From: Chitinophaga pinensis
GTDB lineage: Bacteria > Bacteroidota > Bacteroidia > Chitinophagales > Chitinophagaceae
DNA: 64,000 nucleotides
NCBI GenBank assembly: GCA_945862385.1
Contig: CAMAXV010000002.1
Coordinates: 124,001 to 188,000 of the forward strand
Direction of reading: 5' to 3'
Part shown: positions 1-64,000 of the stretch, piece after piece
How the letters are laid out: each line of letters starts with the position of its first letter
Numbering within the stretch: position 1 is the stretch's first letter
Notes under the pieces: model-generated
Told to the model about the DNA's origin: nothing
What the model saw: the letters and a program-made list of their open reading frames with translations, nothing else
The model's database searches: none
Translations under genes and position numbers: made by a program

Positions 1-1326
1 TGGCATTTTCTTGATTACTTCCTCTACCTCTTCCTTTTCACCAGTTACTACCATGCGCTGTACTACTTCGTCAGCAAAAAAATCTATAAAGTCCTGATCT
101 GTCAGATCATGATAAATACCATTGCATACATAAATATCATTGAATCCATCATTATCTGCATCAAAAAGTAAGGCTCCCCAGCTCCAGTCTGTTGCGGATA
201 CGCCTGCATAATGTGCAACGTCGCTGAACATTCCCCTGCCATTGTTTTTCTGCAGGGTATTCTGCATATACTGATAATAGAAATCAGACTTGAATTTATA
301 TTTGAAAACATCGTACCGCTCAAAAGATGTAGTTATTTTCAGCCGTTTATCATCCCCAGGAAGCATCTCTGTAACAAACATGTCATTCCAGCCATCATTG
401 TTAACATCAGCCATGTCTGCACCCATGGAAGAATGACTGAGATGCCTTACTCTTTTTGTAAGTTCTTCACTGAACTTTCCGTTGCCCTGGTTGATATAGA
501 GGTAATCCCTTTCAAAGAAATCATTGCTTACATAAATGTCGGGCAGGAGATCTCCGTTTACATCTCCAACAGTTACACCCAAACCAAAACCTATCAGACT
601 CCCATATATGCCGGCATCTTCGCTGACATCTGTAAAAACACCACCATCGTTGCGCATGAGTTTATCCCCACCTCCCTTCAGATCGTCTGCCACATTCCAG
701 TCTTTTGCACGCAATTCTCGCTTATTGGAATAATTGAGTGTATTAACCGGGATGAAACTGTTGTTGAGGATATAGCAATCCAGATCACCATCTAGGTCAT
801 AATCAAAAAAGGCTGCATGCGTAGTGAAGCCGGAATCATTCAAACCATAGCGTGCTGCCTGATCCGTGAAATGCATTTTTCCGTCATTGATCCAGAGTTC
901 ATTCTCTGTATTCACTCCGGGCTGATATCCTGCGTTGCAAACATAGATGTCCAGGAAACCATCCTGGTTAATATCGACCAAAGCCACACCGGTGCTCCAC
1001 TTTTTTTTATCCTGAAACCCTGCGGCTTCTGATACATCATCAAATTTCCAGTTGCCTTTATTCAGATAAAGTTTGTTGGCGCCCATGTTGGCTGTAAAGA
1101 ACACATCCGATAATCCGTCATTATTCAGGTCACCAATAGCCACACCTCCACCATTATAGAAATTGCGGTAACTGAATATATTGAATTCACTTGTGTTGAC
1201 TGTCTTGTTCTGAAAGTCTATTCCCGTATTGGTCATTTCCTCCAGCAACACAGGCTTGCTTGTGTTACAGGCTGCGATGCAGCCAATGAGGAAGAATGCA
1301 GCTGAATTTTTCAACAGTTTTGTCAT
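1..1326 (-). CDS. VCBS/FG-GAP repeat lipoprotein (CRTAC1-like), 3' end missing
   Basis: The frame is open from an ATG at 1326 to the left edge of the window (442 codons without a stop), so only the N-terminal part is present. It begins with a lipoprotein signal ending IGCIAAC, which places the lipidated cysteine at residue 20. After that come repeated calcium-loop motifs of FG-GAP/VCBS propeller type: GDLNNDGLSD, VDINQDGFLD, DYDLDGDLD, GDVNGDLLPD, ADVNNDGWND and DADNDGFND. Full-length relatives are usually about 1,100 residues and end in an ASPIC/UnbV domain, which would lie outside this window. In Bacteroidota such proteins often sit directly after SusC/SusD pairs, as here, and are thought to act at the cell surface. 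Its substrate is unknown. It is separated from susD by a terminator and has its own -7 box. Confidence 0.85.
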   Translation of the reverse strand, partial: MTKLLKNSAAFFLIGCIAACNTSKPVLLEEMTNTGIDFQNKTVNTSEFNIFSYRNFYNGGGVAIGDLNNDGLSDVFFTANMGANKLYLNKGNWKFDDVSEAAGFQDKKKWSTGVALVDINQDGFLDIYVCNAGYQPGVNTENELWINDGKMHFTDQAARYGLNDSGFTTHAAFFDYDLDGDLDCYILNNSFIPVNTLNYSNKRELRAKDWNVADDLKGGGDKLMRNDGGVFTDVSEDAGIYGSLIGFGLGVTVGDVNGDLLPDIYVSNDFFERDYLYINQGNGKFSEELTKRVRHLSHSSMGADMADVNNDGWNDMFVTEMLPGDDKRLKITTSFERYDVFKYKFKSDFYYQYMQNTLQKNNGRGMFSDVAHYAGVSATDWSWGALLFDADNDGFNDIYVCNGIYHDLTDQDFIDFFADEVVQRMVVTGEKEEVEEVIKKMP

Positions 1327-1383
1327 GGCAGGTATAATACACTTGAGATGCAGCTTGGTTTTTAATCTGAGCCCAATAATTTG

Positions 1384-1391
1384 CAAATATA
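1384..1391 (-). promoter_or_regulatory. Candidate -7 box for the VCBS lipoprotein gene
   Basis: The minus strand reads TATATTTG, an exact match to the Bacteroidota consensus TAnnTTTG. It lies about 57 bp upstream of the ATG and just downstream of the susD terminator. No clear -33 TTTG was found at the usual distance, so this is a partial promoter call. Confidence 0.4.
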
Positions 1392-1426
1392 CTGAGAACA
1401 GGAGGGAGTTTCAGTCCCTCATAAAA

Positions 1427-1460
1427 TTAAGAAAGGCCGTTTTGCAACGGCCTTTCTTAA
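1427..1460 (-). terminator. Intrinsic terminator after the SusD gene
   Basis: A perfect 15-bp inverted repeat (arms 1427-1441 and 1446-1460, core GGCCGTT/AACGGCC) encloses a 4-nt loop. It starts 18 bp after the SusD-like stop codon. On the minus strand it is followed by ATTTTATG, a short U-rich stretch. It should end the SusC-SusD transcript before the VCBS gene. Confidence 0.75.
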
Positions 1461-1478
1461 TGTCAGTATGAGCGTTTA

Positions 1479-2987
1479 TCAATAACCTGGATTTTGAGTC
1501 AGGTTTGGATTAACAGCCAGCTGCTCACTTGGAATAGCGAAAAGCAGACGCTCATCACCTGATGCAGATTTCTCTGTCCAAGTTCCGAGGAACTTACCGA
1601 AGCGAATCAGGTCATTCCTTCTCCATCCTTCCCAGTACAACTCACGGCTTCTCTCGTCAAGCAGGTTGTCGAGTGTCAGTGAAGCAAATGGAGTGGCACC
1701 GCGGTTGGTACGGATTTGGTTTACAATAACAAGTCCTTCTGCAGCTTTACCAGTTCTAACAAGCGCTTCAGCCTTCATCAGGAGAACGTCAGCCAAACGG
1801 AAGATTACATACTCGTTTTCAGCCTGCTGGCCTTCACGGGGATAATCTGGCGTGTACTTGATTACACGGATACCTGTGATTTCAAGATCATTACCTGTTT
1901 CTTTCAGCTTTACAGCTTTAGTATAGGCAAGGTTATTGTTCTTCCTGTCTTTCAGAGCAGCACCAGTCTGATCAAATTGCTGCCCGATAAGCAACCCTGC
2001 TTTCAAACCTGAAACATTGGTTACACCTGCATAATCTGCAGTCAGACGCTTGTCACCTGCTTGGAAACGGTCATATGTTTCTGCTACTGTAGTGAAACCA
2101 TTCCAACCACTTGGGCGCTGGTTGTAATGGAGTGTGCAATACCAGCGGGATTGGTTGTTACCGCCACGCAGACCATTGGTATTTTCCAAGGCATAGATCA
2201 TTTCTTTTGACTTGGAAGAGTTATCAGCAGCAAATGCATCAAAATAATTGGTCTCCAGGGAGTAACCGCCAGCAATGATCTGGTCAGCCAAAGCAATAAC
2301 CTGGTTCATATCAGCTGCGTCAAAAGAAGGAGTCTTCCTGCTTCCGGCATATACGCCTTTGTTCAGGTAGAGTTTCATCATCAGTGAACGTGCAGCATCT
2401 TTGTTAGCTTTGATTTTTGATGAAGTACCGAGATTTGGAAGTGCTTCAGTCAGGTCTTTCAAGATAAAATCAAAAGCTGCCTTTCCTTTCAATACTTCAG
2501 GAAGTACTGTTACTTTATCAAGATCCTTTCTGTAAGGAACCTGATCCCAGCCATCAAGGATACACCACATGGATATAGCCCTGATAAACTTGGCCTCAGC
2601 AGCCTGTTGTGCAGAAGGATTTAAGGCCAGTACGTTGGAAGCTGCATACTGAGCTTGCAACAATTCACGGTAGGTATCACGGAGGAACAGGTGGTCAGCA
2701 TCCCAGTTATGGCTGTGTAATACGCGCCATACACCGTTATCGTCCCAATCCGGACCTCTTGTGGGGCCGATGGTTTCATCGGTAGTGTGCTGTGATGCAG
2801 CCCAGAACCTGGACTGGTCCTGGAAGGGGTTGTTGAGTGCATTGTAAGCTCCCTGAAGAACGTCACCAACGTTAACGCCACCTTGAGCAACTGCTTCAAC
2901 GCTACCCCTGTACTTTTCTTCCAGCTTGGAGCACGCAGCAAGCACAGTAGCTCCAAAGAAGACGAGCAGAAGTTGTTTGATATTCAT
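1479..2987 (-). CDS. RagB/SusD family nutrient-uptake outer-membrane lipoprotein
   Basis: A 502-residue SusD-like protein. The signal peptide ends in a lipobox (VLAACSKLEE) with the lipidated cysteine at residue 19. The body has the features of the family: a helical TPR-like region around residues 90-230 (YRELLQAQYAASNVLALNPS, AEAKFIRAISMW) and the typical C-terminus with VIFRLADVLLMKAEALVRTG and LLDERSRELYWEGWRRNDLI. SusD proteins lid the SusC barrel and capture the ligand at the cell surface. It follows the SusC gene by 23 bp in the same direction, so the two form one transcription unit. The ligand cannot be told from sequence; SusCD pairs take up glycans or peptides. Confidence 0.95.
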   Translation of the reverse strand: MNIKQLLLVFFGATVLAACSKLEEKYRGSVEAVAQGGVNVGDVLQGAYNALNNPFQDQSRFWAASQHTTDETIGPTRGPDWDDNGVWRVLHSHNWDADHLFLRDTYRELLQAQYAASNVLALNPSAQQAAEAKFIRAISMWCILDGWDQVPYRKDLDKVTVLPEVLKGKAAFDFILKDLTEALPNLGTSSKIKANKDAARSLMMKLYLNKGVYAGSRKTPSFDAADMNQVIALADQIIAGGYSLETNYFDAFAADNSSKSKEMIYALENTNGLRGGNNQSRWYCTLHYNQRPSGWNGFTTVAETYDRFQAGDKRLTADYAGVTNVSGLKAGLLIGQQFDQTGAALKDRKNNNLAYTKAVKLKETGNDLEITGIRVIKYTPDYPREGQQAENEYVIFRLADVLLMKAEALVRTGKAAEGLVIVNQIRTNRGATPFASLTLDNLLDERSRELYWEGWRRNDLIRFGKFLGTWTEKSASGDERLLFAIPSEQLAVNPNLTQNPGY

Positions 2988-3010
2988 ACAATTGTTTTTT
3001 TAGTTTTTTA

Positions 3011-5980
3011 TTAAAGACCAAATGAAACACCGAAGAGAATGGTCCTTGCAGTTGGGTAAGGAATATATTCAATACCAAATGAAGGGATACCATCTACCTG
3101 CTTATCTACGTTAACTTCCGGATCGAAGCCAGAGAACTTCGTGATAACGAAGAGGTTCTGACCAGTGAGGGAGAAGTTTACGTTACGGAAAGCTTTTCCA
3201 AGATTGCCAGCACTGTAGGTAATTGTTGCATTCTGAAGCTTGATATAATTACCGCTTTCAAGGAAACGTGTAGAAGGAGCAATGGCATTGGAAATGGCTT
3301 CCTTTGTAACATTGTCACCAACAAGTGATGTAGCAATATTCCTTGTGCCGAGGTTTCCGATAGGAACAACGTCAGTCAGGGTTTCATTGTAAAGTTTATG
3401 TCCGAATGCACCATTCAGGTTTGCAACAAAAGAAAACTTCTTGTACTGCAGGTCTGTAGTTACACCAAGCAATGTTGTTGGATTTGGACTGCCTGAGTAG
3501 AAGAGCTTATTGCCATCGTTTGTATAGATGCTCTGACCAGTTCCTTTGTCAATTCCTTCGAACTGACGGAGGTAGAACACATTGAGAGGCTGACCATCAA
3601 CAAGACGCTGAACGCGAGCACCAGAAACACCTTGTCCGCTCAAAGCACCAGTCTCGAAGAACTGGCTTCCGAAGTTCTGAAGCTCATTCTGGAGGAGTGA
3701 TACGTTAGCACCGATATTCCAGTTGAATTCCTTGCCGCGAACTACTGCTGCGTTAACTGCGATTTCAACACCTCTGTTCAGGATATTTCCTGGTAGGTTG
3801 ATCCAGTATTTTGCAGAACCGGGAGGACCAGGCTGGGCAACAATCTGCTCAAACAATACATTAGTTGAGTTTTTGTTGAACCAGTCAATTGTACCCCAGA
3901 TACGGTCATCAGCAAAACCATAATCGAGACCGATATTGGTCATGTCTGACTGTTCCCATGAAAGATCGGGATTACCGAAGTTGGAACGGGTAACATCATT
4001 TGGACCATTAATCTGGTATCTGTTCAGAGAAGCAGCTGCAGGGAACTCCTGGTTACCTGTTCTACCCCAACCTGCACGGAATTTCAATGTGCTGAAAGTT
4101 TTGTTGGAAGCCATGAACTTTTCATTCATCAGATTCCATGCTGCAGCAAATGAAGGGAATACACCGTATCTGTTGTTTTCACCAAACTTACTGGATCCGT
4201 CAGTACGAACTGTACCAGTAAGTACTACACGATCCTGCCAGTTGATAACTGCACGTGCAAAATAGGATTGCAATTCAACAACGGGAGGAGCACCTGATCC
4301 AATGCTACGCTGAGCTGCTGGAGCATTCTGCAGGTAATTGTAATAAGAAAGACCGGGGAAATCAGTATAGTCTGAACCAGACATACCATATCCAACGTTG
4401 TCATACTTCATATACTCATAACCTGCTGTTGCATTGAGGTTGAAATTGTCGTTCAATTGCTTGTTGAAATTCAAAGTGTGCGTGAGCTGCTGTGTAGTCT
4501 GCTCACTGATTCCAACTGAAGCGGAACCAAGGTTACCCTGAAGGTTCAGAAACTTTTTCATCTCATTTTTACGAACACCAGCACCCCTGCGCACAGAATA
4601 CAATGTGCGGAATTCCAGGTCATTGGTGATTTTATAAGAAGGTGCGATACTTGCAAGAACTTCAGTGGTATTGATGTTGTCATCATAAGCATCAAGCAAT
4701 GCAAGCGGATTGATGCTGGTATTACCAAACTGAGGAGTTACATATATAGAACCATCAGCCTTCCTTAAAGGATGTGTTGGGTTCCATTGTAAAGCATTAC
4801 CAATCAAACTACCCTGGAAACCAGCATTGTTTGAAATTGGAGCTACATTCTCCTTAGACTGTGCTGTGTAAAGGTTGAAATCCAATCCGAGTTTCTTACT
4901 CTCCAAAAACTTGAAAGAACCACTGAGGTTGGCTGTAACCCTGTTCAGGTCAGACTCACGAACAATACCCTGCTGATTGATAGATCCGATAGAGAGGCGG
5001 TATTTGCCATTCTCGTTACCACCACTTACAGAGGCATTGTAGTTCTGGGTGATAGCTGTGCGGAGAACCGCATCAAGAGCATCAACATTGTCGCCATAAT
5101 TACCACTGGTCTGGCTGTACTTTGTAAGCGCAGCACGGTACTGATCTCCGTCCATTACATCAATACGCTTCATGATGCTTGCCGCACCAACACCAGCGTT
5201 AAACTCAACGCGTGGAGCGCCAGACTGACCTTTCTTGGTAGTAATCAGAATAACACCATTCGCACCGCGTGAACCATAAATGGCAGCAGCAGAGGCGTCT
5301 TTCAGAATCTCCATAGAAGCGATGTCATTGGGGTTGATGAAGTTCAATGGGTTACCACCGGGAATTCCACCAAGTGAGTTACCAAGACCCGGACGGGCAT
5401 TACCACCATCCAAAGGAACTCCGTCAACAACGAACAAGGGCTGGTTGCTGGAACGAATTGAAGCACTTCCACGAACCCTGACAGTGGTTGCACCACCTGG
5501 AGCACCGGAATTGTTAACAACCTGAACACCTGCAACTTTACCCTGGATCAACTGGTCTGCACCTGTAAGTACACCCTTGTTGAAATCCTTGGCTTTAACC
5601 TGTGCAACGGCACCAGTAAGATCCTTCTTGCGGGCAGAACCATAACCTACCACAACAACTTCGTTGAGGTTGGATCCTGAAGCAGCAAGAACGATGTTCA
5701 TATTGTCGGTAATGTTCACTTCAACAGTGCCAAAACCAACGGAAGAAACAACCAGCACTTTTGCACTGGCGGGAACGCTGAGCTGGAATGAACCGTCAGC
5801 AGCTGTGGAAGTACCCGTAGTTGTGCCTTTGGCTGCTACTGAAGCACCTGAAACAGGAGCCCCGTCTTTGCCGTCAGTCACCTTACCGGATACTGTTTTG
5901 TTCTGCGCAACCGCAACCTGTAATGCAAAAAGCATTACCACCGGAAGCAGGATGGCTTTGAGTAAACGTTTTGGGATCAT
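3011..5980 (-). CDS. SusC/RagA family TonB-linked outer-membrane receptor
   Basis: A 989-residue TonB-dependent transporter. A signal peptide (about residues 1-25) is followed by a carboxypeptidase-like regulatory domain (KTVSGKVTDGKDGAPVSGAS, about residues 28-105). The TonB-box/plug start is the classic SusC signature EVVVVGYGSARKKDLTGAV. The plug includes IRSSNQPLFVVDGVPLDGG and ILKDASAAAIYGSRGANGVI. A 22-strand barrel should fill the rest, to the C-terminus FGVSFGL. There is no N-terminal STN domain, so signalling through an anti-sigma partner is not expected. That fits the presence of a divergent LacI-type regulator upstream. SusD follows in the same operon. Confidence 0.96.
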   Translation of the reverse strand: MIPKRLLKAILLPVVMLFALQVAVAQNKTVSGKVTDGKDGAPVSGASVAAKGTTTGTSTAADGSFQLSVPASAKVLVVSSVGFGTVEVNITDNMNIVLAASGSNLNEVVVVGYGSARKKDLTGAVAQVKAKDFNKGVLTGADQLIQGKVAGVQVVNNSGAPGGATTVRVRGSASIRSSNQPLFVVDGVPLDGGNARPGLGNSLGGIPGGNPLNFINPNDIASMEILKDASAAAIYGSRGANGVILITTKKGQSGAPRVEFNAGVGAASIMKRIDVMDGDQYRAALTKYSQTSGNYGDNVDALDAVLRTAITQNYNASVSGGNENGKYRLSIGSINQQGIVRESDLNRVTANLSGSFKFLESKKLGLDFNLYTAQSKENVAPISNNAGFQGSLIGNALQWNPTHPLRKADGSIYVTPQFGNTSINPLALLDAYDDNINTTEVLASIAPSYKITNDLEFRTLYSVRRGAGVRKNEMKKFLNLQGNLGSASVGISEQTTQQLTHTLNFNKQLNDNFNLNATAGYEYMKYDNVGYGMSGSDYTDFPGLSYYNYLQNAPAAQRSIGSGAPPVVELQSYFARAVINWQDRVVLTGTVRTDGSSKFGENNRYGVFPSFAAAWNLMNEKFMASNKTFSTLKFRAGWGRTGNQEFPAAASLNRYQINGPNDVTRSNFGNPDLSWEQSDMTNIGLDYGFADDRIWGTIDWFNKNSTNVLFEQIVAQPGPPGSAKYWINLPGNILNRGVEIAVNAAVVRGKEFNWNIGANVSLLQNELQNFGSQFFETGALSGQGVSGARVQRLVDGQPLNVFYLRQFEGIDKGTGQSIYTNDGNKLFYSGSPNPTTLLGVTTDLQYKKFSFVANLNGAFGHKLYNETLTDVVPIGNLGTRNIATSLVGDNVTKEAISNAIAPSTRFLESGNYIKLQNATITYSAGNLGKAFRNVNFSLTGQNLFVITKFSGFDPEVNVDKQVDGIPSFGIEYIPYPTARTILFGVSFGL

Positions 5981-6018
5981 AAACAGTGGGTTTAAAAATT
6001 AAGGAATGCAAAATATGT

Positions 6019-6039
6019 AATCTTTACATAATAAAGATT
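6019..6039. promoter_or_regulatory. Perfect 8-bp inverted repeat upstream of the SusC gene
   Basis: AATCTTTA and TAAAGATT flank CATAA. The element ends 39 bp upstream of the SusC start codon. It could be a protein-binding site or a 5'-UTR hairpin. It does not resemble the LacI-type half-sites nearby, so its role is open. Confidence 0.35.
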
Positions 6040-6040
6040 G

Positions 6041-6058
6041 TTTGATGAGGTTTGCGTT
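6041..6058. promoter_or_regulatory. Candidate second LacI-type operator (SusC side)
   Basis: This 18-bp stretch shares 13 of 18 positions with the better palindrome at 6268-6285, including an identical GGTTTGCG half-site. It lies about 60 bp upstream of the SusC start. A regulator bound here and at 6268-6285 could control both divergent units. This is inference from similarity alone; the left half-site is poor. Confidence 0.3.
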
Positions 6059-6267
6059 TATTTTACAATTGATTAAACTTTCACAAACAAAAGTTTAATA
6101 ATATTGAACAATTAGAAATAATACGGATTTTAAATTAATTTAATATATTGATTTTCAGCATTGTATGAAATATTGGTATACCATGCTAGATCCTACAAGA
6201 CAACAAGCACTGTGCATAACGCTGCACATTAAAAAAAAGATTTGTACCAAAAAGTAAATTCAGTAAA

Positions 6268-6285
6268 ATTGCAAAGGTTTGCGAT
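6268..6285. promoter_or_regulatory. Candidate LacI-family operator upstream of the regulator gene
   Basis: ATTGCAAA-GG-TTTGCGAT is an inverted repeat with 7 of 8 arm positions matching. It has the GCAAA/TTTGC half-sites typical of LacI/PurR-type operators, but a GG centre instead of the usual CG. It lies 26 bp upstream of the regulator's ATG, a position suited to autoregulation. The intergenic region 5981-6311 also holds a 10-bp palindrome at 6174-6183 (TGGTATACCA) and TGTGCA-N6-TGCACA at 6211-6228. No gene was seen in it. Confidence 0.45.
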
Positions 6286-6311
6286 AATGTTTTCGGTGGA
6301 AAAATAAAACT

Positions 6312-7307
6312 ATGGGTTCAAAAGCTACATTAAAGAATATTGCAGGAATACTGGAGATCAGTATATCAACTGTTTCCCGGGCACTCAAAGACCACCCGGA
6401 CATTGCACAGGAAACAAAAAGGAAAGTCAGGGAACTGGCCGAGTTGATGGATTATGAACCCAACGCGTTCGCCGTTTACCTACGCACCAATGAAAGCAAA
6501 GTAATCGGACTGATTGTTCCGGAGATATCCAACTACTTTTACCACTCTTTTGTATCAGCACTTGAAAATGAAGCAAGAAAAAAGGGCTATACCCTGCTGA
6601 TACTGCAATCAGGAAATGATTCTGCAGTTGAAGAAGCTAACCTCAGGCTCTGTAAGCTCAACAGGGTAGCCTGCATATTTGTAGCACTCTGTTCAGAAAC
6701 AAGAGACCTGGCAACCTTTAACCGCATTGGCTCATCCGGAATTCCAATCGTTTTCTTTGATAAAGTTCCGGAAGACAATAACTGCATCAAAGTGTGCCTG
6801 GCAGACCGCGATATAGGCAGACTCGCAGCAAGGACTATAGTAGGCAAAGGGAAGAAAAATGTACTTGCCATGTTCGGAAACCCTAACCTATCCATAACGA
6901 GAAAAAGAAAACAAGGACTAACCGAAGAAATTAAAAAACTCACGCCCTTCGTGAATGTTTCTACAGTGACGGCAAACAATTCCAGCGAAGCAAAGGCAAT
7001 ACTGATAGAAGCCATGGAGAAGAAAGAAAAACCGGATACGGTGTTCTGCATGAGTGACGAAATTCTGACCGGTGTTATCATGGGAATCAACAAACTTGGA
7101 CTCAAAATGCCACAGGATATAGCAGTTATTGCCATAAGCAACGGATTCATCCCAAAGCTGACAAACCCTGAAATCACCTACATCGAAACAAGTGGTGCTG
7201 TACTTGGGAAAAAAGCCATGCAAACCTTCACTGAAATACTTGAGAAAGGGATTTCAAAAAAACTGGATGTAATCAACTCCAAACTGGTAGAGGGGGGATC
7301 AATATAA
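6312..7307 (+). CDS. LacI family transcriptional regulator
   Basis: A 331-residue protein of standard LacI length. The N-terminal helix-turn-helix (about residues 5-28: LKNIAGILEISISTVSRALK) is followed by the hinge region (about 45-60, MDYEPNAFAVYLRTNES) and a periplasmic-binding-protein-like effector domain from KVIGLIVPEISNYFYHSF to the C-terminus. Such regulators bind a sugar or derivative and change DNA binding. It is divergent from SusC/SusD, so it most likely controls that uptake operon and perhaps itself; operator-like palindromes lie in the shared intergenic region. The effector is unknown. Confidence 0.93.
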   Translation: MGSKATLKNIAGILEISISTVSRALKDHPDIAQETKRKVRELAELMDYEPNAFAVYLRTNESKVIGLIVPEISNYFYHSFVSALENEARKKGYTLLILQSGNDSAVEEANLRLCKLNRVACIFVALCSETRDLATFNRIGSSGIPIVFFDKVPEDNNCIKVCLADRDIGRLAARTIVGKGKKNVLAMFGNPNLSITRKRKQGLTEEIKKLTPFVNVSTVTANNSSEAKAILIEAMEKKEKPDTVFCMSDEILTGVIMGINKLGLKMPQDIAVIAISNGFIPKLTNPEITYIETSGAVLGKKAMQTFTEILEKGISKKLDVINSKLVEGGSI

Positions 7308-7321
7308 GTTCAAATAGCTGA

Positions 7322-8068
7322 TTAAAACTGCAGTCCCACAAATGTTTTCCGCTTAATTTGTTCGTAGGCCTTTTGGTTAAATGAATACAACCTGCCCGGC
7401 CTGTGCCTTACCTGCTGCTCCATCTCGTTTACGTCTGTCAGCAACCCTGTTGTAAACAATTTTTTCCTGAAATTGCGGCGGTCAAATTCAACACCCAGAA
7501 TCTGTTCAAAAACATGCTGAAGGTCCCTGAGCGAAAACTTCTTTTCCAACAGGTTAAAAATAATTGGCTCCTCCTGTATTTTCCGCTGTAACACAGTCAG
7601 TGAAGTGTCCAGTATCAAACGGTGGTCAAATGCCATTGTCTGTATTTCTGAAACAGGCTTCCATTGCAAAGCATTTTCCTTCTTCTTGAGCTGATAATCT
7701 TTTACATTAACCAGGGCAAGATATGCGGTGGTTAACACCCTGCCAGCAGGATGTCTGTTTACCGCCCCAAATGTCTTAACCTGCTCCAGAAACATATCTG
7801 TAAGACCGGTACGTTCCCTCAAAACCCTGTATGAGGCTTCATCAAGATCTTCATCATGCCTCAATAAATCTCCGAGCAAAGACCACTGTCCCTTATAGGC
7901 AGGCAAATCACTTTCAATGAGCAATACCTTTAAAACACCTTCATCATAACCAAAAATCACGCAATCCACCGATAAGGCAAACTGGAAATCAGGCATCAGT
8001 TCAACTGGTGTTGTATTGATATTGGGTCTGACAAGCTCTTCCATGGCTGAATTGTGTACTTTGTACAT
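7322..8068 (-). CDS. Nudix-domain transcriptional regulator (NrtR/AraR-like)
   Basis: A 248-residue protein with an N-terminal Nudix fold (about 28-160) and a C-terminal winged helix (about 165-248: IFNLLEKKFSLRDLQHVFEQ, then RRNFRKKLFTTGLLTD). The Nudix box is degenerate: the expected REUxEExGU reads RVLRERTGL (81-89), so two of the metal-binding glutamates are lost. This fits a ligand-sensing regulator rather than a hydrolase. In Bacteroides the arabinose regulator AraR has this architecture; the effector here is unknown. It is convergent with the LacI gene (14 bp apart). It has a well-formed promoter just upstream, which supports the start at 8068. Confidence 0.85.
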   Translation of the reverse strand: MYKVHNSAMEELVRPNINTTPVELMPDFQFALSVDCVIFGYDEGVLKVLLIESDLPAYKGQWSLLGDLLRHDEDLDEASYRVLRERTGLTDMFLEQVKTFGAVNRHPAGRVLTTAYLALVNVKDYQLKKKENALQWKPVSEIQTMAFDHRLILDTSLTVLQRKIQEEPIIFNLLEKKFSLRDLQHVFEQILGVEFDRRNFRKKLFTTGLLTDVNEMEQQVRHRPGRLYSFNQKAYEQIKRKTFVGLQF

Positions 8069-8078
8069 TATATATCAA

Positions 8079-8108
8079 CAAAAATAGGTGGATTTGCGGG
8101 TTCACAAA
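8079..8108 (-). promoter_or_regulatory. Promoter of the Nudix-type regulator
   Basis: On the minus strand a -33 TTTG (8105-8108) and an exact -7 box TATTTTTG (8079-8086) are 18 bp apart, the best full Bacteroidota promoter in this part of the window. Transcription should start near 8073, only a few bases from the ATG at 8068. Two near-identical motifs, GATTTGCGG at 8091 and 8121, straddle the -33 element 30 bp apart and may be regulator sites. Confidence 0.6.
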
Positions 8109-8182
8109 ATTTAAGTTGATTTGCGGCTTGCTTTTTCAGCAGTTGACTTCTTAACAATAACTTCGTGCTGGATAAAACAACA

Positions 8183-10270
8183 ATGGATAACATAAGTCAA
8201 ATCATAGCAGACGGAAAAAAATTAGCCGCTCAGTCGGCCGACACCCTTTTTCTGCAGCAACACATAACAGAACTGCGCACCATAATCCGGTTTCATGAAC
8301 ATCGTTACTATGTCATGAACGATCCGCTGATTGCAGATTTTGAATTCGATCAACTATATAAAGCACTTGAAAAGGCCGAGACAGCCAACCCGTCTCTGAT
8401 TACGCCTGATTCCCCTACCCAGCGTGTGGGTTCGGGTGTTACGAAGCAATTCAAAACGGTTAACCACCTCGTTCCTATGCTGTCTCTTGAAAATTCCTAC
8501 AATGCAGAAGACCTGTACGACTGGGACCGCAAAGCAAGAGAACTATCGGGTTTGCAGGAACTAACCTATTGCGTGGAACCCAAATTCGACGGGGCCAGCA
8601 TCTCACTAATCTACGAAAACGACCAGTTTACAAGAGGTGCTACAAGAGGTGATGGTGTAGCTGGTGAAGACATTACGTTAAACCTAAAGCAAATCCGTTC
8701 AATTCCTCTTTCTGCACCCTTTTCGCAATATGGCATCCAGCAAATTGAAATCCGTGGTGAGGTGCTTATTAACAAGGAAAACTTCCGGAAATTCAATGAA
8801 GGACTGGCAGAGCAAAACCTGCCTCCGCTGGCAAATCCCCGCAATGCCGCATCGGGTTCATTGCGTATCAAGGATGCCAGACTGGTTGGTAAACGCAACC
8901 TGGAAGCATTCATTTACCATATTGCCTATATGCAAACCTCGGAACAGCATGAGGCTATTGGTTCCCATGGAAGAGGCCTGGAAATACTCTGGGAGCTGGG
9001 CTTCAGAAGTCCGGTTCATGAAAAAAAAGTACTTAATGGAATTGATGCTGTCATTCAATTCTGCAGCGAATATGAAGCTAAAAGAGATGAGCTGCCTTAT
9101 GAAATAGACGGACTGGTTATCAAAATAAATGAACTCAGCATACAGGAAAAGCTGGGCATGACAACCCACCATCCAAGGTGGGCTATCGCTTATAAATTTA
9201 AAGCAAGACAGGCCACCAGCCGGTTACTTCAGGTGGAATTTCAGGTAGGTAGAACCGGTAGCATTACGCCAGTGGCAAAAATAGAACCTGTACCCATAGG
9301 TGGTGTAACAGTTGCCTCAATATCGCTGCACAATCAGGATTTTATCCGGGATAAAAATATCTGTATCGGAGATCAGCTGCTGGTAGAACGAGCCGGCGAT
9401 GTTATCCCTTACATTGTAAAATCATTTCCTGAACTGAGAAAAGGTGATGAACAGACGATAACGTTTCCTGAAAACTGTCCGGATTGCCATACCCCCCTCA
9501 TAAAACCAGCCGATGAAGCCGTATGGAGGTGTCCAAACGACCTTTGTCCTGCCCAGGTTGTTGAACGCATTATTCATTTTGCCAGCAAAGATGCCATGGA
9601 TATCAGGGGTATGGGTGATGCCCTGGTTCGTAAATTTCATGAAAAGGGATGGCTGTCTGATATTCCATCTATCTACAGCCTCCCCTGGGATGAAATCAGA
9701 AAACTGGATGGTTTTGGCACAAAATCAGTCAATAACCTGCAGGAAGCTATCGAAAAATCAAAGTCCCAGCCCCTGTTTCGTCTGATTAATGCCCTCGGCA
9801 TCCGTTACATTGGTGAAACTACTGCCAAAACACTGGCCCAGGCTGTCAACCACCTGCTAGATCTGAGCCGGATGGAAAAAGAACAACTGCAAAATATTGA
9901 GGATGTAGGCGTAAAAGTAGCAGAAAGCATATACCAGTATTTCCGCCAGGAAAACAATATCAGCATGCTTCAGGCATTGGAATCAGCTGGACTTCAACTG
10001 AATAGTATAAAGCAGGAGCAGGTAAGCGATGGTAACCTTACCGGTAAAACTTTTCTGTTCACGGGTACCTTATTCAAGCTCAAAAGGTCTGAAGCAGAAG
10101 CCATGGTTGAGGCCCAGGGTGGTAAAATACTTTCCGGTGTCAGCTCCAAACTGGATTACCTCATTGTTGGCGAAGACGCCGGATCCAAACTGGAGAAGGC
10201 CAAAAAAATCGCTTCCATCAATATCATGGACGAAGACGGGTTTCTTGGGATGGTGGGGAAAAAGGCATGA
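8183..10270 (+). CDS. ligA: NAD+-dependent DNA ligase LigA
   Basis: Seals nicks in DNA during replication and repair using NAD+. All domains are present in order: Ia (HEHRYYVMNDPLIADFEFD), the adenylation domain with the KFDG motif (lysine about residue 134), the OB fold (EFQVGRTGSITPVAKIEPV), a four-cysteine zinc finger (CPDC then CPNDLC), helix-hairpin-helix repeats and a C-terminal BRCT domain (GKTFLFTGTLFKLKRSEAE). The length of 695 residues is normal. The ATG at 8183 is preferred over an in-frame GTG at 8165, because the GTG adds residues outside the family and overlaps a weak -7-like box (TAACTTCG, 8158-8165). Confidence 0.97.
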   Translation: MDNISQIIADGKKLAAQSADTLFLQQHITELRTIIRFHEHRYYVMNDPLIADFEFDQLYKALEKAETANPSLITPDSPTQRVGSGVTKQFKTVNHLVPMLSLENSYNAEDLYDWDRKARELSGLQELTYCVEPKFDGASISLIYENDQFTRGATRGDGVAGEDITLNLKQIRSIPLSAPFSQYGIQQIEIRGEVLINKENFRKFNEGLAEQNLPPLANPRNAASGSLRIKDARLVGKRNLEAFIYHIAYMQTSEQHEAIGSHGRGLEILWELGFRSPVHEKKVLNGIDAVIQFCSEYEAKRDELPYEIDGLVIKINELSIQEKLGMTTHHPRWAIAYKFKARQATSRLLQVEFQVGRTGSITPVAKIEPVPIGGVTVASISLHNQDFIRDKNICIGDQLLVERAGDVIPYIVKSFPELRKGDEQTITFPENCPDCHTPLIKPADEAVWRCPNDLCPAQVVERIIHFASKDAMDIRGMGDALVRKFHEKGWLSDIPSIYSLPWDEIRKLDGFGTKSVNNLQEAIEKSKSQPLFRLINALGIRYIGETTAKTLAQAVNHLLDLSRMEKEQLQNIEDVGVKVAESIYQYFRQENNISMLQALESAGLQLNSIKQEQVSDGNLTGKTFLFTGTLFKLKRSEAEAMVEAQGGKILSGVSSKLDYLIVGEDAGSKLEKAKKIASINIMDEDGFLGMVGKKA

Positions 10271-10290
10271 GGAATGAGGGGAAAGACATT

Positions 10291-10340
10291 AGGCACGAGG
10301 CACTAGTGTCTCGTGCCTCGTGTCTCGTGCCTCGTGCCTC
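10291..10340. repeat. 28-bp near-palindrome followed by CTCGTGC-type tandem repeats
   Basis: Positions 10291-10318 form an almost perfect palindrome (AGGCACGAG...CTCGTGCCT around CACTAGTG, one mismatched pair). It continues into imperfect tandem copies of CTCGTGCCTCGTGTC. It sits between the convergent ligA and asd genes and may act as a bidirectional terminator. The same CTCGTGCC words, ending in TGGCTGTTTATC, recur beside the repeat at 38072-38112. Confidence 0.6.
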
Positions 10341-10347
10341 TGGCTGT

Positions 10348-11340
10348 TTATCCAATCATCCCCTTCCCCATCAGGTATTCCGCTATCTGAACAGCATTCG
10401 TTGCAGCGCCCTTACGTAGGTTGTCGCTCACAATCCACATATTCAAAGTTCGGGGCTGCGTTTCGTCGCGGCGTAACCTGCCAACAAAAACTTCATCACG
10501 TTCATGTGCATCCATCGGCATGGGATATTGCTGTGATGCAGGATCGTCAACAAGTACCACACCTGGTGCCGTTGAAAGCAAATTCCGAACCTCATCCAAC
10601 TCAAACTCTTCTTCAAATTCTATATTGACACTTTCACTGTGACCTCCCATAACCGGTATACGTACAGTTGTAGCAGTTACACGTATACTATCATCTCCCA
10701 TGATCTTCTTGGTTTCCAAAACCATCTTCATCTCTTCCTTGGTATAGCCATTCTCCAGAAATACATCAATCTGTGGAATTACATTGAGATCAATGGGATA
10801 TTTGTACGCCATCTCTCCTGCAATACCCTGTCTTTCATTCATGAGCTGATTGACGGCTTTAACACCCGTTCCTGTTACGCTCTGGTAAGTGCTCACTACT
10901 ATTCTCCTGCATTTGTAGCGGTTGTGTAACGGAGCAAGTGCAACCACCATCTGGATTGTTGAACAATTGGGATTGGCAATAATCTTATCGTCAACCGTCA
11001 ATTCACCTGCGTTAATTTCAGGCACCACAAGCTTCTTAGTGGGGTCCATCCTCCATGCAGAAGAATTATCAATAACGGTAATACCTGCTGCCGCAAATGC
11101 GGGAGCCCATTGAGTGGATGTACTGCCACCTGCAGAAAAGAGTGCAACTGCTGGTTTCATATCTATCGCAGTCTGCATGGAAACAACCTTATACTGTTTA
11201 CCTAGGAATGCCACTTCTTTTCCTACAGATTTCTCAGAGGCTACCGGAATCAATTCAGTGACAGGGAAATTTCTCTCTGCCAGTACCTGTAACATTTTGG
11301 TGCCTACCAAACCGGTTGCACCTACAACTGCGACTTTCAT
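10348..11340 (-). CDS. asd: Aspartate-semialdehyde dehydrogenase
   Basis: Reduces aspartyl phosphate to aspartate semialdehyde, the branch point for lysine/diaminopimelate, threonine and methionine synthesis. It has the N-terminal NADP-binding motif VVGATGLVGTKM, the FSAGGSTS loop and the catalytic cysteine (about Cys126) in NPNCSTIQM. Substrate-binding residues lie in RIPVMGGHSESVNIEFEEEF. At 330 residues it is of usual length. Upstream are a short lysine-rich open frame and an intrinsic terminator (separate entries), suggesting control by attenuation. It is convergent with ligA. Confidence 0.97.
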   Translation of the reverse strand: MKVAVVGATGLVGTKMLQVLAERNFPVTELIPVASEKSVGKEVAFLGKQYKVVSMQTAIDMKPAVALFSAGGSTSTQWAPAFAAAGITVIDNSSAWRMDPTKKLVVPEINAGELTVDDKIIANPNCSTIQMVVALAPLHNRYKCRRIVVSTYQSVTGTGVKAVNQLMNERQGIAGEMAYKYPIDLNVIPQIDVFLENGYTKEEMKMVLETKKIMGDDSIRVTATTVRIPVMGGHSESVNIEFEEEFELDEVRNLLSTAPGVVLVDDPASQQYPMPMDAHERDEVFVGRLRRDETQPRTLNMWIVSDNLRKGAATNAVQIAEYLMGKGMIG

Positions 11341-11370
11341 TTTATTGTTTTTGTCCCTTGCGGGATGGTT

Positions 11371-11399
11371 AAAAAAAAGCCTCCCAAATCTGGAAGGCT
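11371..11399 (-). terminator. Intrinsic terminator inside the asd leader (attenuator)
   Basis: On the minus strand an 8-bp stem (AGCCTTCC with GGGAGGCT, one G-U pair) closes a 6-nt loop and is followed directly by eight T residues. It lies only 30 bp before the asd start codon and downstream of the leader peptide stop, so it would cut off transcription before asd unless prevented from folding. The 5' arm CCTTCC (11392-11397) is complementary to GGAAGG (11433-11438) in the leader-peptide end, which gives a competing antiterminator helix. Confidence 0.7.
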
Positions 11400-11428
11400 G
11401 TTACATATTTGAATCATACAAATGAGAA

Positions 11429-11485
11429 CTAACCTTCCCGGTGGGACTGTTTCTTATTCTTTTTTGTATGCTTATTCTTCATCAT
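11429..11485 (-). CDS. Putative lysine-rich leader peptide of asd
   Basis: A short frame of 18 residues, MMKNKHTKKNKKQSHREG, with six lysines in ten positions (3-12), then a TAG stop. It is followed 30 nt later by an intrinsic terminator and then asd. Six nucleotides near its 3' end (GGAAGG, 11433-11438) can pair with the 5' arm of that terminator. A ribosome stalled at the lysine codons would leave this segment free to pair and let transcription continue; a ribosome reaching the stop would cover it. This is the layout of a classical amino-acid attenuator, and lysine is an end product of the asd pathway. No experimental or homology support was available. Confidence 0.5.
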   Translation of the reverse strand: MMKNKHTKKNKKQSHREG

Positions 11486-11492
11486 TGCTGCG

Positions 11493-11524
11493 CAAAACTA
11501 ATCATCATGTTTTTTTCTGCCAAA
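11493..11524 (-). promoter_or_regulatory. Promoter of the asd leader transcript
   Basis: An exact -7 box TAGTTTTG (minus strand, 11493-11500) lies 20 bp from a -33 TTTG (11521-11524). The expected start of transcription falls within a few bases of the leader peptide ATG (11485), so the leader would be translated from an almost leaderless mRNA. Confidence 0.6.
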
Positions 11525-11563
11525 AAATTGTTTTTTCACCTTTTAAACCCTTTTCAACAGCAT

Positions 11564-11571
11564 TAGCTTTG
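11564..11571 (+). promoter_or_regulatory. -7 box of the lamin-tail protein gene
   Basis: TAGCTTTG matches TAnnTTTG exactly and ends only 5 nt before the ATG at 11577. No TTTG was found at the -33 distance. It is divergent from the asd leader promoter. Confidence 0.45.
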
Positions 11572-11576
11572 TTTCC

Positions 11577-13262
11577 ATGAGGATATTGATGGGGATAATG
11601 ATGTTAGGTTGCTTGCACCTGGAGGCACAGGTAAACAAATATGATGTATTGATCAATGAAATCATGCCTGACCCATCTCCTACCGTAGGCTTACCCAATA
11701 CAGAATACATTGAACTGAAAAATGTTTCAAACAAACCCATTAACCTACTCAAATGGAAAATAAGCAACGGCACCAGCACAGCTTCCATCAATACGGGATG
11801 GGTCCTTCAGCCAGACAGTCTTGTGATTATTTGCGCGCGCACTCAGGTTAACAAATTTGATACCACTTTAAGTATAATAGGCGTTACTAGCTTTCCATCA
11901 TTATTGAATGAATCCGGCACCATAACCTTATTCGCTCCCGATGGACAAACCATTCATGCCATGGCTTATGAATTAGGCATGCACGATAATCTGATAAAAG
12001 AAGCCGGAGGCTGGAGCCTTGAAATGGCAGACCCACTTCAGCCATGCAATCCACACAACTGGTTTTCAAGCATGGATAATAAAGGCGGAACGCCGGGCCG
12101 GATAAACAGTATTTCCAAATCCTCATTACCTTTTCCAGCCATCAGGGCCATTGATTGTATTGCACAGAATGAGACTTCCCTGTTGCTGATGCTGAATCAG
12201 GGAGCCGACAGTATTTCGGCCTCTCTTACTGCTAACTATCATATATCTCCTGTAGCTGGCATAATTACTGAGGCTGAAGCCATTCCTCCTTTTTTCAATC
12301 AGGTAAAAATCACCCTGCGAACAGCAATCCTTCCAGACAAAATATATACCCTTACTGGAAAAAACATCAGGCATTGCAGCTCAACAAAGGCCGACTCTAT
12401 CTCCACTCGGACAAGTATGCTGACAGAACCGGAAAAAAGTGATGTGCTGATCAATGAGCTGCTGTTCAATCCGGAATCCGGTGGATCTGACTTTGTGGAG
12501 CTTGTGAACGTTTCCAATAAAGTGCTGAATGCCAAAAACCTGCTGTTGGCAACACAAAACAATGCGGGTCTTACTACAGCTGCATTCCCCGCAAGCACAA
12601 AAGACAGGAATTTTTTCCCAGGAGATCACCTGGTTTTCACTGCCGATTCAGCTTATCTGTCCAAAAAATGGCAGGTAAATAACAATCACATAATCAAAAC
12701 ACTGGCTATGCCTTCCTTGCCAGACAACAAGGGTAATGTAAGCGTACTGACCAAACAAGGAACTATCATTGACGCATTCAACTATGATGAGCAGATGCAT
12801 TTCCCACTGCTTAACAGCAGGGAAGGTGTATCTCTGGAACGCATCAGTTGGTTTTATCCCACAAATGACCCCGATAACTGGCATTCAGCCTCTTCAGCAT
12901 CAGGTTACGGCACCCCAACAAGGCAAAACAGTCAGCACAAAACGGCTGATATCAACACTGCAAAAATCAATGTACTTCCGGCAGTCATTTCACCGGATAA
13001 CAACGGAACAGACGACATACTGGGTATTCACTACCAGTTCAACCGCAATGGCAACCTGCTCACCTGCAACCTGTTTAATCAGCAGGGTGTTCTGCTTGGG
13101 AAAATTATCAACAATGCAATTTGCGGCACTTCAGGCATACTGCACTGGAATGGCACCATCGGTAATAAAATTGTCAGAAAAGGTGTTTACATACTGCTGA
13201 TAGATATCCTCAGTGCAAACGGACAATCAAGGAAAACAAAAAAGATGATTGCAGTTCAATAG
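11577..13262 (+). CDS. Secreted lamin-tail-domain protein
   Basis: A 561-residue exported protein. The first ~18 residues (MRILMGIMMLGCLHLEAQ) form a signal peptide. Two lamin-tail (LTD) domains are visible. The first (about 20-140) starts KYDVLINEIMPDPSPTVGLP with TEYIELKNVSNKPINL. The second (about 285-420) starts DVLINELLFNPESGGSDFVE. The last ~100 residues resemble the FlgD-like/gliding-motility C-terminal Ig fold (ISPDNNGTDDILGIHY...GVYILLIDI). Bacteroidota LTD proteins are secreted or surface-attached and their roles are mostly unknown. It is convergent with the kinase gene, 2 bp apart. Confidence 0.8.
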   Translation: MRILMGIMMLGCLHLEAQVNKYDVLINEIMPDPSPTVGLPNTEYIELKNVSNKPINLLKWKISNGTSTASINTGWVLQPDSLVIICARTQVNKFDTTLSIIGVTSFPSLLNESGTITLFAPDGQTIHAMAYELGMHDNLIKEAGGWSLEMADPLQPCNPHNWFSSMDNKGGTPGRINSISKSSLPFPAIRAIDCIAQNETSLLLMLNQGADSISASLTANYHISPVAGIITEAEAIPPFFNQVKITLRTAILPDKIYTLTGKNIRHCSSTKADSISTRTSMLTEPEKSDVLINELLFNPESGGSDFVELVNVSNKVLNAKNLLLATQNNAGLTTAAFPASTKDRNFFPGDHLVFTADSAYLSKKWQVNNNHIIKTLAMPSLPDNKGNVSVLTKQGTIIDAFNYDEQMHFPLLNSREGVSLERISWFYPTNDPDNWHSASSASGYGTPTRQNSQHKTADINTAKINVLPAVISPDNNGTDDILGIHYQFNRNGNLLTCNLFNQQGVLLGKIINNAICGTSGILHWNGTIGNKIVRKGVYILLIDILSANGQSRKTKKMIAVQ

Positions 13263-13264
13263 TT

Positions 13265-14188
13265 TCAGACCAGGTTAATATCGAAATTAACAAGGTCTAC
13301 AAACTGCTGAATCCTATTGAGGATATCTTCTCTGCTGATCTCACGCATACGTGTTGTACCAAATTTTTCCACACAGAAGGAAGCCATAGCTGATCCTACA
13401 ATAATGGCAGATTTCATATTTTCAAAAGAAATGTCTTTGGTGCGTGCCAGGTGTCCGATAAATCCTCCGGCAAATGTGTCTCCTGCACCGGTTGGATCAA
13501 AAACCTCTTCAAGCGGTAATGCAGGTGCCACAAAAACCTGATCACCATGAAACAGAAGTGCACCATGCTCTCCTTTCTTGATTACGACATACTTTGGACC
13601 CATTGACATGATTTCTTTTGCAGCGCGAACCAGTGAAAACTGTGCACTCAGCTGCCTCGCCTCACTGTCGTTCACCAGCAAAACGTCTACATCCTTCAAA
13701 AGCGCCTCCAGGTCAGACATGGCCGTCTCCATCCAGAAATTCATGGTGTCCATAACCACGAGTCTGGGCTTATTTTTCATTTGCTTCAACACACTGTGCT
13801 GCAAGGCTGGCACACCATTGCCCAGCATGACAAACTCAGCATCCTGGTAGCTATCCGGAACCACAGGATTGAAATCAGCCAGTACATTGAGCTGGGTGTC
13901 AAGCGTATCGCGCTCGTTCATATCCATATGATAACGGCCAGACCAGAAAAAAGACTTCTGGTCTTTCTTGATTTGTACACCTTCCAAATGAACACCCAAA
14001 CTGGTGAGGTGATCAAGTTCTTCCTGCGGAAAATCACCACCTACTACAGAAATCTGCTTGATAGGCGTAATAAAATTGGAAGCGCTGAGCGCAATATATG
14101 TTGCGGCTCCGCCAATGATGCGATCACTTTTACCAAAAGGAGTTTCAATAGCATCAAAGGCCATGGTTCCAAATACAAGTAGTGACAT
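13265..14188 (-). CDS. PfkB family carbohydrate kinase
   Basis: A ribokinase-fold kinase of 307 residues, with ATG at 14188 (MSLLVFGTMAFDAIETPFGK). A longer in-frame start at 14239 adds 17 residues before the first beta strand and is less likely. It has the substrate-side glycine pair (IIGGAATYIALSASNF) and the C-terminal PfkB signature DPTGAGDTFAGGFIGHLA, with the catalytic aspartate in GAGD. The family phosphorylates sugars or nucleosides; the substrate cannot be assigned from sequence or context. It stands alone between convergent and divergent neighbours. Confidence 0.88.
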   Translation of the reverse strand: MSLLVFGTMAFDAIETPFGKSDRIIGGAATYIALSASNFITPIKQISVVGGDFPQEELDHLTSLGVHLEGVQIKKDQKSFFWSGRYHMDMNERDTLDTQLNVLADFNPVVPDSYQDAEFVMLGNGVPALQHSVLKQMKNKPRLVVMDTMNFWMETAMSDLEALLKDVDVLLVNDSEARQLSAQFSLVRAAKEIMSMGPKYVVIKKGEHGALLFHGDQVFVAPALPLEEVFDPTGAGDTFAGGFIGHLARTKDISFENMKSAIIVGSAMASFCVEKFGTTRMREISREDILNRIQQFVDLVNFDINLV

Positions 14189-14306
14189 ATTCAGCAGTTT
14201 TGTGCCGCGAAGATAATGAAATGAGCCAAGAGGCAACAACTAAACTATTCACGCAAACGGAACTTTACAGGTGAATAATTGCATTAACTTTATCCAAACC
14301 ATCAGT

Positions 14307-16712
14307 ATGAGATACCTTCTTTTTTTAACCTCATTACTCTTAAACCTGACAATACAAAGCCAGGAAATTAAAAATTATCAGACCCCGCCTAAAGTTATAT
14401 CAGATCTGCTGCTTGCAAAACCTACCCCTGCAGTGAGTATCGACAAAAAAGGGGAGTGGATGCTCATCATGGAGCGCAACTCTTATCCCAGCGTTGAAGA
14501 ACTCGGTCAGCCTGAAGTTAGGGTAGCCGGGCTACGGCTGAATCCGAACAACTTTTCACCAAGCCGACAAAATTTTATCAATGGACTCAAATTGAAAAAC
14601 CTGAAGACAGGTAAAGAGTCGAACATTATTCAGCTCCCGGCAAATCTACTTGCATCGAATATCAGCTGGAGTCCGGAAGAAAAACAGATCGCCTTTACCC
14701 ATACCACTGGCAGTCGCGTTGACCTCTATGTGATCTCTGTTGCCAAAGGAATTGCCACCAAGGTGAACAAGACTGCGTTGAATGCAACACTTGGACCGGT
14801 TCTGACCTGGGTCAGTGAAGAGACTTTGTTGTATACAGTTGCATCTAAACCTGCATCTATGATGCCGAAGCGCCCCATCACCCCAGTAGGCCCGTCGATA
14901 CAGGAAAGTGTGGGCAAAGCCGCTCCCAGTCGCACGTACCAGGATCTCATACGTTCGCCATATGATGAAGAAGCTTTCGCCTTTCTAACCACTTCACAAC
15001 TGGTCCGAAATGTAAAAGGAATCGAAACAAATATAGGCAGCCCCGCCATTTACACCTCATTTGAAGTAAGTCCGGATAAAAAATACATGCTAACTGAAAC
15101 CATTCAGAAACCCTTCTCATATCTTGTTACTGCCTACTCATTTGCCAGCCGTTTAAATATAATGGACCTGAATGGCAAGACCATCAAAACACTGGCCAAC
15201 CTACCCTCTGGTGAAACCACGCCAAGTGGATATGACAATGTACAGAATATCCCACGTGCCTTTGCCTGGAGAAATGATGCCGCGGCCACAATTACCTGGT
15301 GTATTCCACTTGACAGTGGTAAAATAAAAAGTCCCGTTGAATACCATGATGCTGTTTACAGCTTGGCAGCCCCTTTTAATGCAGAACCTTCCATTCTTGT
15401 GAAAACAAAGATGCGTTTCCGGAATATCATCTGGGGCAATGATCACTTTGCCTGGGTAAATGAAGGATTAACCGGAAAACAACTACTGCGGGCCAGCAAA
15501 CTCGATCCATCAACTGGTGTAACTGAACTGCTTTTCGAAAGGAATACCACCGATGCCTATAACAATCCAGGCTCACCGGTTACCACCCCTTCGGCATTCG
15601 GACGTCCGGTTATCCGTTTAACCAGTAACAACCAGCTGCTGATGAATAACCCTGTTGGATCATCACCAGACGGAGACCTCCCCTTCCTGGCTTCATTCGA
15701 CCCTGCTACGAGAAAGCAATCAATCCTATGGAGAGCGTCCAAAGGCTCATATGAAGCTGTAAGCAGCGTGCTGGATGTTGAAAACCTGGTTGTTGTATCC
15801 CGCAGGGAAAGCCAGACAGAGGTGCCTAACTACTTCATCAAAAACCTGAAACTTAAAACGGCAGATCAGCAGATTACGGCATTTCAAAATCCTTACCCCG
15901 CCCTTCAGGGTGTATCTAAAGAAAAAGTCAAATACAAAAGAGCTGATGGAGTTGATCTTACGGGTGATTTATACCTGCCTGCAGGTTATGACAAATCCAA
16001 AGATGGACCATTACCATTGCTGATATGGGCATATCCCAGGGAATACAACAGTGCCGCGGATGCAGCACAAATCAGGGGAAGTAAAGACCGGTTTACCACA
16101 CTCAGCTGGGGATCCCCGATTTTTTACGTAACACAAGGGTTTGCAGTACTGGATAACGCAGAAATGCCAATTGTGGCCGCAAATGAAAACGCCAAACCAA
16201 ATGACACATTCATCGAACAACTCAAACTCAACGCCGAAGCAGCAATCAAGGCAATTGCAGACCTTGGGGTAGCTGACCCGAAAAGAGTTGCAGTAGGTGG
16301 CCACAGCTATGGCGCATTCATGACTGCTCACTTGCTGGCTCATACAGATCTCTTTAAAGCCGGACTGGCCAGAAGCGGAGCATACAACAGAACATTGACG
16401 CCATTTGGATTTCAGGCTGAAGAAAGGACTTATTGGGATGCTCCTGAACTGTACTATAAAATGAGTCCGTTCAGTTATGCCAACAAAATCAAAACCCCCA
16501 TCCTGCTTGTTCATGGTGAGGCAGATGACAACCCGGGAACCTTCCCCATCAACAGCGAAAGGTTATACAATGCCATCAAGGGACACGGTGGATCAGTGAG
16601 GCTCGTTTACCTGCCTTATGAGGCACATGGCTACCGTGGAAAAGAAAATCTCCTGCACCTATTATGGGAACAAAATGACTGGCTGAACCGTTTTGTAAAA
16701 AACGCTAAATAA
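14307..16712 (+). CDS. Secreted S9 family (prolyl-oligopeptidase type) serine peptidase
   Basis: An 801-residue exported peptidase. The ATG at 14307 gives a clean signal peptide (MRYLLFLTSLLLNLTIQSQ); the upstream GTG at 14271 would bury it. The N-terminal two-thirds is a beta-propeller (WSPEEKQIAFTHTTGSRVDL). The C-terminal alpha/beta-hydrolase domain carries the nucleophile in GGHSYGAFM, the acid in HGEADDNPGT and the histidine in YEAHGYRG. The GHSYGAF context is typical of the glutamyl-endopeptidase-like branch of S9. It should cleave short peptides in the periplasm. The phytanoyl-CoA dioxygenase gene follows 66 bp downstream in the same direction. Confidence 0.92.
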   Translation: MRYLLFLTSLLLNLTIQSQEIKNYQTPPKVISDLLLAKPTPAVSIDKKGEWMLIMERNSYPSVEELGQPEVRVAGLRLNPNNFSPSRQNFINGLKLKNLKTGKESNIIQLPANLLASNISWSPEEKQIAFTHTTGSRVDLYVISVAKGIATKVNKTALNATLGPVLTWVSEETLLYTVASKPASMMPKRPITPVGPSIQESVGKAAPSRTYQDLIRSPYDEEAFAFLTTSQLVRNVKGIETNIGSPAIYTSFEVSPDKKYMLTETIQKPFSYLVTAYSFASRLNIMDLNGKTIKTLANLPSGETTPSGYDNVQNIPRAFAWRNDAAATITWCIPLDSGKIKSPVEYHDAVYSLAAPFNAEPSILVKTKMRFRNIIWGNDHFAWVNEGLTGKQLLRASKLDPSTGVTELLFERNTTDAYNNPGSPVTTPSAFGRPVIRLTSNNQLLMNNPVGSSPDGDLPFLASFDPATRKQSILWRASKGSYEAVSSVLDVENLVVVSRRESQTEVPNYFIKNLKLKTADQQITAFQNPYPALQGVSKEKVKYKRADGVDLTGDLYLPAGYDKSKDGPLPLLIWAYPREYNSAADAAQIRGSKDRFTTLSWGSPIFYVTQGFAVLDNAEMPIVAANENAKPNDTFIEQLKLNAEAAIKAIADLGVADPKRVAVGGHSYGAFMTAHLLAHTDLFKAGLARSGAYNRTLTPFGFQAEERTYWDAPELYYKMSPFSYANKIKTPILLVHGEADDNPGTFPINSERLYNAIKGHGGSVRLVYLPYEAHGYRGKENLLHLLWEQNDWLNRFVKNAK

Positions 16713-16778
16713 TTATTCCAGCGTCATCACATTTCATGATTTACAGCAGATTACTTCACAGCATAAATTCTCACAGCG

Positions 16779-17762
16779 ATGCAACATACCATGCAGCCAA
16801 CGATGCAGCCTACCATGGCCAATCAAAACCACAAAGACATTCCGGGCAATCCTTCTACTGCCACGAGCAGTCAGCTCAAACTCAACGACCGATCAAACGG
16901 ACAACCATTGAAAGTACTGAGTGAAGACGACTGGCAATTCTGGATACACAACGGATATGTTGTCATCAAACAGGCTGTTCCAAGGGAGCAGGCACTGAAA
17001 ACTGCAGCATTCCTCTGGGAGTTTGAGGAAAAGGATCCGAATGATAAAAATACCTGGTATGTGCCTCCCAGGGCTGAAATGCGGATGAAGGAACTGACGA
17101 ACAGTGGCATGGTTGAAGTATATAATCACCAACTCTTATGGGACAACCGCCAGATGCCCAGGGTGCATGATGCTTTCACAGATGTTTGGGGCACTGAGAA
17201 ACTCTGGGTGACCATAGACCGTGCCAACCTGAATTTCCCTATGTGTGAGGGCTTTGAATTCAAGGGTTTCATTCACTGGGACTATGACCCGGACACGAAA
17301 CCACAGAATGTTCAGGGGGTGCTTGCCCTGGCTGATCAGACGGATGAAAACATGGGTGGATTTCAATGTATTCCACAGCTGATGCGTGATTATGATACCT
17401 GGAAGCTGACCCAGCCTGAAGACAGAAACCATTTCCAACCGGATATAAAAGGCTTTGAGGATAAACTGGTGAAAGTTAAACTGGAAGCAGGTGATCTCCT
17501 GATATTCAACAGCCTGCTGCCGCATGGCATCAGACCCAATCTCTCCGGTGATAAAGTAAGGATTGCGCAGTACGTCTCCATGATGCCGGTGCAGGAAAAC
17601 GATGAATCCCAATGTCAATGGCGCATCAATTCCTGGCGCGACCGGATCGCTCCAGAGGGATATGCCTTTCCCGGCGACCCAAGAAACTGGGAAAAGACAA
17701 AATACAATACCGCCAGCCTCAGTGCGCTTGGTGAAAAACTACTTGGACTGTCATCATGGTAG
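16779..17762 (+). CDS. Phytanoyl-CoA dioxygenase (PhyH) family protein
   Basis: A 327-residue non-haem iron(II)/2-oxoglutarate-type oxygenase. The metal triad is visible as HWD in GFIHWDYDPD and a distal histidine in SLLPHGIRPN, with an arginine nearby for 2-oxoglutarate. The N-terminus has four in-frame ATGs (16779, 16791, 16803, 16815) in a short imperfect repeat, so the start is uncertain; conserved sequence begins well after all of them (LSEDDWQFWIHNGYVVIKQ). The family hydroxylates varied small molecules; the substrate is unknown. It is convergent with the flavin reductase gene, 2 bp apart. Confidence 0.87.
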   Translation: MQHTMQPTMQPTMANQNHKDIPGNPSTATSSQLKLNDRSNGQPLKVLSEDDWQFWIHNGYVVIKQAVPREQALKTAAFLWEFEEKDPNDKNTWYVPPRAEMRMKELTNSGMVEVYNHQLLWDNRQMPRVHDAFTDVWGTEKLWVTIDRANLNFPMCEGFEFKGFIHWDYDPDTKPQNVQGVLALADQTDENMGGFQCIPQLMRDYDTWKLTQPEDRNHFQPDIKGFEDKLVKVKLEAGDLLIFNSLLPHGIRPNLSGDKVRIAQYVSMMPVQENDESQCQWRINSWRDRIAPEGYAFPGDPRNWEKTKYNTASLSALGEKLLGLSSW

Positions 17763-17764
17763 AA

Positions 17765-18406
17765 CTAATTCTCAAAACATATTGATTTTATAGGCTTATC
17801 GGGCTTGGCATAGGTGAAGCGTTGGAATGGATTAACCTCATAATAAGCATCCAACCCTAAACTCACCATAGAACTTGTTTTAGCAAGATTGATGAACCCG
17901 TCTCCCCCAACGGCAGCTTCATTCACATATGCATGCACAAGGCTACCTACTACCAGAAAGGTGCCATTTTGCATTGGGATGATTTCAGAAAGCTCCATGC
18001 CCATCTGCACCATGCTTTCTGCAACATACGGAATATTGAAATCATCCTTGTAATCAGGAGTGAGTCCTACTTCATGAAATTCATTCACGCCATCAGGGTA
18101 TTTGGCACTGCACTGATGGGCCTTTTCAACAAAAGCAGGGTGGATATGATTGATGGTGTACTTGCCCCTGAGTTCGATATTTTGGATTGTATGTGGGGCC
18201 GCTTCCCTTGGCCTGTTGATGAAGGCGATGAGAGCCGGATCTGCACCCAGATGAACAATATTGCTGAAGACGCCTAGGTTACTTACACCCATCTCATTGA
18301 TTGAAGCAATCAGGCTAACAGGCCTGAATCCACTTAATGAATTCACAAAATTGGCTCTTTTGAACCTATCCCAGGCCTTCAAATCAGATATGGTAAAATG
18401 TTTCAC
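17765..18406 (-). CDS. Flavin reductase-like protein (FMN-binding split barrel)
   Basis: 213 residues with the split-barrel flavin-reductase pattern: FRPVSLIASINEMGVSNLG, then ADPALIAFINRPREAAPHTI, then GKYTINHIHPAFVEKAHQ. Members bind FMN and either reduce flavin for a partner monooxygenase or act as small reductases. No partner oxygenase is adjacent in the same operon. The nearest is the PhyH protein on the other strand, which does not use flavin. Confidence 0.88.
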   Translation of the reverse strand: MKHFTISDLKAWDRFKRANFVNSLSGFRPVSLIASINEMGVSNLGVFSNIVHLGADPALIAFINRPREAAPHTIQNIELRGKYTINHIHPAFVEKAHQCSAKYPDGVNEFHEVGLTPDYKDDFNIPYVAESMVQMGMELSEIIPMQNGTFLVVGSLVHAYVNEAAVGGDGFINLAKTSSMVSLGLDAYYEVNPFQRFTYAKPDKPIKSICFEN

Positions 18407-18518
18407 ATAACGTTTAACGTATTAGCCATTAAAAGGTTGGAACTTCGCGCAGGCAGGAAATAGGTGCTTTTACTGAATTCCGCGTCCATAACAATATTTT
18501 CACCCTAAATCCGTTTCA

Positions 18519-19274
18519 ATGTTATCCAAATCCTATCCAATGAAAATGTCTCTTGCAGGGATTTTCCTGCTCATCACAATCGCGCTTACCCTGTCTTTCA
18601 GGGAAAAAAATCCTGAACACAGGATTTTGTCAGCCGGTAGTTCAATGGAAAGGCCGGATTTAAGTGACAAAAAAGCAGATTTCATTCATTCAATTTATTC
18701 AAGTATTACAGCATCAGGTTCACAATTATCCCAACAGGTTTTTGAAATTGCTTTTTCCGGGTTTGACAAGCTGCAAGCCCAGGGAAAATTAAGTCAGGAT
18801 AGTATCTTAACAATAATTGATTTCTCTAAATCTTCAAGGGAAAAAAGGATGCATGTAGTTGACCTTAAATCAGGCAGGCTACTTTTTAACAGCGTTGTAG
18901 CACATGGAAGGAATAGCGGCGATGAATATGCACAGCATTTTTCAAACCAACCGAACTCACACAAAAGCAGTCTTGGCTTTTATGTTACCAGGGGAACCTA
19001 CAGTGGTTCAAATGGATATTCCATGATCCTGAACGGCATGGAAAAAGGATTTAATGACAAGGCAAAAGACAGGGCTATCGTTATGCATGGTGCCGCTTAT
19101 GCCAATGAAAATGTATTGTACTCCGGACAGCGACTTGGCAGAAGCTATGGTTGCCCTGCCCTTCCTCAACAACTCAATAAACAGGTTATTGAAAAAATAA
19201 AAGGTGGTAACTGTCTTTTTATCTTTTACCCCGATCAGCAATACCTGAATAACTCTAAAATGATAAATGGTTAA
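18519..19274 (+). CDS. Murein L,D-transpeptidase catalytic domain protein (YkuD_2)
   Basis: 251 residues with an N-terminal membrane/signal segment (IFLLITIALTLSF). The catalytic region carries the YkuD_2 signature: AIVMHGAAYANE, then SGQRLGRSYGCPALP with the nucleophilic cysteine. Such enzymes remodel peptidoglycan cross-links in the periplasm. Two ATGs are close together (18519 and 18540); the first is used here. A terminator follows the stop codon. Confidence 0.9.
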   Translation: MLSKSYPMKMSLAGIFLLITIALTLSFREKNPEHRILSAGSSMERPDLSDKKADFIHSIYSSITASGSQLSQQVFEIAFSGFDKLQAQGKLSQDSILTIIDFSKSSREKRMHVVDLKSGRLLFNSVVAHGRNSGDEYAQHFSNQPNSHKSSLGFYVTRGTYSGSNGYSMILNGMEKGFNDKAKDRAIVMHGAAYANENVLYSGQRLGRSYGCPALPQQLNKQVIEKIKGGNCLFIFYPDQQYLNNSKMING

Positions 19275-19298
19275 ATGGGATCTTAGAATGGTTAATCC

Positions 19299-19328
19299 GA
19301 CCCGGTCTTTTCAGGCTGGGTCTCTTTT
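19299..19328 (+). terminator. Intrinsic terminator after the L,D-transpeptidase gene
   Basis: GACCCGG (19299-19305) pairs with CTGGGTC (19316-19322) with one G-U pair. It is followed by TCTTTTTTT. It lies 25 bp after the stop codon. Confidence 0.75.
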
Positions 19329-19329
19329 T

Positions 19330-19986
19330 TTAAAACCAAAGTGGAATCAATTGTGAAATCATACCCAGTATAAAACCAGTAATAAGCTCAAACCAATTGT
19401 GATCTGAAACCACTTTTCTTGCAGAAAGTACAGCGCCTGAACCTAAAAAAGTCACGATCAACGGTAATCCACTGTGTAATGACCCATCAATCACCGTGAA
19501 CAACATAAGACCAGCAGCCCCGCCAACTCCCATTCCGTGCATGCTGATCTTAAAATAATTATTCAAAAGCAAAGCCGCAGCAGATGTGAAAAACATCCCC
19601 CTGCACATATTTACAAGTACCCGTGGGGTTTCAGGCTGATTTTTGAACACATGGTAGGTCCAGAAAAAAAAGGTTATACTGGCTATATAAGGTACAATCC
19701 TTTCTTTCTGGGTTTTAAGTAAGACAGAATCTGAAAATCCAAGTGCCTTCAACAATACCACCACAAGCAAGGGGAAAAAAACATTGTTATTGATGACCGC
19801 CAGCATTTTCATCATTTTTTCCTGTGCATAAAATCCAGTAAAATAATCAGGATGGCCATAAATCAGGTATGCTGCCATCATCACCCCTACAAAAAGTGGA
19901 TGAAAAATGATGGAGATGACTGCCGAGGTATATTTAATCCATGAGGGATAATTGCTTGCTGTTAGTTGAGTTTCCATGATATACAT
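19330..19986 (-). CDS. Integral membrane protein, PAP2-like
   Basis: 218 residues with about six predicted membrane segments (SAVISIIFHPLFVGVMMAAYL, VFFPLLVVVLLKALG, YIASITFFFWTYHVF and others). The segment FKISMHGMGVGGAAGLMLF, and SDHNWFELITGFILG near the end, recall the SxHxxxxx and Hx6G motifs of PAP2 phosphatases, but the match is incomplete. A lipid-phosphate phosphatase role is therefore tentative. Its start codon directly abuts the rpoN stop codon, so it is probably co-transcribed with sigma-54. Confidence 0.6.
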   Translation of the reverse strand: MYIMETQLTASNYPSWIKYTSAVISIIFHPLFVGVMMAAYLIYGHPDYFTGFYAQEKMMKMLAVINNNVFFPLLVVVLLKALGFSDSVLLKTQKERIVPYIASITFFFWTYHVFKNQPETPRVLVNMCRGMFFTSAAALLLNNYFKISMHGMGVGGAAGLMLFTVIDGSLHSGLPLIVTFLGSGAVLSARKVVSDHNWFELITGFILGMISQLIPLWF

Positions 19987-21459
19987 TTAAAGTTCCCTGC
20001 GTAACCGCGCAACCGGTATGTTTAACATCTCCCTGTATTTGGCAACCGTTCTTCTGGCAATGTTATACCCTTTGGATTGTAACATTTCAGTAAGCTGGTC
20101 GTCACTCAGCGGATTTCTTTTGTCTTCAGCAGCAATGAATTCCTGTAAAATATTTTTTACTTCTCTGGTTGAAACCTCCTCTCCGCTTTCCGTACTCAAT
20201 GACTCACTGAAAAAATGCTTAAGCCTGAAGCTACCAAACTCGGTCTGCACAAACTTGCTGTTGGCAACCCTGCTGATGGTGGAAATATCGAGTCCTGTTT
20301 TTTCTGCTATATCCTTCAATATCATGGGCCTTAGAGACGACTCATCACCGGTTACGAAAAACGTATGCTGGTGATTAATGATGGCCTGCATGGTTAATGT
20401 AAGTGTCTCCTGACGCTGTCTGATTGCGTCTATAAACCACCTGGCAGCATCAATCTTTTGCCTGATAAATGATACAGCCTCTTTCTGTCGCTTATCTGTT
20501 TTACTTCCTTTTTCATAATCCCTGAGCATATCCTTATAATCTGCACTGATCCTCAGATCGGGCGCATTCCGCTGATTGAGGGTAAGCTCTGGTTCCCCGT
20601 TATTGTTATAGACCAGAAAATCAGGAATAATATAATGCTCTGCTTTATTCAGCACAGTGGCCAGTCCACCCGGCCTGGGATCGAGCTTCCTGATTTCCTG
20701 CAAGGCTTCCTTCAGCATCGATTCATCAATATCAAGGGATTTGATGATTTTATCGTAGTGCCTTCGGGTGAATTCATCGAAATGAAAATCCACAATACGC
20801 CAGGCTGTTTTCACTGCTACAGATGTTTGCAGGAGTAATTTTTTGCGCAACTGAATCAGCAGACACTCTCTGACATCCCTGGCGCAGATACCGGGGGGAT
20901 CAAAGTGCTGTATCTTATCTATGACTTCCTCTACCAGTGCTTCCTCAACAATGATATTCTGCTTGAAGGCAAGGTCATCAACAATGGATACGGGATCTCT
21001 TCTCAGATAACCATCATCATCAATACTTCCAATAACCTGTTCAGCAATCTTTTCCTGATCAAAAGAAAGATTCAGCAGGCCAAGCTGCTCCATTAGCATT
21101 TCATGCAAGGAGGACACGGCCGGATGGAATGAATTTCCCTGAACCTGAATTTCAGGAACCTGGTCTTCTTTTACCCTGTAATCAGCGATTTCATCTTCAT
21201 CATAATCTGCAAAAGGCTCACTCATTTCAAACTCATCATCTGCTGACGCTTCTTCAATTTCCGGAAGCTCGTCAGTCAATTCTTTTTCTGCCTGATCAGG
21301 CAATTCCTCTCCCAATTCCAGAGCCGGGTTCTCTTCAATCTCCTCTTTTACCCGTTCTTCCAGCATAGCAGTAGGGACCTGAAGCAATTTCATCAGTTGA
21401 ATTTGCTGTGGTGAGAGTTTCTGCTGAAGTTTTTGCTGTAATCCCTGAAAAAGTGCCAT
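19987..21459 (-). CDS. rpoN: RNA polymerase sigma-54 factor RpoN
   Basis: 490 residues. Region I starts QGLQQKLQQKLSPQQIQLMK with the leucine/glutamine-rich pattern needed for enhancer response, followed by an acidic region II (about 55-105). The core-binding domain and the DNA-binding domain (KDIAEKTGLDISTISRVANS) follow. The diagnostic RpoN box ARRTVAKYRE is at residues 468-477. Sigma-54 directs polymerase to -24/-12 promoters and requires AAA+ activators; none is encoded in this window. Confidence 0.98.
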   Translation of the reverse strand: MALFQGLQQKLQQKLSPQQIQLMKLLQVPTAMLEERVKEEIEENPALELGEELPDQAEKELTDELPEIEEASADDEFEMSEPFADYDEDEIADYRVKEDQVPEIQVQGNSFHPAVSSLHEMLMEQLGLLNLSFDQEKIAEQVIGSIDDDGYLRRDPVSIVDDLAFKQNIIVEEALVEEVIDKIQHFDPPGICARDVRECLLIQLRKKLLLQTSVAVKTAWRIVDFHFDEFTRRHYDKIIKSLDIDESMLKEALQEIRKLDPRPGGLATVLNKAEHYIIPDFLVYNNNGEPELTLNQRNAPDLRISADYKDMLRDYEKGSKTDKRQKEAVSFIRQKIDAARWFIDAIRQRQETLTLTMQAIINHQHTFFVTGDESSLRPMILKDIAEKTGLDISTISRVANSKFVQTEFGSFRLKHFFSESLSTESGEEVSTREVKNILQEFIAAEDKRNPLSDDQLTEMLQSKGYNIARRTVAKYREMLNIPVARLRREL

Positions 21460-21519
21460 CCCCGAACCCCTGTTTATTATGAAATCAGTTGTAAATTTAC
21501 GAACAATTGAATCATCTCA

Positions 21520-21795
21520 ATGAAGACATTCATGTCATTTCTGTTACTTGGCATCGTGCTGCAGGCAAGCAGCCAGGATACTACAAAAACTTACAGGCCA
21601 TTTACCCTGCTTGAGAAAAAAGATTATTTCACCTCCAGGCAACCAGCGCAGGGAATCAAATCTGATCATGCCAGCAGACAACAGGGAATAATCTGTCAAC
21701 AGGAATGGAAATTTGAGAAAAGAACCGGGATTCCATTGCGGGTCAGACTGGGAACCCTTGAGTATGTTGACAAAATGGAGGGAAAAAGAAAATAG
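21520..21795 (+). CDS. Small secreted hypothetical protein
   Basis: 91 residues with a clear signal peptide ([19 protein letters not shown]). The mature part is basic and contains [20 protein letters not shown] and [16 protein letters not shown]. No family was recognised. It is divergent from rpoN and convergent with the MarR gene. The signal peptide supports a real gene; a role cannot be given. Confidence 0.65.
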
Positions 21796-21817
21796 AATCC
21801 ACCCCTCAGATGCCCCT

Positions 21818-22276
21818 TCAATAACCGGATCCCCTGAGCTTATCAAGTAGTTTATTCAATGAAATTAACTCCTCCTCATTCAGCATTTCCATAACCTTGT
21901 TCATTTCATTGTCTCGCTCATCGATGCGTTGCAACATGGCTTTGCCTTCTTTTGTTATACTTACATCCACAAGTCGTTTGTCTGTGTTACACAAACGCTT
22001 TGAAACAAGTTTCTTAAGCAACAACCTGTCAACTATCCTGCTGGTATCACTCATCTTATCCAGCATCCGCTCTCTGATCATCAACGTACTCAAAGGCCTG
22101 GGATCACTTCCCCTCAGAATGCGCAGAATATTATACTGCTGGAGGGTAATATCCTCTTCAAGCAGCATGTTTTTTATCCGCTCTGTAACCCAGTGATACG
22201 TGTATATCAGATTGATGACAGCCTTCTGATTTTGTCCACTGAAACTGGACTGCTGTATGTCTTTTTCAAGCCCCAT
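21818..22276 (-). CDS. MarR family transcriptional regulator
   Basis: 152 residues with a winged helix: ITLQQYNILRILRGSD, then the recognition region LDKMSDTSRIVDRLLLKKLV, then the wing CNTDKRLVDVSITKEGKAML. MarR proteins are dimeric repressors that respond to small ligands. It is last in a minus-strand run starting at the SPFH gene, 8 bp after the AI-2E-type transporter, so it may control that run. Confidence 0.92.
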   Translation of the reverse strand: MGLEKDIQQSSFSGQNQKAVINLIYTYHWVTERIKNMLLEEDITLQQYNILRILRGSDPRPLSTLMIRERMLDKMSDTSRIVDRLLLKKLVSKRLCNTDKRLVDVSITKEGKAMLQRIDERDNEMNKVMEMLNEEELISLNKLLDKLRGSGY

Positions 22277-22284
22277 ACCTGTTT

Positions 22285-23307
22285 TTAAATTTGTATTTTA
22301 TTGGGATCAACAAACTCATGTGCATAAATCTTAACGAGTATGATGGCATAACTGAATACGAGCGGACCGAATATAAAACCCATAAATCCAAAAAGTTGCA
22401 GACCCACTATTACACCAAAAACCGTAATCAAAGGATGTACATCGCCTATCTTTTTCATCAGGGTTACACGGGCAAGATAATCAACGTTACCTGTTACCAG
22501 CAAACTATATATGAGCAACCCTGTACCCTGCGTATTCATACCCTTTGAATAGAGGAAAATCACAAGCGGTACCCATATCATCATGGTGCCTACTATGGGG
22601 AAAAAAGCAAAAATACCAGTCAGAAACCCCCACATGAGTGGGTCATCCATGCCAAAAAACAAATAACCCAAATAGGCAAAAACACCCTGTATCAGTGAAA
22701 TCAGCGGAATACCTACAGCATTGGCTTTAACCATATGCCTGGTCTCGCTGGCCAGCGCAACAACACTTTCCTGATGTAATGGAATAAACCCTCTGACAGC
22801 TTTCTCCATATGCCTTCCTCCGGTAAACATAAAGTACAATACAAAAAACATCACAAGCAGGTTACCAAGCATCATTGCAGAACTATTGAGAAAGGTGGGA
22901 ATATATCCTGTCATTTTCTGCTGCAGATTGCTGATGTTCTCAGTTGTAAACAATTCCTGTCCGGTCAACTGCTTTACCTGATCTGCAAGTGCCTGTATAC
23001 CAACTACAAACTCATCTGTATGAGAAAAAACTTCACTTATTCGTGGTGTAACCAACACAATGGCATAATATATGGGTGCAGCAACAACAATAAGAAACAG
23101 TGTGATTATAAGGAGCGCGGTTAAACCCGGTCGCCATTTCTTCTGCTCCGTAAGCATAAAAAAACGTTCTCTTCCGAGTATATAGAATGTCAAGGCTCCC
23201 ATCAATCCGGGTAAAAAAACATACAATTCCTGAATGATGAGGTAAAAAAGAAAACCAATTACGAGCAGCAATACAACCTGCCTGATCCTGTTGTTAAAGT
23301 GGGTCAT
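22285..23307 (-). CDS. AI-2E family transporter
   Basis: 340 residues with eight or so membrane helices and the family pattern: VLLLVIGFLFYLIIQELYVF at the N-terminus, and near the end GDVHPLITVFGVIVGLQLFG followed by MGFIFGPLVFSYAIILVKIY. Members export small molecules or act as sodium/proton antiporters; the substrate here is unknown. It lies between the MarR gene and the radical SAM gene in a closely spaced minus-strand run. Confidence 0.92.
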   Translation of the reverse strand: MTHFNNRIRQVVLLLVIGFLFYLIIQELYVFLPGLMGALTFYILGRERFFMLTEQKKWRPGLTALLIITLFLIVVAAPIYYAIVLVTPRISEVFSHTDEFVVGIQALADQVKQLTGQELFTTENISNLQQKMTGYIPTFLNSSAMMLGNLLVMFFVLYFMFTGGRHMEKAVRGFIPLHQESVVALASETRHMVKANAVGIPLISLIQGVFAYLGYLFFGMDDPLMWGFLTGIFAFFPIVGTMMIWVPLVIFLYSKGMNTQGTGLLIYSLLVTGNVDYLARVTLMKKIGDVHPLITVFGVIVGLQLFGFMGFIFGPLVFSYAIILVKIYAHEFVDPNKIQI

Positions 23308-23319
23308 CTGTTCTGTTTT

Positions 23320-24348
23320 TCATTGCCATACCTTGATACCTTCGCTGCAGTTTGAGCAAATATCAATATTTTTTCTGCTCTTGAGCAAATCCTGCCGAAA
23401 CTCCTTGTAGTTTTTACTTTCCCATATTTCCGTAACCGACTGTTCATTTAAATTTCCCATAGGGTGTTGTGCATCCTTATCGAAGCAACAGGGTACTACA
23501 AGGCCGTTCCAGGTAATCACCTGACTATGCCACATTTTCCAGCAATAGTCAGGCATGGCATTAACAGGTAATACCTGACCCGATTTGTCTTTTTTGTACC
23601 TGCTGTATTGCTGCTCCAGTGGTATAAGACGATTGGGATCATTGGTATAATCAATAACCTGAGCTGTTTTAACCCATACTTCATCCACTCCCATTGATGC
23701 GGCCATCTGGCGGACCTTATCAACCTGATGTTCATTGGGCCTTACTACCAGAAACTGAAAAACAACAAATGGCGTATGACTTCGAAGTGATTTCTTCCAG
23801 CGGATGAGGTTAGCAGTGCCAGCAAGGACCTTGTTCAAATCACCTCCCACCCGGTATTGCGAATAGGTTTCCTGATCTGCCCCGTCTATGGAAATGATTA
23901 GCCTGGAAAGTCCACTCTCAACAGTTTTTCTTGCCCGCGCATCATCCAGAAAATGGGCATTGGTAGAGGTACTGGTATAAATCCCCTTATCAGCCGCATA
24001 CCTGATCATGTCAAACAAATCTTTGTGCAGGTATGGTTCGCCCTGAAAATAAAAGTTGAGGTAAATCAAAGTTTCATGAATACTGTCAACAACCTTTTTA
24101 AAAAATGATGATTGAATACTTCCCGTCTGGCGGGTAAAAGCACGTAACCCACTGATGCATTCAGGACACCCGAGGTTACAGGCAGTTGTTGGTTCTACTG
24201 AAACGGCAAAAGGCAATCCCATGATTACAGGCCTGCCCCTAAATCTGCTGTAATAAAATGAAAACAAGACCTTTCCGGCATTCCACAACTTAGGAATGCT
24301 CAGTGTAGAAAATAAATAAATAGCATGTCTTACCGATGTCCATTGCAT
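23320..24348 (-). CDS. Radical SAM/SPASM domain protein
   Basis: 342 residues. The radical SAM cluster motif is CxxxCxxC in TTACNLGCPECISGLR. The auxiliary SPASM-type cysteines are near the C-terminus (VVPCCFDKDAQHPMGNLNEQ, and ICSNCSEG at the end). Such enzymes bind a [4Fe-4S] cluster, generate a 5'-deoxyadenosyl radical and often modify peptides or cofactors. No obvious peptide substrate gene is adjacent. Its neighbours are a membrane mini-protein upstream and a transporter downstream. Confidence 0.9.
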   Translation of the reverse strand: MQWTSVRHAIYLFSTLSIPKLWNAGKVLFSFYYSRFRGRPVIMGLPFAVSVEPTTACNLGCPECISGLRAFTRQTGSIQSSFFKKVVDSIHETLIYLNFYFQGEPYLHKDLFDMIRYAADKGIYTSTSTNAHFLDDARARKTVESGLSRLIISIDGADQETYSQYRVGGDLNKVLAGTANLIRWKKSLRSHTPFVVFQFLVVRPNEHQVDKVRQMAASMGVDEVWVKTAQVIDYTNDPNRLIPLEQQYSRYKKDKSGQVLPVNAMPDYCWKMWHSQVITWNGLVVPCCFDKDAQHPMGNLNEQSVTEIWESKNYKEFRQDLLKSRKNIDICSNCSEGIKVWQ

Positions 24349-24382
24349 TAGCCTAAAGTTACATCAATGCCAAAGGCAGGCA

Positions 24383-24601
24383 TCAAAGATGTGATTTCCA
24401 CCAACGCCTGAAAAGTAAAAGGAGAACGACGAAACTTCCGCACAACCACAGATAAAAAAGTACTGTACCCACAACATGGGATGCATCAAAGAGTGCTAAT
24501 TCATACTTTAATCCGGCTATGGCATTGATCATCATCCAAACCAAAACTGAAAAAAGGGACCTGACGATGCGCTGCATGAACTCACTTACCTGAGGATCCA
24601 T
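24383..24601 (-). CDS. Small two-helix membrane protein
   Basis: 72 residues with two hydrophobic segments (VRSLFSVLVWMMINAIAGLK and VVGTVLFYLWLCGSFVVLLL) and a basic end RRWWKSHL. It starts 9 bp after the SPFH gene in the same direction, which supports co-transcription and a real gene. No family was recognised. It may be a partner of the SPFH protein; this is inference. Confidence 0.65.
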   Translation of the reverse strand: MDPQVSEFMQRIVRSLFSVLVWMMINAIAGLKYELALFDASHVVGTVLFYLWLCGSFVVLLLLFRRWWKSHL

Positions 24602-24610
24602 TCTGTTGTT

Positions 24611-25513
24611 TTATTTGGCATCTAGAATCAGCGGCGCGCCTTTGGAAGGCATCACGATGATTTTGGAATTGCCTGAAGCTGCCAGTTCTTTCATTGCTTT
24701 AATTTGCTCGTACTGCAGTTGTCTGTCGCTCAGGCTCAAGCTGATGATACGCTGGTAGTCTGAGATACCCTGAGCTTCAACCCGCTTACGCTCTGCCTCC
24801 TGTTTCTCTTTTTGTAAAACGAACTGCATCTTCTGTGCTTCCTGCTCTGCATTGATTTTTTGCTCAATGGTTGATTTGACGGAAGCAGGTAAAGTTATGT
24901 TACGTACCAGGAGATTTTCAAGAATTAAGCCCCGTTGTTTGAAATCAGTTTCAATTGTTTTGAAGATCCTGGACTGAAATTCATCCCGCTTGGTGGAATA
25001 TAAAGCAACAGCATCATAATAAACTGAGTTGTCTCTGATACGAGTTCTGGTGATAGGCCTTACAATCTTATCTTCAAAATTGATGCCGATCTCACGAATC
25101 ATTTTAGGAGCTTCAACCGGATTGACACGGTATAACACAGACAAATCTATGGTTACTTCCAATCCATCTGCCGTAAGTACTTTAATGGCATCGTCGCCAG
25201 ATTTCGAACCCTCATCATGAACACCGCTCATGGTATAATTCTGTGTGCGGATGTCGATATCCGTAACGGACATAAGTGGATTAATCATGTTCAGTCCGCT
25301 TGACAGCGTTTCATTCTGCACTTTTCCAAACAATGCCTTTACGCCTACATAACCAGCATCAACCTGACGCACACTTGATGACAAAGCACCAATCAGGATT
25401 AAAACCAATCCGGTTATTTTAAATGGCTTGCCTACTGCTGCAAACTTGGCATCAGCTTTGAGCAATGAGGATCCCAAAATAAAAAAGATTACACCCAAAA
25501 TAAGGAGTACCAT
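24611..25513 (-). CDS. SPFH/prohibitin family membrane protein
   Basis: 300 residues. Hydrophobic N-terminal helices (LILGVIFFILGSSLL and ITGLVLILIGALSSS) are followed by the prohibitin domain: RQVDAGYVGVKALFGKVQNE, then KVLTADGLEVTIDLSVLYRV, then ENLLVRNITLPASVKSTIEQ. A coiled coil follows (about 220-265, KQEAERKRVEAQGI). These proteins form ring scaffolds in membranes and often regulate proteases such as FtsH. It appears to be first in the run that continues with the mini-protein, radical SAM enzyme, transporter and MarR regulator. Confidence 0.93.
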   Translation of the reverse strand: MVLLILGVIFFILGSSLLKADAKFAAVGKPFKITGLVLILIGALSSSVRQVDAGYVGVKALFGKVQNETLSSGLNMINPLMSVTDIDIRTQNYTMSGVHDEGSKSGDDAIKVLTADGLEVTIDLSVLYRVNPVEAPKMIREIGINFEDKIVRPITRTRIRDNSVYYDAVALYSTKRDEFQSRIFKTIETDFKQRGLILENLLVRNITLPASVKSTIEQKINAEQEAQKMQFVLQKEKQEAERKRVEAQGISDYQRIISLSLSDRQLQYEQIKAMKELAASGNSKIIVMPSKGAPLILDAK

Positions 25514-25548
25514 ATGTAAATATTTAATTGTGCCTAATAAAAGCAGGC

Positions 25549-25968
25549 TTAACTGCTGTGGTCTGCAATGATCACCCAGCGACCCTTTTGTTTAGCAAAG
25601 GTAAGCGTATAATGCCCACCCACATCACCGACAGTCCGTTTCAGCGACCACTTACCCACAACGAGGTAATGTTTCCTGCCCAGGGGTTTCAGATGGAGGA
25701 TATTAAAAGTAAGTTTACCCATTTTTTCAGCACCCGCATAGTTACGCCTGTAATTTTCGAGGGTTGAACGGTAGCCATAGGTGACTCCCGACTTGCCAAT
25801 ATACATGAGCGAATCACTTTCAAGATACCCCACCATAAACTGCTCCAGATTCCCGGCATTCCAGGCTTGTGTCTGTTTATCCAGTATGGAAAGAATTTCC
25901 CGCTCGTCTTTCGTTTGTGAAAAAGCGATGGCAGGCAAAAGGCACATTAAAAAAAGAAATCTCTTCAA
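25549..25968 (-). CDS. Secreted NTF2-like protein (DUF4440/SnoaL-type)
   Basis: 139 residues with a signal peptide (MKRFLFLMCLLPAIAFSQ). The mature part shows an NTF2-like cone fold pattern: ILDKQTQAWNAGNLEQFMVG, then KSGVTYGYRSTLENYRRNY, ending HYTLTFAKQKGRWVIIADHS. The family includes enzymes and binding proteins, so no activity can be assigned. It lies 35 bp upstream of the SPFH gene and may be co-transcribed. Confidence 0.85.
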   Translation of the reverse strand: MKRFLFLMCLLPAIAFSQTKDEREILSILDKQTQAWNAGNLEQFMVGYLESDSLMYIGKSGVTYGYRSTLENYRRNYAGAEKMGKLTFNILHLKPLGRKHYLVVGKWSLKRTVGDVGGHYTLTFAKQKGRWVIIADHSS

Positions 25969-25983
25969 AGCTCAATTTTATAC

Positions 25984-26053
25984 TGATCACTATGCACTAC
26001 CCACTATTTACTAATCACTATTTACTACTCACTATTTACTTCTCACTCATCCC
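25984..26053. repeat. 14-bp tandem repeat, five units
   Basis: Five consecutive 14-bp units of the form TAnTCACTATTTAC occupy 25984-26053. The three central units (25998-26039) are nearly identical and the outer two are decayed. The array fills the gap between the downstream NTF2-like gene and the stop codon of the gluconate-dehydrogenase-like gene. Confidence 0.75.
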
Positions 26054-26623
26054 CTAACTCGCCCAAGCCTTATCTCCTTTGGCATAAGGAATGCATCCTT
26101 CATACTTTCCGGGAACAGCCACATAACGCAGGGCTTGTGTAGCACCCACTTCAGATGTAAAGAATCCGAGCAGTGTAAGCTGCTTCATGAGTCCGAAATA
26201 ATGATTGGAATCTCCTTCCTTCTTGGATTCGTTATAAGCCTTGAGTTCCTTATTGATTCCGTTAAGCAGACTTGTGCGTTCTTCCGCGGTTATCTCCATG
26301 AAACCCTTACTGAATGTTTTTTTTGAAGCATTGTCAATTTCCGTAATGCCGGAAACAAATACCTGCTGATCCTTCTGATCATAACAGTCAGTCACCATAA
26401 CCTGCATGAAAGCACCTACCTTGGCAGCCTTAGCGCCAGGTGTGGATGTAGCCGGAATAATGGTTTCTGCCACTTCATCCAAAAATGCAAGCTGATCGGC
26501 TGTGAGTGAAAAACCGGCGGTCTTGGTATCTGTGGATTTGCAGCCCTGCAGGAATGCTGCACCGCCTATTACAGTGCCCCCCATGAGAAGCGCTACCCTT
26601 TCCAATGCTTCGCGTCTGTTCAT
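26054..26623 (-). CDS. Gluconate 2-dehydrogenase subunit 3 family protein (orphan)
   Basis: 189 residues from the ATG at 26623 (MNRREALERVALLMGG); a longer frame upstream has no signal and overlaps the divergent gene. The N-terminus has paired arginines, a hydrophobic stretch and a cysteine (FLQGCKS), so it could be a Tat substrate, a lipoprotein or both. The family pattern is DQLAFLDEVAETIIPATSTP...GAKAAKVGAF and a C-terminus ending PGKYEGCIPY. These proteins are small partners of GMC-type flavoprotein dehydrogenases. Here no GMC gene is adjacent; the nearest lies 11.5 kb away beside a second copy of this family. Confidence 0.88.
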   Translation of the reverse strand: MNRREALERVALLMGGTVIGGAAFLQGCKSTDTKTAGFSLTADQLAFLDEVAETIIPATSTPGAKAAKVGAFMQVMVTDCYDQKDQQVFVSGITEIDNASKKTFSKGFMEITAEERTSLLNGINKELKAYNESKKEGDSNHYFGLMKQLTLLGFFTSEVGATQALRYVAVPGKYEGCIPYAKGDKAWAS

Positions 26624-26692
26624 ATTTTCAGTTTGTCTGTTAAAAATACAAAAGAATAAGATAAAAAATACAAATGGCGTACCTTGCAGTCC

Positions 26693-28219
26693 ATGGCATT
26701 TTTGGAAAATAGTCTGCCTAAATCGATTGCAACCGCATTGAGCCTGAAAGTGAAGTCCCCTGCTGAGCAACAACGCAGGGTACTGAATATGCTTTTGAAG
26801 AAGGCTAAATACACCCAATTCGGACAATTATACGGATTTGACAGGCTTTTGCAATCACCCGACCCGGTTAAATCATTCGTAGAGACAATACCGGTGTTCG
26901 ACTACAGTACGATTCATGAAGCCTGGTGGCACAAAGCCCTTGAAGGAACTGCCGATGTCTGCTGGCCCGGTAAAATCAAATATTTTGCTCTCAGCTCCGG
27001 AACATCAGGTGCCGCCAGCAAATATATTCCGGTAACTAAAGACCTGATGAAGGGCAACAGGCTGGTGATGATCAGGCAACTGCTTTCATTGCTGAACTAC
27101 AACAATATTCCGCTGAAAACCATTGGCAAGGGTTTCCTGATGATTGGTGGCAGCACTGACCTGCAGAAGGGTCCGGGTTACTTTGCAGGCGACCTGAGCG
27201 GCATCACAGCCAAAAAAGCACCTTTCTGGTTCTCTCCTTTCTACAGACCGGGTAAAAAAATTGCACGCACCACGGACTGGAATACGAAGCTGGAAGCTAT
27301 TGTGGAGGAGGCTCCGAACTGGGATATCGGCATCGTGGTGGGCGTTCCGGCATGGATTCAGCTTTGCATGGAAATGATCATCAAAAGGTACAACCTCAAC
27401 AATATCCATGAGATCTGGCCAAATCTGACCATCTTCTGCCATGGAGGTGTTGCTTTCGAACCCTATAAAAAAGGTTTTGAAAAAATGCTGGGCAAACCTT
27501 TGACCTATATCGAAACATACCTGGCTTCAGAGGGTTTTATTGCCTACCAGGATAGGGAAAATCCTGACGGCATGAAGCTGGTCCTTAACCAGCATATCTT
27601 CCTAGAGTTCGTACCTTTCAACGAAGATAATTTTGATGCAGAAGGCAATATCAACAAGAATCCACGTACCTTTTTGATCGATGAAGTTGAAGAAGATAAG
27701 GATTATGCCATCCTAATGAGCACATCTGCAGGAGCATGGCGTTACCTTATTGGCGATACCATCCGTTTTGTAAACAAAGAGAAATCTGAAATCATCATCA
27801 CCGGCCGAACAAAACATTTCCTCAGCCTTGTTGGTGAACACCTGAGCGTGGATAATATGAACAGGGCTATTCAGCTGGCCAATGAAAAACTCAATATCTC
27901 CGTCATGGAGTTTACAGTTACCGGCATTCCCATTGAGGGACTTTTCGGACACCACTGGTATGTTGGCACCGATGAAGCTGTTGATAAAAACATCCTCAAA
28001 AAAACACTCGACGAAGCATTGATAGAATTGAATGATGATTATGCTGTAGAACGCAAAAGTGCATTAAAAGAACTGATCATTGATGTTCTGCCTGAAAAGA
28101 CTTTCCTGGACTTCATGGAAAAGCAAGGAAAGATGGGTGGTCAGCATAAATTCCCAAGAGTGCTGAAGGGAACCAAACTGGATGAATGGAAAATGTTCCT
28201 CAAAGAACGTAATCTGTAA
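26693..28219 (+). CDS. GH3 family acyl-adenylating enzyme-like protein
   Basis: 508 residues from ATG 26693 (an upstream TTG is unlikely). It resembles the GH3 (auxin-responsive) family of the ANL superfamily: the ATP-binding loop FALSSGTSGAASKYIPVTKD, the motif YIETYLASEGFIAYQD, and the C-terminal hinge with RYLIGDTIRFVNKEKSEI and ITGRTKHFLSLVGEHLS. Plant members join amino acids to carboxylic acids through an adenylate; bacterial members are largely uncharacterised. (GH3 here is not glycoside hydrolase family 3.) The LysE-type gene follows 16 bp later. Confidence 0.88.
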   Translation: MAFLENSLPKSIATALSLKVKSPAEQQRRVLNMLLKKAKYTQFGQLYGFDRLLQSPDPVKSFVETIPVFDYSTIHEAWWHKALEGTADVCWPGKIKYFALSSGTSGAASKYIPVTKDLMKGNRLVMIRQLLSLLNYNNIPLKTIGKGFLMIGGSTDLQKGPGYFAGDLSGITAKKAPFWFSPFYRPGKKIARTTDWNTKLEAIVEEAPNWDIGIVVGVPAWIQLCMEMIIKRYNLNNIHEIWPNLTIFCHGGVAFEPYKKGFEKMLGKPLTYIETYLASEGFIAYQDRENPDGMKLVLNQHIFLEFVPFNEDNFDAEGNINKNPRTFLIDEVEEDKDYAILMSTSAGAWRYLIGDTIRFVNKEKSEIIITGRTKHFLSLVGEHLSVDNMNRAIQLANEKLNISVMEFTVTGIPIEGLFGHHWYVGTDEAVDKNILKKTLDEALIELNDDYAVERKSALKELIIDVLPEKTFLDFMEKQGKMGGQHKFPRVLKGTKLDEWKMFLKERNL

Positions 28220-28235
28220 AATGTAGCAAAGCAAG

Positions 28236-28868
28236 ATGATTGAATCGATTGTAAAGGGACTGGGATTGGGTTTGGTGCTTGCTGTTTCAGTAGGACCTGT
28301 AATCTTCACCATCCTCAAACAAAGCATCAACAACGGACACAAAGGTGGCTTCAGCTTTGTAGCAGGGGTATGGCTGAGCGACATCATTCTGGTAGTGATC
28401 AGCAACATGTTTTCATCACTGGTGCACAATGCACTCGCTTTTCAGTCTGCCATTAGTTATGTTGGTGGAGGTTTCGTTTTTTCGCTTGGAATCTTCTATC
28501 TGTTTTTCAAAAAAGTTTATTTCGGGGAAGATAAAAACACCATGCTCGTGCAATTTGGCACAAAAGCATTCACCAAAGCTTTTATGTCTGGCTTCCTGAT
28601 AAATATCCTTAATCCCACTGCAATGCTCTTCTGGCTTATCAATGCCACAGCCCTTGCGGCTGCAGCCACTTCGGTGGAACGGTTTGTGCTTTTTGGCATC
28701 TGCATGCTTGTCAATATTATCGCTGATATAATCAAAGTGATGCTTGCCGCCAAAGTAAGGCATAAGCTGACGCCACATAATATCCGGATCATCAATAAAA
28801 TTGCTGGCAGCATCCTGGTGCTATTCGGACTGGCCATGATTTACAGAACCTTATTCCTGGCTAAATGA
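28236..28868 (+). CDS. LysE family translocator
   Basis: 210 residues with about six membrane segments and the family start GLGLGLVLAVSVGPVIFTIL followed by SINNGHKGGFSFVAGVWLSD. NPTAMLFWLINATAL corresponds to the conserved NP-containing helix. LysE/RhtB proteins export amino acids or related metabolites. It lies 16 bp after the GH3-type gene, which can join acyl groups to amino acids; export of the product is a possible but unproven link. It overlaps the next gene by 4 bp. Confidence 0.9.
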   Translation: MIESIVKGLGLGLVLAVSVGPVIFTILKQSINNGHKGGFSFVAGVWLSDIILVVISNMFSSLVHNALAFQSAISYVGGGFVFSLGIFYLFFKKVYFGEDKNTMLVQFGTKAFTKAFMSGFLINILNPTAMLFWLINATALAAAATSVERFVLFGICMLVNIIADIIKVMLAAKVRHKLTPHNIRIINKIAGSILVLFGLAMIYRTLFLAK

Positions 28869-29428
28869 AAATAAATATATTTTTTACCCGGCTTGGGTTA
28901 CCACTCATACTTGCAGCATTGTGCAACTGCCTGCATGCGCAGGGATCAGATATGATTGTTTTGAAAAAAGGGAAACACAAAACCCTCAAGACCTGGCTTG
29001 CATTCAGTCAAGTTCATTTCATCACCATAGCCGGCAACGAAGTTGCCGGCACTATCAAAAAAATAGAAAAAGATAGCCTCTTCATCAACATATACGACGA
29101 AAGAAAAAATTATACGCCGTGGGGAACCAGTTTCTGGGATACCATCTCAGTAGGACTCTCCCGCTACCATTACAAGGAAATCCGTGAAGTCATCAAACCC
29201 CAGCGTGGCTTTGGCTTCATCCGCAATGGCCTCCTGTTCATCATTGGCGGAACAGCATACGCATTCCTTCACAGTGTAAACGGACTTTACCTCAAACAAC
29301 CCATTGACCCGGTAACAATGGCAATTTCAGGAGGAACAGTGGCCAGTGGTCTCGTTCTGCAAAAAATTCACCGGCGCTCAGTTCCACTGGGCAAGCGTTT
29401 TTACCTACAATACATACCAGTTAAATAA
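28865..29428 (+). CDS. Hypothetical exported/membrane protein
   Basis: 187 residues. An N-terminal signal-like segment (LPLILAALCNCLHAQ) is followed by a small beta-rich region (VLKKGKHKTLKTWLAFSQVH, then IKKIEKDSLFINIYDE). A hydrophobic C-terminal stretch (FIRNGLLFIIGGTAYAFLHS) follows. The start overlaps the end of the LysE gene by 4 bp (ATGA), so translation is probably coupled. No family was recognised. Confidence 0.75.
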   Translation: MKINIFFTRLGLPLILAALCNCLHAQGSDMIVLKKGKHKTLKTWLAFSQVHFITIAGNEVAGTIKKIEKDSLFINIYDERKNYTPWGTSFWDTISVGLSRYHYKEIREVIKPQRGFGFIRNGLLFIIGGTAYAFLHSVNGLYLKQPIDPVTMAISGGTVASGLVLQKIHRRSVPLGKRFYLQYIPVK

Positions 29429-29433
29429 TCCCA

Positions 29434-30117
29434 GTGATCAGGCTTATCAAAAAAATCATACTTTTTCTTGCTATCAGTCACCTGACTTATGTCATTCTAT
29501 TGCGTTTCATAGACCCGCCTATCACAATCACCCAGATAGGAAGCTTGCTGAGTGGTAATGGATTTAAAAGAACCCACGTATCTCTTGATGAAATGTCGAC
29601 TGCAGCTAAGCTTGCTGTGCTGGCTGCTGAAGACCAGCTCTTCCCAGACCATAACGGGTTCGACATCAAAGGAATCAAAAATGCACTGGCCTACAACAAA
29701 AAGAAAAAAGGAAAAAAAATTCGGGGAGCATCCACCATCAGTCAGCAGGTAGCCAAAAATGTATTCCTCTGGCAGGGCAGAAGCTGGTTCAGGAAGGGAT
29801 TAGAAGTTTATTTCACCTTTCTGATAGAACTGACCTGGGGGAAAGAACGCATTCTGGAGGTCTACCTCAATGAAGCGGAAATGGGAAAAGGCATATTTGG
29901 AATTGAAGCAGCTGCAAAGAAATATTTCAATAAAAAAGCAAGTAAACTTACCAGAACAGAAGCAGCCAAAATTGCATCCTGCCTGCCAAATCCTGTCAGG
30001 TACACCGTAAAGCCGATTTCTCCCTATGTGAGCCGAAAATACCCCTGGGTCTTGCGGCAGATGAATAACCTTGATGGTGACCCCGATATCATGGCTATTG
30101 TGGAATCCTCCCGTTAA
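29434..30117 (+). CDS. mtgA: Monofunctional biosynthetic peptidoglycan transglycosylase
   Basis: 227 residues starting at GTG 29434, with a single N-terminal membrane segment (about 1-22). It carries the GT51 motifs: AAEDQLFPDHNGFDIKGI with the catalytic glutamate, GASTISQQVAKNVFLWQ, WGKERILEVYLNEAEMG and GIEAAAKKYFNKKASKLT. It polymerises lipid II into glycan strands. There is no transpeptidase domain, as expected for MtgA. It is convergent with the GT39-type gene, and their 3' ends overlap by 23 bp. Confidence 0.94.
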   Translation: MIRLIKKIILFLAISHLTYVILLRFIDPPITITQIGSLLSGNGFKRTHVSLDEMSTAAKLAVLAAEDQLFPDHNGFDIKGIKNALAYNKKKKGKKIRGASTISQQVAKNVFLWQGRSWFRKGLEVYFTFLIELTWGKERILEVYLNEAEMGKGIFGIEAAAKKYFNKKASKLTRTEAAKIASCLPNPVRYTVKPISPYVSRKYPWVLRQMNNLDGDPDIMAIVESSR

Positions 30118-31819
30118 CAAGAGTATATGCCCTGCTGTTTACAGAGGGTTCTGTAAAAGTTGACTCAAGAGCCCAGCGTACTTTATATTGTTTTTCACGA
30201 AGGGAATCTGGCAGCACCATTTCAATAAACATCTTGTTTTCAAAATCTGGAAACAATCTTTTACCTGTTGGCAAGATGACAGGAGGCTTTTTACTATCCT
30301 GGTACAGTACCAACATCACACGCGGCCTGTACCATAGTGCACTGTCAACCGTTTTCTGGGTTGGTGCACCAAGCTCAACAATTGTCTCAAGCTCACCTTC
30401 AGCGTTGGTTTGCATCGGCAAACGGGTTGTCATTGTAATCCTTGAAAAAGACTGAAAACGCTGATCAAATGCGCTGACAAGCTTCATCTTTTCAGTTTTG
30501 ATTGTGTCTCCCTTTAAAGCAGCACCTGCTGAACCTACAACCAATACACGCTTGTTCAGCATTTTCATTTCCATTGGCCAGATATTGTAGTTGTTTCTCC
30601 GGTAGCGTATTGTATTGAGGGAAAAGGCGGTATCCCCTGTATAAAACCAGTATTTGGAGGCACGCTGGTAAGAATCCGTAAAAACAACTTTCGCTCCTTC
30701 GGCTTTCTTTTTTACTGCAGCAGTCCATTCCCTGTTTTGATGAAATTCGCCTTTTGGCAATTGGTTCAGGAAGGGAATGTCAAAAAGCAAATGAACCCTA
30801 ACCAGCAGGATCAGGACCAGTGAAAAAGGCAGCAACCTGAATATCCACTGTTGCAAGTGGTTTGATCCGGCAAGGTAGCGGTAAGACAGTAACAGTAAGG
30901 GAACAATCAGTGGGACTGTCCAGTTTGCCTCTGTTCTGCTGCGAAATGAACTGATGAAAAAAAGAAGGTACATCCCCAACATAGACCAGTACATGGCTTT
31001 TTCCACGGGCTGCCTGGGCTTAAACTTAAAAGCTGCATAAATGACCACCAAGCCCACAAGTGGACCAGCTATCAATAGTTGACCCAACAGATAATCAAGG
31101 GTAAAAGAAATGCGATAAGGTGGTGAAAGCCGCTCAAATAAATGATAGGTAACGGATGGCATGTCATGCTTCAACTGCCAGCTGATATGCGGGTAGAAGA
31201 TGAGCAGGGAAAGTGAAATAACAGCCCAGGTCTGTGGTTTCTTCAACAGCTGAACATGTGAGAACAAAGTAAACAGGATGATGAGGATGCCGTGGTATTT
31301 GCTGTACAGCAGGAGTGCTGTAACGATGGATAGCGCAAGTGTTTCCTTCCAACCTTGCTGATGTGCATAATGCTGAAAAGCTATAAAAAACAATACAGTA
31401 AAGAATAACAAAGGAATATCAGGTACAGCCAGGATACCACCTATCTGAAGCAGACCCATTTGCATGACCAGCGCATAAAACAGCTTGAGGTTTTTAGGTG
31501 AAACCAAAAGCTCTGTAAGTCGGATAGTAAGAATTCCAGCAACTACAATAAAAAACCTGACCCCTATTTCACCTGGCAGCAGGAAAGTCCCCATTTTTAT
31601 CAGCAATGCCACCATGGGAGGATGATCAAAATATCCCCAGTCGAGGAACTTTGAATAAACCCAGTAATAAGCCTCATCATCAAAAAGCTCTGTCCCCCAC
31701 GCCTGTATCAGGGTGAGGATAGTCCAGGTTGCATAAAAAAAAGTTGTCAGTTTCTTATCAGACCACGACTGTATTGCGAACAGTCCTGCATGCTTTGGTT
31801 GTTCTGGCTGTTGCATCAT
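30095..31819 (-). CDS. GT39-like integral membrane glycosyltransferase (ArnT/PMT type)
   Basis: 574 residues from ATG 31819, with many membrane segments. The first periplasmic loop carries the family signature ELFDDEAYYWVYSKFLDWGY followed by FDHPPMVALLIKMG, where the paired acidic residues are catalytic. Members use polyprenyl-phosphate sugars to glycosylate lipids or proteins on the periplasmic side. An upstream TTG at 31846 is rejected because it falls inside an exact -7 promoter box (31844-31851). The last 23 bp overlap mtgA on the other strand. Confidence 0.9.
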   Translation of the reverse strand: MMQQPEQPKHAGLFAIQSWSDKKLTTFFYATWTILTLIQAWGTELFDDEAYYWVYSKFLDWGYFDHPPMVALLIKMGTFLLPGEIGVRFFIVVAGILTIRLTELLVSPKNLKLFYALVMQMGLLQIGGILAVPDIPLLFFTVLFFIAFQHYAHQQGWKETLALSIVTALLLYSKYHGILIILFTLFSHVQLLKKPQTWAVISLSLLIFYPHISWQLKHDMPSVTYHLFERLSPPYRISFTLDYLLGQLLIAGPLVGLVVIYAAFKFKPRQPVEKAMYWSMLGMYLLFFISSFRSRTEANWTVPLIVPLLLLSYRYLAGSNHLQQWIFRLLPFSLVLILLVRVHLLFDIPFLNQLPKGEFHQNREWTAAVKKKAEGAKVVFTDSYQRASKYWFYTGDTAFSLNTIRYRRNNYNIWPMEMKMLNKRVLVVGSAGAALKGDTIKTEKMKLVSAFDQRFQSFSRITMTTRLPMQTNAEGELETIVELGAPTQKTVDSALWYRPRVMLVLYQDSKKPPVILPTGKRLFPDFENKMFIEMVLPDSLREKQYKVRWALESTFTEPSVNSRAYTLVNGRIPQ

Positions 31820-31843
31820 AATTTGTTGATTTTTACCGGTGAA

Positions 31844-31851
31844 CAAATTTA
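31844..31851 (-). promoter_or_regulatory. -7 box of the GT39-like gene
   Basis: Exact TAAATTTG on the minus strand, 24 bp upstream of the ATG at 31819. It lies in the gap after the NadR-like kinase gene and sets the start codon choice. Confidence 0.45.
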
Positions 31852-31867
31852 AATATTGGAACCAGTC

Positions 31868-32452
31868 TTACAAACTCTTCTTACCGGCTTTCAGCAATGC
31901 TGTCACCCATGAAATGGCAGACGCTGTTCGCTCTGGGTTCTCACCCTGTACTTCAAACCACGGAACAGGCTGATTAACCAGGATATCCCTGTATACATGA
32001 AACAGGATTGTACGTGTTTCCTGATCAGGATACTCACGCAATTCATCTTTGACCCAGGGCAGATCAGGCTTGCAGAGCAGGTAGCCATCATAGCGCCGCT
32101 CCAGAATCTGATCCAGAATTTCGGTATGGCACTTACCAAAAACAAACTCACTCCAGACTTTCATCACATACATATCAGTATCAATGAAGAGCACTGAAGG
32201 CTGTTCAGGAGTTGCGGATTCATGCTTCAGCTTGAGCAATGCTGCAGTGCTGTCTTCCAGGCTGAGCTGACCTCTTGCAATGGTGAGCAGGTCATTGAAA
32301 TTATAATCTGTACCATGCTCCAACAGATACTCCCTTGCATATTCACGGCACCAGATGGTGGAAAAATGAGCAGCAAGGGATGCAGATAATGTACTTTTCC
32401 CCGTTGATTCAGGTCCGATAAGCACTATCTTTTTGACGTTGTCATCAGGCAT
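31868..32452 (-). CDS. NadR-like ATPase/ribosylnicotinamide kinase
   Basis: 194 residues. The P-loop is GPESTGKST near the N-terminus, followed by WCREYAREYLLEHGTDYNF and a Walker B-like FIDTDMYVMKVWSEF, then LCKPDLPWVKDELREYP. This matches the kinase domain of NadR, which phosphorylates nicotinamide riboside; the nucleotidyltransferase and HTH domains of full NadR are absent. The ATG at 32452 is chosen over an upstream TTG. It overlaps the end of pnuC by 8 bp, so uptake and phosphorylation of nicotinamide riboside are encoded together. Confidence 0.9.
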   Translation of the reverse strand: MPDDNVKKIVLIGPESTGKSTLSASLAAHFSTIWCREYAREYLLEHGTDYNFNDLLTIARGQLSLEDSTAALLKLKHESATPEQPSVLFIDTDMYVMKVWSEFVFGKCHTEILDQILERRYDGYLLCKPDLPWVKDELREYPDQETRTILFHVYRDILVNQPVPWFEVQGENPERTASAISWVTALLKAGKKSL

Positions 32453-33026
32453 GGGCAGCTGCTTTTTTTCTCCATTCGATGTAACCAAAAATAGCCAGTA
32501 TCAGTAATATGCAATAATATACTGCTGTAAAGACATATCCTTTAATGTAATACAAAGGCATGGAAGCAATATTTGTGATGATCCACCAGATCCAGCTTTC
32601 CAGTTTTTTCCTTGTCATGAGCCACATTCCCGTGAACGCTGCGGCCGAGGCAAGTGCATCTGCCCAGGGTATAGCTCCCGGAAAGAAAGCCTCCTTCAGG
32701 TAATTGAGGGATAAAAAAATTACTACATACATGGAAGCAAAAAAGGAAAGCTGTAGTATCCAATCAGTCCGGTTTGACCTGCTCACCTGCACGATTAGTT
32801 CATGCTTTTCATTTCTGCGCAGCCAGTTGTACCACCCATAGAGACTCATGATGGTATAGTAGAGGTTGACAACAGCCTCACCAATGAGCTGTGCGTCATA
32901 ACTGATCCAAATATAAAATACAGTGTTGATTAACCCGGTTGGATAAACCCAGATACTGGCTTTCCGGGAAAACCAGACTGAAATAATACCGGATAACGCG
33001 GCAAGGATTTCGATAAATGATGGCAT
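32445..33026 (-). CDS. pnuC: Nicotinamide riboside transporter PnuC
   Basis: 193 residues with seven or so membrane helices. Family features are LINTVFYIWISYDAQLIGEA, NLYYTIMSLYGWYNWLRRNE and SWIWWIITNIASMPLYYIKG. PnuC moves nicotinamide riboside into the cell by facilitated diffusion, with trapping by the kinase encoded just downstream. Its start codon directly follows the stop codon of the NifU-like gene, so all three may share a transcript. Confidence 0.95.
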   Translation of the reverse strand: MPSFIEILAALSGIISVWFSRKASIWVYPTGLINTVFYIWISYDAQLIGEAVVNLYYTIMSLYGWYNWLRRNEKHELIVQVSRSNRTDWILQLSFFASMYVVIFLSLNYLKEAFFPGAIPWADALASAAAFTGMWLMTRKKLESWIWWIITNIASMPLYYIKGYVFTAVYYCILLILAIFGYIEWRKKAAAHA

Positions 33027-33623
33027 TTACTCCGCTTCGGCAACCACTTCAGTTACTTCAGGAATCATCCTTTTCATCATGCCTTCGATACCTGATTTCA
33101 GGGTAATCATGGAAGATGGACAACCACTGCATGAGCCCTGCAACATGAGGGTAACTACGCCATCATCAAATTTTTTGAACTGAATAGCTCCACCGTCCAT
33201 TTCTACAGCGGGCTTCACATAATTTTCAAGTAATTCCTTGATTCTTTTAACCACATCACCATCTTCAGACAAAATGATATTGCCGTCAGTAGACTGTGTA
33301 GCAGGAAGTTCATCTTCGTTGACTATAACCTTTCCATCCTCAAGATAATCTTTAAGAAACTGCCTGATTGAAGGCTTAACATCTTCCCAATCCGTTTCGG
33401 AGGTCTTGGTGAGTGTAACGAAATTACTGGCTATGAATACACATTTGACAAAAGGAAAACTGAATAATTCAAGCGCCAGAGGCGATGGTTTGGCAGATTC
33501 AATATCCTGAAAATCAACGCTTTTGCCGGGATATAACAATTTGTTGGCAACAAATTTCATGGTCTCCGGATTCGGGGTCATCTCAGTATAGATGCTTACG
33601 GTGATATTTCCTGTCTTGATCAT
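33027..33623 (-). CDS. NifU family iron-sulfur scaffold protein (Nfu type)
   Basis: 198 residues with two domains. An Nfu N-terminal domain (MTPNPETMKFVANKLLYPGK, about 15-100) is followed by a NifU C-terminal domain (about 120-195) with the cluster-binding motif GSCSGCPSSMITLKSGIE. It carries or delivers Fe-S clusters to target proteins. An exact -7 box lies 17 bp upstream of the ATG at 33623, which fits this start. It is probably the first gene of a run with pnuC and the NadR-like kinase. Confidence 0.94.
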   Translation of the reverse strand: MIKTGNITVSIYTEMTPNPETMKFVANKLLYPGKSVDFQDIESAKPSPLALELFSFPFVKCVFIASNFVTLTKTSETDWEDVKPSIRQFLKDYLEDGKVIVNEDELPATQSTDGNIILSEDGDVVKRIKELLENYVKPAVEMDGGAIQFKKFDDGVVTLMLQGSCSGCPSSMITLKSGIEGMMKRMIPEVTEVVAEAE

Positions 33624-33640
33624 AGTATTCAGTTAACATG

Positions 33641-33648
33641 CAAATTTA
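33641..33648 (-). promoter_or_regulatory. -7 box of the NifU-like gene
   Basis: Exact TAAATTTG on the minus strand, 17 bp before the ATG at 33623. No -33 TTTG at standard spacing; a CAAA complement lies slightly too close. Confidence 0.45.
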
Positions 33649-33690
33649 CCAATAAGTTTGGGCAAAAACTACCGAAATACGGAAAAAGAG

Positions 33691-35175
33691 TCATTTACTT
33701 CCCAAAACACGCGCAACCAGATCCATGTGTTCAGTCCGGATATAGTACTCAAAGCTCCTTTTATCAAATTCTGAACGCTGTTTCTCAATGACGGGTTTCT
33801 TGTCTTTTGTAATCAGTCCCATCTTTTGATTGATAGACCCGATCAGGTCACTTCGCATTCTTTTCTGGATCTCGGCGGAGCGACTACTAGCACCGATGAC
33901 CTTGTTGATTTCTTCGATGGTGGTCAGTCGCTCCTCAGCGGAATACCGGTAGATGAAATCCAGCAGTAATCTTTCCTTTTGTTCCAGCAGATCAAGTAAC
34001 CTTGATGAACGAAACGTGACTACTTTTTCGTCTGGTGGTGTTTGTGTAGGTTGTTCAGCAACGGCTTGGGTGTTGGGCGCTGTATGGATTAATTTTTTTT
34101 CTGGCTCCTTTATTGGAAGCTCGCTATTGGGTATGGCTTTAATTGAATTTCTTTTCAACCTGAAATAATTTCCAAAGAAAAAACCGGCAAGCAATGCCAA
34201 TGAAACAAAAGCATAAGAACTGAAACCGGAAAGCTTTTCAAAAAAACCGGATTCAACAGGCTGATACACGGGTATTCCCATATCGGTTAGATCAGCACGT
34301 GAGATAGTAAGTGAATCATAACGGGCAGCATCCCGTGCCATATAAACTGTACTGTCGTAACAAAAGCTGATCAGGTTATCACTTGCCCGCAAGGATTTAT
34401 AGGTGATGGCTTGTAATTTGGATAAGACCTTGCTATTCAACCGGTAGTATCGGTTCCGTTGAATATCTGTTACCACACCATGCAAATCCAGGATACCCCA
34501 TGGAAGGAAACCAATCATTTCGTAGGCCGTATCCCGAAAGCGACCCAGCCGCTGCCATTCTCCATTCAGGATATCCAATGTATAAATATCCTTACCAATC
34601 TCAGTGTCCGTCTGATCTTTCAGGGTCTGAAAACCACTTTCACCCAAACCATTGATGATTAGTTTACCTGAAAGGGTATCCAGGTAATAGAAGTTGGCCC
34701 TGCCAACATCCCTCAATTTCCATGGGATATATAAGTTGGTTTTGACAGTATGCCATTCGCCTGCATCAAAGTTATAATCCCGAAGTACACCATTGGTCTG
34801 CCACAAACCATAGCCGCCAAATGAATATATATGGTCTCTGTAACTAAACTGAACGGAACCAAAATTGTAACCTGAAAAAAAGGTGGAATCCAATCTTTTC
34901 CAGCTACCCGAACCCGGCTGATACCCATAAACCCTTCCTGTACCCTGCGGAAGAATAAAAAGTCCGCTTTCAGACTTCACAATTCCATAACCGGATTCAT
35001 TGAAACCCTGAGGCAGATCAGCAATTAAAAAAGGTAGTTGGTGGCTATAACAGAATACCTGAATATTACCAGACAATGAAGCCAATCTATTCAGAATAAC
35101 TGGCTGGGTATCAGCCAGCAAAGTTGGTCCGTAACCAAAAATTAAAAGTAATATATAGAGTATTCTGAACGACAT
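33691..35175 (-). CDS. Membrane-anchored propeller protein with cytoplasmic helical/HTH-like domain
   Basis: 494 residues. A signal peptide (about 1-22, ILYILLLIFGYGPTLLA) precedes a kelch-like beta-propeller (about 25-300) with repeats such as LFILPQGTGRVYGYQPGSGS and YSFGGYGLWQTNGVLRDYN. A single membrane helix follows (about 318-338, YAFVSLALLAGFFFGNYF). The C-terminal 150 residues are highly charged and helical, with LLDLLEQKERLLLDFIYRYS, ERLTTIEEINKVIGASSRSA and a basic stretch. The order suggests an extracytoplasmic sensor linked to a cytoplasmic output, possibly DNA-binding. No named family was recognised, so function is inference. Confidence 0.75.
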   Translation of the reverse strand: MSFRILYILLLIFGYGPTLLADTQPVILNRLASLSGNIQVFCYSHQLPFLIADLPQGFNESGYGIVKSESGLFILPQGTGRVYGYQPGSGSWKRLDSTFFSGYNFGSVQFSYRDHIYSFGGYGLWQTNGVLRDYNFDAGEWHTVKTNLYIPWKLRDVGRANFYYLDTLSGKLIINGLGESGFQTLKDQTDTEIGKDIYTLDILNGEWQRLGRFRDTAYEMIGFLPWGILDLHGVVTDIQRNRYYRLNSKVLSKLQAITYKSLRASDNLISFCYDSTVYMARDAARYDSLTISRADLTDMGIPVYQPVESGFFEKLSGFSSYAFVSLALLAGFFFGNYFRLKRNSIKAIPNSELPIKEPEKKLIHTAPNTQAVAEQPTQTPPDEKVVTFRSSRLLDLLEQKERLLLDFIYRYSAEERLTTIEEINKVIGASSRSAEIQKRMRSDLIGSINQKMGLITKDKKPVIEKQRSEFDKRSFEYYIRTEHMDLVARVLGSK

Positions 35176-35325
35176 GCATCAGCAAAATGCACTATCAATC
35201 AGACACAACAAGGTGAAAAAAACAGAAAAAAAACGTTTTTTAACAGATTAGGTTATTCACTAATGTGTAGTAAATTGAAAACTAATTTATTGCGACAAAA
35301 AAACAAACTTATAAAATGTACCTAT

Positions 35326-36372
35326 TTATTCACCAATAATCTTTTTTACCTGTTTTATGATCATTTCTGGACTTATGTTCTGCATACAGGCATGGTCTCC
35401 ACGCCAGCAGTTTTTATTCCCAAAAACAGAACAGGGCCTGCATGAAAGGTCTGTTTGGATAGCATTGGCAGGATCCTGATTAAATCCATAAAAACCAGCA
35501 TATGGATGCGTAGGTCCCCAGATGGACACCACCGGTACATCCACAAGAGACGCGAGGTGCATGTTGGCTGAATCCATCGAAACCATTACTTTTAGCTTGC
35601 GCATTATTTCAAGTTCAGACTTAAATCCTACACCGAAAGTTATAGGAACAACAAATTTGAAATCTTTCTCCCACTGTTTGATCACCAGTTGTTCTGCCCG
35701 CGTACCGCCAAAGAAATGAATGCGGTATGGCTCCCGGTCAAAATATTTAACCACTTCCTTGAAACGGTCCAGGTTATACATTTTAGGAATATGCCTGGCA
35801 AATGGAGCAAAGCCAATGTGAATAGGTTCAGTAATATTCCATGCTTTATCAAACCACTGGGAATACTGTCCTCTTCCAAGGATATAATAGGATTCGGAAC
35901 TGATATTGCAACCCAGTTGGCGAAAAACATCTCCATAGCGACCCGTTGAGTGTGGAAGAGCTTTGAAAACCTTCTCTTCAGCTCTGGTCAAAGCCTTCTT
36001 TTCAAGCCGGCCCTTATGAATGAAGGCAGCCTGCTTCCCTGCTACCCACAACAGGAACCTGACTAGGTGGGTACGCAAAACACCATGTAAATCGGCAACA
36101 GCTTGAAATTCATAATGAGTATTCAGGTGATCATAAATCCGGTATATCCCCCTTATCCCCTTGTATTTTCCTTTCAGGTCGTATCCAGCGAACGTGAGTC
36201 TGTCGATACCACTAAAAATACCCTCCAGCCTGCTATCACTTACCATGATGATTTCAACGCCTGGATTTTCATCCAGCACCCTTTTCAAAACCGGCACAGT
36301 CATCGCCACATCTCCGAGGGCGGAAAAGCGCATAACGGCGATGGTTTTTATTTCAGGTTTCGTTTTACTCAT
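35326..36372 (-). CDS. Glycosyltransferase family 9 (heptosyltransferase-like)
   Basis: 348 residues of GT-B fold. The N-terminus IAVMRFSALGDVAMTVPVLK is the GT9 signature. The C-terminal donor site includes KVMVSMDSANMHLASLVDVP and VSIWGPTHPYAGFYGFNQ. A cysteine pair late in the protein (LSCRPCSVFGNKNCWRGDHA) is typical of Bacteroidota members. GT9 enzymes add heptose or related sugars to the lipopolysaccharide core. It overlaps the DUF4254 gene by 4 bp, a common pairing. Confidence 0.93.
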   Translation of the reverse strand: MSKTKPEIKTIAVMRFSALGDVAMTVPVLKRVLDENPGVEIIMVSDSRLEGIFSGIDRLTFAGYDLKGKYKGIRGIYRIYDHLNTHYEFQAVADLHGVLRTHLVRFLLWVAGKQAAFIHKGRLEKKALTRAEEKVFKALPHSTGRYGDVFRQLGCNISSESYYILGRGQYSQWFDKAWNITEPIHIGFAPFARHIPKMYNLDRFKEVVKYFDREPYRIHFFGGTRAEQLVIKQWEKDFKFVVPITFGVGFKSELEIMRKLKVMVSMDSANMHLASLVDVPVVSIWGPTHPYAGFYGFNQDPANAIQTDLSCRPCSVFGNKNCWRGDHACMQNISPEMIIKQVKKIIGE

Positions 36373-36977
36373 GATGTCTGCTTATACAGCACAGGGTTAA
36401 GCGCCGGATCATTGTACATCTTCATCTGGCGGTAGACTTTCATCCGCATCTTTCCTGCATCGAGGTCTTGCAGTAATTCATCTATTGACCCGGATAAGTC
36501 ATCCTGCTGCTCCAGCAAGACCCTCAGTTTTTGGCTGCACTTTTCCCGGTGAGCAGCATCAGCATCGCCTCTGTTCACCTCTTCCTGCATGTGCCATATT
36601 TTCAAAATGAGAATAGAAAGTCGGTCAATGGCCCAGGCAGGGCTCTCTGTATTCACACGGGCCTGCAAATCTGGTTTCACTGCAGCAAATGCTTCCAGAA
36701 AATGGTCGTCAATCTGCTCAACGAGGTCTGTCCGATCCTGATTGGATTTGTCAATCCTCCGCTTTAAAGCAAGCCCTGCAACAGGATCAATTTGTGGATC
36801 CCTTACAATGTCTTCCAGGTGCCACTGCACCGTATCGATATAATGTTTGCGGTAAAGCAGATGAGCAGCTGAACCATACTGATAAGGATTATATGCTTGT
36901 GCATCCACATCATTGTGCTGATGGAAATCACTTACACACCGGCGAAAGACCTCCAGGCAAAGTGTACTGTTAATCAT
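36369..36977 (-). CDS. DUF4254 domain protein
   Basis: 202 residues, mostly helical (RRCVSDFHQHNDVDAQAYNP, then HLLYRKHYIDTVQWHLEDIV, then LALKRRIDKSNQDRTDLVEQ). This matches DUF4254, a family of unknown function commonly found next to GT9 glycosyltransferases. Its last codons overlap the GT9 start by 4 bp, which implies coupled translation and a link to surface-glycan assembly. An exact -7 promoter box ends 4 bp before its ATG. Confidence 0.88.
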   Translation of the reverse strand: MINSTLCLEVFRRCVSDFHQHNDVDAQAYNPYQYGSAAHLLYRKHYIDTVQWHLEDIVRDPQIDPVAGLALKRRIDKSNQDRTDLVEQIDDHFLEAFAAVKPDLQARVNTESPAWAIDRLSILILKIWHMQEEVNRGDADAAHREKCSQKLRVLLEQQDDLSGSIDELLQDLDAGKMRMKVYRQMKMYNDPALNPVLYKQTS

Positions 36978-36981
36978 GGCG

Positions 36982-36989
36982 CAAAAGTA
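36982..36989 (-). promoter_or_regulatory. -7 box of the DUF4254-GT9 operon
   Basis: Exact TACTTTTG on the minus strand, with only 4 bp (CGCC) between it and the ATG at 36977. This implies a leaderless or near-leaderless mRNA. Confidence 0.45.
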
Positions 36990-37001
36990 CAGAATATAGG
37001 C

Positions 37002-37778
37002 TTATGCTAACTTTTTCGGAACCCTGATGAGGATGGTAATCGTCAAAGCCAGCAGGATACACACCCCAATAGCAGCAGTGATACCAACATTACGCGCCTG
37101 TGTTACCTGCGCTGAGTAGATGCCATAGAAGGCCCATGACAAAACAAAACCATAAGCAGGCTCCTTGCGTTTACCTACCATGACTATACCCAGCAAAATA
37201 GCAATACAAATCATGATAATACTCCATACCTGTGGCTGAAGGAAACCGCCCTGCCATCCAAATCCAACCAGTAAAGCGGTGGTATTGGCAATGGTGGCTA
37301 CTGAAATCCAGGCGAGGTAAACCACAAAAGCATGGTATACCCAGATACGGTGAAAGACAGGCATTTGATTTTTCAAAGGCTTGAGGAGCAGGTACATCCT
37401 GATCAGCAACAGCAAAAAAGCAAGCATCAGCAGCAAGGAGGTAGCCAGGTAAAGATGATGCCAGACGAGCACCCAGCCTGCATTGATGACACAGGTTAAC
37501 CAGAACCAGGGACTGGCTTTCTGGATAGCCTCACCGGCAGTTGCATCAAATTTTCCGAACCCTGCAAAAAAGGAAATAAACACAAATCCCGTCAGGATGA
37601 AATAAATCACGCCCCATATACCGAAAGTAAATCCTGCCGGCACAAAAAAATTGGGATAGAAAGCCGATACTTGTCCGGTATTGTAACCATTAATGGGCAA
37701 AATATTAGCCAATGCATTCACAGTAACTACCCCTGCAAACAGCAGGAGATTCAGAAATGGTGTGATTTTTTTGTTCAT
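37002..37778 (-). CDS. TspO/MBR-like tryptophan-rich membrane protein
   Basis: 258 residues from ATG 37778, with about seven to eight membrane helices. It contains FFVPAGFTFGIWGVIYFILT, close to the PPxxFxxxWxxLY pattern of TspO, and tryptophans in WFWLTCVINAGWVLVWHHLY. It is longer than classical TspO (about 160 residues), as in the extended bacterial branch usually annotated as tryptophan-rich sensory protein. TspO proteins bind porphyrins; the role of this branch is unknown. Tandem repeats lie directly upstream. Confidence 0.75.
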   Translation of the reverse strand: MNKKITPFLNLLLFAGVVTVNALANILPINGYNTGQVSAFYPNFFVPAGFTFGIWGVIYFILTGFVFISFFAGFGKFDATAGEAIQKASPWFWLTCVINAGWVLVWHHLYLATSLLLMLAFLLLLIRMYLLLKPLKNQMPVFHRIWVYHAFVVYLAWISVATIANTTALLVGFGWQGGFLQPQVWSIIMICIAILLGIVMVGKRKEPAYGFVLSWAFYGIYSAQVTQARNVGITAAIGVCILLALTITILIRVPKKLA

Positions 37779-37827
37779 ATTGTTTGATTGTAACAAATTC
37801 TACAGAGTAAAGTTTCAGTCCACCACC

Positions 37828-38110
37828 CTCGTGCCTTGTGCCCTGACTTGAAATACATGAGTTGAGAGAAATTAGTTGAGAGTTGAGAAATAAACTCACT
37901 CAACTTAATTCTTTCAACTTGTCTTTGTGCCCAGCCTTCGGCTGGCAAGCTCGTGCCTTGTGCCCTGACTTGAAATACATGAGTTGAGAGAAATTAGTTG
38001 AGAGTTGAGAAATAAACTCACTCAACTTAATTCTTTCAACTTGCATTTGTGCCCAGCCTTCGGCTGGCAAGCTCGTGCCTTGTGCCTTGTGCCTCGTCCC
38101 TGGCTGTTTA
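37828..38110. repeat. 122-bp tandem direct repeat, two full copies plus a partial third
   Basis: Copy 1 is 37828-37949, copy 2 is 37950-38071 (about two differences), and a third copy begins at 38072 and breaks off after about 15 bases. Each unit starts CTCGTGCCTTGTGCC and holds an AGTTGAG...CTCAACT inverted repeat. Each unit ends with a stable hairpin, CCAGCC-TTC-GGCTGG, inside TTTGTGCCCAGCCTTCGGC. No open frame of note runs through it. It separates the TspO-like gene (upstream side) from the GMC oxidoreductase stop codon. The 332-bp gap 37779-38110 holds nothing else that I can see. Confidence 0.9.
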
Positions 38111-39805
38111 TCACAACTCCCCCTTCTTCATCTCCCCCATCGCATAATCTGCTGCCCGGGCTGTGAGCGCCATATAGGTCAGGGATGGATTTTGGGTGGA
38201 TGTTGATGTCATACAGGCGCCATCGGTCACAAACACATTCTTGCAATGGTGCAACTGGTTCCACTTGTTGAGCAGGGATGTTTTGGAATCAAGCCCCATC
38301 CTTACGCCACCCATTTCGTGGATATCCAGTCCGGGTGCTTGTTTGGAGTCGGTTGTCTTGATATCGTAAAACCCTGCCTTTTCAAACATTTCCGTAAGCT
38401 GTTCCTGGTAGTCCTTCACCATCTTATCGTCGTTAGCATCATAATCAATACTGATGTTCAGCAGCGGCATACCCCAGGCATCTTTCTGGTCCGGACTCAG
38501 GGAAACATAATTGGTTTCCTTGGGAATGGTTTCTCCCATCATGTGCGAGCCCACGCTCCAGTCTCCGTATTCCTTTTTTTCGAGGTTATTTTTCAGTTCC
38601 TCTCCGAAGCCCTCGGTATCCCTTTTCAAGCCCCTGTTGGCAGAAAATCCGGCCGCATAACCCCTTAAGAAGTCTGTCTCCTGCTTGTAAACATTCCTGA
38701 AACGGGGAATGTATGCACTGGTATGGGAACGACCATCTGTTTTTTTGTCGAGGTGACCATTGTATTTCCCGGAAACCCTGGCTCGGTAATTGTGAAAGGC
38801 CACATATTTGCCAAGCAGACCGCTATCGTTACCCAGTCCATTTGGAAACCGCGAAGATGTGGAGTTGAGGAGGATGAGGTTGGTATTCAGTGCGGCTGCA
38901 TTCACGAAGATGATACGTGCAAAATATTCTGTAGCAGCCTGGGTTTTCGCATCTATCACCCGAACGCCTGTTGCCTTACCTGCCTTATCGTCGTAGATGA
39001 TAGAATGCACTATAGCGTCAGAACGCATGGTTAGGTTTCCAGTTTTCTCTGCCCAGGGGAGGGTAACGGAGTTGGAGCTGAAATAACCACCAAACGGACA
39101 ACCACGCTGACACAGATTTCTTTTCTGACACTGCGCACGGCCTTGTTTCAGATGGATTTCCTGAGGCTGCGTGAGATGCGCGCATCTATCGTAAACGATA
39201 TGGCGGTTGGTGTAATTCTTTTTGACGAAATCACTGAAGTAGTTCTCTACACAATTCAGGTCCAGCGGAGGCAGGAACTCACCGTCTGGCAAGATATCCA
39301 GGTTATCCCTGTTACCGGAGATGCCGGCAAATTTCTCTACATAACTATACCAGGGAGCAATGTCTTTGTAGCGGATGGGCCAATCTACCGCATAGCCATC
39401 ACGGGCTGGACCTTCAAAATCAAATTCACTCCAGCGCTGTGTTTGCCGCGCCCACATGAGCGACTTACCACCTGTCTGATAGCCCCGTATCCAGTCGAAC
39501 GGCTTCTCCTGCACATACGGATGCTCATTGTCCTTTACAAAAAAATGCATGGCATCTTCCCGGAAGGCGTAGCATTTGCTGATCACGGGGTTAGCGTCTT
39601 TGATATCCTGCGGCACTTCGTTCCGGTGCGGAAATTCCCAGGGCATCATATTGGTGGTTGGATAATCTTTCAGGTGTTTCACTTCACGGCCCCGCTCCAG
39701 CACAAGGGTTTTGAGACCTTTTTCAGTGAATTCCTTGGCACCCCAGCCGCCGCTGAGTCCTGATCCGATGACGATGACGTCGAAAGTATTTGTTGTGGAA
39801 GGCAT
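38111..39805 (-). CDS. GMC family oxidoreductase
   Basis: 564-residue flavoprotein. The FAD-binding motif is VIGSGLSGGWGAKEF near the N-terminus, and the C-terminal GMC region ends TSTSTQNPSLTYMALTARAA. A cysteine-rich segment (KRNLCQRGCPFGG) and a conserved HEMGGVRMG are typical of the gluconate/sorbitol-dehydrogenase-like Bacteroidota branch. It should oxidise a sugar or polyol and pass electrons to a membrane partner. The small-subunit gene lies 137 bp upstream in the same direction, so the two probably form a complex. No cytochrome partner is encoded nearby. Confidence 0.93.
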   Translation of the reverse strand: MPSTTNTFDVIVIGSGLSGGWGAKEFTEKGLKTLVLERGREVKHLKDYPTTNMMPWEFPHRNEVPQDIKDANPVISKCYAFREDAMHFFVKDNEHPYVQEKPFDWIRGYQTGGKSLMWARQTQRWSEFDFEGPARDGYAVDWPIRYKDIAPWYSYVEKFAGISGNRDNLDILPDGEFLPPLDLNCVENYFSDFVKKNYTNRHIVYDRCAHLTQPQEIHLKQGRAQCQKRNLCQRGCPFGGYFSSNSVTLPWAEKTGNLTMRSDAIVHSIIYDDKAGKATGVRVIDAKTQAATEYFARIIFVNAAALNTNLILLNSTSSRFPNGLGNDSGLLGKYVAFHNYRARVSGKYNGHLDKKTDGRSHTSAYIPRFRNVYKQETDFLRGYAAGFSANRGLKRDTEGFGEELKNNLEKKEYGDWSVGSHMMGETIPKETNYVSLSPDQKDAWGMPLLNISIDYDANDDKMVKDYQEQLTEMFEKAGFYDIKTTDSKQAPGLDIHEMGGVRMGLDSKTSLLNKWNQLHHCKNVFVTDGACMTSTSTQNPSLTYMALTARAADYAMGEMKKGEL

Positions 39806-39942
39806 TTTATGTAGTTGAGAGTGGAGAGTTGAAAGAGTTGAGATGAAGAATTATCCTCTAGCAGAATTTGAAAATACAAGGTTAAAATGTCGTTTCTCTA
39901 AACTATAAACTTATATCTTTCAAGTCTTGCCAAAATAAAGTT

Positions 39943-40473
39943 CTAAACAGAAACACAACCGTGGTAGCGGCCGGGAACCAACTCATAAACCTGAACCTTT
40001 GTAAGAAAAAATTCAGATGCGGTATATGATTGGATTGTCAGTCCCTTGGTGGTGTTGAAGAAAGCCATCAGATCAGATTCCTTATCAGCCGAAGCCAGCA
40101 AGGCGTTCAGAATTTTCTTACGGTCTTCCGTTGAGGCTGTGGCGAAGTCCTTGTTTCCGGTTGACTGACAAAAGGCCTTGAAATCAGACAGTCCCTTTAT
40201 AAATTTATCCTGATCGGCTTTTGTTCTGCAGTCGTCCACCATAGTCAGGACAAAAAGGTGAGAGGAGAGTTCCTTGGCACCCGGTGTGGTTGTTTTCGGA
40301 AGGATGGCTTCACAGAGTGCTGCCAGGAGGGTTTCATCTGCACCGGTGATGGTAATTTTTTTAAGCAGGATGGATGATTTGCTTCGATCGCTCATGCAGG
40401 ATGGCACCAGTGCCATGGCGGCGGAAGCAAAAACCAGGGCTTTAAGTGCACTACGGCGGGAGTATGGTTGCAT
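39943..40473 (-). CDS. Gluconate 2-dehydrogenase subunit 3 family protein
   Basis: 176 residues. The N-terminus has a Tat-like RR motif (MQPYSRRSALKALVFASA) followed by a cysteine (VPSCMSD), so it may be a lipoprotein exported folded. The family pattern is GADETLLAALCEAILPKTTT and a C-terminus ending VYELVPGRYHGCVSV, as in the paralogue at 26054-26623. It is the likely small partner of the GMC oxidoreductase encoded downstream. It may guide export of, or anchor, the flavoprotein. Confidence 0.9.
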   Translation of the reverse strand: MQPYSRRSALKALVFASAAMALVPSCMSDRSKSSILLKKITITGADETLLAALCEAILPKTTTPGAKELSSHLFVLTMVDDCRTKADQDKFIKGLSDFKAFCQSTGNKDFATASTEDRKKILNALLASADKESDLMAFFNTTKGLTIQSYTASEFFLTKVQVYELVPGRYHGCVSV

Positions 40474-40502
40474 ATATGGCTCAGTTGAGCCTACAATTTA
40501 AT

Positions 40503-40528
40503 GAAAAAGCCACACAAAAAGTGTGGCT
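40503..40528 (-). terminator. Intrinsic terminator
   Basis: AGCCACAC and GTGTGGCT (40508-40515, 40521-40528) form a perfect 8-bp stem with a 5-nt loop. On the minus strand five T residues follow. It should stop transcription of the small-gene group at 40637-41624 before the dehydrogenase genes. Confidence 0.75.
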
Positions 40529-40636
40529 CGTTCATAGGTTGGCTACTAATCATTGCTTAACCTAACTGATCTACCTATAATTTCCTTCAAAAAAATGTGG
40601 GGCAGAATTCTTAGAAATCTATAGGCTTAAATAGGA

Positions 40637-40867
40637 CTAGATTTTTTCAGCTGATTCGTAGATAGATTTTAAATCTACTTTGGTCTCTTCTTTGCTGTTA
40701 TTTTGTTTTTCCAACAGAATGGCAATGGTATATAACAGCTTGGCCATTTTGCGGGAGTTAGTATGAATATGAAATAGGAAGTAAAACATACTGATTATAT
40801 ATCCTATGGACAAGATGATAAACCAATCATTGCTAACTGGCATTTCGAGAAGGAAAAAGAACTTCAT
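40637..40867 (-). CDS. Small single-helix membrane protein
   Basis: 76 residues with one long hydrophobic stretch (WFIILSIGYIISMFYFLFHI) and a charged C-terminus (EKQNNSKEETKVDLKSIYES). No family was recognised. It is the last of three small minus-strand genes of AT-rich composition and is followed by a terminator, which supports a real gene. Confidence 0.55.
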   Translation of the reverse strand: MKFFFLLEMPVSNDWFIILSIGYIISMFYFLFHIHTNSRKMAKLLYTIAILLEKQNNSKEETKVDLKSIYESAEKI

Positions 40868-40956
40868 ATTTCAAATTTTAGGTTTATCGATAATTAATGA
40901 AGACTGAGAAAAGTACGATCATTGTCTTTCTACAATACTTAGATTAAGAGGTAGAT

Positions 40957-41283
40957 TTAAAAACTACATTGTGGATGATTTTTATTGTTTTTGCTAATCC
41001 AAAATCTGGCTTCACCTCTACAATCTTTTGAACAGCTTGCACATTGGTTGTAATATGGATAAGTAACAAATCCACAATTTTCACAAATCAATGAATTTAC
41101 ATTACCCATAGTCTTACACCATATCAATTGATCTTGTCCACAATCAGAACACCAAAAATTTGTTGACTGACTACATAGTGGACAATCATAACGAATATTA
41201 GTATCGATATTTTCAACTTCCTGATTGCAGGATTGACAGAAAACAATCACTGTGACAATAATTATATTCCTTAGCGTAAACAT
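40957..41283 (-). CDS. Cysteine-rich zinc-ribbon-like protein, possible lipoprotein
   Basis: 108 residues with 13 cysteines. An N-terminal hydrophobic segment ends IVFCQSCNQ, so Cys19 may be lipidated. The mature part has CPLC, CSDC, CENC and CASC pairs (residues 34-84), arranged like two zinc ribbons, and a further CRGEARFWISK region. Zinc ribbons behind an export signal are unusual. No named family was recognised. Base composition is richer in A and T than the flanking genes. Confidence 0.6.
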   Translation of the reverse strand: MFTLRNIIIVTVIVFCQSCNQEVENIDTNIRYDCPLCSQSTNFWCSDCGQDQLIWCKTMGNVNSLICENCGFVTYPYYNQCASCSKDCRGEARFWISKNNKNHPQCSF

Positions 41284-41342
41284 GCTATAACCTTTTAATT
41301 GCCAATTGTACAGTAGTTTGAATTTGCAAATTGGATCAAAAT

Positions 41343-41624
41343 TTACTGTTTTACCTCTTCTTCAATAAGATTACCACTTTCATCAATTGAAATACGCAAT
41401 CTAGAATCTTTCTTTGCCATCAAAAAGATAATAATCCATATTAAGGCATATAATCCACATGTTAAAAGTGTTATTATCCCGTGTAATGTATGGTTCACCT
41501 TATCTCCCTCTTTTTTAAGCACTGCAATAAGATTTTCAGCATTCTTATCTACTACGGTGTAACCTTCCAACGCCTTTGTTGAAATGTAATTGTCAAATCT
41601 TTTTTTTCTTTCTAAATTTTCCAT
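41343..41624 (-). CDS. Small membrane protein of unknown function
   Basis: 93 residues. A soluble N-terminal part (KALEGYTVVDKNAENLIAVL) precedes one hydrophobic hairpin (IITLLTCGLYALIWIIIFLM) and a polar tail. This resembles small Bacteroidota membrane proteins that sense or hold a ligand domain next to a short membrane hairpin. No name can be given. It is the first of the three small minus-strand genes. Confidence 0.6.
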   Translation of the reverse strand: MENLERKKRFDNYISTKALEGYTVVDKNAENLIAVLKKEGDKVNHTLHGIITLLTCGLYALIWIIIFLMAKKDSRLRISIDESGNLIEEEVKQ

Positions 41625-41778
41625 TGTGATTATCTAGGTTTCCTACTCCTATGGCTTTTCGGATTTAGCCCCGTTTGATTGGTTTCTGGACTCCAACTTA
41701 TTTTCATTATTTCAAATTTATTGTCTTTTTGCTAATAAACTATCATATAGAAAATAAAAATATGTGTCTATTGCATAG

Positions 41779-42129
41779 GTGAAAAAACAGAAAGAACACT
41801 TGGGTGAAAGAATCAAGCGGCTGCGGGCTTTCAGGGGTATGACCCAGGAAGAACTGGCAGAGGCCCTGGGTAAAACCCGTTCACTGGTTTCCTTCCTCGA
41901 ACGTACTGGAAAGGTTAACAAATATACCCTTCAGGAGATTGCAGGCATCCTGAAAACAACTCCTGATGAACTGGAATCCGGCATCACACTGGAAGAAGAC
42001 AGCACCATAAATTATACAAATACAGAAGATTCTCAGCTGATCATTCAACTCCGGGAAGAAATTGCTTTTCTCAAGGAAACCATTCAGCACCAGTGGCAAT
42101 TGTTGAAGGAATTGTCGAAAAGCAAATGA
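41779..42129 (+). CDS. XRE family helix-turn-helix regulator
   Basis: 116 residues from GTG 41779. The HTH is ERIKRLRAFRGMTQEELAEA followed by LGKTRSLVSFLERTGKVNKY (about residues 9-50). The C-terminal part ends in a predicted coiled coil (IIQLREEIAFLKETIQHQWQ) suited to dimerisation. It is divergent from the small membrane-protein genes. Such short regulators are common in accessory regions; a target cannot be named. Confidence 0.88.
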   Translation: MKKQKEHLGERIKRLRAFRGMTQEELAEALGKTRSLVSFLERTGKVNKYTLQEIAGILKTTPDELESGITLEEDSTINYTNTEDSQLIIQLREEIAFLKETIQHQWQLLKELSKSK

Positions 42130-42280
42130 TAGGCAAACTAATTGTTACAAACTATTTTTAAGTTGAGGGTTTAAAGTTGAGAGCGTTTATAACAGTTAAC
42201 TACTTACTCTCAAATTGCCTTTCTCCCTTGTCCCTCCGAATTACCCCGTCCCTCTGTATTAATTTGTCCCTTCCGCAGAA

Positions 42281-42655
42281 GTTTTCCAACCACCCCTCAC
42301 CTGCCTACCGTCAGGCAGGCTCATCCCGCTTTGCGGGATTCGGAGCCCCTCATATCCCAGACAATCGCTTCGCGCTGCCTGGGCAGGAGGGTTTGATAAA
42401 ATCAAATTCTAAAACCTGTATTTACCCCGCCTGCCATGAGCAAAGCGAATGGATAGGAGGGGTGGCACGAATGAGTCTGCACCAGAGGTGCAGGCGAATG
42501 AGCTTGCCTGCCGAAGGCAGGTGACGGGGTGGTTGGAAAACACAAAATTCGGAGTATTTTAATTACAACCACCCCGTCTCCAGACACTCGCTTTGCTCGG
42601 TCTGGATCCACCCCTCCTATCCATTCGCTCCGCTCATGGCAGGAGGGGAATTGTG
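42281..42655. repeat. Cluster of nested inverted repeats (REP/MITE-like)
   Basis: Several inverted repeats nest here. 42281-42300 matches the reverse complement of 42521-42541 (one-base indel). 42430-42465 matches that of 42608-42643 in 34 of 36 positions. 42523-42535 matches that of 42566-42578 perfectly. Local hairpins lie at 42300-42319, 42323-42339, 42478-42492, 42507-42521 and 42580-42605. The 555-bp gap 42130-42684 holds no convincing gene. The pattern looks like palindromic intergenic repeats inserted into each other, not an insertion sequence; no transposase frame is present. Confidence 0.8.
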
Positions 42656-42684
42656 CTAAATTTTAAGAGTTCCAAAGAAGAAAA

Positions 42685-43101
42685 ATGGATAATTTTAACA
42701 TGGATAATCCAGTGGATCGCTGGTTGACATTTTTAGCCGAACCTGAAAAACTCATCACCATGCAAAAGTTTGATATTTCAGTATATCCTAACCTAATGAA
42801 GGCAGTGGAAATTTTAGACCGGTCTAATTTCACCTTGGAACAACAGATTGCTTACGACAACCACCTCTTTGCAGTAGCAGACATCAACCAAACACGTATT
42901 GAAAGTTTTGATAAGGGGTTTGAGGAAGGAGTTGAAATTGGTGAAGAGCGGGGTGTTGAAAAAGGACGTGAAGAAGGCATGGATTTATCAGTCATTATAA
43001 TCAAAGAACTTCAAAAAGGCGAAGTATCGCATGAAGAAATTGCTACAAAACATGGGGTTGAATTGCAGGTAGTGCTTAAGCTGGCAGAAGCGTTAAGATA
43101 A
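42685..43101 (+). pseudogene. Truncated Rpn/PDDEXK_2-type nuclease-transposase, C-terminal part
   Basis: 138 residues that match only the C-terminal half of the Rpn (PDDEXK_2) family: NPVDRWLTFLAEPEKL, then VEILDRSNFTLEQQIAYDNH, then the charged repeat region EEGVEIGEERGVEKGREEG, ending in an HTH-like EVSHEEIATKHGVELQ. The N-terminal PD-(D/E)XK nuclease domain (about 150-200 residues) is missing, and the palindromic repeat cluster lies where it should be. It is probably a remnant; expression as a short protein cannot be excluded. Confidence 0.65.
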
Positions 43102-43303
43102 TACAAAATCAAGCTGTTAAGTAAGCTAGCGCAACAATAGAAAGTTTAAATTTCAGAGGGATAGCAGAGTTAAAAATTAGAGCGTCAAGCCTCTTTCATG
43201 CCTATCTCCAAAAACGTATTTCCACTTATTCTGCGAAAAATTACTGGAGGATAATTGGCATTTTTCAAAACTGGTGTTTAGATTAAGGGTCCAATCCTTA
43301 TCC

Positions 43304-44470
43304 ATGTTTGAAAACCAGGCAATAGACATACCCTTGCTCCAATCTCGTGCATTTAACCTCCGCTGGGCATCCGTCCCTGCAGATGTCATCCCGCTCACTG
43401 CTGCAGATCCCGACTTTCCAATCGCACCAGCAATAAAGGAAGCTATCATCAAATACACCACAGATGGTTACTTCTCCTACAACGACCCTTTGGGATATCA
43501 TCCGCTTAAATCAGCACTTGCATCAAAATATGTAACCCAATACCATACGGCTTACCACCCGGAAAATATCCTTCCTGTTAACAGCGCAGCATTCGGTATT
43601 CACCTTGTTTGTAAAGCCTTATTGAAACCTGGCGATGAAGTCATCATCTTCGACCCGGTCGATTTCCTCTTCAAACATGCTGCCGAAACTGCAGGGGCTG
43701 TTACCATTCCCTTTGCCATTCCGCCTTCCAGCATGGAAACCGACTTTTCGGCTATGGAAGCACTGATAACTCAAAAAACAAAACTGATCTGCCTCTGTAA
43801 CCCACTTAACCCTACCGGAAAAGTATTCACTTACCAGGAATTAAAAAAGCTGGCGGAACTGGTTGTCAAATACAACCTCATGATACTTTCTGATGAAATA
43901 TGGAGCGATATCGTTTTTGATAACCAGCCCTTTACGCCCATAGCTTCTCTTGATAAGGAAATATTCAACAGAACAATTACCGTTACGGGACTCAGCAAAT
44001 CATTCGGACTGGCAGGATTGCGGATAGGTGCTGTGCTGGCGCCTGATACAAAAACTTTTAATACGCTGTACAAGCATACGCAGCATCAATCAACAGCAGA
44101 AGGGTGTAATATCATCGGACAGGTTGCTGCGCATGCTGCCCTCACAGCATGCAGTGACTGGCTGGCGCTGTTCCTTGATCACTTGCATCAAATGAGGGCA
44201 CTTGTTGTAAACGGTTTACAAAAAATTCCCGGCATCAGCTGTATCCCGCCCCAGGGCTGCTATGTGGCATTTGCCAACATCCGCGGAACAGGAATCTCCA
44301 GCCAAGAGATGCATCAATTACTACTCAGCAAGGCTAAAGTGGCTGTGGTACCCGGACTCCCCGAATGGTTCGGAACCGGCGCTTCCGGTTATATCCGTTT
44401 GAGCTTTGCAACTTCATCTTCAATACTGCAACATGCAATAGAAAATATTACCAAAACCCTGAATCCATGA
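43304..44470 (+). CDS. PatB/MalY-like PLP-dependent aminotransferase or C-S lyase
   Basis: 388 residues from ATG 43304. It is a fold-type I PLP enzyme: FSYNDPLGYHPLKSALASKY, then CNPLNPTGKVFTYQELKKLA, then ILSDEIWSDIVFDNQPF, and the Schiff-base lysine in TGLSKSFGLAGLRIGAVLA. The pattern is that of MalY/PatB, many of which cleave C-S bonds in cystathionine or cysteine conjugates. The stop codon overlaps the start of the next gene by 4 bp (ATGA), so both are translated together. A role in sulfur chemistry would fit the thioredoxin-fold partner; this is inference. Confidence 0.9.
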   Translation: MFENQAIDIPLLQSRAFNLRWASVPADVIPLTAADPDFPIAPAIKEAIIKYTTDGYFSYNDPLGYHPLKSALASKYVTQYHTAYHPENILPVNSAAFGIHLVCKALLKPGDEVIIFDPVDFLFKHAAETAGAVTIPFAIPPSSMETDFSAMEALITQKTKLICLCNPLNPTGKVFTYQELKKLAELVVKYNLMILSDEIWSDIVFDNQPFTPIASLDKEIFNRTITVTGLSKSFGLAGLRIGAVLAPDTKTFNTLYKHTQHQSTAEGCNIIGQVAAHAALTACSDWLALFLDHLHQMRALVVNGLQKIPGISCIPPQGCYVAFANIRGTGISSQEMHQLLLSKAKVAVVPGLPEWFGTGASGYIRLSFATSSSILQHAIENITKTLNP

Positions 44471-46419
44471 AAACTGTCATCTTAGGTGGAGGCATTGCCG
44501 GTCTGGCGATGGGCATCCTCCTCAACAAAAAAGGCTTCGAAACAGTCATCTGCGAAAGAGATGCAACTACCCCCATCAAAGGCAATGCATTTCTCATGCA
44601 TGCTGAAGGCATCTCCATCCTCCAAACCATGATGGAAGGTGATGAAACCGCTAAATTACCGGGGGTCTTTATCGACCGCTTCAGCCTGCGCAAACCCTCT
44701 GACGAGGAAGTAAAATTTCAGAAACTCGACCCCTGGCAGTGCATCAAAAGAAAAGATATTGTTGAATGTCTTGAACATATATACCCTGCAGATCAGATTA
44801 AAAGAGACAGGGAATTTTCGCATTTCCTGTATCAGGATAAAAAAGCGATTGCTGCTGTTTTCAAAAATGGCACGATGGAATATGGTGATTTTTTTATCGG
44901 AGCCGATGGATGCCATTCTAAAGTACGGGAGCAACTTTTTGGTGAAACAGCGTTCAGTAAAACAGAAGTAAAAGAAGTACTCGGACTCCTCAAAAGCCCT
45001 GCTCTTTGCCGGCAGATGGGTTCACGCTTCACAAAATTTCAACACCACAGAAAAAGCATTTCATTCGGATTGATACCCTGCTCAGCAACAGAACTGGTTT
45101 GGTATATTCAGTACGATCCGCAAATAACAGACATCCATGAAAGCAGTCCGAAAGCTATGGGTATGTTCTGCAGTGAAATATTGAAAGATTTCCCTGCACT
45201 TGTTCATGAAGTTCTGGAGCAGGAAACATTTGAGGATACCTATATCTGGCAAACGCGAGACTTTGACCTCCTGCCAGCATTTCACAAAAATAATGTAGTG
45301 CTTATCGGCGATGCTGCACATTTATCACTGCCCTTCACAAGCGCCGGCACTACCAATGCACTTGTTGATGCGCACACGCTTGCAACCCTGATGGGTGATC
45401 ATGACGATGTGGAACTTGCCTGCAGTCGCTATTACCAGCTGAGGTCAAACCAGATTGCGAAACAAATTGATTTGGGCAGGGAGCTTAAAAAAGATTTCCT
45501 CAACCCTGAATCCAAGAATGAGGATGATCTGATGATCCCGCTGATCAGCAAACAACAAAGAGCGATCAGAAGAATTACCAAAAAGGAAATCAATATCCTC
45601 TACTTCACTGATCCGATCTGTTCCACCTGCTGGATCATTCAACCACAGCTGCGGAAACTTCAATTGGAGTATGAACATCAGGTAAACATTGAATACAAGA
45701 TGGGGGGACTCCTACCGAGCTGGGATAACTTCAACAGGAATGGCATAAAAAAACCATCAGATGTTGCAATCCACTGGGAACAGGTTTGTTCTCAATATGA
45801 AATGCCCATCAACAAAGATATATGGCTTGAAGATCCATTGCCATCTTCTTACCCACCTTCGATTGCCTTTAAAGCTGCTCAGCTGCAGGATACAGGAAAA
45901 GCTGTATTGTTTTTAAGGCGAATCAGGGAGATGGTTTTCCTTGAAAAGAAAAATATCATCAAAAAAGAATACCTCCATACTGCAGCTTATGATGTGGGAC
46001 TCGACGCTGCAAGATTGCTGAGAGACCTTGAAGGAAGGGCTCAGTCTCTTTTCCGTGATGATCTTGTGCTTGCAGACCAGCTGGAAATCAAGGAACTTCC
46101 AACACTATTCTTCAGCAAGAATGAAGGAGATGAGCTGATGCTCAATGGCTACCAGTCATACGAAAATATTGACCGCATCATCAGGCAACTATCTCCGGGC
46201 ATCAAAAAAGGCAATTATGACAAATCTCCCAGAAACCTGTTTAAACGCTTTCAAACCATGACCACAAGTGAGTTTGCATTACTCAGAAATGAAAATGAAT
46301 TTGAAGCGCAATTCACCTTAAATGAACTGCTGATCAACAACCTCGTAAAAGAGTATGAAAGTCCCGCAGGCAGCCTGTGGATGAATAACTTTGAAAACAA
46401 TACAACTACCGGTTACTGA
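44467..46419 (+). CDS. Fusion of FAD-dependent monooxygenase and DsbA/SpxH-like domain
   Basis: 650 residues in one unbroken frame from ATG 44467. The N-terminal half is a PHBH/UbiH-type flavin monooxygenase: the Rossmann motif VILGGGIAGLAMGILLNKKG at residues 4-23, and the FAD/ribityl motif IGDAAHLSLPFTSAGTTNAL with GDAAH at 281-285. From about residue 368 a DsbA/SpxH-like (Thioredoxin_5) domain starts: INILYFTDPICSTCWIIQPQ, with the redox pair CSTC at 385-388. It extends to about 580 (ELPTLFFSKNEGDELMLNGY). Usually these are separate proteins. The upstream partner is a PatB-like enzyme with a 4-bp overlap. The substrate is unknown. Confidence 0.85.
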   Translation: MKTVILGGGIAGLAMGILLNKKGFETVICERDATTPIKGNAFLMHAEGISILQTMMEGDETAKLPGVFIDRFSLRKPSDEEVKFQKLDPWQCIKRKDIVECLEHIYPADQIKRDREFSHFLYQDKKAIAAVFKNGTMEYGDFFIGADGCHSKVREQLFGETAFSKTEVKEVLGLLKSPALCRQMGSRFTKFQHHRKSISFGLIPCSATELVWYIQYDPQITDIHESSPKAMGMFCSEILKDFPALVHEVLEQETFEDTYIWQTRDFDLLPAFHKNNVVLIGDAAHLSLPFTSAGTTNALVDAHTLATLMGDHDDVELACSRYYQLRSNQIAKQIDLGRELKKDFLNPESKNEDDLMIPLISKQQRAIRRITKKEINILYFTDPICSTCWIIQPQLRKLQLEYEHQVNIEYKMGGLLPSWDNFNRNGIKKPSDVAIHWEQVCSQYEMPINKDIWLEDPLPSSYPPSIAFKAAQLQDTGKAVLFLRRIREMVFLEKKNIIKKEYLHTAAYDVGLDAARLLRDLEGRAQSLFRDDLVLADQLEIKELPTLFFSKNEGDELMLNGYQSYENIDRIIRQLSPGIKKGNYDKSPRNLFKRFQTMTTSEFALLRNENEFEAQFTLNELLINNLVKEYESPAGSLWMNNFENNTTTGY

Positions 46420-47527
46420 CGCAGCGAAAGCCTGTATGTTCCAAACCGGTATCAGTAGCAGTTTTCATCCTTGACGTAACCCTGTAACCTTTACAATATG
46501 AATCATTACAAAGGAAGGATCCTCCCCTTACCACTTTCTTGGGCACGGTGGGCTCCTGTGGGTCATAGCTTGTTGATGGTCCCTGGGGATCCTGTAAAAG
46601 CTGATTACTCACACTGGTATAATAATCGTTGCGGTACCAGTCTGCACACCATTCCCAGACATTTCCGGCCATATCAAATAAACCAAAAGGATTGGGAGCA
46701 AATGATCTGACCGGTGCTGCACCCTGGAATTTATCCCAGCCGGTATTCACACTCGGAAATGTACCCTGCCAGCTATTGGCCTTGGGTTTACCTTTCTCTA
46801 TGGGCTCATCGCCCCAGGGATAAATAGTAGTCTTACCGCCACGGGCAGCAAACTCCCATTCGGCCTCGGTAGGCAACCGTTTGCCTGCCCACCTGCAGTA
46901 GGCAACTGCATCATCAAAGGAAACATGCACTACAGGATGATTGTCTTTCCCTTTCAGATCACTTCCCTGTCCTTGTGGATGACGCCAGTTGGCTCCTTTT
47001 TTCCACGACCACCAAACAGATGGGTCACCAAGTCCGGACCCGGCAGGCTGTTTGACAAAAACAAGGGATGCTGGAACAAGCAGGCTATCGTGTGGCTTAG
47101 GTGTTCCGGGAGGAAGCTGCTTGCTGATTTCATTCCAGTCTGGCGCAATTTCCGCTGTTGTTACATACCCGGTTGATTCCACAAATCGCCTGAACTGCGC
47201 ATTGGTCACTTCTGTGGCATCCATCCAGAATCCACTCACCCGCACCTGGTGCTGGGGATATTCATCCTCTCTTCCCTCCTGGTCATTCGCCCCCATCAGA
47301 TAAGTGCCTCCGGGTATCCAGACCATCCCTTCATGTGATACAGAATCTGATTGTGCACTTACCATCGCAGTATCCTTACCGCCAGGAGCGTACCGATCAG
47401 GCAGATTGGAACTGCAATGTAAAAGACTGTCCTCAACAGAAGCATATTTACCCTGATAAGGCTTGTTTTCCTGACAGGATGTGATCCATCCCATCCCCAA
47501 TACAGCACAACATAACACAATCCTCAT
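46406..47527 (-). CDS. Formylglycine-generating enzyme-like lipoprotein (SUMF1 family)
   Basis: 373 residues. A lipoprotein signal (WITSC, Cys18) is followed by the FGE domain: MVWIPGGTYLMGANDQEGRE, then ATEVTNAQFRRFVESTGY, RLPTEAEWEFAARGG, FDMAGNVWEWCADWY, and the C-terminal VRGGSFLCNDSYCKGYRVTS. The two cysteines in the CxxSYC context match the copper-binding active-site pair of true FGE, so it may be catalytically competent. FGE converts a sulfatase cysteine to formylglycine; no sulfatase gene is in this window. Its start overlaps the end of the GH95-like gene by 4 bp. Its 3' end overlaps the convergent fusion gene by 14 bp. Confidence 0.92.
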   Translation of the reverse strand: MRIVLCCAVLGMGWITSCQENKPYQGKYASVEDSLLHCSSNLPDRYAPGGKDTAMVSAQSDSVSHEGMVWIPGGTYLMGANDQEGREDEYPQHQVRVSGFWMDATEVTNAQFRRFVESTGYVTTAEIAPDWNEISKQLPPGTPKPHDSLLVPASLVFVKQPAGSGLGDPSVWWSWKKGANWRHPQGQGSDLKGKDNHPVVHVSFDDAVAYCRWAGKRLPTEAEWEFAARGGKTTIYPWGDEPIEKGKPKANSWQGTFPSVNTGWDKFQGAAPVRSFAPNPFGLFDMAGNVWEWCADWYRNDYYTSVSNQLLQDPQGPSTSYDPQEPTVPKKVVRGGSFLCNDSYCKGYRVTSRMKTATDTGLEHTGFRCVSNR

Positions 47528-49791
47528 CGGTTGAAATTTTTATTCAGCCCCCAAAAATTAAGCTGTTCCCCAAAAGGAATCACCAAATTATTTTGCTGCT
47601 TTTCTCCAGTCTCTCTTACGGTGATGGTTTCACCCGGAATGGTATTGAAACGCAGCTGCTGCCAGCCTTTTAACGCGGTTCTTTCCGGCGTAATCTTTCC
47701 CCGCTTGTCTGAATGCAGTTCAAATGCTCTTGTTTCAGGCAATTCAAGCCTGCAAGTGTTTCCTTTCAGGCTTTTAATCCGCACCATGCCAAGCTTTCCT
47801 TTGATGCGTTCAGCATCAACTTCAAAAGCTCCTTCTGCAGCCAGCTTGCTGAAAGCGGCATCCTGCCAGGAAGTGGGTATAGCGGGGAAAATTCGGATTC
47901 GGCCATCATCACTCTGGATGAGCATTTCAAGTAAACTGGTAGCAAAAGCAAGAGGCGTTTCAAAACATGGACCGGCTTCCGCATACAATCCACCTGGTTC
48001 CGCATGGCGCTTCAAAAAGTCACTGAGGTAGCGGGCGGAATTATCTCCATCTCCCAAAAGGGAGAACATGGCAGAAGCTCCCGTGTAGGAATATCCGGCA
48101 AGAGCTGATGGCATGGAATGCCAGTGTTTGATGGACCTTACAGCCAGTGCACGGTCATTTTCCTGCTCCATATTCAGCAACCTGTACGGATAAATGGCCA
48201 TGAGGTGAGAATAATGCCTGTGGGATGCGGTTAATGCAACATCTTTTCCGATCATGTATCCCGTTGCATCTACATGAAGAGGCGTTAGTTTTGAAGCAAT
48301 TTCTTCCCATCGTGCTGCATCCTTGTCATTCAGCGCGAGCCGCTCATTCATCTTTTTAAGGGTCTGAAGTCCCCATTTTAACCCAGCCAGTGTATAGTGC
48401 GCATCTTCAGCATCGGCAAATTCAGGCGAATGAGATTTGATGAGGTGATAAACACCCTGGTCATCCTTTTTAAGGAGGTGGATGAGGTAATTCACAGAAC
48501 GTTTCAGCAATGGATAAATATGCTGACGCATTTCTGTTTCATCGCCAGTATATTGGTAGTAGCGGTAGTAGTATAGCATCATCCACACCAGATTTCCAGG
48601 CTCAAACTGTCCGAGTCTCAAATCATTGTGGTTGAGGGGGGCCACGAGGTCAAATGTCGACATCCTTCCAATCGCCGAAGCATCATGTCTCCATTGTGCA
48701 GGAACATTGTTGATGAGCTGCTGCTGATTTTGTTTGAGGAGATTAAAAAGCGGCTTTGTCATCTCCATATGATTGGACGTAAACATGGGAGAATAGGTGA
48801 GCTGGGTATTGAGGTTCCACCAGATAGCAGGCCAGGGAGTCTTGCTGGTGAACCAGGGCCCCATCAGGTCAATGATGGGTTTATCCGTGCGGGTGGCACT
48901 TGCAATCTTGTAGAGCTGAAGCCAGTAATAGGATTCAAGTTTCTTGTCGGGCAGTGAAATAAAGCTTTTCTGGTAATAACTGTTCCACCATTGATGGTGT
49001 TTTTTCAGCACCTGAACAAGAGGCCTTGAACGGAATGACCTGATGGCATTGATAGCCTCCGGCACCGCTTTGCCCTTCATTGTTTTACTGTATCCCACTG
49101 AAACATCAATGACATGTTTACCATTGACCATGCCATGTGTCCAAGCTGTTGCATATTCACCTGCCGCCAGCAGGGGCTGATAACAGATGCCAAAACCTGC
49201 CGAATCTTTGAGCACAAAATCAGGATTGGAAACATACCCGTAGTCTGCAGCTTTCACTCTTCCAAAGCTGATTCTGGGCGTCATCGCTTTTTCGCCAGTC
49301 CACTCACAAATGATTTTTTCAGTCCCTTCTTCATTTAGTTCAATATGGACTACCTCTTCTCCACCCGGAACCACAAAGTACACATCAACCTCACCCTTGC
49401 TCGTCTCGATCTTACCCCTCGCCTCGGCGTTGTAAAGATCGAGGTAAATACTGGCCCCTTTAATTTCTCCTGCGGTTCTGATTACCATTTTACCAATAGG
49501 CAACCTGGGATGTGAAACCAGTTGCTGGGTAAACATGCTATCGGGATAGTGGGGACGCTGGTCCGTTACATCCGATCTGCCAATATCGAACCGTATCGCC
49601 TTACCTGTTTCCCTGTACATATTAACACCCAATCTTCCATTTCCGGCAATCACACCATCATAAAAATCAGCTCCAAGGCTATCCCAATAAAGCCTGGTTC
49701 CCTGCATGTATTTCGCCCATGCAGTTGAATCGGCAGGTTGTGCCATGACTGATCCCGCCTGCAATAAAAATAAAAATACAAACCACCTCAT
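47524..49791 (-). CDS. GH95-like glycoside hydrolase (alpha-L-fucosidase/galactosidase type)
   Basis: 755 residues with a signal peptide (MRWFVFLFLLQAGSVMAQ). An N-terminal beta-sandwich (SLGADFYDGVIAGNGRLGVN, about 35-260) is followed by an (alpha/alpha)6 barrel and a C-terminal beta domain. TPWPAIWWNLNTQLTYSPMF and ALTASHRHYSHLMAIYPYRL fit GH95 and close relatives, where an asparagine and acidic residues act in an inverting mechanism. Likely substrates are terminal alpha-1,2-fucosyl or galactosyl residues; exact specificity is unknown. It is first in a two-gene operon with the FGE-like lipoprotein. Confidence 0.85.
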   Translation of the reverse strand: MRWFVFLFLLQAGSVMAQPADSTAWAKYMQGTRLYWDSLGADFYDGVIAGNGRLGVNMYRETGKAIRFDIGRSDVTDQRPHYPDSMFTQQLVSHPRLPIGKMVIRTAGEIKGASIYLDLYNAEARGKIETSKGEVDVYFVVPGGEEVVHIELNEEGTEKIICEWTGEKAMTPRISFGRVKAADYGYVSNPDFVLKDSAGFGICYQPLLAAGEYATAWTHGMVNGKHVIDVSVGYSKTMKGKAVPEAINAIRSFRSRPLVQVLKKHHQWWNSYYQKSFISLPDKKLESYYWLQLYKIASATRTDKPIIDLMGPWFTSKTPWPAIWWNLNTQLTYSPMFTSNHMEMTKPLFNLLKQNQQQLINNVPAQWRHDASAIGRMSTFDLVAPLNHNDLRLGQFEPGNLVWMMLYYYRYYQYTGDETEMRQHIYPLLKRSVNYLIHLLKKDDQGVYHLIKSHSPEFADAEDAHYTLAGLKWGLQTLKKMNERLALNDKDAARWEEIASKLTPLHVDATGYMIGKDVALTASHRHYSHLMAIYPYRLLNMEQENDRALAVRSIKHWHSMPSALAGYSYTGASAMFSLLGDGDNSARYLSDFLKRHAEPGGLYAEAGPCFETPLAFATSLLEMLIQSDDGRIRIFPAIPTSWQDAAFSKLAAEGAFEVDAERIKGKLGMVRIKSLKGNTCRLELPETRAFELHSDKRGKITPERTALKGWQQLRFNTIPGETITVRETGEKQQNNLVIPFGEQLNFWGLNKNFNR

Positions 49792-49927
49792 ATAAAATCA
49801 TTCAGTTTTCGAATTAAGTCAATTCAACGAGATTTCGTTGAAAGAAACCCATCAAGTTGGATGAAAATACTTAAAAATCCTGTCTTAATCCCTTTAGCAG
49901 ATAAAAGATTAGCTGTCATTTTGACCA

Positions 49928-50350
49928 ATGAGTTGGACTAACATTTGGGTACATGTGGTTTTTGCAACCAAATACAGGAAAGCAATTTTACATAAGGATA
50001 TCAGAGGACAGGTATTCAGGCATATAAAATGGAATGCAGAACAAAAAGGCATTTACATTTTGATTGTCAATGGATTTGAAGACCACTGCCATATCCTTCT
50101 AAGACTGAGCAGGGAAATGACGCTGGCTAAAACTGTCATGTTGATCAAAGGAGAAAGTGCTTATTGGATCAACAAAAACCTTTGCAAGACAAAAGATTTC
50201 AGGTGGCAGGATGACTATTGGGCATGCAGTGTAGATCCTAAAAACATGGATGGTCTAATTCGTTACATAGCAAATCAAGAGGCGCATCATCAGAAAAAAT
50301 CATTGGAAAAAGAAATTGAAATTTTATTTCCCAAAGAGCATTCTTTTTAA
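49928..50350 (+). mobile_element. RAYT-type transposase (REP-associated tyrosine transposase, Y1_Tnp)
   Basis: 140-residue IS200-like HUH enzyme: the HxH pair is His53/His55 in EDHCHILLRLSREMTLAK, and the catalytic tyrosine is about Tyr113 in IRYIANQEAHH. WVHVVFATKYRKAIL at the start is typical of Y1 transposases. It has no IS ends or accessory gene. Seven bases after its stop codon lies a REP hairpin preceded by GGAG (50354-50378). This places it among RAYTs, which are domesticated transposases that process REP sequences. Confidence 0.88.
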
Positions 50351-50353
50351 ACT

Positions 50354-50378
50354 GGAGCCGTCAGCTAAAGCTGACGGC
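50354..50378 (+). repeat. REP hairpin with GGAG tetranucleotide
   Basis: GGAG (50354-50357) is followed by the stem-loop CCGTCAGC-TAAA-GCTGACGG. The stem is perfect, and the G before and C after extend it to 9 bp. A GTAG/GGAG-type tetranucleotide 5' of a REP stem is the known RAYT recognition pattern. Confidence 0.8.
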
Positions 50379-50431
50379 GGTGTATCAAATCATATATCCA
50401 AAGACTTCTGTAATAAATCAGCCTCAAATTC

Positions 50432-50544
50432 AATTCACTTATTTTCCCGTCGACTTTACGCATTAAAACAAATTCACTTATTTTCCCGTCGACTTTACGT
50501 ATTAAAACAAATTCACTTATTTTCCCGTCGACTTTAGTCGACGG
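50432..50544. repeat. 39-bp tandem repeats ending in a second, inverted REP-like hairpin
   Basis: Three copies of a 39-bp unit start at 50432, 50471 and 50510 (the third is shortened). Each unit contains CCCGTCGACTTTA, half of a hairpin. The last copy completes it: CCGTCGAC-TTTA-GTCGACGG at 50525-50544. Read on the minus strand its loop is TAAA, the same as the first REP, so the two REPs face each other. There are no spacers, so this is not a CRISPR array. It may also end the downstream lipoprotein transcript. Confidence 0.85.
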
Positions 50545-50563
50545 ATAAACATAATTTCCCCTA

Positions 50564-51853
50564 TCAATCTTTTTCAAATTCAATAATATATTCTGAAATG
50601 TATTCTGCCTTTGGACCTTCCATGTCCTTTACAAAAAGTCGTGCTTTTTTACCCAATTTCAGACAAGTTCTCTTTTCCTTAATGTCTTCTTCTGTATTCA
50701 TGGGTTGCAATGACGGATACCAAAGGATATGACCCGGCTTCTGGAACACTAGCTGGGGCTTTGACCATTGCTGGGCATTATCTCCTTTGCCAAGATCCTT
50801 ATTGGTATTGAAAGAAATGTAAATTTTATCACCTACCCATTTCTGTCCTTCTACCCTTCCCATCATCATCACCCAGCAGTTCAGATAGGTGTTCCAGCTT
50901 ACAGAAGGACCCCAGTGAAAATTGCCTCCAGCACGGGAGGCTGCACCTCCCTTTTCAGAAGCAGGTATCTGGAGCGAAGCTACTGGTTTACCTATGCTGT
51001 TGTATGGTGCCGCAAAGGCTTTCCCATCCCAGCGTTGCGCTTTACCCTGCGGATTGTCGAGATCTGTCAGTTTCAATCTGGCTATGCTGATGCATTGGCC
51101 TGAAGCTTCAAAAACAGAATCATATTTTGCTGCATCATAAACACCAGGATACCCGTATTCTCCATAAAAGAGGTAGAGATAATCACCATTCGCAACTGCA
51201 GACGGATCACCTACTCCACCGGCGAAAGTGAGGGAGTTGTTGTGAGGCTTAGGTATCATGCGTGGCTGGAGGTCTTCAATGAACAACCCTTTATTTTCCC
51301 AGGAATGGCCGCCATTGGTGGATTTCATGATACCGATACGGCATACTGCAGCAACGGATTGTGGACCAGTAAGACCTTCCGGCCAGAGTGAATCGATGTA
51401 TCCCTCTCCTGTAGCTGCATCATAGGGCAGTGTTTCGGGATAATTCTCATTGTGATAGACAGCATAAAGGGTTTTGCCTGAAGCATCTTGCGGCGACTGG
51501 TAAACCGTTTCAAACCAAACAGCTCCATGCAGGCCGGTTTGTCCGGGTGGCACATTCGGTGGCATAATGGGATCAGTAAACTGATCATGTGGTGTCAGGA
51601 AAACTTCATCAGCATTTTTACCGCTGGCAAATTCCAGTTCGTTGGAATAACCCCAAACCGGATCTTCACCGTATTTGCCAGGGAAAATCCTGAAGGTATC
51701 CCCTATCCAGGCTTCTGCCATGTTGCAATCCACAAAGGACTTGAATACAAACTTTTCAGAGGGAATGAGTTTGAATGTAGGATTGATTGGCTCCTCACCC
51801 ATTTCGCATCCCATTACAAAAACTGTACTAACGAGTATGATTAATTTATTCAT
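50564..51853 (-). CDS. Propeller-type lipoprotein, GH43/DUF4185-like
   Basis: 429 residues with a lipoprotein signal (VFVMGCEMGEE, cysteine at about residue 16). The mature part looks like a five-bladed propeller of the glycoside-hydrolase-43/DUF4185 kind: IGIMKSTNGGHSWENKGLFI, FAGGVGDPSAVANGDYLYLF and GPSVSWNTYLNCWVMMMGRV. Catalytic residues cannot be assigned. It starts 2 bp after the PIG-L-type deacetylase stop codon, so the two form an operon and may act on the same glycan. Confidence 0.75.
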   Translation of the reverse strand: MNKLIILVSTVFVMGCEMGEEPINPTFKLIPSEKFVFKSFVDCNMAEAWIGDTFRIFPGKYGEDPVWGYSNELEFASGKNADEVFLTPHDQFTDPIMPPNVPPGQTGLHGAVWFETVYQSPQDASGKTLYAVYHNENYPETLPYDAATGEGYIDSLWPEGLTGPQSVAAVCRIGIMKSTNGGHSWENKGLFIEDLQPRMIPKPHNNSLTFAGGVGDPSAVANGDYLYLFYGEYGYPGVYDAAKYDSVFEASGQCISIARLKLTDLDNPQGKAQRWDGKAFAAPYNSIGKPVASLQIPASEKGGAASRAGGNFHWGPSVSWNTYLNCWVMMMGRVEGQKWVGDKIYISFNTNKDLGKGDNAQQWSKPQLVFQKPGHILWYPSLQPMNTEEDIKEKRTCLKLGKKARLFVKDMEGPKAEYISEYIIEFEKD

Positions 51854-51855
51854 GC

Positions 51856-52752
51856 TTATTTTTTTACAACGGGTTGAAAACCGCTTTTGGCCAAGTTATC
51901 AAATAACTGCTGAACCTTTGTAATACCTGCATTATCGTTCATATCGTAGTAATGATAAATCTCCATGTCTGTTTTGTGAATACCGTTTTCCTGGATGGCA
52001 CCCTGCGACTTATATTCTGCGATAACCCAGTCGGCTACTATCTTGTAACTCAATTTATCATTCTCCGCAAACCGGTAAGCCCTGTTCAGTGTAAACTTCG
52101 GAGCTTCGGGTTTAATCTTAGTTTCAGGATATCCCTCCAACATTGAAAACTCAGTTGGCTTGGTACCTTCCCGCATGGGGCTACCTGCTATTATAATTGG
52201 CTTCTTTGCTCCTTTGAAACGCTTAACTGCCCGAAGTGCCATCATAACAGAAGTTTTATGATGCCCGTGCTGACCGGCATGTGGCAGCATCGTGATGATA
52301 AAATCATAATCACGCTCTGCCAACAGCCTATCCATGCGCTTTTCAACATAAGGTATATCCCAGTTCTTACCTGAAATATACGGTGTAATATCTGTGGTGT
52401 ACCAATCATCTGGCTGCTCCATGAAGTAGATATTACGAACTCCCATGATTTTTCCGGCATTGATGATTTCCTGTTTGCGGATCATGGGCAGGTGTGTTCT
52501 GGCTACAACAGAGTCAGTGAGGTTGAGCCCGAAATACATAGCTCCCAGCTGTGAATCGGCAAACCCTCCGCCACCGTCGGTCATAACGGCCATGTCTACA
52601 GTGCCTTTGAGTTCATGTGTGATTTTGAACATGGTGACAGAGAATCCGGTCTCATCATCAGGGTGAGCGGTTACAACCAATACTTTGGGACCCTGAGCAA
52701 GTGTGATGAGGCTGCACAACAGTGCAGGAATAATGGCAAGCAATCTTTTCAT
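51856..52752 (-). CDS. PIG-L family deacetylase
   Basis: 298 residues with a signal peptide (LLAIIPALLCSLITLAQ). The zinc-site motif is VVTAHPDDETGFS near the N-terminus, and the second ligand motif is HAGQHGHHKTSVMMALRAV. The family removes acetyl groups from N-acetylglucosamine-containing substrates. Export suggests action on a periplasmic or surface glycan. It is first in an operon with the propeller lipoprotein and is separated from the amidohydrolase gene upstream by a terminator. Confidence 0.92.
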   Translation of the reverse strand: MKRLLAIIPALLCSLITLAQGPKVLVVTAHPDDETGFSVTMFKITHELKGTVDMAVMTDGGGGFADSQLGAMYFGLNLTDSVVARTHLPMIRKQEIINAGKIMGVRNIYFMEQPDDWYTTDITPYISGKNWDIPYVEKRMDRLLAERDYDFIITMLPHAGQHGHHKTSVMMALRAVKRFKGAKKPIIIAGSPMREGTKPTEFSMLEGYPETKIKPEAPKFTLNRAYRFAENDKLSYKIVADWVIAEYKSQGAIQENGIHKTDMEIYHYYDMNDNAGITKVQQLFDNLAKSGFQPVVKK

Positions 52753-52784
52753 GTGGCAAATATTTTTACCCCATGAATATAATA

Positions 52785-52818
52785 AAAAGTCACGAGTCTG
52801 AGCTGACCCGTGACTTTT
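52785..52818 (-). terminator. Intrinsic terminator after the amidohydrolase gene
   Basis: AAAAGTCACG (52785-52794) and CGTGACTTTT (52809-52818) form a perfect 10-bp stem with a 14-nt loop. On the minus strand it is followed by a T-rich TATTATATTC stretch. It lies 30 bp past the amidohydrolase stop codon. Confidence 0.75.
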
Positions 52819-52847
52819 ATGCTTCTAACTGCCAGAAACGATCTGAT

Positions 52848-55800
52848 TTACTCTTTGACAGTCGTGGTTATTTTCGGTGCATTACCTTCCCATTCACTCC
52901 TGTTGAGTTTTCTCACCACCGGAGCCACTTCATCACCATTGCTGCCATTATACAGGCGGCCATTTTTCATCACATATTTGATGGTGTTGGTATTGCGAAT
53001 ATTTTCAAGGGGATTTTTATCGAGAATAATCAAATCAGCCAGCTTTCCAGACTCTACAGATCCCAGGTCTTTATCCAGTCCGAGTGCTTCCGCACCCTGA
53101 ATGGTAGCCACTTTGAGGGCATCAATATTCCGCATGCCTCCGCTCTGCATCGCCCACACTTCCCAGTGAAAACCTAACCCCTGTAACTGTCCATGAGATC
53201 CGATACCTGCCAGTCCGCTATATTCCACTATGGATTTCATGCTCTGTGCGTGTTTCTGGAACACATGTTCTTCCGGCATGAACCAGGTAGCGCGGCGCCT
53301 TGATTTGGCAGCGAGCTCCTCATACGGAGTAAAGAACTGCAGCTTCTTATCATGGTAAGGATTATCAGTCTCGTAGAAATAATTCTCAGCCCATGGTCCG
53401 CCATAAGATACCAGCAGCGTGGGTGTTACAGCCATCTTTGCATCTGCGGTAACCTTGGTTACATCCTTATACAACGGGAAGATTGGAATGGAATGTTCAT
53501 GTCCGGGATATCCATCGAGCAGGTTGGTCATGTTCAGCTTGAAATCTAGTCCGCCTTCAGTAGTTGGCATCAGCTTCTGGTTTTTGGCAGCATTGATGAT
53601 CCATTGACGGGTTTGCCTATTACCAGTGAGGTACATTTTGATGTACTGCGTGTTGTAATATTTGCTGTATTGCTTCAAAATGCTTTCTGCCTGTGCTGAA
53701 TCTTTTACATTATATGACCAGTATCCCACACCGGGGCCAGTTGAATACACCCTCGGACCAACCATTTTACCTGCTTCCACCATATCGGCATAAGTGAGTA
53801 CATCAGTTGTTGCCGTTTGTGGGTCACGTGTGGTGGTTACGCCGTAAGCCACATTGGCGGCATAGATCCATACCTGATTTTTATGAATACCCCAGCTTGG
53901 CCACATGTGGGAATGCACATCCACAAAACCCGGCACGATGGTCTTACCAGACACATCAATCACTTTGGCACCTTTAGGAGCAGCAATTGATTTACCTAAT
54001 GATTTGATTCTGTTGTTCACTACCAGCACATCACCTTTGGCAAGCACTTCATCCCCTTTCATGGTGATGATACGTGCGCCTTTAAGTAGGATGGTAGCCT
54101 GGGGAATATCTTTGGCATAATACACTTTCACCCAGGTCTCTTCTGGTGTGTATTTCGGATCGTCCTTTTTGGCCATGGATTTTTTGGTGCTGTCTGCAGG
54201 TGATTTTTGGGTGGAATCAGACACCTTCAATTCAGCCAGTTTTTTGGCAGTCTTCAAACTGTCTTCCAATGCTTCCGCCTTGAGGAGATCATAGCGGAAA
54301 TGAGCGGCACCAAGACTGTAGTGAATGAACTGTCCGTTAGCCGACCAGTATGGAAACTCTCCACCGATTTCAGTCAGCTGACGACTTGGGAACGCTGCGC
54401 TTCCTGCATCAGCCACAGATATGGAAATTGTTTTTCCTGTTTGCGGCAGTGTTACGGCATAAATATTATTATTGACTTTGGCAATGGCTTTTTCTCCTTT
54501 GGGAGACAACCAGATTTCACTGGCAGGAGAGGGAGGATTATTCTCACGCGCATCATCAGACCCCAGTGTTTCAGGTAGGATACAGGCATCTACCTCAGGT
54601 TTGCCTTTGTGCATGGGTACTGAACCATAGGTAGTGATACCACTGATTTTAGCATGCACCTTGGTATCTGTACCATCCCATTGAATGGAGATCAGGCTTC
54701 CTCCGGCATTCATGTAGATGCGGTCGTCATTGATTGCGAAATGAGGGTTATAGCGACCATTGGCATGGTCTATGACATGCTCTTGTCCTCCGGCTGCATC
54801 CATCCAGCAAAGGAGGTCCTCAGCATCATCATATCCGGGATCAAAAGCATCCCTGAATTTCTGGTTAGGGGCATGCACATATACGATACGATCACCTTTG
54901 AGGGTATAGCGAGGCGACTGATACAATCCAGGTTCTTTCGTGAGTGTTTTGAGGTTACTGCCATCAACAGCGATGCTGTGAATGTGGCCGCCAGAAGGAC
55001 TCCACGAGCTAAAAATGAGGTTCTTGCCATCAGGACTCCAGGAAGGATGTGCTTCTGTAAAATCGTTTGTTGTAAGTCTTTTGGGCGTCCCTCCTGGATA
55101 ATCCATTACATATAGCCTGTTTAGTACTGTGAATGTAAGTTTGCTGCCATCCGGAGAAGGAACTGCATCCCTGATCTGCGAAGCCAGCACTGCTGCAGTA
55201 TCTTTAATGGGGTATTTGAACAGTACTTCCGGACCAAGCTCCAATTTACCATCCACTTCGTAAGGTATCTCTGTATAGCTTCCGTCGCTGATGGCAATTT
55301 TATTGATTTTGCCACCAAAAGAGGCAAGCAGGTGTTTGCTGTCTGGTGTGAACGTCATAGCAGGTAATACCCCTGAAACAGCAATAGATTCCTGATCATC
55401 ACGCTGCACCGGATATGCCAGCCAACGCTCATCACCAGATTTCAGGTCACGAATCACCAGTCCGGTTTTGTCTTCAAATCTGGTGCCATATACCAGCCAC
55501 TTGCCGTCTTCACTCAAAACAGGCGTGAATGCTGAACCATAACGGGAGGTCAGTTTTGTCATACGTGCATTGGTCCGGTCATAAACACCAATTTCATACT
55601 GTGGCAGCTGCGCATTGTAATTCCAGGAACCGGTACGGAAAGAATAGTAGATATGCCGGCCATCCGGACTCACCGCAGGATCAATGGTTTTGAGGGTAGC
55701 AGGCTCATCGATCAGCTGCGTACCACCACCTCCGTTGACATGAATCATGTACAGTTTATTGACTCGTCTTCCCTTGGAGTAAACAATATATTTTCCATCC

Positions 55801-56228
55801 GGAGTCCAATCGGCCGAAGGGAAATTCTGATTGGTTTCCTTAGTCAGCTGAACCGTATCTTTCTTTTCAGCGTCGATGTACCAGAGATTTTCTGCACCGC
55901 TTTTGTCGGATACAAAAAGAATTTTTTTGCCATCCGGACTATACCTTGGATGCTGATCAAATGCCAGTCCGCGTGTAACCTGTGTTGCCTTTCCACCCGC
56001 AGCAGGTATGGTATAAAGATCACCCATCATATCGAAGATGATGGTTTTGCCATCGGGACTGATATCAACGGATGTCCAGGTACCTTCAGTGGTTTTGAGG
56101 TCGAACATCCTGTTGGCCTTCAAAGGCAAATTTTTATACTTTGTAAAGGCTGTGTCTTTTTGAGCCATGACCTGATTCATGCATGAGAAACAGACTGCGG
56201 CGATCAGACTGATTTTGATTGACTTCAT
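52848..56228 (-). CDS. Exported TolB-propeller/amidohydrolase fusion protein
   Basis: 1126 residues with a signal peptide (ISLIAAVCFSCMNQVMAQ). About residues 35-670 form PD40/TolB-like propeller blades (DISPDGKTIIFDMMGDLYTI, HPRYSPDGKKILFVSDKSGA and many more). Residues about 720-1100 are an amidohydrolase: GKTIVPGFVDVHSHMWPSWG with the HxH metal pair, and GSVESGKLADLIILDKNPLE near the end. The late motif GIGSHGQLQGLGFHWE replaces the usual GSD-type loop, as in related propeller fusions. Peptide or cyclic amide hydrolysis is likely; the substrate is unknown. Confidence 0.93.
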   Translation of the reverse strand: MKSIKISLIAAVCFSCMNQVMAQKDTAFTKYKNLPLKANRMFDLKTTEGTWTSVDISPDGKTIIFDMMGDLYTIPAAGGKATQVTRGLAFDQHPRYSPDGKKILFVSDKSGAENLWYIDAEKKDTVQLTKETNQNFPSADWTPDGKYIVYSKGRRVNKLYMIHVNGGGGTQLIDEPATLKTIDPAVSPDGRHIYYSFRTGSWNYNAQLPQYEIGVYDRTNARMTKLTSRYGSAFTPVLSEDGKWLVYGTRFEDKTGLVIRDLKSGDERWLAYPVQRDDQESIAVSGVLPAMTFTPDSKHLLASFGGKINKIAISDGSYTEIPYEVDGKLELGPEVLFKYPIKDTAAVLASQIRDAVPSPDGSKLTFTVLNRLYVMDYPGGTPKRLTTNDFTEAHPSWSPDGKNLIFSSWSPSGGHIHSIAVDGSNLKTLTKEPGLYQSPRYTLKGDRIVYVHAPNQKFRDAFDPGYDDAEDLLCWMDAAGGQEHVIDHANGRYNPHFAINDDRIYMNAGGSLISIQWDGTDTKVHAKISGITTYGSVPMHKGKPEVDACILPETLGSDDARENNPPSPASEIWLSPKGEKAIAKVNNNIYAVTLPQTGKTISISVADAGSAAFPSRQLTEIGGEFPYWSANGQFIHYSLGAAHFRYDLLKAEALEDSLKTAKKLAELKVSDSTQKSPADSTKKSMAKKDDPKYTPEETWVKVYYAKDIPQATILLKGARIITMKGDEVLAKGDVLVVNNRIKSLGKSIAAPKGAKVIDVSGKTIVPGFVDVHSHMWPSWGIHKNQVWIYAANVAYGVTTTRDPQTATTDVLTYADMVEAGKMVGPRVYSTGPGVGYWSYNVKDSAQAESILKQYSKYYNTQYIKMYLTGNRQTRQWIINAAKNQKLMPTTEGGLDFKLNMTNLLDGYPGHEHSIPIFPLYKDVTKVTADAKMAVTPTLLVSYGGPWAENYFYETDNPYHDKKLQFFTPYEELAAKSRRRATWFMPEEHVFQKHAQSMKSIVEYSGLAGIGSHGQLQGLGFHWEVWAMQSGGMRNIDALKVATIQGAEALGLDKDLGSVESGKLADLIILDKNPLENIRNTNTIKYVMKNGRLYNGSNGDEVAPVVRKLNRSEWEGNAPKITTTVKE

Positions 56229-56363
56229 AAGCTGTTATTTGGAAGGACTAAAATACTGAATTTCGTTCGGCTTCTATTCATGAAAGAATCATGCACACAA
56301 TTCGTCATTTTTTTTATTAACTTGTTTTCTTAACCCTCAACTAAAAACTACAATACAGGAATT

Positions 56364-57728
56364 ATGAACAAAAAGATTTTTCTGAATGAATCAGAAATGC
56401 CCAGGCAATGGTACAATATTGTTGCCGACATGCCCAACAAACCGATGCCACCATTGCACCCCGGCACCAAACAGCCGGTCGGTCCTGAAGACCTGGCTCC
56501 GCTATTCCCCATGGAGCTGATTAAACAGGAAGTATCTGCCGAAAGATACATTGATATCCCGGATCAAGTTCTTGACATCTACAAAATCTGGAGGCCTTCT
56601 CCAATGTTCAGGGCAACCGGATTGGAAAAACTCCTGGATGCCCCGGTGAAAATTTACTATAAATATGAAGGAGTGAGTCCGAGTGGCTCTCACAAACCGA
56701 ATACCGCTGTTCCACAGGCTTATTACAACAAGCAGGAAGGTGTAAAAAAAATCACCACAGAAACCGGAGCTGGTCAGTGGGGTACTGCACTGAGCTTTGC
56801 CTGTCAGCAGTTTGGCATTGAATGTGATGTTTACATGGTAAAGATCAGCTACGACCAGAAGCCTTACCGAAAGATTATGATGAACACCTTCGGTGCCAAT
56901 GTATATGCATCCCCAAGCAACCGCACACAGGCCGGAAGAAACATCCTCGAAAAAGATCCCCATTCAACCGGAAGCTTGGGTATCGCTATTTCTGAAGCCA
57001 TTGAAATGGCAGCCCAGGATCCCAATACCAAATATGCGCTGGGTTCTGTGCTTAACCATGTATTGATGCACCAGACCATCATTGGACAGGAAGCCGAAAA
57101 GCAACTTGAAATGGCAGGAGACTTCCCGGATATTGTTATCGCACCGCTTGGTGGTGGTTCCAACTTTGCGGGTATTGCATTCCCCTTCCTTCGTCACAAC
57201 CTGGCTGAAGGGAAAAACGTTCGCGCCATCGCCGTAGAACCTGCCTCTTGTCCCAAACTCACTAAAGGCAAGTTCATGTACGATTTCGGTGATACAGCAG
57301 GATATACTCCACTACTGCCCATGTATACACTCGGACATAATTTTAAACCTGCTGCCATCCATGCTGGCGGTCTGCGTTACCATGGTGCCAGCGTGCTCTG
57401 CAGTCAGCTGCTGAAAGACGGACTAATCGAAGCCAATGCACTGCAACAGCTGGAATGCTTTGAAGCCGGAGTAACCTTTGCCAAGGCAGAAGGCATCATC
57501 CCTGCACCTGAAGCCACCCACGCGATTGCACAAGTAATCCGTGAAGCCAACCAGGCCAAACTGGAAGGCAAACAGAAAACCATATTATTCAATATGTGTG
57601 GCCATGGATTCGTGGATATGCAAGCCTATTCAGATTATTTTGAAGGTAAACTGAGCAACCATGAATTCACCGAAGAAGAACTGTTTGGCAGCTTACCAGA
57701 AATCGACGCACTTCAACCCAACGCTTAA
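56364..57728 (+). CDS. TrpB2-type tryptophan synthase beta chain-like PLP enzyme
   Basis: 454 residues, longer than TrpB1 (about 400) and with the TrpB2 N-terminal extension. The PLP lysine is in SPSGSHKPNTAVPQAYYN. The catalytic-loop motif is TETGAGQWGTALSFACQQ, and the phosphate-binding loop is APLGGGSNFAGIAFPF. TrpB2 enzymes make tryptophan from indole and serine and often act without TrpA, fitting the absence of trpA here. It may salvage indole. The GH20 gene follows 8 bp later on the same strand. Confidence 0.93.
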   Translation: MNKKIFLNESEMPRQWYNIVADMPNKPMPPLHPGTKQPVGPEDLAPLFPMELIKQEVSAERYIDIPDQVLDIYKIWRPSPMFRATGLEKLLDAPVKIYYKYEGVSPSGSHKPNTAVPQAYYNKQEGVKKITTETGAGQWGTALSFACQQFGIECDVYMVKISYDQKPYRKIMMNTFGANVYASPSNRTQAGRNILEKDPHSTGSLGIAISEAIEMAAQDPNTKYALGSVLNHVLMHQTIIGQEAEKQLEMAGDFPDIVIAPLGGGSNFAGIAFPFLRHNLAEGKNVRAIAVEPASCPKLTKGKFMYDFGDTAGYTPLLPMYTLGHNFKPAAIHAGGLRYHGASVLCSQLLKDGLIEANALQQLECFEAGVTFAKAEGIIPAPEATHAIAQVIREANQAKLEGKQKTILFNMCGHGFVDMQAYSDYFEGKLSNHEFTEEELFGSLPEIDALQPNA

Positions 57729-57736
57729 TCCATTTC

Positions 57737-60292
57737 ATGAGAATACTTACACTTGTGCTGCTGTGTTGCTTTCTGGGTGCCAAAGCCCAGAAAGCAGCCA
57801 GCTTTCAATCCGCTGACCTGAAAATCGACTGGCAACTGGTAACCAATAATTACCAGGGAAAAGATCAATACCTCTTCACCATCAGGCTGACCAATACCGG
57901 GAAAAAAGCAATCCTTCCAGCAACAGGCTGGACCATCTACTACAACGCCAACCGGGACGTTATCAAAAACCCGGTTGAACAACCGCTGGAGACTTTCAGG
58001 ATTCACGGAGACCTGTTCTACCTGAAGCCAACAGCAAGCTTCAAAGGATTGAAACCGGGTGAAAGTGTTCAAATGGAAGGCATTGGCGGTGCATGGGCCT
58101 TTAATATTTCCGATGCCCCTGCAGGATATTACCTGGTTTGGGATAATGCGCCGCAAAAAGCTCATGTCATTACAAAAACTACTGCCACACCACCGGCCGA
58201 TATCAACAAATTCAAACGCTCACCTGATCAGGTAAACGATCAGGTTACCCCGGAGATGGTCTTCGACCAAAATAAAAACATCACCAATATTCCGGAGGAT
58301 AAACTTCCACGTGTTTTCCCAACTCCGGTTTCATTGAAACAAGGAGAAGGCTTTTTTACCATCAACCCCGAAACCTCCATTCAGTCTGATCCTTTGTTCA
58401 GTCAGGAAGCCGCTTACCTGGCTGCTGAGCTGGGCAGTTTCATCGGGAAACCGCTTTCCATTTCTGAAAAAGGAAAAATCAACCTGATATCAGACAAAAA
58501 TATTTCCGCAGAAGGTTATGAGCTGGAAGTCAGCACGACAGCTATTGGCATCAGGGCATCTTCACAGGCAGGTATTTTTTATGGAATACAGTCGCTGAAA
58601 AGCATGCTACCCGTTGCAGCATGGAAAGCTCCATCAACATCTGTCTCTTTACCCTGCGCCTCCGTAAAAGACGCACCCCGCTTTGGATACAGGGGATTGC
58701 ATATCGATGTGGCCCGCAACTTCCAGACCAAAGAGCAGGTCATCCGCATGCTCAACTGGATGGCCATTTATAAACTCAATAAACTGCATTTTCACTTCAG
58801 TGAAGATGATGCCTGGCGCGTTGAAATCGCAGCATTGCCGGAATTGACTACTGTTGGGGTACAGCGCGGACATACACTGGACAGCAAAAATCACATGCCA
58901 TCTGCATACGGATCGGGAGGCGACTTCAGCAATCCCCAAAGTAGTTTCTATACCAGGCAGGATTATATAGATATCCTTCGCTTTGCTAAAAGCAGGCACA
59001 TTGAAGTAATCCCTGAAATCGAAACACCAGGCCATGCCCGTGCTGCCATCAAAGCGATGGATGCCCGCTACCGCAGGTTGATGCAGGAGGGCAAGGAAAC
59101 AGAAGCAAAAGCATTTCTGCTCTCTGACCCTGACGATAAATCAGATTACCTCTCAGCGCAGAACTTCAAAGACAATGTGATGTGCGTGGCACAACCAGGA
59201 GTCTATAATTTCATTGCCACCACAGTTGATGCCTTCATCAGCATGCACAATGAGGCCGGAATGCCGCTCAAAACCATCCATGTAGGTGGTGATGAAGTAC
59301 CTCAGGATGTCTGGGAAAAATCTCCCATCGCCCAGCAACTCCTGAAATCACTCCCAGCCAACCATTATAAACAAACCAGTGACCTGTGGATTTACTACTG
59401 GGAAAAAGTAAACCAAATCCTGAAAGAAAGAAACCTCTATGTTTCGGGGTGGGAAGAAATAGGCATGAGGGAGTCTAAAGTGGACGGTAACAGGGTAATG
59501 ATGGTTAATCCGGAATTTGCCAATAACAATTTCCATACCTATGTCTGGAATACCGTCATAGGCTGGGGGGCTGAAGACCTGCCCTACAGGCTGGCCAACG
59601 GCGGATACAAGGTGATTCTTTGTCCGGTTTCCAACCTCTACTTCGACCTGGCCTACCAGAAGGATTTTCAGGAAGTGGGTTACTACTGGGGAGGCTTTGT
59701 AGACATAGACAAGCCTTACTATTTCATCCCCTACGATTACCTGAAAAACACTACTGTTGACAGGTTTGGTGTACCGGTAGACCCTAAAGTGCTGCAGGGA
59801 AAAGACAGACTCACTGACTACGGCAAATCGAATATATTGGGCATACAGGGTGAACTCTGGAGTGAAAACATCCGCAGTGCTGCAGATATTGAATACCTGG
59901 CCTTTCCAAAGATGCTCGGACTGGCAGAAAGGGCCTGGGCAGCCGATCCGGAGTGGGCTACCACAAAAGACACAGCGCTTTCAAAAACACTTTATAATAA
60001 GGATTGGAGTGAATTTGTAAATGTAGTGGGCAAACGGGAGCTGACCAGACTGAATTATTACCAGGGAGGTGCTGGCTTCCGTATTCCAACTGTAGGAGCC
60101 AGGGTGATTGATGGTACTGTGCAAGCTAATATTCAACTGCCGGGGCTCATCATTCGCTATACAACAGATGGCACTGAACCAGCCATCAATAGCAAACAAT
60201 ACGAACAACCCATAACTGAAAAAGGGTTGATCAAATTAAGGGCTTTTGACAGCAAAGGACGTGGAGGAAGAACAATTGAGATTCGTTACTAA
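57737..60292 (+). CDS. Beta-N-acetylhexosaminidase, GH20
   Basis: 851 residues with a signal peptide (MRILTLVLLCCFLGAKAQ). Domain order: a carbohydrate-binding CHB_HEX domain (about 25-170), the GH20b helper domain (about 195-310, VFPTPVSLKQGEGFFTINPE), the catalytic TIM barrel (about 325-740) and a C-terminal CHB_HEX_C-like domain. The catalytic Asp-Glu pair is in TIHVGGDEVPQDVWEKSP. RFGYRGLHIDVARNFQTKEQ opens the barrel. It removes terminal GlcNAc/GalNAc from glycans or chitin fragments. It lies 8 bp after the trpB2 gene; its 3' end overlaps the ParE-type gene by 4 bp. Confidence 0.96.
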   Translation: MRILTLVLLCCFLGAKAQKAASFQSADLKIDWQLVTNNYQGKDQYLFTIRLTNTGKKAILPATGWTIYYNANRDVIKNPVEQPLETFRIHGDLFYLKPTASFKGLKPGESVQMEGIGGAWAFNISDAPAGYYLVWDNAPQKAHVITKTTATPPADINKFKRSPDQVNDQVTPEMVFDQNKNITNIPEDKLPRVFPTPVSLKQGEGFFTINPETSIQSDPLFSQEAAYLAAELGSFIGKPLSISEKGKINLISDKNISAEGYELEVSTTAIGIRASSQAGIFYGIQSLKSMLPVAAWKAPSTSVSLPCASVKDAPRFGYRGLHIDVARNFQTKEQVIRMLNWMAIYKLNKLHFHFSEDDAWRVEIAALPELTTVGVQRGHTLDSKNHMPSAYGSGGDFSNPQSSFYTRQDYIDILRFAKSRHIEVIPEIETPGHARAAIKAMDARYRRLMQEGKETEAKAFLLSDPDDKSDYLSAQNFKDNVMCVAQPGVYNFIATTVDAFISMHNEAGMPLKTIHVGGDEVPQDVWEKSPIAQQLLKSLPANHYKQTSDLWIYYWEKVNQILKERNLYVSGWEEIGMRESKVDGNRVMMVNPEFANNNFHTYVWNTVIGWGAEDLPYRLANGGYKVILCPVSNLYFDLAYQKDFQEVGYYWGGFVDIDKPYYFIPYDYLKNTTVDRFGVPVDPKVLQGKDRLTDYGKSNILGIQGELWSENIRSAADIEYLAFPKMLGLAERAWAADPEWATTKDTALSKTLYNKDWSEFVNVVGKRELTRLNYYQGGAGFRIPTVGARVIDGTVQANIQLPGLIIRYTTDGTEPAINSKQYEQPITEKGLIKLRAFDSKGRGGRTIEIRY

Positions 60293-60591
60293 GGATGATT
60301 GAATTGATTGATCATGTCCATTCGCTCATGAAGAATTCTTACTATTTCAAGTTGATCACATTTAATCCTGTAAAAGATTAAATGTGATTTTACTTTAGAC
60401 GCATAGTATCCGGTTCTAACATGTCCGTAATTAACCCCGGCATATGGCTGATTACAGATGGTATTAATCTCATCTATAATTAGCTTACAGTAACGATCAG
60501 CTTGGCGCTCTGACCACACTTGCTTGGTATATAACCAAATGGATTGCAGGTCATTTGTCGCTGCTATAGAAATCCTCCAGCTTAAACTCAT
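60289..60591 (-). CDS. ParE/RelE family toxin
   Basis: 100 residues with the family pattern: ISIAATNDLQSIWLYTKQVW, then QADRYCKLIIDEINTICNQP, ending KSHLIFYRIKCDQLEIVRIL and HERMDM. ParE toxins inhibit DNA gyrase; RelE relatives cut mRNA; which applies is unclear. It overlaps the antitoxin gene by 4 bp, in antitoxin-first order. It forms a type II toxin-antitoxin pair inserted between two convergently arranged glycosidase genes. Confidence 0.92.
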   Translation of the reverse strand: MSLSWRISIAATNDLQSIWLYTKQVWSERQADRYCKLIIDEINTICNQPYAGVNYGHVRTGYYASKVKSHLIFYRIKCDQLEIVRILHERMDMINQFNHP

Positions 60592-60845
60592 GCTTCCTTT
60601 TGCTTGAGTTTTTTAAAAAAAATCTTTGCATCAAAATCATCAATCATGCCGCTTTTCTCGCCAATGGCTAATGCTTTATTTAACTCACTTTTTTTGATTT
60701 CCTCCGCTTCCATGATACGCAAGGCATTCCTCACAACTTCACTTGCTGAACTAAAACGACCAGAATCAACCTGATTTTGTATAAACTGTTCAAAATGATC
60801 TCCCAGCAACATAGAGGTATTCTTTCCCATAAATAAACTTTCCAT
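60588..60845 (-). CDS. ParD-type antitoxin (ribbon-helix-helix)
   Basis: 85 residues; a second in-frame ATG at 60830 would give 80. The N-terminal part is ribbon-helix-helix (GDHFEQFIQNQVDSGRFSSA followed by SEVVRNALRIMEAEE). The C-terminal tail, charged and helical, wraps the toxin. It binds its own promoter and neutralises the ParE-type toxin encoded 4 bp into its end. Confidence 0.92.
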   Translation of the reverse strand: MESLFMGKNTSMLLGDHFEQFIQNQVDSGRFSSASEVVRNALRIMEAEEIKKSELNKALAIGEKSGMIDDFDAKIFFKKLKQKEA

Positions 60846-60987
60846 AAATATACCAAGTTTTGATATTTTTCACTACAAATGAATAATTGCAAATTATCAT
60901 TACCACAGCATGTATTTACTGTGAAAACACTGAATTTTATTGTTTTTTTCTCCATGTTGCCTATTTTACAATCAAACAAATCAATTT

Positions 60988-62448
60988 ATGAAAGCTTGCA
61001 AAAAATGGCTTTGTGCCTTGGGCTTATTGATATCATTGGCTACTGAAGCCCAGGAACAAGCCTATTATCCTGATCCGGATCCGGCCATTCGTCAGCGGTT
61101 GGAAGAGTGGCAGGACCTGAAATTCGGATTACTCATGCATTGGGGCACTTACAGCCAATGGGGCATCGTTGAAAGCTGGAGTATTTGTCCGGAAGATGTT
61201 GGCTGGGCGATAGACGCCTGGAAACCCGGGGTAGCCAATTCATACCATGAATATGTTCAAAAATATGAAGCCCTGAAAGGTTCATTCAATCCAACCAGAT
61301 TTGCACCAGAAAAATGGGCAACAGCTGCCAAAGCCGCTGGCATGAAATACATGGTGTTCACCACCAAGCACCATGATGGTTTTAGCATGTTCGACACAAA
61401 ATATAGTGACTATAAAATCACTGACAAGGGAACTCCGTTCTCCACAAATCCCAGGAGCAACGTTGTGAAGGAAGTATTCAATGCCTTCCGTCAGGAAAAT
61501 TTCTGGATCGGGGCTTACTTCTCAAAGCCTGACTGGCACAGCGATTACTACTGGTGGAAAAAATTTCCTGCCAGCGACCGCAATGCCAATTATTCCATCA
61601 GGAAACATCCTGACCAATGGAAAAAATTCATTGATTTCACACACAATCAGATTGATGAGTTGATGACAGACTATGGAAAAGTGGATATCCTCTGGCTGGA
61701 TGGTGGCTGGGTGCGTAAGAAAACAGATGAAGAGGTGAAAGCTGAATTACTGGATGTTTTCGATAACTCAAGATGGTTCCGCAATCCACAGAGCCAGGAC
61801 ATCGACATGGCAGGTATTGTGCGCAAATCAAGATTGAAACAACCTAAACTGATTGTAGTAGACAGGGCCGTTCCCGGAGAGCACCAGAACTACCTGACTC
61901 CTGAACAGCATATACCTGAAACCGGACTCCCATACCCCTGGGAGACCTGCATGACAATGGGTAATAGCTGGAGTTATGTACCCAACGACCAGTACAAACC
62001 AGCTAATGAACTCATAGAAAAGCTTGTAGATATTGTTAGCAAAGGTGGCAACTACCTGTTGAACATTGGCCCCAGTCCGGATGGCGATTTTGATGCGAAA
62101 GCTTATGAAAGACTCGAGGAGATTGGCAAATGGATCAATACCAATGGTGAAGGCATCTATGGCAGCAGGATGAATAAAACATTCAATGAGGGCGAATCCA
62201 TCCGCTTTACCAAATCAAAAGACGGACAAACCCAGTATGCGTTTCTCTTTGAATTTCCTGTCAATGGCATCCAGACTATTTCAAAAATAGACATTCCAGA
62301 AAAAGCGACTATTCGCTTACTTGGAACCGATAAGAACCTGAAATGGAAGCGAACTGCCAATGGTGTTGAAGTAACCATTCCTCAGGCATTGCAGAACGTT
62401 AGCAACCATGTCTGGACACTGAAAATAGCTGCGCCAGTAAAAAAATAA
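60988..62448 (+). CDS. Alpha-L-fucosidase, GH29
   Basis: 486 residues from ATG 60988, which opens directly on a signal peptide (MKACKKWLCALGLLISLATE). The catalytic barrel holds LKFGLLMHWGTYSQWGIVES, MKYMVFTTKHHDGFSMFDT and the nucleophile aspartate in VDILWLDGGWV. GNYLLNIGPSPDGDF closes the barrel, and a short beta domain ends the protein. GH29 enzymes retain configuration and release fucose from glycans. A GH95-like gene lies 11 kb away, so two fucosidase types occur in one neighbourhood. Confidence 0.94.
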   Translation: MKACKKWLCALGLLISLATEAQEQAYYPDPDPAIRQRLEEWQDLKFGLLMHWGTYSQWGIVESWSICPEDVGWAIDAWKPGVANSYHEYVQKYEALKGSFNPTRFAPEKWATAAKAAGMKYMVFTTKHHDGFSMFDTKYSDYKITDKGTPFSTNPRSNVVKEVFNAFRQENFWIGAYFSKPDWHSDYYWWKKFPASDRNANYSIRKHPDQWKKFIDFTHNQIDELMTDYGKVDILWLDGGWVRKKTDEEVKAELLDVFDNSRWFRNPQSQDIDMAGIVRKSRLKQPKLIVVDRAVPGEHQNYLTPEQHIPETGLPYPWETCMTMGNSWSYVPNDQYKPANELIEKLVDIVSKGGNYLLNIGPSPDGDFDAKAYERLEEIGKWINTNGEGIYGSRMNKTFNEGESIRFTKSKDGQTQYAFLFEFPVNGIQTISKIDIPEKATIRLLGTDKNLKWKRTANGVEVTIPQALQNVSNHVWTLKIAAPVKK

Positions 62449-62463
62449 GTTGATGAAACTGAG

Positions 62464-63843
62464 CTATTTTATTTTGATGTGGCTGTAAACAGCAGGGAGT
62501 GCTGCACGCAACCTGTCATACGTAGCTGCTGAAATATTTTGATTATCAAAAGGGGTGAACAATACATAGTTTTTGTTCGCCCCTTCTTTTCTTCCGTACT
62601 TGTAGGCATAGGTAAACCATCCGTCTGGTTGAAGCTCTGCTTCACCTAATTGCTTATTGGGAACAGTAATGAAAAAACGATTGTCGGATTTTTTACCTGC
62701 GTTCATGATTGCGAGCTTTCTCATCTCCAGATAGGCTTCCTTAGCAGTTTCTACTGCGGGATCAACCAGTTCCACATATGCTGCCAATACGGTTCTGTAA
62801 ACATATTCGCCATGTAGTTGCAGGTTGTATAATTCATTTAGCACATTGCGGATGGTATCCCGCATGAAAGGATAGTGCGTACAACCAAGAATAAGGGTAT
62901 TCATGGGCGTTTTAATACCCGTGACACGCATCTTTTCAAGCAGAGTGACCAAATGGTAACGAACATAGTTTTCAGGATCATTGAGTTGAATGTCCAGACA
63001 CTTCCCCTTGTCGTCGTATTCACAAAGCAGCTTGTTTTGCTCTGAATTAAACCGATAGATATTCAGCAATGCCGTATCGATCTTATACTGTGCATTTGAA
63101 ACAGAAGGGCCCTTGTAATCTTTTCTATAGTCTTTGGCGGTTTCATCAAAAAAACTGTAATCTCTGTCGATCGCATCTGCTAGTCCGAACCCACCCTGAC
63201 TCACAATAACCGGTTCCGGCATGCCCAGTCGGGTTGCCATTTCCCGGATGGTTTTGGGATAGCCATCAGAAGCTACGGTTCCTGCGGTGGCAAAAACACC
63301 AATGGCACCACGGGTATGGGTTGACTGGTAGGCCAAAGCAGCTTTCACACCAGCATTGATGACTCCCACCACGGGTACCGCTGCAGCACTTGTTTGCACG
63401 AACTGTTTCACTTCGGGTAAAGCAAAAGCAGTTGCTGTATTGCAAGCCAAGACCAGCATTTTCACACCTTGCTTAGATTGCTGACTTGTAAGAGTAAGAT
63501 CGTAGCGCTGTTTCAGGAGAAAATCCATGTTTTTAATGACATGTTCCTGTAACAATTTTGTTTTATTTTCTGCTGCATAGTTGCCATAGGGCATATTGGC
63601 CTGATCTGCCAGGTACTGGAAATATTCTTTATTAAAGTCAGGCTTCCCGTCAGCACCAGGCTTACCGGTTTCATTATTGAACGCATCCAGAGTGAGCATG
63701 GCTTCCAGCACAGTTAAACCACCCGTTCCCGAATCAAATACCCCAATAGGGAGGTTAGTTTTGTTTTGCGCATCCACGAAAAAAAACAGGAAAACCTGAA
63801 ACACAAGTAAAAACATGCCTGTTTTAAACATTCCTGACACCAT
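62464..63843 (-). CDS. Secreted glutamate/aspartate racemase-like protein
   Basis: 459 residues. A signal peptide (MFLLVFQVFLFFFVDAQ) precedes a MurI-like racemase fold: LPIGVFDSGTGGLTVLEAML, then MLVLACNTATAFALPE with the first catalytic cysteine, and TLILGCTHYPFMRDTIRN with the second. MurI is usually about 270 residues and cytoplasmic. This protein is far longer, with inserts around residues 55-110 and 215-290 and a C-terminal extension. Periplasmic racemisation of an amino acid, or a derived non-racemase role, are both possible. Confidence 0.85.
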   Translation of the reverse strand: MVSGMFKTGMFLLVFQVFLFFFVDAQNKTNLPIGVFDSGTGGLTVLEAMLTLDAFNNETGKPGADGKPDFNKEYFQYLADQANMPYGNYAAENKTKLLQEHVIKNMDFLLKQRYDLTLTSQQSKQGVKMLVLACNTATAFALPEVKQFVQTSAAAVPVVGVINAGVKAALAYQSTHTRGAIGVFATAGTVASDGYPKTIREMATRLGMPEPVIVSQGGFGLADAIDRDYSFFDETAKDYRKDYKGPSVSNAQYKIDTALLNIYRFNSEQNKLLCEYDDKGKCLDIQLNDPENYVRYHLVTLLEKMRVTGIKTPMNTLILGCTHYPFMRDTIRNVLNELYNLQLHGEYVYRTVLAAYVELVDPAVETAKEAYLEMRKLAIMNAGKKSDNRFFITVPNKQLGEAELQPDGWFTYAYKYGRKEGANKNYVLFTPFDNQNISAATYDRLRAALPAVYSHIKIK

Positions 63844-63881
63844 GATAGAATGATTTTAGTTAAACATACCCAATTTCTATC

Positions 63882-63889
63882 CAAATTTA
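63882..63889 (-). promoter_or_regulatory. -7 box of the racemase-like gene
   Basis: Exact TAAATTTG on the minus strand, 38 bp before the ATG at 63843. No -33 TTTG at the standard distance. Confidence 0.4.
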
Positions 63890-63975
63890 CCAGGTTTACA
63901 ATGGAAATATGGATAACTAAAGCCAATTTTGCATGGTCAACTCAGCTTAAATCAAATTCCCATCAAATAAACATC

Positions 63976-64000
63976 ATGAAAAAGAATTTAGTCAGCCTTT
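63976..64000 (+). CDS. Start of a gene cut by the window edge
   Basis: ATG at 63976 opens MKKNLVSL and runs off the end. The basic start and hydrophobic continuation look like the beginning of a signal peptide. Too little is present for identification. Confidence 0.3.

Follow-up and report, generated by a model that had tools for sequence, protein, structure and literature searches.

The locus studied here lies on the minus strand of a 64,000-nt stretch of Chitinophaga pinensis DNA, referred to as the window, and comprises a promoter-like sequence, a short lysine-rich reading frame, an intrinsic terminator and the presumed regulated gene, asd (10348-11340), whose product was identified as aspartate-semialdehyde dehydrogenase by its match to TIGR01296 (431.6 bits, cut-off 324.2). 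A first-pass annotation of the same DNA had described an 18-codon leader frame with six lysine codons, and this frame, MMKNKHTKKNKKQSHREG, is indeed present on the minus strand (11429-11485), with an ATG at 11485, a TAG stop codon at 11431-11429, its Lys residues within codons 3-12 and a Lys-rich core that is kept in relatives. The terminator (11371-11399), detected by a terminator scan and paired in 76 aligned leaders, consists of a stem-loop at 11399-11378 and a T run at 11378-11371. The eight T residues were correctly annotated, but the stem has nine pairs rather than eight, five of them G-C, and a 4-nt loop. As had been stated, asd follows 30 nt past the terminator, with its ATG at 11340. 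Between the two sits a further hairpin, TCCC-GCAA-GGGA (11365-11354, minus strand); a hairpin of this kind (CCC-N4-GGG or similar) is found in the first 60 nt past the terminator at 22/35 loci of the genus versus only 3/41 others.

The motifs GGAAGG (11438-11433) and CCTTCC (11397-11392) were both found at the positions given previously. Their complementarity also holds, although it had been drawn too short: segment 2, GGAAGGTT (11431-11438), which runs into the leader stop codon, can form eight pairs, including one G-U, with segment 3, AGCCTTCC (11392-11399). These two segments are the 5' and 3' arms of a putative antiterminator, and segment 3 is at the same time the 5' arm of the terminator. 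An eight-pair complement to the terminator arm arose in 0.32% of 5000 dinucleotide shuffles of window stretches. When folded without the terminator, the window leader is predicted to adopt a single long hairpin in which GGAAGG is hidden. In this structure, segment 1, TCCC (11443-11446), pairs with GGGA (11439-11436) and thus covers part of segment 2, as also seen in the alignment of the 76 leaders (A2), whereas the 5' arm of the protector helix P1, CATACAAA (11463-11470), which comprises the codons His-Thr-Lys, pairs with the 3' arm TTTGTATG (11415-11422), as supported by folding and covariation. The 85-nt leader minus terminator has a fold z of -3.75, with 0/200 shuffles equally good.

Promoters of Bacteroidota follow the consensus TTTG / TAnnTTTG. 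The exact promoter claimed just upstream of the leader corresponds to a promoter-like TTTG-N20-TAGTTTTG pattern at 11524-11493, with TTTG at 11524-11521 and TAGTTTTG at 11500-11493; it is absent from the list of a sigma-70 promoter scan, which is uninformative for Bacteroidota. A TTTG / TAnnTTTN pair, spaced by 19-21 nt, is found upstream in 67/76 aligned loci (32/35 in the genus and 35/41 elsewhere). In 59/76 loci (32/35 and 27/41, respectively), the start codon of the leader comes 5-12 nt past the -7 box, a spacing so short that the transcript is probably nearly leaderless. Among 2000 dinucleotide shuffles each, 0.5% contained the promoter pattern and 2.2% a frame with six Lys in ten codons. 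One by one, these shuffle figures are modest, and the decision rests on conservation in relatives.

Conservation and covariation of the leader

Among the 41 genomes of the genus, 37 contain asd, and 35 of these carry a Lys-rich leader, GGAAGG, CCTTCC and a terminator before it. Model R2 likewise matches 35/41 genomes (E <= 0.001), the exceptions being G003, G009, G015 and G027, which have no asd match, and G010 and G012 (loci L004 and L009), which have kept asd and miss the entire attenuator. In the latter two, the asd start codon directly follows the promoter (TAGTTTTGCGCCCTTATG and TAGTTTTGCGGCCTTATG, respectively), taking the place of the leader start codon in the window. Their asd begins 7 nt past the -7 box, so that its mRNA is probably nearly leaderless. 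Over the 300 residues compared, the two asd proteins share 93% identity, so the absence of the attenuator may reflect one event; both genomes carry dapA. G034, which has the full asd leader at G034:C53, also carries a truncated one at the end of another contig (G034:C122:7050-7149), probably an assembly or strain duplicate.

In the Chitinophagaceae, a family of soil and water bacteria, model R1, built from 35 leaders, matches 211/294 genomes and 82/101 genera (E <= 0.05), leaving 83/294 genomes with no match at this threshold. Hence the leader frame and stems, whose conservation the first-pass annotation had named as one point on which its reading would stand or fall, are kept in 35/37 asd-bearing genomes of the genus and in 211/294 of the family. 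R2 matches 12/99 genomes of an order sample, seven of them from the same family, and 7/247 genomes of a phylum sample, five of them from the same family; neither asd nor dapA was seen behind the seven matches outside the family. Among 55 asd upstream regions from these samples, 38 of which had an asd start that could be located by pattern, a leader and terminator before asd were present in 0/34 located loci from other families; within the family, they were found in G044 and G074 and in neither G054 nor G071. Judged by these sequence comparisons, the element fades outside the family. Two Lys-rich frames with a terminator, at L292 and L293, look by eye like the tail of a preceding gene and were rejected.

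The lysine codons were analyzed at 76 loci, taking the frame richest in Lys as the leader in each case. The leaders contain 3-6 Lys, and 73/76 fit a core K-[HNQY]-x-K, a selection that fixes both of its K; the three others (L032, L034 and L058) still carry three or four Lys. Two later positions of the core, which are not selected by this pattern, are Lys in 64/73 and 66/73 leaders, and the two codons in between are variable. These later Lys codons drift mostly synonymously between AAA and AAG, as judged from the alignment: the first is AAG in 51 and AAA in 13 leaders, the second AAA in 51 and AAG in 15, base 3 carrying 1.07 and 1.12 bits of entropy, respectively, versus 0.18-0.59 for bases 1-2. 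Over all leaders, Lys accounts for 27% of the residues, Thr for 9%, His for 8.9% and Met, including start codons, for 7%. A frameshift at the heptamer A AAA AAG, present in the window leader, was considered and dismissed, as some leaders lack this heptamer (e.g. L005 and L007).

The protector and terminator helices covary. In the alignment of 35 leaders (A1), the share of paired cells is 89.5% versus 85.6% in shuffles, and two-sided changes occur in 41 cells versus 15.7, with 0/500 shuffles as high in either case; two weaker measures, the number of pairs with a two-sided change and the number of pair types, were reached by 23/500 and 71/500 shuffles, respectively. In A2, 90.9% of the protector and terminator cells are paired versus 83.7% in shuffles and 164 cells show two-sided changes versus 63.1, and 0/500 shuffles reach the observed level in any of the five measures; the A2 figures lean towards the model because A2 was fitted to it. 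Sliding the partners by 1-3 columns lowers pairing in A2 to 45.5-54.5%. Pairing is weak in helix 2, which forms the inner protector (67.7%), and nearly complete in the terminator (helix 5, 99.8%). Within columns 36-43 of A2, several P1 pairs have changed both partners. A quick tree built from 66 asd proteins calls for at least 12 changes among the paired states U-A, C-G and U-G at the P1 pair 38:110 and for 14 at the outer terminator pair; some of the changes counted for these pairs are one-sided. The antiterminator helix GGAAGGTT:AGCCTTCC is paired in 97.2% of the cells but contains a single two-sided cell, and 101/500 and 123/500 shuffles scored as high for cells paired and two-sided changes, respectively. 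Covariation cannot test this helix because its core is almost invariant, which may be due to its bases having partners in several helices. The comparison with relatives proposed in the first-pass annotation thus bears out the leader, its Lys codons, the stop position and the covariation of protector and terminator, but meets a near-invariant antiterminator.

Genes downstream of the leader

Of the 76 loci in A2, 66 lie before asd and ten before dapA. The five dapA proteins tested in full all score above the TIGR00674 cut-off, and the gene behind L053, one of the ten dapA loci, was identified as dapA by a protein test. Eight genomes of the family in which both matches were read (G069, G124, G213, G251, G263, G295, G304 and G328) have one before asd and another before dapA. 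A pattern scan of named genomes, conducted blind to the downstream gene, returned at least 119 loci, in records that include Lacibacter cauensis and Sediminibacterium magnilacihabitans. Among the 119 matches listed, all of which were read, 111 precede asd and two dapA, four run out of sequence before a gene is reached and two, which are chance matches, fall in coding DNA of Crossiella (Actinobacteria). Asd or dapA therefore lies behind 76/76 loci of A2 and 113 of the 119 pattern-scan loci listed. Asd also feeds the synthesis of Thr and Met, whereas dapA belongs to the lysine/diaminopimelate branch. The lysine specificity proposed for the window leader is thus independently supported by the same leader type before dapA in other genera.

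The genus of the window itself shows a different arrangement at dapA. The gene is present in 35 genomes, and 30 loci were fetched, with the start located in 29; at 0/29 loci did the 250 nt upstream contain the leader pattern or a terminator-like hairpin, and R2 matches nothing at the dapA loci of the genus. There, dapA mostly follows a gene that we take, by eye, to resemble accA. Within the genome of the window, R1 yields nine matches at E <= 10, led by the asd leader (6.8e-20) and followed by a trpE leader (0.023) and weaker ones. The gene that follows was read at seven of the nine, asd and six others.

Several leaders before other genes resemble that of asd. In the same genome, L041 (G000:C3:50807-50935, minus strand) contains a leader, MKGNYTINGWHPYSKSGQ, with one Trp codon before trpE, a CGGGGC near the stop codon and a GCCCCG terminator arm; it has no Rfam match, and the downstream protein matches TIGR00564 (trpE) best, at 392.5 bits and below the cut-off of 517.7. 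From its sequence, L041 could be a Trp attenuator built along the same lines. In another family of the order, the leader MKINNYNHSNNNTSFSPCCCTCCCCCVPIREG at L136 (G604:C2:4139-4325, plus strand) has runs of Cys codons, ends in GGGAAGG and is followed by a CCTTCCC terminator and a sulfite/nitrite reductase-like gene, whose N-terminal piece scores below all cut-offs. At L138 (G630:C221:4407-4532, plus strand), also from another family of the order, the leader MINSINIVISVVVIIN has GGAAGG just behind it, a CCTTCC terminator and an ilvD-like frame downstream (N-terminal piece below cut-offs), with a second stretch rich in GTC/GTT/ATT codons ahead of ilvD; it could possibly be an Ile/Val attenuator of the same design. 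It is tempting to speculate, although we are inclined to doubt it, that the Chitinophagales use one attenuator scaffold, comprising a leader frame that starts almost at the RNA 5' end and has the antiterminator arm as its last part, together with a GGAAGG/CCTTCC-type switch. The codons would be exchanged, with Lys at asd and dapA, Trp at trpE, Cys at a sulfite/nitrite reductase-like gene and Ile/Val at ilvD, and initiation, unlike that in enteric attenuators, would be nearly leaderless.

Predicted ribosome positions and proposed mechanism

To examine ribosome geometry, transcripts extending to the end of CCTTCC were folded with a ribosome placed on the Lys codons or the stop codon, counting those Lys codons that lie more than 12 nt before GGAAGG. 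The last counted Lys codon is found 13-20 nt, mostly 14 or 17 nt, before GGAAGG, the lower bound being set by the counting rule, and the stop codon begins at -5 to +14 relative to GGAAGG in the 76 leaders. At the best stall position, the probability of the antiterminator exceeds 0.7 in 76/76 leaders; averaged over the counted Lys codons, it exceeds 0.5 in 76/76 for footprints of 10-16 nt. With the ribosome on the last counted Lys codon, it is above 0.5 in 76/76 leaders for footprints of up to 14 nt, in 74 for 15 nt and in 66 for 16 nt. A ribosome on the stop codon, by contrast, gives values above 0.5 in 0/76 leaders (below 0.05 in 73 and 0.07-0.25 in the others), a modelling result that is largely geometric. 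The earlier proposal that stalling at the Lys codons leaves GGAAGG free agrees with these predictions. In 14/76 leaders, not including that of the window, a further Lys codon lies 12 nt or less from GGAAGG or inside it, and stalling there, with antiterminator values of 0-0.28, would block the antiterminator. With no ribosome, the median is 0.67 and the window leader scores 0.02; because the value falls below 0.5 in only 31/76 leaders, termination without translation is predicted for the window leader but not everywhere.

The anatomy of the locus, its conservation, the covariation of protector and terminator, the regulon and the geometry were all established by computation, and the defining features of an attenuator, namely leader frame, terminator, antiterminator, protector, geometry and pathway gene, were present where examined. 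The element very probably acts by ribosome-mediated attenuation of transcription, with the availability of charged lysyl-tRNA as its signal for lysine. From this evidence, we infer tRNA sensing, ribosome stalling, a change in asd transcription and a response to lysine as follows. RNA polymerase would start just upstream, and a ribosome would translate the leader at once. With ample lysine, the ribosome would reach the stop codon and cover GGAAGG, leaving CCTTCC free to form the terminator hairpin, such that transcription would end before asd. With scarce lysine, a ribosome stalled on the Lys codons would cover segment 1 (TCCC) and break the protector hairpin, while its front edge would stop just short of GGAAGG, so that GGAAGG and CCTTCC could form the antiterminator and asd would be transcribed. 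If there were no translation, the protector hairpin of the window leader would hide GGAAGG and favour termination. Two elements of this model, the covarying protector hairpin and the predicted masking of GGAAGG by a ribosome at the stop codon, are additions to the first-pass reading.

Alternative explanations and known systems

Conservation of the leader peptide could also point to nascent-peptide arrest, in which the sequence KHTKxxKKHS would stall the ribosome in response to lysine or another small molecule rather than through slow decoding of Lys codons. The core His (60/73 leaders) and Thr (58/73) are conserved as well, and the peptide is common to asd and dapA leaders. However, the conserved His-Thr codons map to the 5' arm of P1, a helix that shows two-sided changes, so that their conservation is explicable at the RNA level; the C-terminal EG is likewise encoded by the GGAAGG segment, and other cores occur before asd (KNTK in L013, KYTK in L073, KQIK in L036, KHKG in L034 and KHTA in L032). 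We thus regard peptide arrest as unlikely. The structured and covarying leader would also suit control by RNA only, with a protector hairpin that binds a ligand or protein and a leader frame that is incidental, an explanation rendered very unlikely by the mostly synonymous drift of the later core Lys codons, the confinement of the stop codon to -5 to +14 of GGAAGG in every leader and the lack of any Rfam family at the gathering threshold in the window locus (L040).

Attenuation in response to another amino acid, be it Thr or Met as members of the aspartate family or His, might be considered in view of the contribution of asd to Thr and Met synthesis and the Thr and His codons in most cores. 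It appears highly improbable given the excess of Lys over Thr, His and Met among the leader residues and the position of dapA in the lysine/diaminopimelate branch. As for a plain terminator accompanied by a chance Lys-rich frame in A-rich DNA, such a frame does arise in some shuffles of the window stretch, at the 2.2% given above, but matches in 82/101 sampled genera of the family, located before asd and dapA where the next gene was read, leave this explanation with almost no credibility. Sensing of lysine by ribosome-mediated attenuation therefore remains our preferred reading.

No earlier description of a lysine leader-peptide attenuator was found in the openly available main texts searched. 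Clues for leader-peptide attenuation before amino-acid operons have been reported for Flavobacterium psychrophilum, in a passage that names no amino acid (PMC9723704); like the asd leader, these leaders belong to amino-acid operons of Bacteroidota, but lysine and asd are absent from the main text of that article. Leader-like small frames are mentioned for B. thetaiotaomicron (PMC7366714). For the lysine operons of Actinobacteria, another article reports no RNA structures upstream and names lysine riboswitches elsewhere (PMC1262725), and the main text of PMC2965389 contains neither 'lysine' nor any word starting with 'bacteroid'. A leader before lysQ, a permease of altered specificity in Lactococcus lactis, is mentioned in a passage of PMC4833913 that cites Lopatovskaya et al. 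(2010). As far as searched, three aspects are new: the specificity for lysine, the regulon of asd and dapA, and the broad conservation across the Chitinophagaceae.

In other phyla, genes of the lysine pathway are controlled by the lysine riboswitch (RF00168), which binds lysine directly and needs no peptide. Both elements thus sit on lysine-pathway genes, but they differ in the requirement for a leader peptide. At the gathering score, RF00168 matched 0/40 genomes of the family, including that of the window, and nothing in L040, whereas 4/14 control genomes (E. coli, B. subtilis, T. maritima and L. lactis) gave a match. Lysine genes, the standard example of riboswitch control, are thus predicted to be under a translation-based sensor here, at asd and, in several genera, at dapA. 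The Bacteroid-trp motif (RF01692) has been linked to trp leaders. It is listed as a probable cis-regulatory RNA of Bacteroidetes in PMC2864571, and neither L040 nor the trpE locus L041 contains a match at the gathering threshold. The same source assigns the asd RNA motif (RF01732) to the Lactobacillales (PMC2864571); though also named for asd, this motif comes from another phylum and is not among the Rfam matches of the region. Overall, a search of L040 against 4227 Rfam families, including T-box and amino-acid leaders, gave 0 matches at the gathering score, and the best weak match of the region was Phe_leader, with 23.7 bits against a gathering score of 55.

The attenuators of Proteobacteria (trp, his, leu, thr, ilv and phe) combine a leader rich in codons for the product, mutually exclusive protector, antiterminator and terminator helices and a T run. 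The asd leader resembles them in its product-codon-rich frame, its mutually exclusive helices and the T run before the gene; it differs in its predicted specificity for lysine, in occurring in Bacteroidota, in its sequence and in a probably almost leaderless mRNA. As a conserved and computable element of Bacteroidota, it can be used to annotate lysine regulons in the Chitinophagaceae. On the computational evidence, the type of mechanism is that of classical ribosome-mediated attenuation, with lysine and the Chitinophagaceae as a specificity and a taxon for which we found no description. The list of amino-acid attenuators given in PMC3766115 comprises His, Leu, Thr and Trp, together with Ile/Val and Phe outside Rfam, and the asd leader would extend classical attenuation to a specificity missing from that list.
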